Below, in pieces: positions 1 to 32,809 of a DNA stretch of 32,809 nt. The position numbers and the translations under genes were made by a program. The notes below the pieces were generated by a model. That model ran no database searches. It was not told where the DNA came from and saw only the letters and a list, made by a program, of their open reading frames with translations. Location of the stretch: positions 1-32,809 of the forward strand of contig PLUL01000014.1 in assembly GCA_003164895.1 (NCBI GenBank). Reading direction: 5' to 3'. This stretch comes from Bacteroidota bacterium (GTDB taxonomy: Bacteria; Bacteroidota; Bacteroidia; Palsa-948). Each line of letters opens with the position of its first letter. Position 1 is the first letter of the stretch.

Positions 1-1
1 G

Positions 2-83
2 TACCCGGAGGGGGACTTGAACCCCCACACCTTGCGGCATACGCCCCTCAAACGTACTTGTCTACCAATTCCAACATCCGGGC
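2..83 (-). tRNA. tRNA-Leu (anticodon GAG)
   Basis: Read on the minus strand, this folds as a class II tRNA. The acceptor arm GCCCGGA pairs with TCCGGGT (with a G-U closing pair), and the T arm reads GGGGG-TTCAAGT-CCCCC. The anticodon stem is TACGT/GCGTA around the loop TTGAGGG, giving anticodon GAG, which reads CUC/CUU leucine codons. The short extra arm and the GG..TGG D-loop region fit leucine tRNAs. The discriminator A lies at position 2 and the window edge cuts the 3' end, so I cannot tell whether CCA is encoded. Confidence 0.93.
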
Positions 84-147
84 AAAAAAAAAGAACTCTT
101 AATAAAGGGACGCAAAAATAAGTATTTCTAAGTTTGAAGGAATAAAA

Positions 148-1677
148 TTATTCACAGAACAGATCTCCAACAGAAAGCGGTCGTTCGTTCTCCCGCCAGA
201 TGAAATCTTTCAACATGAATTCTTTGGGAGTGAAATCTCTCATAGGAAAAAGCGTGGCATCGGGTTTTTTAAGGAACGTAACCTTTTGAATGGCATTTTC
301 TTTTATATAGATCATCATATTGCTGCAATCTGCTTTATTGATGCCGATCTTTTTCTGTTTGTCCTTTGCAAAATAAACCGTCTGACCGTTTCCTTCCACA
401 TGAATTTTGGAGAGTTTGTTCTTCTTGAAATAACCCGTCATCTCTTTTCCTTTTATCTGATTGTATTTTATAGAATCTTCTTTCGAAATAATGAATGCAG
501 ATTCTTTCAAGAACATTTTTGAGATTTCTCCTCCGCTGGTTTTCAATTCTATTTTCTTGGCGATCAATTGATTTTCTTCCGACCACATGATAGGATGAAT
601 ATAAAGACGCATGATGGAATCTTTTCCTGAATACACCAGCGAATCACATCTTCCCTGAATATCGGTGCGATAGAATTTTACTTTGTGATAAGCGTACATC
701 ATCCGCCAGGTAACAGAAGTATCCGGTTCATGTTTTTTATTTAGCGGATGCTCATCCACCGTGCGAAGTGTATCGGCATGAAGGAACAATGTATCCGAAC
801 CATAGAATTGTTTCAGCAGCGCATGACCGGTAACGGTAGATGTTTCCTGTTTGCCAAGGTTGATCGCTTTATCTCCGGTAACAAGAATACTTTGTGCGCT
901 ATCAAGAATGGAAACATTACCAATGGCAATTCCAATCTTTTTTACTTTATCGTAATGAATGCTATCGCCTGTCATTTTTCTGCCCTGCGTGATGATGCTC
1001 GCGTTCTTGCTGAACTGTGCGTTATCGTTGTTGGTGTTGTACCATCCGCTTTCGCAGTAAATAATATTCTCTTTGTTCTTTATTCTGGTGGGACCAACAA
1101 AATAAGCTGTGTTGTTCGATGAATTATAATTCAGCGTGTCGCAATACATAACATACTGCGGATTGGTGAGCACCACATTTTTTTTGAAGGAAAACATTTT
1201 TGCCTTTGGATTGTAATAACCCATATCACTCACCAGCACATTATCTTTGCTGGTGATGGTTCCGCCATTGGGATAATTTGCTTTGTGCGTAGCCATGTCG
1301 TAATACAAAAGTTCGGTTACAAGCGTGGTTGACTTTTGTATCAGCTTTATGTTTTTATGGATCTCGGTGATGCGCGTATTGGGATTGTATTTTAAAAAAT
1401 CTCCGTGAATGGTAAGTGAATCTCCCTGCACAATGCGAACTCTACTGAACGCATCCACGCTGTTATCAGGATACATATACGCGCTGTCGCAGTAGAGTAG
1501 GGTGTTACCATCCTGAAACGACACATTGCCCAGTAAACGTTTCACATCTTTTCCAAGCCGGTCGTCATGTTCAAGAGAATTGGCATGAAGCAGTTCTATT
1601 TTTCTTGGCTGGGTTTGAGCAACGGCAGAAAAAATAAACAGCACGCAATAAATAATGGGCAGAAAATAAAACTTCAT
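148..1677 (-). CDS. OstA-like envelope protein (LptA/LptD-type OstA domain)
   Basis: A 509-residue exported protein. From the chosen start it has a signal peptide (MKFYFLPIIYCVLFIFSAVA|Q), then repetitive short beta-strand units with many Asp/Tyr/Asn residues. The early segment (about residues 24-180, with LLGNVSFQDGNTLLYCDSA) matches the OstA-like N-terminal domain of Bacteroidota proteins related to LptA/LptD, which handle lipopolysaccharide transit across the periplasm. It is longer than LptA (about 180 aa) and lacks the large LptD barrel, so the LPS-transport role is inferred from the domain. The open frame continues 26 codons upstream, but the promoter at 1684-1713 would start the transcript at about this ATG, and only this ATG places a signal peptide at the N terminus. 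The tRNA gene follows on the same strand. Confidence 0.82.
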   Translation of the reverse strand: MKFYFLPIIYCVLFIFSAVAQTQPRKIELLHANSLEHDDRLGKDVKRLLGNVSFQDGNTLLYCDSAYMYPDNSVDAFSRVRIVQGDSLTIHGDFLKYNPNTRITEIHKNIKLIQKSTTLVTELLYYDMATHKANYPNGGTITSKDNVLVSDMGYYNPKAKMFSFKKNVVLTNPQYVMYCDTLNYNSSNNTAYFVGPTRIKNKENIIYCESGWYNTNNDNAQFSKNASIITQGRKMTGDSIHYDKVKKIGIAIGNVSILDSAQSILVTGDKAINLGKQETSTVTGHALLKQFYGSDTLFLHADTLRTVDEHPLNKKHEPDTSVTWRMMYAYHKVKFYRTDIQGRCDSLVYSGKDSIMRLYIHPIMWSEENQLIAKKIELKTSGGEISKMFLKESAFIISKEDSIKYNQIKGKEMTGYFKKNKLSKIHVEGNGQTVYFAKDKQKKIGINKADCSNMMIYIKENAIQKVTFLKKPDATLFPMRDFTPKEFMLKDFIWRENERPLSVGDLFCE

Positions 1678-1683
1678 AAGCTG

Positions 1684-1713
1684 CAAAGATATATACTTAG
1701 ATATACGGACAAA
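1684..1713 (-). promoter_or_regulatory. Bacteroidota-type promoter of the OstA-like gene
   Basis: On the minus strand, TTTG (1710-1713), an 18-nt spacer and TATCTTTG (1684-1691) match the Bacteroidota sigma-ABfr consensus TTTG-N19-TAnnTTTG. The expected transcription start is about 7 nt beyond the box, at or within a base or two of the ATG at 1677. The mRNA is therefore predicted to be leaderless or nearly so. This is the best promoter match in the window. Confidence 0.7.
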
Positions 1714-1772
1714 CATGAACAGTTGTATTGCAAATAATGAGCCATTATTCCTCAATAAAAAAAACCTGCGAC

Positions 1773-1788
1773 CTTGAGATAACTCAAG
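1773..1788. other. Short inverted repeat CTTGAG-ATAA-CTCAAG
   Basis: A perfect 6-bp inverted repeat with a 4-nt loop lies between the OstA-like gene and the 42-bp repeat array, followed on the plus strand by AAGTTTTAG. It could be a small operator or a weak terminator. The rest of 1714-1986 holds no gene I can support. Confidence 0.3.
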
Positions 1789-1986
1789 TTTTAGTTGTGA
1801 GGAAGAGTTATATTCGCATAGTAAACCACCGCTGTTTATCTAATGAGAACAGAGTTGTCGTCATACAATACCTCATCAACTTCCTTTAAGCAGGAATTAA
1901 ATTCTCTTTCTCACTCATTATATATTACGTCAACCACTTGCCGTTGGAAAGCAATTTTGCAAGATTATCTTCCAACATCGGCTGGT

Positions 1987-2196
1987 GATTACATAACATC
2001 ATCATGTTGGCTTATGCAGATGCATTGTGATTACAAAACATCATCATGTCGGTTAATGCAGATGCGTGGTGACGGCATAACATCATCATGTTGGCTTATG
2101 CAGATGCGTTGTGATTACAAAACATCGTCATGTTGGCTTATGCAGATGCGATGTGATTGCGTAACGGTGCATTGTTATTGCGAAATCAGCAAAAAT
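1987..2196. repeat. 42-bp tandem repeat array 1 (four full units plus one degenerate unit)
   Basis: Contiguous units start at 1987, 2029, 2071 and 2113. Each begins GATTACA(T/A)AAC or a close variant and ends ATGCAGATGC(A/G)(T/A)(T/G)GT. A decayed fifth copy occupies about 2155-2196. There are no spacers, so this is not a CRISPR. Each unit contains the dyad AACAT-CATC-ATGTT (perfect in units 1 and 3), and unit 3 also has GCATAA...TTATGC around it. An open frame (1843-2235) runs through the array as 14-residue Cys/Met-rich repeats and stops 12 nt before the next gene. I treat that frame as uncertain, because any frame open in one 42-bp unit stays open in all. The array lies directly upstream of the gene at 2248. 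Confidence 0.85.
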
Positions 2197-2247
2197 TTAA
2201 AACCAAACAATACAAATCAAAACAAAAACAATTAAACAATTCAAAAA

Positions 2248-2622
2248 ATGGCAAAGAATGAAACAAAACGGCTACGACCGGCACAAGTAACTGCAGACAA
2301 CGATGCGTTTGCATCACTCAAAAAAATTGCAAATTATGCGCCTAACAACCCAGCTTACGTTGTGGCGAATGGCACTGCGTTGCAAACCACACATACTAAC
2401 ACCAGCGATGCTGAAGCGCAGGCACTTTCCGCCTACAATACGGCACGCGATCTGGCGATAAAAGCAGAATGGGCTTTTCACAATTACATGCTGGGTGTGA
2501 AAAACCAGGTGATCTCGCAATTTGGAGATGACAGCAACGAAATTCAGAGTTTAGGCATTAAAAAGAAATCGGAATATAAAAAGCCCAAGGCAAAGCCAAA
2601 ACCCGCTGCGCCAAAAGCGTAG
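2248..2622 (+). CDS. Small Lys/Ala-rich protein of unknown function, downstream of a 42-bp repeat array
   Basis: A 124-residue soluble protein with no signal peptide or membrane segment. The central part (about residues 50-95) looks alpha-helical with several Trp/Tyr/Phe residues. The C terminus (about 105-124) is a basic Lys-Pro-Ala tail (KKPKAKPKPAAPK) like those that contact nucleic acid, although that role is only a guess. I do not recognise a named family. The ATG follows a long A-rich leader with no Shine-Dalgarno, common for well-expressed Bacteroidota genes, and the leader contains AAACCAAACA at 2200-2209. A strong intrinsic terminator follows, so it is probably transcribed alone. Its upstream layout matches that of the 27847 gene. 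Confidence 0.8.
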   Translation: MAKNETKRLRPAQVTADNDAFASLKKIANYAPNNPAYVVANGTALQTTHTNTSDAEAQALSAYNTARDLAIKAEWAFHNYMLGVKNQVISQFGDDSNEIQSLGIKKKSEYKKPKAKPKPAAPKA

Positions 2623-2632
2623 TGAAATAAAT

Positions 2633-2669
2633 AAAGCCCATTTCGAGTTTGGCGGAGTGGGCTTTTTTG
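2633..2669 (+). terminator. Rho-independent terminator after the 124-aa gene
   Basis: AAAGCCCA (2633-2640) pairs over 8 bp with TGGGCTTT (2658-2665), and the 3' arm runs into TTTTTTG. The loop is 17 nt. The T-run also supplies the TTTG of the next gene's promoter, so the two signals overlap. Confidence 0.75.
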
Positions 2670-2694
2670 TTTTTCTACAAAATGTGTATCTTTA
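2666..2694 (+). promoter_or_regulatory. Bacteroidota-type promoter of the T9SS cargo gene
   Basis: TTTG (2666-2669), a 17-nt spacer and TATCTTTA (2687-2694) match TTTG-N-TAnnTTTG with one mismatch. The start codon is at 2699, so the transcript would have almost no leader. Confidence 0.55.
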
Positions 2695-2698
2695 CTCA

Positions 2699-3661
2699 AT
2701 GAAGAAACATTACGCTTTTATATTATTTGCAATTGTTTTCTTTTCTGCCGATGCGCAGACGAATGTTTATCATCCGTTTCCTGATACGAATGCTATTTGG
2801 GCATTTAGGGGTTGGAATATTTATAATTTACCTGGACATAATGGAGAATGGCGTTATGCTATGAGGGGCGATACTAGTATCAATGGAAAGAGTTATAAGA
2901 AAATATATTCAATTATTGATACTACTATAATGGATTTACCCTATGAACAATCTACCTATTATGCTGCAATCAGGGAACAAAATAAAAGAGTTTATATTAT
3001 AATTCATACTTCGCAAGAACAATTATTATATGATTTCAATCTTTCAATAGGTGATACCATTACTTATTATCATTCATTAATGGGAACGGAACCATATCAG
3101 ATAACTACTGATACCTTTTCCCGTGTGGTTACAGCAATTGATTCAATTCTTTTATTAGATGGAAAATATAGAAAACGGTGGGCATTGCAAAATGGAAAAA
3201 ATTGTTCCCATCCTGATGTAGTTGTCGAAGGTATTGGTAGTATTAATTGGTATGGTTTATTTAACCCATTAGTACCTGCTATAATAACTAACGGCGACCA
3301 ATTTGAATTCACCTGTTTTAAAAATAATGATACAACTTTATTTATTGGCAATACATTATGCCATAAATGCTTTTGTTATTTGCTTACCGGAATTGATAAT
3401 GTAGAAGATAAGCAAATACAAATAAAGATTTCTCCCAATCCCACAAGCGGGCAATTTCAAATACAAGCCAATAGCCACCAGCTATTAGCTAATAGCCAAA
3501 TAGAAATTTATAATGTGATGGGAGAAAAAGTTTACAGCAAAACCCAATTACCTCAATCAACACAATTAACCATTAACCTTTCTGCGCAAGCAGCCGGAAT
3601 TTATTTTCTGCAACTCAAAACAGAGCAGGGGATAGCTACCAAGAAAATTGTGAAAGAGTAA
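2699..3661 (+). CDS. Secreted protein with a T9SS type A C-terminal sorting domain
   Basis: A 320-residue protein with signal peptide MKKHYAFILFAIVFFSADAQ, a middle of about 220 residues that I do not recognise, and a C-terminal sorting domain from about residue 245 (KISPNPTSGQFQI ... IEIYNVMGEKVY ... GIYFLQLKTEQGIATKKIVKE). Such domains direct export through the type IX system and are normally cleaved with attachment to the cell surface; that is family knowledge. The frame is open 14 codons further upstream, but the signal peptide and promoter support this ATG. Four cysteines (about residues 172-228), including a CHKCFC cluster, precede the sorting domain. The first and last parts resemble the T9SS gene at 25486 at the DNA level while the middle does not. 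A 7-bp microsatellite lies in the sorting domain. It ends one base from the convergent gene at 3663. Confidence 0.85.
   Translation: MKKHYAFILFAIVFFSADAQTNVYHPFPDTNAIWAFRGWNIYNLPGHNGEWRYAMRGDTSINGKSYKKIYSIIDTTIMDLPYEQSTYYAAIREQNKRVYIIIHTSQEQLLYDFNLSIGDTITYYHSLMGTEPYQITTDTFSRVVTAIDSILLLDGKYRKRWALQNGKNCSHPDVVVEGIGSINWYGLFNPLVPAIITNGDQFEFTCFKNNDTTLFIGNTLCHKCFCYLLTGIDNVEDKQIQIKISPNPTSGQFQIQANSHQLLANSQIEIYNVMGEKVYSKTQLPQSTQLTINLSAQAAGIYFLQLKTEQGIATKKIVKE
3466..3500 (+). repeat. Imperfect 7-bp microsatellite in the T9SS sorting domain
   Basis: Five consecutive heptamers read AGCCAAT, AGCCACC, AGCTATT, AGCTAAT and AGCCAAA. They encode the stretch ANSHQLLANSQ between two conserved strands of the sorting domain. 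Seven is not a multiple of three, so a one-unit change would shift the frame. Confidence 0.6.
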
Positions 3662-3662
3662 T

Positions 3663-4040
3663 TCACCATCTTCCTCCCGCAGAAAATAAAAAACCAATCG
3701 GTGTGTCAATATCATATAGCCATTGATAACCTCTTGATTCTTTTCTGCAAAATGGTTCTAACAATGTTGCGATGTTTTTGTAGGAATCAATTGTAAGGTC
3801 GCAAAAAAAATCTACATAATCGGTAGTAGTTATTCCAAGGTCTTCTTCGGCAACACGCAGTGTGAGTTTGATGTTTAACAATTCAATGAAATCATGACTG
3901 GTAAGTTCAATGGATGTTTTAGTATCAATAATTAAATTAATTACTTCTCTGAATTTATTTGCCTGCGAAGAATCAAAATCAGAAAGCCGGATGGCATGTT
4001 CATCATAGCCGTTTATATCTTTAACGTATTCTAATTTCAT
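3663..4040 (-). CDS. Hypothetical protein, 125 aa, acidic
   Basis: A 125-residue soluble protein without signal peptide or membrane segments. The N-terminal half has alternating charged and hydrophobic residues (DSSQANKFREVINLIIDTKTSIEL), then LRVAEEDLGI. The C terminus ends in an aromatic and glycine stretch (GYQWLYDIDTPIGFLFSAGGRW). I do not recognise a family. It converges on the T9SS gene with a one-base gap and follows dnaJ on the same strand after 87 bp containing an inverted repeat. Codon use looks like that of its neighbours, and the intact frame suggests a real gene. Confidence 0.7.
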   Translation of the reverse strand: MKLEYVKDINGYDEHAIRLSDFDSSQANKFREVINLIIDTKTSIELTSHDFIELLNIKLTLRVAEEDLGITTTDYVDFFCDLTIDSYKNIATLLEPFCRKESRGYQWLYDIDTPIGFLFSAGGRW

Positions 4041-4041
4041 A

Positions 4042-4127
4042 TTGGGATTACGCAGATTGCAATAAGATTACACCGATAGAATGACTTTAGGATCGGTGAA
4101 ATCTCTTTTTTGTTTTTATCTGTGAAA
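4042..4127. repeat. GATTAC-type intergenic element with inverted repeat
   Basis: GATTACACCGAT (4066-4077) pairs with ATCGGTGAAATC (4092-4103) with one mismatch, around a 14-nt loop. The flanks carry related words (GGGATTACGCAGATT before, ATCTGTGAAATC after). On the plus strand the second arm runs into CTCTTTTTTG, so it could end transcripts reading in from the T9SS gene. It looks like a dispersed intergenic repeat, but I cannot check for other copies. Confidence 0.45.
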
Positions 4128-5030
4128 TCATTTTTTATTAAGCTTGGCTAATTCCCTGAACAATTCTTTTTCTTTCTCAGTAATGTTTGTTGGAATCTTC
4201 ACCTGATAAGTAATATATAGGTCGCCAAACTCACCTTCTTTTTTATAAACCGGAAATCCTTTGCCTTTCAGTTTTACTTTAGTGCCGTTTTGTGTTTCGG
4301 GTTTTACATTGAGTTTTACTTTTCCGTCAAACGTATCAATGGTAATTTCTCCTCCCAACACCGCGGTATAAAAATCCAGATCAACATCCGAGTATAGATT
4401 ATTTCCTTCGCGTTTAAACCTGGTGTGATTGGAAATATTAAACGTGATGAACAAATCTCCGCTTGCTCCTCCGTTCATTCCTTCACTACCATGTCCGGGG
4501 ATTTTTATGGTTTGTCCGTTCTCAACTCCCGCAGGAATATTAAGACGAATACTTTTGCCATTGACAGTTAATGTTCGTTTATCGGTTTTATAAACTTCTT
4601 TTAAGTCAAGATGCAATTCAGCATTCAAGTCCTGACCTTTAAATCTGGATTGTCTTCCTCTGCCGCTGCGTGATGAACCGCCACCAAACATGGATTCAAA
4701 GAAATCAGAAAAGTCGTGTTCTTCACCTCCGGAATGTTGTTGTCTGCCCGAAAATCCTCCAAATGGTTGCTGGCGTTGCCCTCCGGCTTTTTCAAATTCC
4801 TTAGCGTGTTTCCAATCTTTACCGTAAGTATCGTATTGTTTTCTTTTTTCAGGATCGCTTAAAACTTCGTTTGCCTCATTGATATCTTGAAATTTCTTTT
4901 TTGCAGAAGCGTCATTAGGATTTAGATCTGGATGGTGTTTTCTTGCAAGCTTGCGAAACGCTTTTTTTATATCGCTCTCGCTTGCATTTTTATTCAATTC
5001 CAATATTTTGTAGTAATCGATGTATTCCAT
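4128..5030 (-). CDS. CbpA-type DnaJ co-chaperone (no zinc finger)
   Basis: A 300-residue J-domain protein. The J domain spans residues 4-70 with the catalytic HPD at 33-35, which stimulates DnaK ATPase. A Gly/Phe/Ser-rich linker follows (about 80-130, FGGFSGRQQHSGG ... MFGGGSSRSGRG), then the two beta-barrel substrate-binding domains (about 131-290). The CxxCxGxG zinc repeats of true DnaJ are absent and the length fits CbpA or class B J-proteins, so it likely works with DnaK as an auxiliary chaperone in the cytoplasm. It follows uvrB by 76 bp on the same strand and has its own TACATTTG box. Confidence 0.92.
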   Translation of the reverse strand: MEYIDYYKILELNKNASESDIKKAFRKLARKHHPDLNPNDASAKKKFQDINEANEVLSDPEKRKQYDTYGKDWKHAKEFEKAGGQRQQPFGGFSGRQQHSGGEEHDFSDFFESMFGGGSSRSGRGRQSRFKGQDLNAELHLDLKEVYKTDKRTLTVNGKSIRLNIPAGVENGQTIKIPGHGSEGMNGGASGDLFITFNISNHTRFKREGNNLYSDVDLDFYTAVLGGEITIDTFDGKVKLNVKPETQNGTKVKLKGKGFPVYKKEGEFGDLYITYQVKIPTNITEKEKELFRELAKLNKK

Positions 5031-5051
5031 TTCTGATTAATTGAATTTAGA

Positions 5052-5059
5052 CAAATGTA
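5052..5059 (-). promoter_or_regulatory. Putative -7 box (TACATTTG) of dnaJ
   Basis: TACATTTG matches TAnnTTTG on the minus strand, 21 nt before the dnaJ ATG, which predicts a leader of about 15 nt. I see no good TTTG at the -33 position, so it is weaker than the OstA promoter. Confidence 0.45.
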
Positions 5060-5106
5060 ACGTAAATGAGAATTGATAGGAAATGATTTTTGTCAATTGC
5101 TAAATA

Positions 5107-7122
5107 CTATTTCTTGTCTAATTTCTTTTCCATCGCAAACAATTCATCTCTCAATCGTGCGGCTTCAATGAAATCCATTTCTTTTGCTGCGCGCGAAATT
5201 TCTTTTCTCAGTTGTGCAATTGCTTTTTCAATTTGTTCTTTGCTCATATATTGCACCACAGGGTCAGCAGCGTAATCAAAAGTTTCTTTTTCAATGTAAG
5301 CGTATTTCGTTCCTCCGCCAGTGCCACCTTCGAGCGGTGACATATTTGTTTTTGCTTTAATGATAGTAGTAGGGGTAATGCCGTGCTTGTAGTTATATTC
5401 AATTTGTTTTTTTCTTCTGCGAGTGGTTTCGTCCATGGTTTTTTTCATCGAATCGGTAATCTTATCACCATACATAATTACTTTTCCGTTTACGTTTCTG
5501 GCTGCCCTTCCCACAACTTGCACCAATGAGCGTTCCGACCTAAGGAACCCTTCTTTATCTGCATCCAAAATTGCAACGAGAGAAACTTCCGGCAGATCCA
5601 ATCCTTCACGCAAAAGATTTATTCCCACAAGTACATCAAATAATCCAAGCCGGAGGTCGCGAAGAATTTCCACGCGCTCCATTGTGTCAATATCTGAATG
5701 AATATAACGGCAGCGTACGCCTGCATTTGCAAGAAACTTTGCCAGCTCTTCTGCCATTCGTTTTGTGAGTGTGGTTACGAGCACGCGTTCATCTCTCGCG
5801 GTAACTATTCTAATTTCTTCAAGCAGATCATCAATTTGATTTTGAGTGGGACGAACTTCAATCATCGGATCAAGTAATCCGGTGGGACGAATTAATTGTT
5901 CTACCACAACGCCTTCGGATTTTTTTAATTCAAAATCAGAAGGAGTTGCACTTACAAAGATTGCTTTGTTGAGCATAGATTCAAACTCTTCGAATTTTAA
6001 TGGACGATTGTCCATCGCTGCAGGTAATCTGAATCCATACTCTACAAGAATTTCTTTGCGCGAGCGGTCGCCACCGTACATGGCGTGAATCTGAGGAATG
6101 GTTGCATGGCTTTCATCAATCACCATTAAATAATCTTTTGGAAAATAATCCAGCAGGCAGAACGGACGAGTGCCCGGTTTTCTTCCGTCAAAATAGCGTG
6201 AATAGTTTTCAATGCCGGAACAGTAGCCAAGTTCTTTCATCATTTCCACATCGTGAGTTACGCGGTCGTAAATGCGTTTTGCTTCCAAAGGTTTTCCAAT
6301 CTCGTTGTAATAATCTACGTGCTTGCCAAGGTCGATCTGAATGTTTGCGATCGCTTTGTTGATAGTATCAGGAGAAGTAACAAAAATATTTGCAGGGTAA
6401 ATAATATAGCTGTCAAACTTTTCCATCATTCTTCCGGTGGAAGTTTCAAAAGTTTGAATCTCTTCAACTTCATCTCCGAAAAATAAAATGCGCACGGAAT
6501 AATCCGCATAGGCAAGGTTCACATCTACTGTGTCTCCTTTTACGCGAAAATTCCCTCTCTGAAAATCAACTTCTGTTCTTGAATAAAGTGAATTTACAAG
6601 TTGAAGCAAAAATTTATTCCGACTTATTTTTTCTCCCTTTTTTACTTCAACTATATTTTTATGAAACTCAGCAGGATTTCCGATTCCGTAAATGCAACTC
6701 ACAGATGAAATAACAATCACATCTCTTCTGCCGGAAAGCAGGGCAGAGGATGCACTGAGACGAAACTTTTCGATCTCATCGTTTATCGCCATGTCTTTTT
6801 CAATAAATGTATTTGTCGCTGGCAAAAATGCTTCCGGCTGATAGTAATCGTAATAGGAAACAAAATATTCGACAGCATTTTTCGGAAAGAACTGCTTGAA
6901 CTCACCAAACAATTGCGCAGCCAGTGTTTTGTTATGACTTAGGATAAGCGTTGGTTTCTGAATCTGTTGTATCACATTCGCCACCGTAAATGTTTTTCCG
7001 GAACCTGTTACACCAAGCAAAGTTTGAAAAGGAACTTCGTCTTTTAGTCCTTGCACCAATTGCTTGATGGCTTCAGGTTGGTCGCCTGTAGGATAAAAAT
7101 CGGATGTTAGTTGAAATTCCAT
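5107..7122 (-). CDS. uvrB: Excinuclease ABC subunit UvrB
   Basis: A full-length (671 aa) UvrB, the damage-verifying helicase-like subunit of nucleotide excision repair, which is loaded by UvrA and recruits UvrC. The Walker A motif GVTGSGKT is at 37-44. The beta-hairpin region that inserts between DNA strands reads YYDYYQPEAFLP, shortly before residue 105. The Walker B motif DESH is at 336-339. Helicase motifs V-VI are GINLLREGLDLPEVSLV and QVVGRAARN. The UVR domain that binds UvrC is at the C terminus (EKAIAQLRKEISRAAKEMDFIEAARLRDEL). All key motifs are intact. Its ATG sits 5 nt after a TAACTTTG box, so it is probably transcribed on its own as well as from the upstream acyltransferase, whose stop is 34 bp away. 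uvrA and uvrC are not in the window. Confidence 0.98.
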   Translation of the reverse strand: MEFQLTSDFYPTGDQPEAIKQLVQGLKDEVPFQTLLGVTGSGKTFTVANVIQQIQKPTLILSHNKTLAAQLFGEFKQFFPKNAVEYFVSYYDYYQPEAFLPATNTFIEKDMAINDEIEKFRLSASSALLSGRRDVIVISSVSCIYGIGNPAEFHKNIVEVKKGEKISRNKFLLQLVNSLYSRTEVDFQRGNFRVKGDTVDVNLAYADYSVRILFFGDEVEEIQTFETSTGRMMEKFDSYIIYPANIFVTSPDTINKAIANIQIDLGKHVDYYNEIGKPLEAKRIYDRVTHDVEMMKELGYCSGIENYSRYFDGRKPGTRPFCLLDYFPKDYLMVIDESHATIPQIHAMYGGDRSRKEILVEYGFRLPAAMDNRPLKFEEFESMLNKAIFVSATPSDFELKKSEGVVVEQLIRPTGLLDPMIEVRPTQNQIDDLLEEIRIVTARDERVLVTTLTKRMAEELAKFLANAGVRCRYIHSDIDTMERVEILRDLRLGLFDVLVGINLLREGLDLPEVSLVAILDADKEGFLRSERSLVQVVGRAARNVNGKVIMYGDKITDSMKKTMDETTRRRKKQIEYNYKHGITPTTIIKAKTNMSPLEGGTGGGTKYAYIEKETFDYAADPVVQYMSKEQIEKAIAQLRKEISRAAKEMDFIEAARLRDELFAMEKKLDKK

Positions 7123-7127
7123 AAACC

Positions 7128-7135
7128 CAAAGTTA
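7128..7135 (-). promoter_or_regulatory. Putative -7 box (TAACTTTG) of uvrB
   Basis: A perfect TAnnTTTG on the minus strand, ending 5 nt before the uvrB ATG, so the predicted transcript is leaderless or nearly so. There is no clear -33 TTTG. I see no SOS-like palindrome. Confidence 0.5.
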
Positions 7136-7156
7136 ATGGTAAAGGAGAGATGAAAT

Positions 7157-8260
7157 CTATTTTGGAAAATATTTTTCTTTCATTCTGAATATTGGCTTCT
7201 CAATGAAAACAAAAGATAGATGGGAAACCGCAATGGTAAGTGTGAGCGATGAAATAATAAGAATAAAAAGTGTTGCGAAATTATCTACATGGAATCCAAG
7301 CATTAAAAAAATCAGATAAATAATATTTACGATAGTAATGTGAAAAAGGTACATACCATAACTCATCTTTCCGAAATAGGATAAAATATTTTTAGAAGAT
7401 ATTTTCAGTTTTGAACCTTGAGGAATAAATATTGCAAGTAATAACGTAAAAAAAACTCCTTGGATTGTCGGGTAGAGAAAATAAAGCATAGTATTTTTAA
7501 TTATAAAATTTTGCGCAATAAATGTCAAGGGAATAATTCCGATAATAAATGCCCATTTATAAAAAGATGGAACGGCAAGAATGATTGAAGATATGCGTTG
7601 ATTTTTTATCGAAACTAAATAACCAAGTAATGCTCCCATTGAAAACAAATCCAAGCATGAAATAAGTTCAGTAGATATGAAATCAGTATGATGAAAAAAA
7701 TAAGCTGCGATTTTTATCAAGAATGAAATTGAAAATATTCCGGCAAGAAAAATCGGGATGCGTTTTACAGGAACAAATTTTATCAGCAATGGAATTAATA
7801 AATAGAAATGTTCTTCAACGCATAAAGACCAGTTCATTGATAATGGGGTAATGCTGGTTAATTTATTCATCGAAATAGCTTTGAAATTTTCAAGAAATGT
7901 AAAGGAGTAAATCCATTCGTGTTTGTAGCCAAATTGATTATATAATCCCATTTTATTTATTATGCCAACTGGTAGGATGAAAAAAATAATTAGAAGTAAA
8001 TAATAGATTGGCCATATTCTTAACATACGCCTTAAAAAGAAACTTTTTAAATTAATTGAATTGTTTTGTAACTTTTCTTGAACTAAGAGAAATGAAATAA
8101 GAAATCCACTAAGGATGAAAAAAAAGTTTACACCATTTGCACCCCAATGATTGATATTAGAATACCATGAAATGCCAAATGCCGGAACATGCTGAAGGAA
8201 AACCAAAAGAAAAGAAAAGAAGCGTAGCGCATCCAGCGTATGAAAATATTTTTTGGTCAT
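7157..8260 (-). CDS. OafA/YrhL-type membrane acyltransferase (acyltransferase family 3)
   Basis: A 367-residue multi-pass membrane protein with about ten hydrophobic segments. Acyltransferase-3 signatures are present: R13 followed ten residues later by H24 (ALRFFSFLLVFLQH), GVNFFFILSGFL, the basic-aromatic RRMLRIWPIYYLL, and SMNWSLCVEEHFYLL. The family O-acylates surface sugars such as O-antigen or exopolysaccharide, using acyl donors from the cytoplasm. The start was chosen because its ATG overlaps the aroE stop as ATGA; another ATG lies six codons upstream inside aroE. It is AT-richer than aroE and uvrB on either side and has no metabolic link to either, suggesting a cargo gene inserted in a housekeeping run. 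It may act on the polysaccharide built by the 14.8-22.3 kb genes, but that is only an inference. Confidence 0.88.
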   Translation of the reverse strand: MTKKYFHTLDALRFFSFLLVFLQHVPAFGISWYSNINHWGANGVNFFFILSGFLISFLLVQEKLQNNSINLKSFFLRRMLRIWPIYYLLLIIFFILPVGIINKMGLYNQFGYKHEWIYSFTFLENFKAISMNKLTSITPLSMNWSLCVEEHFYLLIPLLIKFVPVKRIPIFLAGIFSISFLIKIAAYFFHHTDFISTELISCLDLFSMGALLGYLVSIKNQRISSIILAVPSFYKWAFIIGIIPLTFIAQNFIIKNTMLYFLYPTIQGVFFTLLLAIFIPQGSKLKISSKNILSYFGKMSYGMYLFHITIVNIIYLIFLMLGFHVDNFATLFILIISSLTLTIAVSHLSFVFIEKPIFRMKEKYFPK

Positions 8261-9000
8261 GAGTTCCAGATTTCCCATGCTTTATCCGCTTGAAGATGCA
8301 GCATCTCTAATCCGTTTTTAATTTGTGCGCCTTTTGCTTTTCCTTTTTTTTGGAACAAACTTTCTTCCGGATTATAATTCAAATCGTAGAGCAAATGTTT
8401 GGATGAAAGAAACTGGTAGGGAATATTCGGGCAGTCAGTAATATTTGGAAACATTCCGAGTGGAGTTGTATTTATGATTAGAGAGTGAGAAGTCATTATT
8501 TCCTCGTTCAAATCCTGATACCTGATACTTGATACTTGATTTTCGTTTCTCGATACAAACAAGAATTCTATTCCGAGTTTATTTAAAACATAAGCAACTG
8601 CTTTTGCTGCTCCTCCAGTTCCTAAAATTAGTGCTTTGGAATATTTTTCCTGAAGTAATGGTTTAAGAGAAGATTCAAATCCAAAAACATCGGTATTATA
8701 GCCAGTCATGATTCTTGATTCATGATTCTTGATTCTAATGCAATTCACTGCACCTACTTCTTTTGCTGATTTATCCACTTCGTCGAGAAACTTAATTATG
8801 TTTTGCTTGTGCGGAATGGTTACACTTAATCCGAAAAGTGTAGTATTGTTTTTTATAAGAGCAGGAAAATCATTTATGTTTTCAAGCGGAAAGTTTTTGA
8901 ACTCGCAATCGGTAATTTTCTCGCGAGTAAATTTTTCTGTGAAATATTTTTGAGAAAAAGAGTGGGAGAGAGGGAAGCCAATCAATCCGTATGTCTTCAT
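8257..9000 (-). CDS. aroE: Shikimate dehydrogenase AroE
   Basis: A 247-residue NADPH-dependent 3-dehydroshikimate reductase of the aromatic amino acid pathway. The substrate-binding SHS is at 12-14, catalytic Lys65 is in TIPHK, catalytic Asp104 is in GYNTD (100-104), the nucleotide-binding GTGGAAKA is at 127-134, and the C-terminal NGLEMLHLQADKAWEIW is present. Length is slightly short for the family (about 270) but all catalytic parts are intact. Two heptanucleotide microsatellites lie in the frame, one encoding the residues just before GYNTD (about 89-98) and one encoding about 154-163. Both ends are ATGA overlaps, with dedA upstream and the acyltransferase downstream, so it is translated in a coupled operon. 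Confidence 0.95.
   Translation of the reverse strand: MKTYGLIGFPLSHSFSQKYFTEKFTREKITDCEFKNFPLENINDFPALIKNNTTLFGLSVTIPHKQNIIKFLDEVDKSAKEVGAVNCIRIKNHESRIMTGYNTDVFGFESSLKPLLQEKYSKALILGTGGAAKAVAYVLNKLGIEFLFVSRNENQVSSIRYQDLNEEIMTSHSLIINTTPLGMFPNITDCPNIPYQFLSSKHLLYDLNYNPEESLFQKKGKAKGAQIKNGLEMLHLQADKAWEIWNS
8514..8541. repeat. 7-bp microsatellite inside aroE (CCTGATA/CTTGATA type)
   Basis: Four contiguous heptamers on the plus strand: CCTGATA, CCTGATA, CTTGATA and CTTGATT. They encode part of QVSSIRYQDL in AroE, a surface-like stretch of the cofactor domain. Confidence 0.7.
8707..8734. repeat. 7-bp microsatellite inside aroE (CATGATT/CTTGATT type)
   Basis: Four contiguous heptamers on the plus strand: CATGATT, CTTGATT, CATGATT and CTTGATT, an exact doubling of a 14-mer. 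On the coding strand they give IKNHESRIM directly before the catalytic GYNTD motif of AroE. Confidence 0.75.
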
Positions 9001-9629
9001 TTCTTGACAAGTTTATGTTTTATAAACTCAATGATAATTGGTAGAATAGAAAGAAAAATTATTCCGAGTGCAACCAGTTCAATATTTTTTCTTATCCATT
9101 CTATTTCGCCAAGAAAATATCCTGCAAAAGTTAAACTAAGAATCCAGATTGCTCCTCCGAGAATATCGAACGGAAGAAATTTTTTGTAATCCATCTCGGC
9201 TATCCCAGCAACGAATGGAGCAAAGGTTCGCACAATAGGAACAAAGCGCGCCATGATAATTGTTTTTGTTCCGTATTTTTCATAGAAGAAATGTGTTTTG
9301 TCAAGATATTCTTGTTTGACAATATTTTTTCCGTTTAGTTTTAATTTTAAAATTTTTAATCCTATTATTCTGCCGATCCAGTAATTTGAATTATCGCCCA
9401 ATACTGCTGCGGAAAAAAGAAGCAGCACCAGAAAACTCATGTTCATGTAGCCAAGTCGCGCAAATAGACCTGCGGTAAACAAAAGCGAATCACCCGGAAG
9501 AAATGGAAAAACAACTACGCCTGTTTCAACAAAAATGACAAGGAATAAAATTATATAAACAACCGTATTATACTGCTGAAACAACCATTCGAAATCGAGA
9601 TGGAGAATATGTTTGAATAGTTCTATCAT
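8997..9629 (-). CDS. DedA family membrane protein
   Basis: A 210-residue inner-membrane protein of the DedA/SNARE-associated (VTT) family. Family members act in lipid carrier recycling and flipping and in membrane potential homeostasis. Visible signatures are acidic E35 in the first membrane region, FLPGDSLLF (43-51), GDNSNYWIGR (78-87), and the arginine motif RFVPIVRTFAPFVAGIAEM (128-146), followed by two hydrophobic segments (about 155-173 and 184-205). The length is usual. The stop overlaps the aroE start as ATGA, and the rhodanese stop lies 6 nt upstream of its start, so it is mid-operon. The lipid substrate cannot be told from the sequence. Confidence 0.92.
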   Translation of the reverse strand: MIELFKHILHLDFEWLFQQYNTVVYIILFLVIFVETGVVVFPFLPGDSLLFTAGLFARLGYMNMSFLVLLLFSAAVLGDNSNYWIGRIIGLKILKLKLNGKNIVKQEYLDKTHFFYEKYGTKTIIMARFVPIVRTFAPFVAGIAEMDYKKFLPFDILGGAIWILSLTFAGYFLGEIEWIRKNIELVALGIIFLSILPIIIEFIKHKLVKK

Positions 9630-9635
9630 GCGGAA

Positions 9636-9953
9636 TTAATATTTTGTAATTGTTGGATCAATTTCATCTGACCACTGGAGAATTCCGCCCTTGAGATTGT
9701 AAACATTTGTAAATCCGTGATGTGTTTCTAATGCTTGTGCCACAGCGCCAGAACGATTTCCTGAGCGACAATAAATTATTACTTTTTTCTCTTTGGAAAT
9801 TTTATCAACATTATCCATCACATCTCCCATCGGAATTAATTCCCCACCAATGCTGGCAATATCCACTTCATGTTCTTCGCGTACATCAATGAGTTGAAAA
9901 TCTTCTTTGTTGTCCATTATTGATTTAAGTTCCGTGGGGGTAACTTCTTTCAT
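9636..9953 (-). CDS. Single-domain rhodanese-like sulfurtransferase
   Basis: A 105-residue single rhodanese domain with no signal peptide, so cytoplasmic. The family signature LIDVREEHEV is at 21-30. The active-site loop CRSGNRS (62-68) carries the catalytic Cys62, which forms a persulfide. Such proteins move sulfane sulfur or detoxify thiols. It sits between a phosphosulfolactate synthase-like gene and dedA; the sulfur theme with the former is suggestive but unproven. A 16-bp palindrome (9962-9977) spans the end of the preceding gene just upstream of its start. Confidence 0.92.
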   Translation of the reverse strand: MKEVTPTELKSIMDNKEDFQLIDVREEHEVDIASIGGELIPMGDVMDNVDKISKEKKVIIYCRSGNRSGAVAQALETHHGFTNVYNLKGGILQWSDEIDPTITKY

Positions 9954-9961
9954 AGGGAAAA

Positions 9962-9977
9962 TAAAGTTTAAACTTTA
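9962..9977. other. 16-bp perfect palindrome at the operon junction
   Basis: TAAAGTTTAAACTTTA spans the stop codon of the phosphosulfolactate synthase-like gene, 8 nt before the rhodanese start. It could be an operator or a weak mRNA hairpin. It is AT-rich, so chance is possible. Confidence 0.35.
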
Positions 9978-10747
9978 TTATTTAATTCTTTCGGAAGAAA
10001 AGTAAAAAACGTATCCCCTCTCAGTCCGAGCCGAAGCGTTTCAAGAGCCAATGCTTCGTTGGGTGCGATGTTTCCGAGATTTACATTCGCACCAACTTGT
10101 TTTATCCACCATACTTGCTGAGATTTATTTGGTGCTTCCCAAATAATATTTTCCTGCTTTACGCTTGAAGTGATTTTGCTTACAAGCGAAGTATGCGCGT
10201 GCCCACTCGAACGATAAATTCCAACCGTTCCGCTTTCGCGCGCTTCGGCAATTACTTTCCACGAACCGGCTTCCAATTCCGTATTCATCATTTTTATCCA
10301 CATGGCAGGACGAATAATCACGCCTTCTTCTTTTGAACCGACTTCAGAAAGAACAGTATAATTTTTTGCAAGTTTGCTGATGTACTCGCATTTTTTATCG
10401 TGTTTGATTTCGATAGAGCCATCAGAAACTTCTGCGGCATCAAGTTTAAATTTGTCAATGAAAGAACAATATTCATCAAACATATTTCTGATTACAAATG
10501 CTTCAAACAATGTTCCACCGAAATAAGTTTTTATATCTGCCTGCTGATAAAGTTTTATTTTTTCGGCAAGATTTTTTGTGATGACAGAAGTTCCAAAACC
10601 AAGTTTCACGAAGTCAATAAAATCTCCGGAAGAATCAATCATGTCTTCTGCCTGGCGAAGACTTAGTCCTTTGTCCATGACCATAGTTACGCCATCCTTT
10701 CGTGGACGTTTTGTTCGCTTGGGAATGTGAGTGAGTGAAGTGTTCAT
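9968..10747 (-). CDS. Phosphosulfolactate synthase-like protein (ComA family)
   Basis: A 259-residue TIM-barrel protein with the ComA family signature blocks: KLGFGTS (48-54), GGTLFE (77-82), EVSDGS (106-111), SEVGSKE (134-140), then EARESGTVGIY, WEAPNKSQQVWWI, NVNLGNI and LRLGLRGDT. ComA adds sulfite to phosphoenolpyruvate to give (R)-2-phospho-3-sulfolactate. In methanogens this begins coenzyme M synthesis and in Bacillus it leads to sulfolactate. In Bacteroidota a sulfonate product such as sulfolactate or a sulfonolipid precursor is conceivable, but no other pathway enzyme is in this window. Its start overlaps the TPR gene's stop as ATGA, so the two are translationally coupled. Confidence 0.85.
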   Translation of the reverse strand: MNTSLTHIPKRTKRPRKDGVTMVMDKGLSLRQAEDMIDSSGDFIDFVKLGFGTSVITKNLAEKIKLYQQADIKTYFGGTLFEAFVIRNMFDEYCSFIDKFKLDAAEVSDGSIEIKHDKKCEYISKLAKNYTVLSEVGSKEEGVIIRPAMWIKMMNTELEAGSWKVIAEARESGTVGIYRSSGHAHTSLVSKITSSVKQENIIWEAPNKSQQVWWIKQVGANVNLGNIAPNEALALETLRLGLRGDTFFTFLPKELNNKV

Positions 10748-12132
10748 CTTTTTCTATAGGATTTAATCATGTCAATTACCGTTCTGTTTTTTCGCAATTC
10801 GGGGAGAAACTTAAATATTTCTTTATGCTTTTTATAATCTAACTGTAATGCGCTTTGAAGATACGTGAGCGCTTCCTGTTTTTTTCCAACCCAAAGCAGG
10901 CAAGCTGCCATTCGGTAAAATAATTCCGCGCTGTCAGGATGATGTTTTATTCCCTGAGCAAGAATTTCAACGGCATCTTCTTTATCGCCTTCCTCAAAAA
11001 GAAGATTTGAATAATCCAGCCAAATATTTTCGAGCGATGGATCCAACTCTATAACTTTTTTGTATGAATCTTTCGCTTCTTCGGCAAAACCTAATTTCTG
11101 ATAAGCATCTCCAATCACATACCAATAATCCGCATTTGTTTTGTCAATCTCGATCGCTTTTTTTAAATAATGAATTCCTTCGGTTAATTTATCTTGCTGG
11201 TCAAGAACAATTCCAATTCCAATCCATGCATCACCAAGATTCGGGTCAAGTGTGGTGGCGCGCGTATAATTTACCAGCGACTGTTCAAGGTTTTTTAATT
11301 TCTCGTAACATTCTCCAATGTAGCAATAAGTAATCGCTTCAGGTTTTTCATGCTTGAAAGTTTCTTCATAGCAGGCAATGGCTTCTTCGAGCTTATTAAT
11401 ATTAGCGAGAGAATTTGCTTTGTTGAAATAAGCTGGTGAAAAATCTTCCTTGATGGCAATTACATAATCATAAGATTCAATTGCTTTTTCAAAAAGTCCG
11501 AGTCGGTTGTAAGCAACTCCGAGATTAAACCAAGCGCAGTTGCTGTAAGAATGTTTGTCGAGAAAAGCGTTGAAGTATTCCACCGCTTCGCTATCCTTGT
11601 TAGTGATTTCAAAACAGAATGATAATTCATAAAGCGCGGCATCACTTAAAGGATTCAGGTCAATTGTTTTCTTCAGGCAAAAAATGGCATCTTCATATTG
11701 TTCCAGATTCTCATATTCAAAAGCGAGATACAAATATCCATCTTCAATAATTTCTTTTGATTCTCCGGCAAGTTCAATTGATTTTTTAAAATTCTTAATT
11801 GCTTCTTCAGGAAGTCCTGTCAAACTGTAAATCGAACCACGCGTCATGAAAATTTCAGGATGAAGCGGGTCGATTTTTTCTGCCTGAAGAAGAAGTTCCA
11901 ATGCTTTGCGCGTTTCTTTATTCGCGCTGAGAAGTTGAGATTTTCGAATTAAAAAATCAATGGAATATGGATATTGTTCAAGAGCGAAATCAACTGCTTG
12001 CAACGCTTTGTGATATTGATTGGCTGTGAGATAATAATCAATGAGAATATCAAATTCATCCGCATCAAAAAAACTGCGCGTGTTGTTCGAAAGCAATTCT
12101 TCAAATCGTTTTATTAAATCATCGTGTTTCAT
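10744..12132 (-). CDS. TPR-repeat protein
   Basis: A 462-residue soluble protein built almost wholly of about twelve 34-residue tetratricopeptide repeats, with the usual W/L-G-Y-A-F-A-P positions (AWFNLGVAYNRLGLFEKAIESYDYVIAIKEDF; DAWIGIGIVLDQQDKLTEGIHYLKKAIEID). No signal peptide is visible. It is likely a protein-protein scaffold, partner unknown. The frame extends 17 codons upstream, but this ATG lies 7 nt after a TAACTTTG box, so I prefer it. It heads the minus-strand operon, and its stop overlaps the phosphosulfolactate synthase-like gene. Similar TPR genes beside ComA homologues would suggest a common process; I cannot verify this. Confidence 0.88.
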   Translation of the reverse strand: MKHDDLIKRFEELLSNNTRSFFDADEFDILIDYYLTANQYHKALQAVDFALEQYPYSIDFLIRKSQLLSANKETRKALELLLQAEKIDPLHPEIFMTRGSIYSLTGLPEEAIKNFKKSIELAGESKEIIEDGYLYLAFEYENLEQYEDAIFCLKKTIDLNPLSDAALYELSFCFEITNKDSEAVEYFNAFLDKHSYSNCAWFNLGVAYNRLGLFEKAIESYDYVIAIKEDFSPAYFNKANSLANINKLEEAIACYEETFKHEKPEAITYCYIGECYEKLKNLEQSLVNYTRATTLDPNLGDAWIGIGIVLDQQDKLTEGIHYLKKAIEIDKTNADYWYVIGDAYQKLGFAEEAKDSYKKVIELDPSLENIWLDYSNLLFEEGDKEDAVEILAQGIKHHPDSAELFYRMAACLLWVGKKQEALTYLQSALQLDYKKHKEIFKFLPELRKNRTVIDMIKSYRKR

Positions 12133-12138
12133 CTCAAA

Positions 12139-12146
12139 CAAAGTTA
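12139..12146 (-). promoter_or_regulatory. Putative -7 box (TAACTTTG) of the TPR operon
   Basis: A TAnnTTTG match on the minus strand, 6 nt before the ATG at 12132. It supports the shorter start and a nearly leaderless transcript. The -33 element is not clear. Confidence 0.45.
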
Positions 12147-12223
12147 AAAGAAAATCAATCGCTGATAATTTGAAAGCATTCACGATGGTTCATAATTTTT
12201 ATCTCTCATTTGGTGCGAAAATT

Positions 12224-12231
12224 TATCTTTG
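12224..12231 (+). promoter_or_regulatory. Putative -7 box (TATCTTTG) of glmM
   Basis: A perfect TAnnTTTG on the plus strand. A transcript from it would begin at about 12238, after the ATG at 12232, which argues for the GTG at 12253 as the start. It is divergent from the TPR box about 80 bp away. Confidence 0.5.
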
Positions 12232-12252
12232 ATGTACTTAAAACTAAAATTT

Positions 12253-13668
12253 GTGCTAATAAAATCTATTTCAGGAATTCGGGGAACGATTGGCGGAAAA
12301 TCAGGCGAAAATCTTACTCCATCAGATATTGTAAAATTCACTTCTGCCTATGGCGCATGGATGCTCAGTCAGAAAACAAAATCAAAAAATCAAAAATCAA
12401 AAGTTGTTATTGGAAGAGATGCGCGAATTTCCGGAGAGATGGTGAGCAAACTTGTTTCGTCAACACTTCTAGGTCTTGGCATTGATGTGATTGACTTGGG
12501 ACTTTCCACCACACCAACCGTGGAAGTTGCGGTTATGGATGAAAAAGCTGACGGAGGAATAATAATAACTGCCAGCCACAATCCCAAACAGTGGAATGCG
12601 CTTAAACTTTTAAATAGCGATGGCGAATTCATCTCCGAAAAAGATGGATTGAAAGTTTTGGAAATTGCTGAAGATGAAAAAATCCTTTTTCAGGAAATAC
12701 AATCTCTTGGACAAAGAAAAGAAATGAATGATTACATTAAAAAACATATTGATAAAATACTTGCGCTTGACTTAGTTGACAAAAAAATAATTAAAGAAAA
12801 AAAGTTTCGCATTGCAGTTGACGCTGTGAATTCCACAGGAGGAATTGCTGTGCCTATGCTTTTGGAAGCACTTGGTGTTGAAGAAATCTTTAAAGTGAAT
12901 TGCGAACCAACTGGAGATTTTGCTCATAACCCGGAACCGTTACCCGAAAATCTCCATGATCTTTCAAAAGTTGTTGAGAAAAAAAATGCACACCTTGGAA
13001 TTGCAGTTGACCCGGATGTTGACCGACTTGCCATAGTTTGTGAAGATGGAGAAATGTTTGGTGAAGAATATACCTTGGTAGCTGTTGCGGATTATATTTT
13101 GAAGAACAATAAAAAAGGAAATACGGTTTCAAATTTGTCTTCTACTCGTGCTTTAAGAGATGTTACCGAAAAAGCCGGAGGAAATCATTTTTCATCTGCT
13201 GTTGGAGAAGTAAATGTGGTGGAGATGATGAAAAAACATAAAGCGGTGATTGGCGGTGAAGGAAATGGCGGAGTTATTTATCCTGAACTTCATTATGGAA
13301 GGGATGCGTTAGTGGGAATTGCTTTGTTCCTCACGCATCTTGCGAAATTTGGAAAGAGTTGTTCCATGCTTCGCGCCACTTATCCGGATTATCATATTTC
13401 AAAAAATAAAATTGAATTGATACACGGAATTGATGTAGATAAATTATTGGTTGGAGTGAAAGAAAAATATAAAAAGCAGCCTGTGAATACCGTGGATGGC
13501 GTGAAAATTGAATTCGGAAAAGAATGGGTTCATTTGAGGAGATCAAACACTGAACCGATCATTCGGATTTATTCGGAAAGTGAATCTCAGTCAACTGCGG
13601 ATAATCTTGCGCAAAAAATCATTGCTGACATTAAAGAATTAATTAAAGCAAACCGAAACGGAAACTGA
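12253..13668 (+). CDS. glmM: Phosphoglucosamine/phosphohexose mutase (GlmM-like)
   Basis: A 471-residue alpha-D-phosphohexomutase, probably converting glucosamine-6-phosphate to glucosamine-1-phosphate for UDP-GlcNAc and so for peptidoglycan and LPS. The N-terminal signature SISGIRGT is present, with the phosphoserine loop TASHNP (Ser108), metal-binding DPDVD (253-257), the sugar-specificity loop GEGNGG (around Glu336) and the phosphate-binding loop RRSNTEPIIRIYSE near the C terminus. GEGNGG differs from the GEQSGH of classical GlmM, so glucose or mannose phosphate may also be substrates. I chose GTG at 12253 because it gives the usual N terminus (M-LIKSISGIRGT) and follows the predicted transcript start. 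ATG at 12232, seven codons upstream, is the alternative. It overlaps the next gene by one base. Confidence 0.9.
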   Translation: MLIKSISGIRGTIGGKSGENLTPSDIVKFTSAYGAWMLSQKTKSKNQKSKVVIGRDARISGEMVSKLVSSTLLGLGIDVIDLGLSTTPTVEVAVMDEKADGGIIITASHNPKQWNALKLLNSDGEFISEKDGLKVLEIAEDEKILFQEIQSLGQRKEMNDYIKKHIDKILALDLVDKKIIKEKKFRIAVDAVNSTGGIAVPMLLEALGVEEIFKVNCEPTGDFAHNPEPLPENLHDLSKVVEKKNAHLGIAVDPDVDRLAIVCEDGEMFGEEYTLVAVADYILKNNKKGNTVSNLSSTRALRDVTEKAGGNHFSSAVGEVNVVEMMKKHKAVIGGEGNGGVIYPELHYGRDALVGIALFLTHLAKFGKSCSMLRATYPDYHISKNKIELIHGIDVDKLLVGVKEKYKKQPVNTVDGVKIEFGKEWVHLRRSNTEPIIRIYSESESQSTADNLAQKIIADIKELIKANRNGN

Positions 13669-14804
13669 TGAAAGTTTATTTAGATAATGCAGCTACCACT
13701 CAACTTGATAATGAAGTTTTCGAAGCGATGCTCCCGTACATGAAGGAACATTTTGGAAATCCTTCATCTATTCATTCATTTGGTAGAAAAACAAGATCGG
13801 GAATAGAAGCAGCTAGAAAAACAATTGCAAAATATTTAAATGTTTCTCCTGCTGAAATTTTTTTTACTTCCGGAGGAACCGAGGCTATTAATACCGCAAT
13901 TCGTTCAGCTGTTGTCGATCTGGGAGTTCTTCATGCCATCACGAGTAAAGTAGAGCATCATGCTGTTCTTCATACGTTAGAATCACTTGAACAAGCTGGA
14001 AAAATAAAACTTAGTTATGTTGATCTTGATAAGAAAGGTCATGTTGATTTGAATCATTTGGAAGAATTACTTTCTTCCAACGAAAAAAGTTTTGTTTCGT
14101 TGATGCATGCTAATAATGAAATTGGAAATCTTCTGCCAATAAAGCGAGTAGGGGAGTTGTGCGAAAAGTACAATGCTATTTTTCACAGTGACACTACTCA
14201 AACTATGGCGCATTATAAATTAGATTTACAAAACGTGCATGTTGATATGGTGAATGGTGCCGCACATAAATTTCATGGACCAAAAGGAGTTGGTTTTTTG
14301 TATTTGAGCAGCAGAATTAAAATTAAACCACTGATATTTGGTGGTGCTCAAGAGAGAAATATGAGAGGCGGAACGGAAAATCTTTACGGGATAATTGGAA
14401 TTGGCAAAGCATTTGAAATTGCGCATCGTGATATGGAAGCTCATCATGCACATATTTTAGGATTGAAAAATTATATGATTGAACAATTGGAAAAAAATAT
14501 TCCCGGCATTGAATTTAATGGTGATGCAAAAGAAAGTTCGCTTTATACTGTGCTGAATGTTTTATTTCCTCCCGCAGAAAAAGCAGAGATGATGCTTTTT
14601 AATCTTGATATTGCCGGAATAGCAGCTTCAGGTGGCAGCGCGTGTACTTCAGGAAGCAATCAAGGTTCGCATGTTCTAAAAAATATTGGTTCCGATATGA
14701 GACGACCATCCGTTCGTTTTTCTTTCAGCAAATACACAACAAGGGATGAAATTGATTTTTGTGTTGCTAAACTGAAAGAAATGTTTGCTGTAATAAAATA
14801 CTAA
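13668..14804 (+). CDS. Cysteine desulfurase (NifS/IscS family)
   Basis: A 378-residue PLP-dependent class V aminotransferase that takes sulfur from cysteine for Fe-S clusters, tRNA thiolation or cofactors. The N terminus YLDNAATT, SGGTEAIN, the histidine pair in VEHHAVL, PLP-binding Lys201 in AAHKFHGPKG, GGAQERNMRGGTEN and the active-site Cys326 in the GGSACTSGS loop are all present. The ATG overlaps the glmM stop (TGATG), so translation is probably coupled. No iscU, iscA or thiI lies next to it, so its sulfur acceptor is unknown. An AT-rich polysaccharide block begins 10 bp after its stop. Confidence 0.95.
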   Translation: MKVYLDNAATTQLDNEVFEAMLPYMKEHFGNPSSIHSFGRKTRSGIEAARKTIAKYLNVSPAEIFFTSGGTEAINTAIRSAVVDLGVLHAITSKVEHHAVLHTLESLEQAGKIKLSYVDLDKKGHVDLNHLEELLSSNEKSFVSLMHANNEIGNLLPIKRVGELCEKYNAIFHSDTTQTMAHYKLDLQNVHVDMVNGAAHKFHGPKGVGFLYLSSRIKIKPLIFGGAQERNMRGGTENLYGIIGIGKAFEIAHRDMEAHHAHILGLKNYMIEQLEKNIPGIEFNGDAKESSLYTVLNVLFPPAEKAEMMLFNLDIAGIAASGGSACTSGSNQGSHVLKNIGSDMRRPSVRFSFSKYTTRDEIDFCVAKLKEMFAVIKY

Positions 14805-14814
14805 ATCCTTATAA

Positions 14815-16083
14815 GTGATAGTATTTATTAAAAACAACCAAATATATTCCAAGCCATTAGAGTATATTCTCTCTATACTTGGAAAAAATAAATCTTGTTC
14901 TATTAAATTTGTAAATGAAAAATCAAAAGCTCAATTGATTTTTGATCATACTGATCCTCTTTCCCTTCCAATCAACATGGAATTCTATTATTCTTTGTTA
15001 AACAAAAAAATATTTAATCATGAAGCTTATTTCATAGAGCATCCCTATTTACGGTTTCACAATACTGAAAATCCAGATTGGTTAGGTACAGCTTTTTATA
15101 TGATTAATTCGTTTCAAGAATATGCTGATGGACAAAACAATGATGTTCTTGATAGATATGGTAGATTTCGATACGACAAATCCTATCAGTATAAATTTAA
15201 CTGTATTGAAAGAAATTTAGTGCAAGAATGTTTTGATAATTTTTGCAAAGAGAATTTAGTTTTAAAAAATTTTTCAAGAATTGAAAAGAAATCAAGAGTG
15301 TTTCTTTCTCATGACATTGACACGATTTACGGCTCTTTTCTTCAGGATGGATTATGGGCTATAAAAAAAGGCAGATTGGATATTGTTCTGAAATTAATAA
15401 TGAATGAAATTTTGTCAAACCCACATTGGAAAAATATTGACAAAATAGTAAAACTTCATTCGGAATATGATTTAAAAAGTACATTTTTCTGGATAGCGAC
15501 AAAAAAAAGGAGTGCCAATAAAGTAAAAAATGCAGACTATTCAATTGGGAAACTAAATAATGTATTAAAATTTTCTCAGAGTAACGGACTGCATAAAAGT
15601 TGCTATGATACTTCAATAGATGAAGAATTGAAAAAGCTACCTTTTAAAACAAAATTAAACAGGTATCATTTCTTAAAGTTTACTTTACCATCATCATGGA
15701 ATGAAATAGAAAAATCTGAAATAAAATTTGATGCGAGTCTTGGTTATGCTGAAAGATATGGATTTAGAAATAGTTATGGTTTGCCGTTTAAACCCTACAA
15801 TATTTCTACTCAAGCACCGTATGATTTTATTGAGGTTCCGTTAAATGTTATGGATGGCACGCTTCATTGTTACATGGAAATTCCATTAAAGGAAACTGCT
15901 TCCAGTATAATTAATTTTATTGAAAAGAATAAAAATAATTCGGTTATTTCAATTTTATGGCACAATACTTATTTTACTAACTATAAATACTCCGGCTATC
16001 TCGAAGAATATAAAAAAGTACTTTTATACTTGAAAGAATCTGAAATAACATCCATTACACCAGAGGAAATACTCAATGACTAA
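14815..16083 (+). CDS. Polysaccharide deacetylase-like protein
   Basis: A 422-residue protein. The first ~160 residues are unfamiliar. The C-terminal part resembles NodB-fold deacetylases: the metal-binding SHDIDT is at 165-170, STFFWIA follows, GLHKSCYD replaces the usual GxHxxxH segment, and ISILWHNTYF comes near the end. Such enzymes remove N- or O-acetyl groups from sugars. The altered second motif means activity is uncertain. No signal peptide is seen, so action on a cytoplasmic precursor is plausible. GTG is the start, 10 nt after the cysteine desulfurase stop. It overlaps the following GNAT gene by 8 bp, implying a coupled pair. Strongly AT-rich, unlike the genes upstream. Confidence 0.75.
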   Translation: MIVFIKNNQIYSKPLEYILSILGKNKSCSIKFVNEKSKAQLIFDHTDPLSLPINMEFYYSLLNKKIFNHEAYFIEHPYLRFHNTENPDWLGTAFYMINSFQEYADGQNNDVLDRYGRFRYDKSYQYKFNCIERNLVQECFDNFCKENLVLKNFSRIEKKSRVFLSHDIDTIYGSFLQDGLWAIKKGRLDIVLKLIMNEILSNPHWKNIDKIVKLHSEYDLKSTFFWIATKKRSANKVKNADYSIGKLNNVLKFSQSNGLHKSCYDTSIDEELKKLPFKTKLNRYHFLKFTLPSSWNEIEKSEIKFDASLGYAERYGFRNSYGLPFKPYNISTQAPYDFIEVPLNVMDGTLHCYMEIPLKETASSIINFIEKNKNNSVISILWHNTYFTNYKYSGYLEEYKKVLLYLKESEITSITPEEILND

Positions 16084-17176
16084 AAAGAATATTGCAATAT
16101 TACTTCTTGAGGATTCAGATATTAATGAGGTTGTCGATTTTCATAATTTAATTTATAAGGACAATAGAACCAGAGAAGAATTTATTTGGGAGTTTTATAA
16201 AGCACCTGCAGGAAAAGCAATTTATGTAGTTGCGAAAGATGTTGAAACGAAAAAAATTGTTGGAACACAATGTGCTATTCCCATAAATTTAATTACTGCT
16301 GAAGGTACTACGATTCTCTCTGCAAAATCAGAAGACACTCTTGTTCATCCTGATTATCGAGGATTGAATATTTTTGAGAATATGTATCAGCTTCTTTTCA
16401 AGAAGTGCAGAGAAAATAATATTAAATATATATGGGGCTTTACATCGGCTAAAAAGCCATTTTTAAAACAAGGCTTTACTATTCCATACGATCATAGCCA
16501 GTCTTTGTTGGTAATTAATACCTTAACTTCATTTAAATATTTATCCGAGTTGAATACTCATAATAATGCATTCGATCGATTTAGAATATTTATTCTTTGT
16601 GTTTTATCAAAACTTCTTTCATTAAAAACTTATTTTCCTCATAGAATGGCGATAGTTGAAGATTTGACGAGTGTTGTAAAGGATAAAACATACGAACACG
16701 ATAATAGCCATCTTTTGAAGTTTGCTTTAGATAAGTCTTTTGCAATTAAACAAGATTCATCTTTTTTGAAATGGAGAATAGTAAATAATCCCTATCATGA
16801 TCAAATTATTAATATTTCCTTTTTTGAAAAATCAAAGATTATCGCTAACATTATTTTCAATGAGCACAAAGAAGGAATTTGGTATTTAATTAATGATGTC
16901 TATTTAAATGGGCTTGAGAAAAGTCAAAAAATATCACTACTTAATAAAGCTGTAAAATTATTGTTGAAGCAGAAGGAACACAAGGTTAATTTAATAAGAA
17001 CATGGGATTTTTCCCATAATGAATATGGTAAAAATGAAATTGAAGTGAGAAAAAAAAATGGTTTTCTTCATTTAGAAAGAGGAATATCTTTTGTTTGGAA
17101 AATCCTTGATGAGAAAGAAACATTAAGTCCACATAAGTTTATACTTTCCAGAATAGCTACTCAAGGAGTAATTTGA
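16076..17176 (+). CDS. GNAT-fold acyltransferase
   Basis: A 366-residue soluble protein. Residues about 5-145 carry a GNAT fold: YVVAKDVETKKIVGTQCAI (strands), an acetyl-CoA-binding turn at HPDYRG (91-96) followed by an amphipathic helix, then YIWGFTSAKKPFLKQGF. The C-terminal half (about 200-350) may be a second GNAT-like domain (SFLKWRIVNNPY ... INISFFEKSKIIANIIF), as in sugar N-acyltransferases of surface polysaccharide clusters. Together with the overlapping deacetylase gene it suggests remodelling of an amino sugar, removing one acyl group and adding another. That is inference. It ends convergently to the flippase across a palindrome. Confidence 0.75.
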   Translation: MTKKNIAILLLEDSDINEVVDFHNLIYKDNRTREEFIWEFYKAPAGKAIYVVAKDVETKKIVGTQCAIPINLITAEGTTILSAKSEDTLVHPDYRGLNIFENMYQLLFKKCRENNIKYIWGFTSAKKPFLKQGFTIPYDHSQSLLVINTLTSFKYLSELNTHNNAFDRFRIFILCVLSKLLSLKTYFPHRMAIVEDLTSVVKDKTYEHDNSHLLKFALDKSFAIKQDSSFLKWRIVNNPYHDQIINISFFEKSKIIANIIFNEHKEGIWYLINDVYLNGLEKSQKISLLNKAVKLLLKQKEHKVNLIRTWDFSHNEYGKNEIEVRKKNGFLHLERGISFVWKILDEKETLSPHKFILSRIATQGVI

Positions 17177-17192
17177 TTTTTAATTCATTCAA

Positions 17193-17220
17193 ATTTTCAT
17201 AAAGGATCCTTTGGGAAATT
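17193..17220. terminator. Bidirectional terminator-like palindrome between convergent genes
   Basis: AAAGGATCCTTT (17201-17212) is a perfect 12-bp palindrome. Imperfect pairing extends it from 17193 to 17220 (TTTC with GAAA). It fills the short gap between the GNAT and flippase stop codons. It is AT-rich and lacks a long T-run. Confidence 0.45.
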
Positions 17221-17222
17221 CA

Positions 17223-18677
17223 TTAAACAGTTGGCGGAAATACCATTTTTCTTATTAATGCAACTTCATTTTTATAAACAAATAGTGTGATGATTGAAAT
17301 CAAAATAAATTCGCTAACATGAAGAATGGTTATATTCATAAGTTTCGAAAAGAATATTTCTGTCATAATGATAATAGTTGAAAAAAAAACGGGAAGCATA
17401 ATGAGTTTTGTCATATTGAATTTATATGAAAATATTTTTCTACTCTCAAAATAAAGTAACACTACCTGAATAAGTTTTGAAAACAATCCTGCCCAAATTA
17501 TTCCCCACACTCCCCATGCTTTTATAAAAAATATACTTGTGATTACTTGAATAACAGAACTGATGAAAAATATTTTAGTAAGTACTTTTGTTTTCTTCTG
17601 AAAATATATAGGATTGAGAAACATATTATATAACCCTTTGAAGCCAAAACCAATAGCAAGAACAGGAACATAAATGAACGCTTGATAATACTGATCCTTA
17701 TAAACAATCAATGGAACAATTATCGGAATAAGTATTATGGTGACTAAAATTGCAGAAATAGATAATGCTGTAAATCCGCTATAATATTTATTTACCTCAA
17801 CTGAACTCTCACTCGCGCCTTTGTTTTTCCAGATTGAAAATATTTTTGGAGTGATTGAATTAGCAAGACCCATTTGAAGAAAATCAATCAACAGCGTACA
17901 TTTAACAGCAAAGTCGAAAACACCAACATCCGCAGAACTCATGTAATTATTAATAATATATCGATCAATATACGATACTACCCATCCAAGTAAATAATAA
18001 ATAGTTATTGGCATGCAGAAAGAAAAAATATCTCTCAATAAATCTTTTTTGAAATGCAAGCCGACTTCCGTAAGAAAAAAATACAATGCAAGAATAAAAA
18101 TTCCAATCCCCGATAAAAAACGTCCCCACATTGGACCAATAAGAGTATGCGGATATAAAAAAATACCTATTATTGAAATAATTATTGTTAGAATAAAATT
18201 AAATAAATTGATCCATAAAAATCTTTCAGGTCGCTGCTGATTGATAAGAAGATTGGAATATGTTTTAAAAAAACTGTTGAAGAAAGCTGTCAGTACTGAC
18301 ATAAATCCAAATGGGTAAAAATTTATATCTCCTCTTGTAAAAATATTCTTAAATGAAAAATCACCAATGCAAATAAAAATAAGAGTGAATAGAAGTCCTG
18401 AAATGAGTAGTAAAGCAATAACTGTTCCTAAACTTTCTTTCAGTTTTTTTTGATCATTTGACGTGTGAATATAATGAATGCCGATATAGGTATCCATCCC
18501 AAAATTCACAGCAATCTGAATTAGAAAAGTGAAACCAATATAAATTGCAAGTAATCCAAAATCAGATGTGGAAAGAAAGTTTGTGTAAAACGGAAGAAGT
18601 ATAATACTTGATCCCAGCGGTAATGCTCCAATTACAGTATATATAAAAGATGATTTGAAAAAATTCTTTGAAATCAT
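17223..18677 (-). CDS. Wzx-like polysaccharide flippase (MOP/MATE superfamily)
   Basis: A 484-residue integral membrane protein with about 12-14 hydrophobic segments spread over its length. The layout fits oligosaccharide flippases of the MOP exporter superfamily: an N-terminal SFIYTVIGALPLGSSIILLPFYTNFLSTSDFGLLAI block, YLLGWVVSYIDRYIINNYMSSADVGVFDFAVK around residue 225-260, and a C-terminal bundle. It would flip lipid-linked sugar units to the periplasm. It is last in a minus-strand group (methyltransferase, glycosyltransferase, methyltransferase, flippase), and its ATG overlaps the previous stop as ATGA. No Wzy-like polymerase is visible nearby. Confidence 0.88.
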   Translation of the reverse strand: MISKNFFKSSFIYTVIGALPLGSSIILLPFYTNFLSTSDFGLLAIYIGFTFLIQIAVNFGMDTYIGIHYIHTSNDQKKLKESLGTVIALLLISGLLFTLIFICIGDFSFKNIFTRGDINFYPFGFMSVLTAFFNSFFKTYSNLLINQQRPERFLWINLFNFILTIIISIIGIFLYPHTLIGPMWGRFLSGIGIFILALYFFLTEVGLHFKKDLLRDIFSFCMPITIYYLLGWVVSYIDRYIINNYMSSADVGVFDFAVKCTLLIDFLQMGLANSITPKIFSIWKNKGASESSVEVNKYYSGFTALSISAILVTIILIPIIVPLIVYKDQYYQAFIYVPVLAIGFGFKGLYNMFLNPIYFQKKTKVLTKIFFISSVIQVITSIFFIKAWGVWGIIWAGLFSKLIQVVLLYFESRKIFSYKFNMTKLIMLPVFFSTIIIMTEIFFSKLMNITILHVSEFILISIITLFVYKNEVALIRKMVFPPTV

Positions 18678-19378
18678 TTTTTAACTGACCTTAGGTAAAT
18701 AAAAAAATCGGCATTGGATGTGTTATTCGGATCTTTTAAATCAAATCTATAAGGATTTTCAATTTTATTTATCAGCGTGAATAATTTTTGATTTTCATCA
18801 ATCCATTTGGTGAAGTTCCTGCTTCTCTGATGGAAATCGTGTTTTTCAGAATAATTGCGGGAATAAATTATAACATATTTTTCGGAAGATTGAAATAAAT
18901 CAGTCATATATTTTGAAAATATCTCATCTTCTATAAGGTGATAAATTACATCTAAAGAAAGAGTTACTTCTGCTTTGAATAGTTGATGATTATCGCAAAA
19001 GGAAAGAGAATTGTAAACGTAAAAACTTTTCGATAAATCATTTTTGTATTTATTCATGCAAATTTTAATTGCAGTAGGTGAAACATCGAGCCCAATATAT
19101 TTTGGATATTTTATTAACGAGAGATTATTTCCATCACCACAACCGAATTCCATTGCAGAGAAAATATTTTTTCCTGCAATAAAATCATTGATTGTTCTTG
19201 CTTTGAATTCGGATAGTCGGTTATACGAGCCAGAACCAGAATTTCCACCTAATCTATAACGATCTTCCCAATATTTTTCTGAACCTGGAAATTGTTTATT
19301 CTTTATTTTTTTAAGAAAAAAATTAGTAATTCCTCCAACAATTGGAATTTTTAAAATAAAATTTAATAATGATTTCAT
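18674..19378 (-). CDS. SAM-dependent methyltransferase (class I)
   Basis: A 234-residue protein with the class I SAM-binding motif EFGCGDGNN (77-85), YIGLDVSPTAI (motif II) and TLSLDVIYHLIEDE (motif IV). The N terminus has a hydrophobic stretch and basic residues. The EKYWEDRYRLGGNSGSGSYNRLSEFKA block is typical of methyltransferases in surface-glycan clusters. The substrate, probably a sugar or lipid-linked glycan, is unknown. It is coupled to the flippase by an ATGA overlap. Confidence 0.85.
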   Translation of the reverse strand: MKSLLNFILKIPIVGGITNFFLKKIKNKQFPGSEKYWEDRYRLGGNSGSGSYNRLSEFKARTINDFIAGKNIFSAMEFGCGDGNNLSLIKYPKYIGLDVSPTAIKICMNKYKNDLSKSFYVYNSLSFCDNHQLFKAEVTLSLDVIYHLIEDEIFSKYMTDLFQSSEKYVIIYSRNYSEKHDFHQRSRNFTKWIDENQKLFTLINKIENPYRFDLKDPNNTSNADFFIYLRSVKK

Positions 19379-19414
19379 GTTCTAATTATTTTAACGAATA
19401 GGTCTAAGTAAAAT

Positions 19415-20443
19415 TTATGAGGTATATGTTTTTTTTCCGAACAGTTTAGCTAACCATTCGATATCCATATTGAGAAAACTGAAGAAATATCCAATAATCG
19501 AGCGGAGTCTCCATAAATAATTTTCTGTTCCTTTATAAAAAATAGCTTTTGAATAATCTTTTCTTGCTTCTGAAAATTTTTTCTGCATTAGTTTATATCT
19601 CCCAGAGCGAGCATACCCTATTTGAATATTTTTATTGAAGTAGTCATCAATTTCATTTTCTTTTATTTGAACATTTTTTTTGATTTCGTCAGGAAGTTTC
19701 GAGAGATGTTGTTTGATAAGTGCATAACAGCCAATTTGAATTTCAACAGGATAAGTTTTGGTAATTTGTCCGGAATAAATTCTCCATTGCCCTAAAATAG
19801 ATTCATCAAAATAAAATTCACCCATAATGCTAAGTTCTAACAAAGTAGGGAAATCTACGAGAGGCAGATTGAAGAGTTGAATAAATCCACCAATTTTATC
19901 CAAACATTCCTTCCTTATTAATAAGGTAAGTGCAGAAATACCTTTCATACGATAAAGTAAATTAAGAATACATCCTATGGGTTTATTGAAATAAAATTTT
20001 TTTTCTGCTGGATTACAGGAAGGATGTTCAGCATAAATTTCGCTTAAGTCATCTTTAACAGATTGGATTTTCCCCCATGCCACAACTATGTTCTCATTAT
20101 TTTCAAGTGGGAGAACTTGTCGTTCAAGTTTTTCGGGTTCCCATAAATCATCTCCTTCTAAGATTGCAATATATTTTCCTGAAGATTTTCCTAATCCGAA
20201 ATTATAGGTTTCTTTCAACCGGAATATTCCTATATTTTTTTGATTGTACACTTTAATTCTTGGATCCTTCGCTTGAAATTCAGATGCAATTTCAAATGTA
20301 TTATCTGTGCTGCCATCATTAATAATAATCATCTCCCAGTTTGAATAGGTTTGATTTTGCACAGAACGAATGCAATCTGCAATATATTTTCCGTGATTAT
20401 AAGTGGGAGTAAGTATAGATACTAGCGGGGGAGAACTATCCAT
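19415..20443 (-). CDS. Glycosyltransferase family 2
   Basis: A 342-residue GT-A fold transferase. The N terminus SILTPTYNHGKYIADCIRSVQ, the nucleotide-sugar motif INDGSTDNT (41-49) and the metal-binding EGDD (96-99) followed by LWEP are clear. The C-terminal ~130 residues are helical and TPR-like (QIGYARSGRYKLMQKKFSEARKDYSKAIFY), which is common in these enzymes. It probably adds one sugar to a lipid-linked surface glycan; donor and acceptor cannot be read from sequence. It starts 4 nt after the preceding methyltransferase stop, so the same operon. Confidence 0.92.
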   Translation of the reverse strand: MDSSPPLVSILTPTYNHGKYIADCIRSVQNQTYSNWEMIIINDGSTDNTFEIASEFQAKDPRIKVYNQKNIGIFRLKETYNFGLGKSSGKYIAILEGDDLWEPEKLERQVLPLENNENIVVAWGKIQSVKDDLSEIYAEHPSCNPAEKKFYFNKPIGCILNLLYRMKGISALTLLIRKECLDKIGGFIQLFNLPLVDFPTLLELSIMGEFYFDESILGQWRIYSGQITKTYPVEIQIGCYALIKQHLSKLPDEIKKNVQIKENEIDDYFNKNIQIGYARSGRYKLMQKKFSEARKDYSKAIFYKGTENYLWRLRSIIGYFFSFLNMDIEWLAKLFGKKTYTS

Positions 20444-20447
20444 TCGG

Positions 20448-21095
20448 TTAAAGTTGTTTTATGCACAATATTCCGAATGCTTTATCCGGATTATTAAAAG
20501 TAAAAAGTTGTGTGAAGAAAGAAAAATATTTCCATAGAATTCTTGGTTTGTATCTGATTGCAAACCGTTCGCCTCGTAATTTTTTATATCCTCCAAAACC
20601 ATAAATTGTATAACCGTAATTTTTCATTTCATCATATTCCCATCCTGATTTATGCTCCTGCCAAGGATTATTATCGTAAGGTCGTTGAATAACAAATCCA
20701 TTCGGAGTAAAAATAATTGTCTTTTTTCTGGCAATTCTTTCCATCTGTTGTTTCAGCCACAATCCTTTTTCTTTTTCAAGATGCTCGATCAAATCCAAAG
20801 CAGTAACAACGTCAAAACTTTTATCCGGAAATTTTTCTAAAGCGGTCATTACATCTTCAATAATAAATTCAGAGTGAGTATTGATCTTTTTTGCTTTTTC
20901 AATGCTTGGAACAAAAGCATCCAGTCCAACAGACCGTTCCATTCCGGATGTTATTTTTTTCATAGCAGGATTAAAACCACATCCAATATCAAGAAGCGAT
21001 TTGCAATCACGTGTTTCTTTATATATCGTATTTGTGAATTGTCTATAAAAAGGACCAAGAAGAAACTGATCAATATTTTTTTTAATGGTATTCAT
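20448..21095 (-). CDS. SAM-dependent methyltransferase (class I)
   Basis: A 215-residue methyltransferase and first gene of the minus-strand glycan operon. SAM-binding LLDIGCGFNP (34-43) and VVTALDLIEHLEKEKG (post-motif) are visible, along with VIQRPYDNNPWQEHKSGWEYDEMKNYGY, typical of methyltransferases in polysaccharide loci. The substrate is unknown. It is divergent from the GT4 gene, with TACTTTTG at 21109-21116 as its probable promoter. Confidence 0.85.
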   Translation of the reverse strand: MNTIKKNIDQFLLGPFYRQFTNTIYKETRDCKSLLDIGCGFNPAMKKITSGMERSVGLDAFVPSIEKAKKINTHSEFIIEDVMTALEKFPDKSFDVVTALDLIEHLEKEKGLWLKQQMERIARKKTIIFTPNGFVIQRPYDNNPWQEHKSGWEYDEMKNYGYTIYGFGGYKKLRGERFAIRYKPRILWKYFSFFTQLFTFNNPDKAFGILCIKQL

Positions 21096-21108
21096 AATGT
21101 GATGTGAA

Positions 21109-21116
21109 CAAAAGTA
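21109..21116 (-). promoter_or_regulatory. Putative -7 box (TACTTTTG) of the glycan operon
   Basis: A TAnnTTTG match on the minus strand, 13 nt before the ATG at 21095, giving a leader of about 7 nt. Without a clear -33 element it is moderate evidence only. Confidence 0.4.
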
Positions 21117-21150
21117 ACAAAAATCAATAAATCCTTAATAATGAGATTGC

Positions 21151-21158
21151 TATCTTTG
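21151..21158 (+). promoter_or_regulatory. Putative -7 box (TATCTTTG) of the GT4 gene
   Basis: A perfect TAnnTTTG on the plus strand, 16 nt before the ATG at 21175. It stands back-to-back with the box at 21109-21116. No good TTTG is seen upstream. Confidence 0.45.
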
Positions 21159-21174
21159 CACCTACAGATATTTT

Positions 21175-22296
21175 ATGAAAATATTATTTCTATCTAGTTT
21201 GTATCCTTCAAAGGAATATCCATTAAATGGAAATTTTATAAAAGAACATGCTTCTGCTATTAAAAATGCAGGAGAAGAAGTTGTTGTGCTTGCTCTTAAT
21301 GTATCTTACTGGGAAAATGTTTTTCGAAAACGTATTGAAAAATTTACTGATGAATATGGAATCGAAACTCATATTATTCATATCCAATCGAGATTTTATA
21401 AATGGATTTACATTAATCCGTTTTTTTTGTATTCAGTTTTACAAAAGTATTTTCATGAAACCATTTATCCTTCATTTAATCCCGATATTATTCATTCCAA
21501 TATATTATATCCATGCGCAATTATTGGCGATAAGCTTTCGGTGAAATATAATAAAACACATATAATCACAGAGCATTGGTCTAAGGTTGATAAGTATATG
21601 GGTACTAACCTTCTTTCGTTTCAAGGAAGAAGATCATATCGAAATGCTAAATTTATTACAGTGGTTTCTAAATTTCTAAAAAATAATATTTCGAAATATT
21701 TGCCTGATTCTTCTAAAATTAAAATTATTCCGAATGTAGTTGATATAAATATATTTTCATTCTCGCCTAAAAAATCAGATAATGATAAAGTAATTTTCTC
21801 TTGTATTGCAAAATGGAATCACCCTAAGCAACCAATGCTTTTTGTAAATGCGCTTGAACAAATATCCAAAATTATTTCTAAAAAAATAGAATTACATTTT
21901 GTTGGTGATGGTTCGCAACTAATAGAAATCAAGAAATTAAATTTAAGTTATAAAATTCATTTTTATGGAGATATTCCCAAACTCCATGTTGCTGAAATTC
22001 TTGATAAATCAGATTTTTTTCTTCATGCTTCTCTTATCGAAACTTTCTCAATTGTGGTTGCTGAAGCATTGTCAACTGGAACTCCAGTTATAGCATCGAA
22101 TGTTGGTGCTTTGCCTGAACTGGTGAATGAAGCCAATGGTATTCTTGTAGAAAATACTGTTCAAGAATGGGAAAAGGCAATTAATTCTGCAATGAAAATT
22201 TCATTTAATCATCTGGCAATAAGTGAAGCGGGTAAAAATAAATTCAGTAAGGAATCTATTGGAAAACAGTTTTCGGAACTTTACAAAAGTATTTAG
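21175..22296 (+). CDS. Glycosyltransferase family 4 (GT-B fold)
   Basis: A 373-residue GT-B retaining glycosyltransferase. The N-terminal MKILFLSSLYPSKEYPLNGNFIKEHA is the acceptor-side signature. The C-terminal domain has FVGDG and the EX7E motif (Glu289 and Glu297 in ETFSIVVAE), then STGTPVIASNVGALPELV, which binds the sugar nucleotide. It lies alone on the plus strand opposite the minus-strand glycan operon and converges on mnmE with 5 bp between the stop codons. Likely in the same polysaccharide pathway. Confidence 0.93.
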   Translation: MKILFLSSLYPSKEYPLNGNFIKEHASAIKNAGEEVVVLALNVSYWENVFRKRIEKFTDEYGIETHIIHIQSRFYKWIYINPFFLYSVLQKYFHETIYPSFNPDIIHSNILYPCAIIGDKLSVKYNKTHIITEHWSKVDKYMGTNLLSFQGRRSYRNAKFITVVSKFLKNNISKYLPDSSKIKIIPNVVDINIFSFSPKKSDNDKVIFSCIAKWNHPKQPMLFVNALEQISKIISKKIELHFVGDGSQLIEIKKLNLSYKIHFYGDIPKLHVAEILDKSDFFLHASLIETFSIVVAEALSTGTPVIASNVGALPELVNEANGILVENTVQEWEKAINSAMKISFNHLAISEAGKNKFSKESIGKQFSELYKSI

Positions 22297-22301
22297 TTCA
22301 T

Positions 22302-23723
22302 TTATTTGCCGATGCAAAACTTTGAAAAAATCGTTTGAAGCAGATCGTCCGTGCTAACCTCACCTGTAATCAAACCAAGATAATGAAGCGCATCCCGAAT
22401 ATCACTGGCAAGAAGTTCTCCTGATAATTTTTTTTCTAATCCTTCTTTTACTCTGGTAAGCGCATTGTTAGTTTGTTGAAGCGCTTCCACATGGCGAGCG
22501 TTGGTGATAATAGTTTCGGGAATGTTGCTTGACTTCTCATCAAAAATATCAATCAGCCGCGATTTGAGTTCTTCCAGATTTTGTTTTTCTTTTGATGAAA
22601 TAAAAATAATATCCTTAAAATGTGAATATTCTTTTTTAGTGTAAGCAATATCTTCTCTGTCAATTTTATTTCCTGTGATAATTAATTCTGCATTTGTAAT
22701 GTGTTGTTTTAATTCATCCAACTCTTTTTGTAATTCCGTGCTGCTGAGTTCGTGCACATCGAATAAATAAATCACAACGCTTGCTTCTTTCATTTTCTCA
22801 TACGTGCGGGCAACACCCATGGATTCGATCGTGTCGGTTGTTTTGCGAAGTCCTGCCGTGTCGATGAACCGAAAACGCACTCCTTCAATTACAATTTCAT
22901 CTTCAATGGCATCGCGCGTGGTGCCTGGAATATCTGAAACAATTGCTTTTTCTTCGTCAAGCAACGCATTTAATAAAGTTGATTTTCCTGCGTTCGGTCT
23001 TCCGGCAATGCAAACCGGAACACCATTCTTAATTACATTTCCAAGTTCGAAGGAGCGGATGAGTTTTTCTATGATACTTTGCAGAGACGAAACAAGTTTT
23101 GTTAATTCTGTTTTGCTGGCAAACTCCACATCTTCCTCGCTGAAATCAAGTTCGAGTTCAACCAATGAAGCAAAGTTGATAAGATTGTCGCGAAGTACTT
23201 TTATCTTGCTTGAAAATCCTCCGCGCATCTGCTGCATGGCAACGTGATGAGAAGTGGCGGAATGGGATGAGATGAGATCGGCAACCGCTTCTGCCTGCGA
23301 CAGATCAAACTTTCCGTTCATGAAAGCACGGAAAGTAAATTCGCCTGCATTGGCAAGACGCGCTCCGTGTTTCACCAACAAATGAAGTATCTGCTGCTGA
23401 ATATATTGTGAACCGTGACAGGAAATCTCGACAATATGTTCTCCTGTATAAGAAGTCGGTGCTTTAAAAAGTGAGATCACCACATCATCAATCACAATGT
23501 TGTTATGAATTATCTCTCCGTAATGAACTGTATGAGTTTTAAATTTGAAAAGATCGGCTGGTTTGGAATTCTTTTTTCTGAAAATCTTTCCGCAGATGCT
23601 CAGCGCATCTTTTCCCGAAACGCGGATAACAGCAATCGCTCCTGTTCCGGGTGGAGTGGACAGTGCACAGATGGTATCGTTATTCAGCGGACTTTTCACG
23701 AAAACAAAGTTATTAAATAACAT
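22302..23723 (-). CDS. mnmE: tRNA modification GTPase MnmE
   Basis: A 473-residue protein of usual length. With MnmG it installs the carboxymethylaminomethyl group on wobble uridine 34 of certain tRNAs. The N-terminal tetrahydrofolate-binding domain begins NDTICALSTPPG. The helical part contains the G domain with P-loop GRPNAGKS (241-248), TTRD (268-271), DTAG (288-291) and NKID (352-355). The C terminus ends FCIGK, whose cysteine is conserved. All motifs are intact. mnmG is not in the window. It is divergent from sucD with a 66-bp gap in which I cannot identify a convincing promoter. Confidence 0.97.
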   Translation of the reverse strand: MLFNNFVFVKSPLNNDTICALSTPPGTGAIAVIRVSGKDALSICGKIFRKKNSKPADLFKFKTHTVHYGEIIHNNIVIDDVVISLFKAPTSYTGEHIVEISCHGSQYIQQQILHLLVKHGARLANAGEFTFRAFMNGKFDLSQAEAVADLISSHSATSHHVAMQQMRGGFSSKIKVLRDNLINFASLVELELDFSEEDVEFASKTELTKLVSSLQSIIEKLIRSFELGNVIKNGVPVCIAGRPNAGKSTLLNALLDEEKAIVSDIPGTTRDAIEDEIVIEGVRFRFIDTAGLRKTTDTIESMGVARTYEKMKEASVVIYLFDVHELSSTELQKELDELKQHITNAELIITGNKIDREDIAYTKKEYSHFKDIIFISSKEKQNLEELKSRLIDIFDEKSSNIPETIITNARHVEALQQTNNALTRVKEGLEKKLSGELLASDIRDALHYLGLITGEVSTDDLLQTIFSKFCIGK

Positions 23724-23789
23724 CTTTACTAAAGAGGAAAACTTTAATTTAGCGGATTAAATTTAATAATCAATTATAAACTAAACTAT

Positions 23790-24671
23790 ATGAGCGTATT
23801 AGTAAACAAAAATTCCAAAGTAATTGTACAAGGTTTTACAGGCGGTGAAGGAACTTTTCATGCCACACAAATGATCGAATACGGAACCAACGTTGTTGGC
23901 GGAGTTACTCCAGGCAAAGGCGGAACCAAGCATTTGGATAAACCTGTTTTCAACACCGTTGCTGAAGCCGTTAAAACTGCCGGAGCAGATACATCCGTAA
24001 TTTTTGTGCCGCCACCATTTGCTGCCGATGCAATTATGGAAGCTGCCGAAGCAGGAATTAAAGTGATCATTTGCATCACCGAAGGAATTCCTACAAAAGA
24101 TATGATAGCTGTAAAAGAATATTTAAAAGGAAGAAACTCACGCCTTATCGGACCAAATTGCCCCGGTGTAATTACTCCCGGAGAAGCAAAATGCGGAATC
24201 ATGCCCGGCTTCATTCACAGAAAAGGACACATCGGAATTGTTTCCCGCTCTGGCACGCTCACGTATGAAGCCGTTGACCAAGTTACAAAAGCAGGAATGG
24301 GACAAAGCACTTGCATTGGAATAGGAGGAGACCCGATACCCGGAACAACTACCAAAGAAGCGGTTGAGCTTTTAATGAACGACCCCGACACCGAAGGAAT
24401 TATTATGATAGGTGAGATTGGCGGAAGCATGGAGAACGAAGCCGCTTATTATGTGAAAGCAAACCCACGGAAACCTGTTGTGGGATTTATTGCCGGACAA
24501 ACTGCACCTGCCGGAAGAAGAATGGGACACGCGGGCGCAATTATTGGCGGAGCCGATGATACCGCAGCAGCTAAAATGAAAATTATGCGCGAGTGTGGAA
24601 TACACGTGGTGGATTCTCCTGCGGTAATTGGTAAAACTATGGCAGAGGCGTTGAAGAAAGTAATGGCATAA
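23790..24671 (+). CDS. sucD: Succinate-CoA ligase alpha subunit
   Basis: A 293-residue alpha subunit of succinyl-CoA synthetase, which makes succinate and NTP from succinyl-CoA in the TCA cycle. The CoA-binding [10 protein letters not shown] is at 15-24, with [40 protein letters not shown] and phosphorylated His247 in GHAGAIIGG. Complete. The beta subunit gene sucC is not adjacent, so the two are encoded apart. GC content is higher than in the polysaccharide block, as expected for a conserved gene. Confidence 0.97.
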
Positions 24672-24683
24672 ATTTTTAATTTG

Positions 24684-24691
24684 TATCTTTA
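24684..24691 (+). promoter_or_regulatory. Putative -7 box (TATCTTTA) of the toxin-antitoxin pair
   Basis: TATCTTTA matches TAnnTTTG with one mismatch, 39 nt before the antitoxin ATG. It has TTTG-like letters around it but no well-placed -33 element. The 59-bp gap after sucD has no terminator I can see. Confidence 0.35.
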
Positions 24692-24730
24692 AATAAAACC
24701 ATTACTATATAATACCTAAAAAACTAAACC

Positions 24731-24952
24731 ATGAACCTACAAGCAGAAAAAATACAACTTGCTAAAATGGTTTTGAGTATTGAAAACAAATCCATTGTGC
24801 AGCAAATAAAAGATTTACTTGTTTCTTCTAAAGCAGATTGGTGGAATACGATAAGCAAAGAAGAACAAAAAGCCATTAAAGAAGGTATTGCTGATTTGGA
24901 TAATGGATTAAGCAAGCCGCATAAAGAAGTAATGAAAAAATATGCAAAATGA
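24731..24952 (+). CDS. Antitoxin-like protein of a type II pair
   Basis: A 73-residue protein. The N terminus is a helical segment (QLAKMVLSIENKSIVQQIKDLL). The C terminus EEQKAIKEGIADLDNGLSKPHKEVMKKYAK is the common tail of RelB-type or addiction-module antitoxins. Its stop overlaps the next start as ATGA, the usual antitoxin-first layout. A pure DNA-binding motif is not obvious. Confidence 0.8.
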   Translation: MNLQAEKIQLAKMVLSIENKSIVQQIKDLLVSSKADWWNTISKEEQKAIKEGIADLDNGLSKPHKEVMKKYAK

Positions 24953-25251
24953 CTTTGCCCGTAGTTTGGTCACCTAAAGCCGAAGAAACATTTGATGCCG
25001 TTATTAATTATTTAAGAACCCATTGGACTACACGCGAAGTAAATAATTTTATTGCCGAAACAATTCATCAAATAGAAAGAATAAGTTCCTTTCCTTTTTC
25101 CTGCCCCGAATCAACAAAGTATAAGAATGTGCACCGGTGTATTATAAGCAAGCAAACCTCGTTGGTGTATCGTTACAAAGTTCGTAAAGGCGTAATTGAA
25201 ATAGTTACATTTTTTGATAATCGCTGCAATCCTAAAAAGATAAGGTATTAA
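24949..25251 (+). CDS. RelE/ParE superfamily toxin
   Basis: A 100-residue protein matching the short RelE/ParE fold: VVWSPKAEETFDAVINYL at the N terminus, a central helix, then RCIISKQTSLVYRYKVRKGVIEIVTFFDNRCNPKK, which contains the family's YxxxxxxIxIxxFFDxRxxP core. The sub-type is uncertain. RelE members cut mRNA on ribosomes, while ParE members poison gyrase. RNase residues cannot be assigned with confidence. It is translationally coupled to the antitoxin and lies in an accessory patch. Confidence 0.85.
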   Translation: MTLPVVWSPKAEETFDAVINYLRTHWTTREVNNFIAETIHQIERISSFPFSCPESTKYKNVHRCIISKQTSLVYRYKVRKGVIEIVTFFDNRCNPKKIRY

Positions 25252-25323
25252 AATATATTATTTACATTTGCACATACTTTTTTTATGAAATGAACCAACC
25301 GCAACAAATAAAATTTCCCTTAT

Positions 25324-25339
25324 CCCCCTTTGGAGGGGG
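25324..25339. repeat. GC-rich hairpin element
   Basis: CCCCCT-TTGG-AGGGGG is a 6-bp stem with a 4-nt loop, followed by a G-rich tail (AGTGCGGGGGAGG to 25360). It stands out in an AT-rich stretch (25252-25485) that holds no gene and looks like a dispersed intergenic repeat. Confidence 0.5.
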
Positions 25340-25399
25340 AGACACGAAGTGCGGGGGAGGTTCCTTTCATTCTCCATTATCAATTATTCATTTGCATTT

Positions 25400-25410
25400 C
25401 CCCCCCCCCC
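25400..25410 (+). repeat. Poly-C tract (11 C) upstream of a T9SS gene
   Basis: An uninterrupted run of 11 C, followed by GAAATTTTTTTT, 75 bp upstream of the ATG at 25486. Tracts of this length slip during replication and may alter promoter spacing. Its exact length may also be a sequencing or assembly uncertainty. Confidence 0.6.
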
Positions 25411-25485
25411 GAAATTTTTTTTATTAGCAGAAAAGCAGCTTACATTAATTGCCTTTTTACAATTACTTATTTACAATAAACTGCA

Positions 25486-27480
25486 ATGAAAAAACTTTAC
25501 GCTTTTATTTTATTTGCTTTTGCTGGCACAATTGCAAATGCACAACAGCGAACATTTTGCGTATCAATTAATGCAAGTTTGCCTTCGATTTATGACAATT
25601 TTGGATATTCCATGATTCAGTCAACCGATGGGGGTTATGTGGTTGCAGGATATGGTTATGATGATGTTGGAAATGGTACTGGTTGGGATGCTTATGTCGC
25701 TAAGTTAGACAGCACAGGGGCATTACTATGGAAAAAATCTTATGGTTCTTCCTATCAGGTAGCGGATAATTTTACTACCGTCATCCAAACTACGGATGGT
25801 GGATATATTGCAGCAGGTCAATCTGAAAACCCCACTGCGAATACACAAATGTATGTTGTGAAAATGGATAATACTGGAAATATGCAATGGCAAAAGACAA
25901 TTGGTAGCGGAACAGTCAACTCCATTATACAAACAAGCGATGGAGGATATGCCTGTGTAGGTAATTCCACCGGTAGTGGTAATAATATTGCTGTTATATT
26001 CAGATTGGATAATACAGGTGCAACTAAATGGTCTAAAACAATTCAGCAATCCGGCATAGGTTATACCGGCAATGCAATTGTTCAAAGCAAGGATAAAGGA
26101 ATTGTTATAACTGGTAGTCGAGGAGGTCTAGTACTCGTTGCCAAATTTGATAGTGTGGGTACAAAAAAATGGAGTTATTATATTAAAGATGCGGTTTATA
26201 ATATTGATGGTGTTAATTCAATGCTCAAAAGTAATGATGGTGGTTACATTATTTTTGCTGCTGCTACTTACCCAAATCATAGTGCGTATTTAGTAAAAAT
26301 AGATAGTGTCGGAGTTTGGAAATGGTCTAAAACAATTCCAATGGGGCATGCTAATTCCGCTAATAATATAACATCGGGTTCAATGACTAGAACTAAAGAT
26401 GGTGGTTATGTTTTAGTTAGTGGAGCAAATGGGAATATTGTTCCTAATTCAAATATTGTAGTAAAATTAGATAGTATGTTTAATGTTAAATGGACAAAAT
26501 TTGTTGGCTCTAATAATAGTTGGTTGCCATCCATTGTTCAGACAAAAGATGCTGGATATGCACTTGCGGGTGGCATTCCTAATAGTCCAAGTTACTATAA
26601 TATTTATGCAGTAAAATTAGACAGCATGGGTAATGGATGTTGCAGTTATGGACCTTTTGCAACAACAACTAATACTGCTACTTGTACTGAAGTAAGTGAT
26701 GGAGGTGCTGGTCCTTTCTCAAGCTCAGTCGCTGCAACCAATATAACAGCAAGTATTGGTACATTATCAAGTGCCTGCCTTCCTATGGCATTAACAACCA
26801 CCGTTTCATCCGGCTGTCTAAATCCACCCTGTCATGATACTGCAACTGTTTCTATAAATTATGGTTTGTGGCCCTATACTTATTTGTGGAGCAATGGTCA
26901 AACAACTAAAACTGCAACAGGGTTATGTGCGGGTACAACCTATACTGCAACTATAACAGATGCTTCAAGTGCAACGGCAACGGTAACTGCCACCATACCC
27001 GCTGCACTTTCTACGAGCATGATTGTTACTAATCCAACATCTTGTACTTCAAATAATGGAAAAATAACTGCAAATGTTTCGGGTGGTACTGCTCCTTATA
27101 CTTATTTGTGGAGCAACAGTAAAGTAACAGCAACAATTACAGGGCTTGCTCCTGCCACCTTTACTTTAACAGTTACCGATACGCATAGCTGCACAAATAC
27201 TTTTACTGCAACGGTTAGTTGCACTACTGATATTTCAAATTATGATTTGCAAAATGAGTTTAGTATTTATCCCAATCCAAGCAATGGTAGTTTTATTTTC
27301 AATTCTCAATTATCAAAAGGAGAATTAGAAATTTATAATGTAATGGGCGAAAAAGTGAATTCATCATTAATAACTAATCAATCTACTTATATAAATATTG
27401 ATGTGCCCAATGGAATTTACTTTCTGCAATTAAAAACAGAGCAGGGCGTGGCAACAAAGAAGTTGGTGATTCAAAAATAA
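25486..27480 (+). CDS. Secreted T9SS protein with seven propeller-like repeats and SprB repeats
   Basis: A 664-residue exported protein. A signal peptide (MKKLYAFILFAFAGTIANAQ) is followed by seven copies of a DGGYxxAG / KLDxxGxxxWxK unit (about residues 38-385), which read as blades of a beta-propeller. Two immunoglobulin-like SprB repeats follow (about 445-505 and 507-570, each with PYTYLWSN and TGL..). The T9SS type A sorting domain is at about 590-664 (SIYPNPSNGSFIF ... YNVMGEKV ... GIYFLQLKTEQGVATKKLVIQK). SprB repeats occur in gliding adhesins, so surface adhesion is possible. Its DNA ends resemble those of the gene at 2699. Confidence 0.9.
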   Translation: MKKLYAFILFAFAGTIANAQQRTFCVSINASLPSIYDNFGYSMIQSTDGGYVVAGYGYDDVGNGTGWDAYVAKLDSTGALLWKKSYGSSYQVADNFTTVIQTTDGGYIAAGQSENPTANTQMYVVKMDNTGNMQWQKTIGSGTVNSIIQTSDGGYACVGNSTGSGNNIAVIFRLDNTGATKWSKTIQQSGIGYTGNAIVQSKDKGIVITGSRGGLVLVAKFDSVGTKKWSYYIKDAVYNIDGVNSMLKSNDGGYIIFAAATYPNHSAYLVKIDSVGVWKWSKTIPMGHANSANNITSGSMTRTKDGGYVLVSGANGNIVPNSNIVVKLDSMFNVKWTKFVGSNNSWLPSIVQTKDAGYALAGGIPNSPSYYNIYAVKLDSMGNGCCSYGPFATTTNTATCTEVSDGGAGPFSSSVAATNITASIGTLSSACLPMALTTTVSSGCLNPPCHDTATVSINYGLWPYTYLWSNGQTTKTATGLCAGTTYTATITDASSATATVTATIPAALSTSMIVTNPTSCTSNNGKITANVSGGTAPYTYLWSNSKVTATITGLAPATFTLTVTDTHSCTNTFTATVSCTTDISNYDLQNEFSIYPNPSNGSFIFNSQLSKGELEIYNVMGEKVNSSLITNQSTYINIDVPNGIYFLQLKTEQGVATKKLVIQK

Positions 27481-27485
27481 TAACC

Positions 27486-27535
27486 ACCTCAACCCTCACT
27501 CCCTTCTCCTTAAGGAGAAGGGACGGGGATGAGGT
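27486..27535. repeat. Large GC-rich palindromic element
   Basis: A perfect inner palindrome of 11-bp arms, CCCTTCTCCTT and its reverse complement (27501-27522), sits inside an outer pair ACCTCA (27486-27491) / TGAGGT (27530-27535). It begins just after the T9SS stop and could end transcription or be a dispersed repeat. A smaller stem, AAGCCC (27590-27595) with GGGCTT (27614-27619), follows. The rest of 27536-27690 has no gene I can support. Confidence 0.6.
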
Positions 27536-27690
27536 CAAAATAAACACAAACCCCGATATGAAAATATAAGTATATAGAAGAAAAGTTAAAAGCCCAACCC
27601 AACCTCCCCCATAGGGCTTACCGAAAACCTTTTTTACCCCCGCCTTAGGTTCTCATACCGCAAAAAAACACCACAGATGCGGTTCTTTGT

Positions 27691-27816
27691 AAGAGATTAC
27701 ACCATTGCAACTACAATACCTCAATCCTCTGCAAGGGATGGCATCATTGCAACTGCAATACCTCAATCCTCTGCAAGGAATACCACCGTTGTAACTTCTT
27801 TAATAATGCTACTCAA
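27691..27816. repeat. 42-bp tandem repeat array 2 (two full units plus one degenerate unit)
   Basis: Units start at 27691 and 27733 and share TACCTCAATCCTCTGC or equivalent at their ends. A third decayed copy covers about 27775-27816. Each full unit contains the dyad ATTGCA-AC-TGCAAT, perfect in unit 2 and with one change in unit 1. The array ends 30 bp before the ATG at 27847. The frame in phase with that gene is open from 27649 but has no ATG, GTG or TTG before it. No spacer sequences separate the units. Confidence 0.75.
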
Positions 27817-27846
27817 ACCAAACATAAACCAATAAACCATTTTACT

Positions 27847-28794
27847 ATGAAAGCATGGTCGTTCACACAAAATCCAATCCTTCATGCCACCGATGGCAGC
27901 TACCAACTTGGTATGCAACTCAGCACGTTTCACGACAGCGCGCTCAATGCCGCCAAAACGGATCCGTTCATTTTACCGCTTTATAATTCTTACCACCCTT
28001 TGCACCTTGCCTACAAAAGTGCATACGAGGCATGGGTGGCGCAGGGTGGTTTGCAGCAGGGCGAAACATTAAACTTAAGCCAGTTGCTGCTTTTACTGTC
28101 GAACACAAAAATTAAAGCATGGGATATTGCAATTCAAAATGTGTACGCACAAAATACTACGCAGTACACCAAGCTTTTGCCCAACCGCAGAACGCCCTTT
28201 CAAACCGGAAGTCAGCAAAATAAAATCAATGCAGTGAACGGACTCAGCATTGCCATTGGCGGAAACACCGCTCTTGCAACGGTGAAAATGGATGTGGATG
28301 CTTTTTACAAACAGCTTGACCTTGCGCTCACCACTCAAAAAGGTAGTAAGAGTAATACGGCAACTATGAGTGGAAATCTGGAAACTGCCCGCGTAAATTT
28401 TTGCATCGGTCAGTATAGCAACATCGGTGCGTTCATTCAAAAGTACGCTGCAACGCCCGAAAAAATAAATCAGTTCTTTGACCTGCAGGGAATCCGCAAC
28501 GGACATCAAACATTGTTTACAGGATTGGTGGCAACACAAGCTGCATACACCATTGTGAAACATACCTTTGGCGCAACCGATCAACTGAATCTTTTAAACT
28601 CCGGCACTACACAGCTTAAATTTTATTTATCACAAACAAAAGATGCAAATCCGCCCGCAGCAGTTGTAACGCTCGAACCAAGCACACAGCAAACCATTGA
28701 TGCAAGTGCATTGGGAAATATTGCCAATTCCTTTTTGATGGTTTATAATGCTGATGCCAACATGAAAGGAGAATTCAGCGTGGAGATTTTGTAA
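27847..28794 (+). CDS. Protein of unknown function, 315 aa, downstream of a 42-bp repeat array
   Basis: A 315-residue soluble protein, no signal peptide, no membrane segment. The N-terminal half is helical with Trp/His/Leu-rich blocks (LPLYNSYHPLHLAYKSAYEAWVAQ, TKIKAWDIAIQNVYAQNTTQY), then LLPNRRTPFQTGSQQNKINAV. The middle (about 155-235) looks helical and the C-terminal third (about 236-315) beta-rich (TTQLKFYLSQ, AVVTLEPS, GEFSVEIL). I do not recognise a named family. The leader carries AAACCAAACA (27815-27824), as before the 2248 gene, and a long A-rich tract; its promoter is not clear. A palindromic element follows its stop by 5 bp. Confidence 0.82.
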   Translation: MKAWSFTQNPILHATDGSYQLGMQLSTFHDSALNAAKTDPFILPLYNSYHPLHLAYKSAYEAWVAQGGLQQGETLNLSQLLLLLSNTKIKAWDIAIQNVYAQNTTQYTKLLPNRRTPFQTGSQQNKINAVNGLSIAIGGNTALATVKMDVDAFYKQLDLALTTQKGSKSNTATMSGNLETARVNFCIGQYSNIGAFIQKYAATPEKINQFFDLQGIRNGHQTLFTGLVATQAAYTIVKHTFGATDQLNLLNSGTTQLKFYLSQTKDANPPAAVVTLEPSTQQTIDASALGNIANSFLMVYNADANMKGEFSVEIL

Positions 28795-28798
28795 CAAT

Positions 28799-28903
28799 TG
28801 TCATTTCGAATCCTGCTTTGAGGATGAGAAATCTCATAACTGTGATGTAGAAATATTATTGGGAGATTCCTCATCCCGCTAAGAAGCGGGACTCGGAATG
28901 ACA
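28799..28903. repeat. Inverted-repeat intergenic element, MITE-like
   Basis: The left arm starts TGTCATTTCGAATCC and the right arm ends ACTCGGAATGACA. The reverse complement of the right arm follows the left one for about 40 bp with a few changes. The right arm holds an extra hairpin CCCGCT-AAGA-AGCGGG (28875-28890). It has no coding capacity. Such TGTCATT-ended elements are common between Bacteroidota genes. The remaining gap to 29085 is AT-rich with a small TGCC/GGCA stem near 29053-29070. Confidence 0.65.
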
Positions 28904-29085
28904 GCGGTCATCATCACAACAATCAAAACGATTAATCTTTATAAAACATAATAAACTATTAAACAAAAAATAATTACTTTTACCAAGAAACAAGATAAGC
29001 ACCATTTCCCCCCATTGCTTTTCTTTTTCCAAAAACAAACAATAATCTTGTCTGCCACTTAGCAGGCAATTAAAAACAACACACT

Positions 29086-30054
29086 ATGAAAAAACATTTA
29101 CTCATTATTTCTGCTTTTGCTTTCGTGTTTGGATGGCAGGCAGCGCATGCGCAAATTATTAATCCGGGTTTTGAAACATGGCATTCAAATCTTGCAGTGC
29201 CAACTGCAAATGATCCTAACAGCGGCAATGCTTCTACCGGATGGTGGGATTACAATTTATTCAACTATGCTGCTGTAGGTGCAAGCCCAATATCTGTTTT
29301 TCAATGCGACACCGCACATTCAGGAAGTTATTCAGCCCGCATTGAAACTGTGATTTATACGCCAGCTTCCTATACCTATGATGCTCCATGGGGCGTTCCT
29401 TTCATCGGACATAATTATTTAGATACATTAGGTATTTTATTTAACGGAAACGTGAACGAATTAACAACCACATTTATACCTGGAATTCCTTGCAATCAAA
29501 ATTTAACTCAATTCAGTTTCTATTATAAGTATAAACCACATGGAGTAGATACTGCTGAGTGCCGTGTATTATTGGTGAACCATCGCCAAGCAGTTGCCGG
29601 AGGGTTAGTTAAAATAAATACAGCGTCTTCAACATGGCAACAAGCTACTATCACCTTTGTTTCTGTGAGTTCTCTAGTTCCTGATACATTATATGTTTTA
29701 TTCAGTTCTTCATCGCTCGATCGCAAACCACAACCCGGAAGCGTTTTATGGGTGGATGATGTTAGTGTTGTAGGAAGTGCAGGTATTAATCAGTTATTAT
29801 CAGCCGAAAGTCATGTAGATGTTTTTCCAAATCCGGCATCCAATTCAGTAAACTTTAACATTACAGGTTTGAACAATACTGCAACCACACTTTCCATATT
29901 TGATATTACCGGAAAGAAAATCAACAGCGTTGCGGTGCATAATAATCTGACAACGATCAATACTCAGGTGTACAATAATGGACTTTATTTCTATCAGCTT
30001 AATGATAATGAAGGCAACCTGATCAAATCGGATAAGTTTAGTATTGTTAAATAA
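29086..30054 (+). CDS. Secreted protein with T9SS-type C-terminal domain (PCMD-like)
   Basis: A 322-residue exported protein. The signal peptide is MKKHLLIISAFAFVFGWQAAHA|Q. The body (about 25-230) starts INPGFETWHS and ends VLWVDDVSVVG, as in carbohydrate-binding-module-like extracellular PCMD proteins. The C-terminal sorting domain is DVFPNPASNSVNFNI ... SIFDITGKKINSV ... YNNGLYFYQLNDNEGNLIKSDKFSIVK (about 245-322). Ligand unknown. This sorting domain is not close in DNA to those at 2699 and 25486. Transcription likely ends at the strong hairpin after its stop. Confidence 0.87.
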   Translation: MKKHLLIISAFAFVFGWQAAHAQIINPGFETWHSNLAVPTANDPNSGNASTGWWDYNLFNYAAVGASPISVFQCDTAHSGSYSARIETVIYTPASYTYDAPWGVPFIGHNYLDTLGILFNGNVNELTTTFIPGIPCNQNLTQFSFYYKYKPHGVDTAECRVLLVNHRQAVAGGLVKINTASSTWQQATITFVSVSSLVPDTLYVLFSSSSLDRKPQPGSVLWVDDVSVVGSAGINQLLSAESHVDVFPNPASNSVNFNITGLNNTATTLSIFDITGKKINSVAVHNNLTTINTQVYNNGLYFYQLNDNEGNLIKSDKFSIVK

Positions 30055-30073
30055 GAATATATTTTGTTGATTT

Positions 30074-30104
30074 AAAAAGGGCAGTAATATTATTGCCCTT
30101 TTTT
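30074..30104. terminator. Strong bidirectional terminator
   Basis: AAAAAGGGCA (30074-30083) pairs with TGCCCTTTTT (30094-30103) across a 10-nt AT-rich loop and has T-runs on both strands. It serves the T9SS gene ending at 30054 and overlaps the last codons of the minus-strand DUF3089 gene. Confidence 0.85.
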
Positions 30105-31148
30105 ATTTAAGTAAGCATCCACCCGTTGTTTCACATTCTCCCGAATATTCATCCAATAAAGATTGTAATCGAGAATGTGATAGCGTTTATTAACTCCAAA
30201 CAACCAACGCCATATTAAATGTTCTTTTTGAAACCCTGTTTGGTTTTTTTTATGAACCCAAAGCAATCCGTTTCCTATTGGCGAAACTTGCGCATCGGCA
30301 ATTCCCTGATCAATTTCAGCAAACTCCCAAGGAACACTTCCATGATTAAGTGAAAGCGGAGCTAAAACAGTATCTCGTTTCCAAGTAAGCGGATTCACAC
30401 ATTCAAAATCACCTTCAAAATATTGGTCTTTTATTTCTCCTGTTCGTCTTGCATTCCAGCAGATAATACAACCGGTTTGCGTTGCAGAATCGCTTGGTGG
30501 AATATTTTTGAATTCATGTTTTTGAACATTACCGCCAATTACATAAGCAGCCACCAATCTTTTTCTAAGCACAGAATCTTTCTCAAAATAATCGTGAAGC
30601 AATTGATCCGCATGTTGTGAACCCTGGCTGTGCGATGCAATGATTATCGGGCGACCATTGTTATAATTTTTCAGATAATATTCAAATGCTGCTTTCACAT
30701 CCTGATATGCAAAGTCAAGCGCTTTTTTTCCGCTGCCGTTTAGTTTAGTGTAAGAATAAAGTGCCGCCTGCCTGTAATAAGGCGAATATATTTTACAACT
30801 TCCGTTAAACGCAGTTGCCTGATGACGAATAGTTGTTTTTTGAATTCTGTAATTCAAATAGTGGTTGTTCACATTTGCATTCCAATGTTTTCCTATCCAG
30901 TAAATTGTTGGATAAATAAAAAATACATCCGCTTTTGCATTCGCTTGTTCATCTTTCAAGTTAGAATTATAAGGAACAATATCTGCGCTGTCTTTTATCG
31001 TTGGAAGTGCCGCCCAATATTTTGTTTGCGAATAATCAGGCGGAGCAGTTGGTTTGGATTTGTCAAATGATCTGAAAGGAATAATACAGGAAGAAAGTGG
31101 AAGTAACAGTAGTAAAAACAAATTTCGTAATTTGTAATTCAAATTCAT
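30090..31148 (-). CDS. DUF3089 alpha/beta-hydrolase-like lipoprotein
   Basis: A 352-residue protein with a lipoprotein signal peptide ending LLPLSSC (lipobox, lipidated Cys about 22), so anchored in the membrane. DUF3089 features follow: ADVFFIYPTIYW, the nucleophile-elbow-like IIASHSQGSQHADQLL with Ser in SHSQGS, and CVNPLTWKRD late. A hydrolase role is likely but no substrate is known. The start was set at ATG 31148, because an upstream TTG two codons earlier gives the signal peptide no advantage. Confidence 0.85.
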   Translation of the reverse strand: MNLNYKLRNLFLLLLLPLSSCIIPFRSFDKSKPTAPPDYSQTKYWAALPTIKDSADIVPYNSNLKDEQANAKADVFFIYPTIYWIGKHWNANVNNHYLNYRIQKTTIRHQATAFNGSCKIYSPYYRQAALYSYTKLNGSGKKALDFAYQDVKAAFEYYLKNYNNGRPIIIASHSQGSQHADQLLHDYFEKDSVLRKRLVAAYVIGGNVQKHEFKNIPPSDSATQTGCIICWNARRTGEIKDQYFEGDFECVNPLTWKRDTVLAPLSLNHGSVPWEFAEIDQGIADAQVSPIGNGLLWVHKKNQTGFQKEHLIWRWLFGVNKRYHILDYNLYWMNIRENVKQRVDAYLNKKGQ

Positions 31149-31167
31149 AAGCAATTCGTAGGATTAA

Positions 31168-31175
31168 TACATTTG
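31168..31175 (+). promoter_or_regulatory. Putative -7 box (TACATTTG) of the FAD oxidase gene
   Basis: A TAnnTTTG match 26 nt before the ATG at 31202, giving a leader of about 20 nt. The nearest TTTG is too far upstream to be a standard -33. Confidence 0.4.
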
Positions 31176-31201
31176 TAAAACAGAACGTGAAAATACAATA
31201 A

Positions 31202-32605
31202 ATGATGTTTACCAAAATCAATCAAAGTCATATTTCTTCTTTTCAAAATATTGTAGGGAAAGAATTTGTTTTGTTCGATAAAGATTCGCTTGATAAATAT
31301 TCTTCGGATGAAACCGAAGATTTGAAATTCCTCCCTGAAGTTGTTGTAAAACCAAATACTCCTGAACAAGTTTCTGAAGTCCTGAAAGTATGCAACAAAG
31401 AAAATATTCCTGTAACTCCCCGAGGAGCGGGAACGGGTTTGAGCGGTGGTGCGTTGCCTGTTTTTGGCGGTGTGATTCTTTCAATGGAGCGATTCAATCA
31501 TATTCTTGAAATTGATGAACGCAATTTGCAGGCAACCGTTGAGCCGGGAGTCATTACGCAGGTTTTTCAGGAAGCGGTAATTGAAAAAGGTTTGTTTTAT
31601 CCTCCTGATCCTTCAAGCAAAGGCAGTTGTTTTCTCGGAGGAAATCTTGCTGAATCGGCAGGCGGACCGAGAGCTGTGAAATATGGCGTTACGAAAGAAT
31701 ATGTTTTGAATCTTGAAATGGTTTTGCCGACCGGAGAAATTATCTGGACAGGCGCGAATGTTCTGAAAAATTCTACAGGATATAATCTTACGCAGTTGAT
31801 TGTCGGCAGCGAAGGAACTCTTGGCGTGATCACAAAAATTGTTTTCAAACTTCTTCCATATCCGAAAAAGAATGTGGTGATGCTTGTACCGTTCTTCTCT
31901 GCGGAAAAAGCATGTGAAGCGGTATCTGCAGTGTTTCGTGCTGGTGTTGTTCCATCTGCAATGGAATTTATGGAGCGCGATGCGATCGACTGGGCGTTGA
32001 AATTTGTCAGCGGTATTACTATTTCAATCAAGAAAGAAATACAGGCGCATCTTCTTGTTGAAGTTGATGGCAACGATATAGATGTGATGATGAAAGATGT
32101 AGAACGACTTACAGAAGTATTTGAGAAATTTGAAAGTGATGAAATTCTTTTTGCAGATACCGAAGAACAAAAACAAAATCTCTGGCGGTTGCGTAGAAAT
32201 GTTGCCGAAGCGGTGAAATCGCATTCAGTGTATAAAGAAGAAGACACGGTTGTTCCTCGCGCTGAACTGCCAAAACTTTTAGCTGGCGTGAAAAAGATAG
32301 GAAAGAAATATGGTTTCCAGTCTATTTGCTACGGACACGCTGGCGATGGCAATTTGCATGTGAATATTATCAAGCAGGAAATGCCTGATGAAAAATGGAA
32401 CACTGAAATTCCAAAAGCTATACGTGAAATATTTACTCTTTGCAAGGAACTGAAAGGAACTATTTCAGGCGAGCATGGCATTGGCTGGGTGCAAAAGAAT
32501 TATATGGATATTGCATTTCATCCTAAAGCTATTGAGCTGCAAAAAGAAATCAAGAAACTTTTTGACCCGAATGGAATTATGAATCCGGGTAAGATGTTTG
32601 TTTAG
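31202..32605 (+). CDS. FAD-linked oxidase, GlcD / D-lactate dehydrogenase-like
   Basis: A 467-residue flavoprotein. The FAD-binding type 4 domain (about 37-215) includes TPRGAGTGLSGG (72-83, R74). PDPSSKGSCFLGGNLAESAGGPRAVKYG and VGSEGTLGVIT are flavin-contact segments. The C-terminal FAD-oxidase domain has YGHAGDGNLHVNI and GTISGEHGIGWVQKNYM, where the histidines lie at the active site. It likely oxidises glycolate or D-2-hydroxy acids such as D-lactate; the partner subunits GlcE and GlcF are not in view. Either of two successive ATGs (31202 or 31205) may start it. Confidence 0.92.
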   Translation: MMFTKINQSHISSFQNIVGKEFVLFDKDSLDKYSSDETEDLKFLPEVVVKPNTPEQVSEVLKVCNKENIPVTPRGAGTGLSGGALPVFGGVILSMERFNHILEIDERNLQATVEPGVITQVFQEAVIEKGLFYPPDPSSKGSCFLGGNLAESAGGPRAVKYGVTKEYVLNLEMVLPTGEIIWTGANVLKNSTGYNLTQLIVGSEGTLGVITKIVFKLLPYPKKNVVMLVPFFSAEKACEAVSAVFRAGVVPSAMEFMERDAIDWALKFVSGITISIKKEIQAHLLVEVDGNDIDVMMKDVERLTEVFEKFESDEILFADTEEQKQNLWRLRRNVAEAVKSHSVYKEEDTVVPRAELPKLLAGVKKIGKKYGFQSICYGHAGDGNLHVNIIKQEMPDEKWNTEIPKAIREIFTLCKELKGTISGEHGIGWVQKNYMDIAFHPKAIELQKEIKKLFDPNGIMNPGKMFV

Positions 32606-32608
32606 AAA

Positions 32609-32809
32609 TTAATTTTCTTTTCTCCACATCTCAATCACCGTCCTCATATCATCAGGAAGTTCAGATTCAAACTCCATGAGTTTTTTTGTGGTAGGATGTG
32701 TGAACGAAAGATATTTTGCATGAAGTGCCTGTCGGTGGCAAATGCGGAAACATTCTTCTACAAACTGTTTGAATTTTGTATTGGCAGAATTCTTCAGCAC
32801 TTTATCTCC
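32609..32809 (-). CDS. RluA-family pseudouridine synthase (3' end, partial)
   Basis: The last 66 codons of a gene that enters from beyond the window edge. RQALHAKYLSFTHPTTKKLMEFESELPDDM matches the conserved C-terminal motif of RluA/RluC/RluD pseudouridine synthases, which isomerise uridines in rRNA or tRNA. The catalytic Asp domain lies outside the window, so the sub-family cannot be told. It is convergent with the FAD oxidase gene, 3 bp between stops. Confidence 0.85.
   Translation of the reverse strand, partial: GDKVLKNSANTKFKQFVEECFRICHRQALHAKYLSFTHPTTKKLMEFESELPDDMRTVIEMWRKEN

Follow-up and report, generated by a model that had tools for sequence, protein, structure and literature searches.

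Tandem repeats of seven-base units were surveyed in bacteria in 2007, reportedly by Mrazek et al. That survey, as cited in PMC4692102, found heptameric simple sequence repeats to be over-represented in bacteria, and the length of DNA contacted by polymerase has been proposed as the cause of the excess; this 2015 paper describes the repeats as over-represented in many bacteria, with a detailed literature absent, and reports intergenic excesses in Xanthomonas and Nostoc. The GGGAATC and GGGGA(C/T)T heptamers of these two genera are there presented as G-rich single-word families, studied as quadruplexes (PMC4692102). TAACTGA heptamer repeats are known from Beggiatoaceae, Cyanobacteria and some Bacteroidetes (MacGregor, 2015; PMC4679880): they are mostly just upstream of start codons, and a regulatory role is proposed; in a single genome 24 sets lie in or overlap 25 ORFs, for the most part at the ends of the proteins, and heptamer differences between two Cyanothece strains are mostly 7-nt steps.

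The arrays considered here were found in aroE of a Bacteroidota genome (G000), in a 32,809-nt stretch of DNA that was analyzed as a whole (“the window”). With bacterial heptameric repeats in general they share an excess of seven-base units over other periods, seen in the sample of the source genome. Intergenic location is usual in the known cases, without being a defining feature, and is what has been described for Xanthomonas and Nostoc, but here most arrays of the source genome are in genes; recurrence in particular enzyme segments, presence in signal peptides and word turnover between relatives are further features of this case. With TAACTGA they have in common tandem heptamers, occurrence in Bacteroidetes and some copies inside ORFs; TAACTGA, however, is one favored word mostly upstream of starts, and here there are many words, inside genes, including AGAATCA and AGTATCA within aroE. 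The likeness to GGGAATC and GGGGA(C/T)T lies in heptamer arrays that vary in length and sequence between close relatives, G-rich single-word families being a feature of those repeats.

Two other systems invite comparison. In Haemophilus influenzae, phase variation of HMW1A is said to be mediated by heptanucleotide repeats; the tandem units are likewise of seven bases, but HMW1A is a known switch, and aroE gives no sign of switching in a between-species comparison. Rickettsia palindromic elements are short repeats that sit within genes and preserve the frame. In two relatives of the source genome, one of the arrayed AroE segments is indeed occupied by a dispersed palindromic element; the window arrays themselves, in contrast to conserved inverted-repeat inserts, are tandem and word-variable. 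Among the matches listed in a search of titles and abstract starts, a search outside which most subscription papers fall, there were none on heptamer-encoded signal peptides and none on recurrent heptamer arrays in enzyme loops. As heptamer repeats, the arrays are known in kind; what is unusual is their place inside genes and signal peptides, their recurrence in the same segments, their in-frame state and their changing words.

Two heptamer arrays in aroE

The features of the window needed here are:

8257-9000, minus strand: aroE, shikimate dehydrogenase; an uninterrupted ORF of 247 aa, intact
8709-8736, minus strand: array 1, coding-strand unit AGAATCA (Tandem Repeats Finder: period 7, 4.0 copies, 90% matches)
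8514-8540, minus strand: array 2, coding-strand unit AGTATCA (Tandem Repeats Finder: period 7, 3.9 copies, 95% matches)
12385-12402, plus strand: a weak heptamer array (score 11) inside ORF 12229-13668

The aroE product matches Pfam PF08501 (E=1.2e-17), and all 17 of its NCBIfam matches are to shikimate or quinate/shikimate dehydrogenase models; TIGR00507 (aroE) scores it at 173 bits, under the 200-bit cut-off. ORF 12229-13668 is a phosphoglucosamine mutase (TIGR03990, 527 bits; cut-off 439). Elsewhere in the window, a 42-bp tandem repeat (1985-2158; 4.1 copies, 84% matches) lies inside a small ORF at 1843-2235.

The original prediction, that two heptamer arrays lie inside aroE and that one of them falls just before the GYNTD motif, is borne out, its coordinates being one or two bases off those of Tandem Repeats Finder. 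In the protein, residues about 89-98 (RIKNHESRIM), immediately before GYNTD, come from array 1, and residues about 154-163 (NQVSSIRYQD) from array 2. Both consist of about four imperfect, non-identical units, on the coding strand AGAATCA, AGAATCA, TGAATCA and AGAATCA in array 1 and ATCAAGT, ATCAAGT, ATCAGGT and ATCAGG in array 2. An array scoring at least 14 appeared in 0 of 20,000 codon-shuffled versions of aroE and in 0 of 40 window sequences generated with an order-3 Markov model.

In an AlphaFold2 model of AroE (input: the window protein and 39 unchanged relatives; mean pLDDT 94.9; secondary structure by DSSP), array 1 covers the end of a strand (87-91), a turn and the start of the next strand (97-101), and array 2 covers part of a stretch that is neither helix nor strand (151-157), a short strand (158-160) and the residues after it; block 151-160 has the lowest model confidence (82). 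Both arrays are thus at turns or loops in the predicted structure, and the arrayed segments are probably exposed at the surface.

Computed loss or gain of one unit shifts the frame of aroE, as had been foreseen, with the first stop at codon 95, 95, 161 or 190 and a truncated protein. Such changes are what a phase-variable contingency locus would use, with unit gain or loss switching AroE, or secreted proteins with arrayed signal peptides, on and off in the manner ascribed to HMW1A. This is improbable in either case; in aroE the arrays have about four imperfect units, the gene has a single match in the source genome, and no internal stop is present in the aroE matches listed from 60 genomes, all 60 of those searched having a match. 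The suggestion that aroE might switch therefore finds no support in these matches; the in-frame state, which the other half of the same suggestion held to be selected, is what is seen.

The same segments in related genomes

Twelve AroE orthologs (7 from the genus, 5 from other families) were compared, among which six arrays were called. Segment 1, before GYNTD, has arrays in G000 (AGAATCA), G004 (GATGGCG) and G011, of another family (GACGAGA); segment 2 has them in G000 (AGTATCA) and G005 (AGAACCA running into AGTATCA), at the same length in both genomes with different units. The G006 array, near the N-terminus, possibly lies upstream of the start codon. Segment 1 of G001 and G005 holds a palindromic element in place of heptamers. 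Relatives of this element are found in all seven genus genomes, with 7 to 48 matches each (48 in G005 and 13 in G001; the counts include partial matches and both strands), so the site before GYNTD has been reached by unrelated small repeats. Beyond these genomes, no aroE array of score at least 10 was present in the 79 aroE loci taken from other named records, a set that leaves out L060 as a duplicate of G005.

Several further observations concern aroE and its neighborhood. Long non-heptamer stretches precede GYNTD in segment 1 of L037 and L041. Long heptamer arrays, filed as intergenic, stand beside aroE in Niastella and Longitalea (L064 2811-3124, L068 2794-2967, L072 2816-2935). G005 has a second, divergent aroE match, 56% identical (G005:C126:4930-5667).

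A survey of 44 orthologs of aroE, waaA (Kdo transferase), rsmE and argS (TIGR00456, 432 bits; cut-off 262) gave 34 period-7 arrays of score at least 11 (6, 14, 1 and 13, respectively), and one array in total at periods 5, 6 and 8-11. The ORFs were taken stop to stop, so that their frames are open by construction. For rsmE, with an array in 1 of 8 orthologs, no match was present in G004, G006 and G023, and G011 was set aside for its split match with an internal stop. All 14 arrays called in WaaA are within three segments, as are all 13 in ArgS, and waaA and argS are both arrayed at least once in all seven genus members. The WaaA and ArgS segments are presumably loops. When arrays were placed at random, which ignores common descent, overlapping between-genome pairs averaged 2.9 for waaA against 28 observed and 1.9 for argS against 22, neither being reached in 2000 trials; for aroE the mean was 0.84 against 4 observed, reached in 21 of 2000 trials, and recurrence for aroE alone is modest. 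The words differ in 49 of 54 co-located pairs (26 of 28 in waaA, 19 of 22 in argS, 4 of 4 in aroE). The arrays of a segment may nevertheless all go back to a single ancestor whose words have since turned over.

Are the words themselves mobile? Dispersed heptamer words could land in coding DNA as mobile short repeats and stay where tolerated, much as the original prediction had it in supposing that intergenic repeats had entered aroE. Runs of the TGATTC/TGATAC kind do exist elsewhere, the word family being present in three more arrays of G000, one of them in argS, but all three are located inside long open frames or where such frames begin. TGATWCN is thus found in 5 arrays of G000, GATGGCN in 4 places of G004 and AGAACCN in 3 of G005; over 60 genomes these words gave 31, 19 and 17 hits, compared with 3, 0 and 7 for the reversed control, and the palindromic element in segment 1 of G001 and G005 is itself dispersed. 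On the other hand, segments often keep their length, and with an extrapolated total of roughly 140 arrays to a genome some words would be expected to coincide. In its simple form the proposal is also unsupported: relatives have other words in the same segments, as in aroE, and ATTAGAATCAA, part of the aroE word, occupies the same position in array-free G002. Some word sharing within genomes remains. As the main source of the arrays dispersal seems unlikely, though it merits some weight, and it may act beside local generation.

Segment lengths, which are omitted where the anchor motif failed, are the other evidence from this comparison. Segment B of WaaA measures 54 nt in 11 orthologs, 6 that have a called array and 5 that lack one, and 75 nt in the twelfth; its identity at offset 7 is 0.59-0.88 in the seven genus members, 0.56 in G011 and 0.25-0.32 in the other four, while identity between genus genomes is 0.60 in its columns and 0.68 over the whole gene. 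WaaA segment C is 60 nt in three orthologs with and three without arrays, and 54, 63, 63 and 81 nt in four more without; segment A is 54, 54, 57 and 63 nt with arrays and 36-54 nt without, being shorter (36-48 nt) in four array-free orthologs. AroE segment 2 is 66 nt in two orthologs with and two without arrays, and 57 nt in four array-free genus members. AroE segment 1 is 36 nt in G000, 27 nt (9 nt off) in four array-free orthologs, and 39, 39 and 42 nt (3-6 nt off) in three further ones, with 42 nt in both G004, which has an array, and G003, which does not. Length is thus often, though not always, unchanged between segments with and without arrays. Gain of whole units alone would not yield length differences of this kind; the equal lengths could come from copying of the neighbor 7 bases away followed by a return to register, or from paired gains and losses under selection.

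Period 7 across genomes and in signal peptides

A sample of 725,601 bases (about 22%) of the source genome, partly drawn from large contigs on purpose, was scanned for arrays of score at least 14, low-complexity units being excluded. It had 31 arrays at period 7, or 29 without the window, which is part of the sample and had been chosen for its two arrays, compared with 6 in total at the other periods from 4 to 12 (1 at period 4, 0 at 5, 1 at 6, 4 at 8 and 0 each at 9-12). In the first 293 kb there were 15 exact period-7 runs of at least 10, as against 1.3 under an order-3 Markov model; an excess was also seen for runs at 14 and 21 bases. Preference for period 7 is weaker outside the source genome: 17 arrays compared with 12 at all other periods in a genus sample (433,400 bases of G003-G006; periods 4-12), 18 compared with 16 in other families (909,130 bases), and 16 compared with 13, of which 10 have period 8, in the 79 named loci around aroE (354,829 bases).

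The arrays also differ in location. The 31 of the source genome, 86% of whose sample is coding, divide into 13 in predicted signal peptides, 11 elsewhere in genes and 7 intergenic; the 17 of the genus sample into 5, 4 and 8; and the 18 of other families into 0, 4 and 14. In the named loci, 15 of 16 are intergenic and 1 is in a gene. Arrays are therefore in genes in 24 of 31 and 9 of 17 cases in the source genome and genus, as against 4 of 18 in other families; the pooled comparison, 33 of 48 against 5 of 34, gives a Fisher p of 1.3e-6, to be read with the caution that arrays within a genome are not fully independent. Among these Bacteroidota, heptamers are thus not confined to this genus; what distinguishes it is that they have spread into genes.

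By a home-made rule, not SignalP, predicted signal peptides make up 2.5% of coding bases in the source-genome sample and hold 13 of its 24 coding arrays (p 2e-15); in the genus sample they make up 2.0% and hold 5 of 9 (p 4e-7). In 3 of the 13 (L149 6083, L149 19004, L218 16800) and 1 of the 5 (L161 16980) the array is in the basic start, not the hydrophobic core. Read by eye, two arrays filed as other coding (L149 18950, L263 9383) are also in signal peptides. The same rule found no period-7 array in signal peptides of other families, and two at period 8. Examples of heptamer-encoded signal peptides that can be read directly are LASCFLLLASCYSFAQS, LLLASGFLLLASGIFAQ, FAFLLFTFHFSLFTSVYAQ and LLLAIGYWLLATCSFAQ. 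Arrays with other relatives' aroE words were also seen in L207, L209 and L213; on one strand these arrays read as signal-peptide cores such as FLAICHLPSAICHAQS and FLLVLGSWFLLFASAFAQS. One gene can be followed between genomes:

L149 18071-19027: PorP/SprF protein (Pfam PF11751)

It has 66%-identical orthologs in three genus members, and in all four the signal peptide contains a heptamer array, with different words; in 9 of 16 PorP-like loci read, there is an array of score at least 9 near the N-terminus.

Since 5' gene ends are the classical place for phase-variation switches, the many coding arrays at the 5' ends of secreted-protein genes could be taken as such. A switched-off copy might then be filed as an intergenic array, with a signal peptide out of frame with the gene downstream. 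None of this kind was found when 15 intergenic arrays (7 from the source genome, 8 from the genus) were read by eye in six frames; two (L231 9381 and L244 15395) read as signal peptides in frame.

Selection on the protein is another possible maker of arrays, if repeated heptapeptides are favored in loops and signal peptides and the DNA period simply follows. It would account for the enrichment in signal peptides and perhaps for WaaA segment B, whose two ends both retain a basic-hydrophobic-basic pattern. When codons within the predicted signal peptides are shuffled, however, practically no period-7 arrays result (mean 0.00, compared with 12 observed in the source genome and 4 in the genus); arrays are also intergenic (7 of 31 and 8 of 17); and no protein rationale accounts for a DNA period indivisible by 3. 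We regard selection as the maker of the arrays as very improbable. An assembly artefact of short-read metagenome bins is hardly credible: the seven genus genomes are indeed drafts of 80-410 contigs, but the arrays are only a few tens of bases long and in open frames, recur in the same segments of separate genomes and, in the source genome, are specific to one period.

Loss of mismatch repair was considered as a cause and rejected, a mutS1 match above cut-off being present in 12 of 12 genomes. In G002:C226, G004:C68 and G005:C167 the mutS match is in two in-frame pieces, split near model region 350-378, and the open frames are 1064, 929 and 1044 aa, respectively, compared with 888 in G000; this suggests in-frame inserts, as judged from the reading frames.

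A proposed local source of heptamers and its consequences

The reading we prefer, with a probability of roughly 0.6, is that seven-base repeats of many words are made locally across the genome, with misalignment by 7 nt as the likely source, and that in-frame results are kept. During DNA synthesis, the growing strand would transiently misalign by 7 nt; sometimes this would add or remove one unit, and sometimes the strand would copy its neighbor and then come back into register, leaving the units alike and the length unchanged. In genes, selection would let only in-frame results survive, so that arrays would last where nearly any filler is acceptable to the protein, in signal peptides and in the variable segments, two of them in AroE, that separate conserved blocks. 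The arithmetic of the period may help: 7 and 3 have no common factor, so three units equal seven codons and a perfect array encodes the same repeating heptapeptide in every frame, from which it follows that an array free of stops in one frame is free of them in all.

A bolder version, which we put forward tentatively and with some doubt, is that a length-neutral, word-blind 7-base stutter is a standing, genus-wide source of protein variation in tolerant enzyme segments and signal-peptide cores, homogenizing units within a genome while words diverge between relatives and gene length and frame stay unchanged.

Whichever version applies, this is a clade where a heptamer process is visible inside conserved genes, with length, frame and protein structure as a yardstick, and comparing orthologs of the same length, some arrayed and some not, can tell templated copying apart from gain and loss of units. 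The findings also point to microsatellites as raw material for signal peptides, and they warn against taking repeats in the coding loops of such genomes as proof of phase variation. If the length-neutral stutter is real, it would keep rewriting signal-peptide cores and, in essential enzymes, the same tolerant segments.
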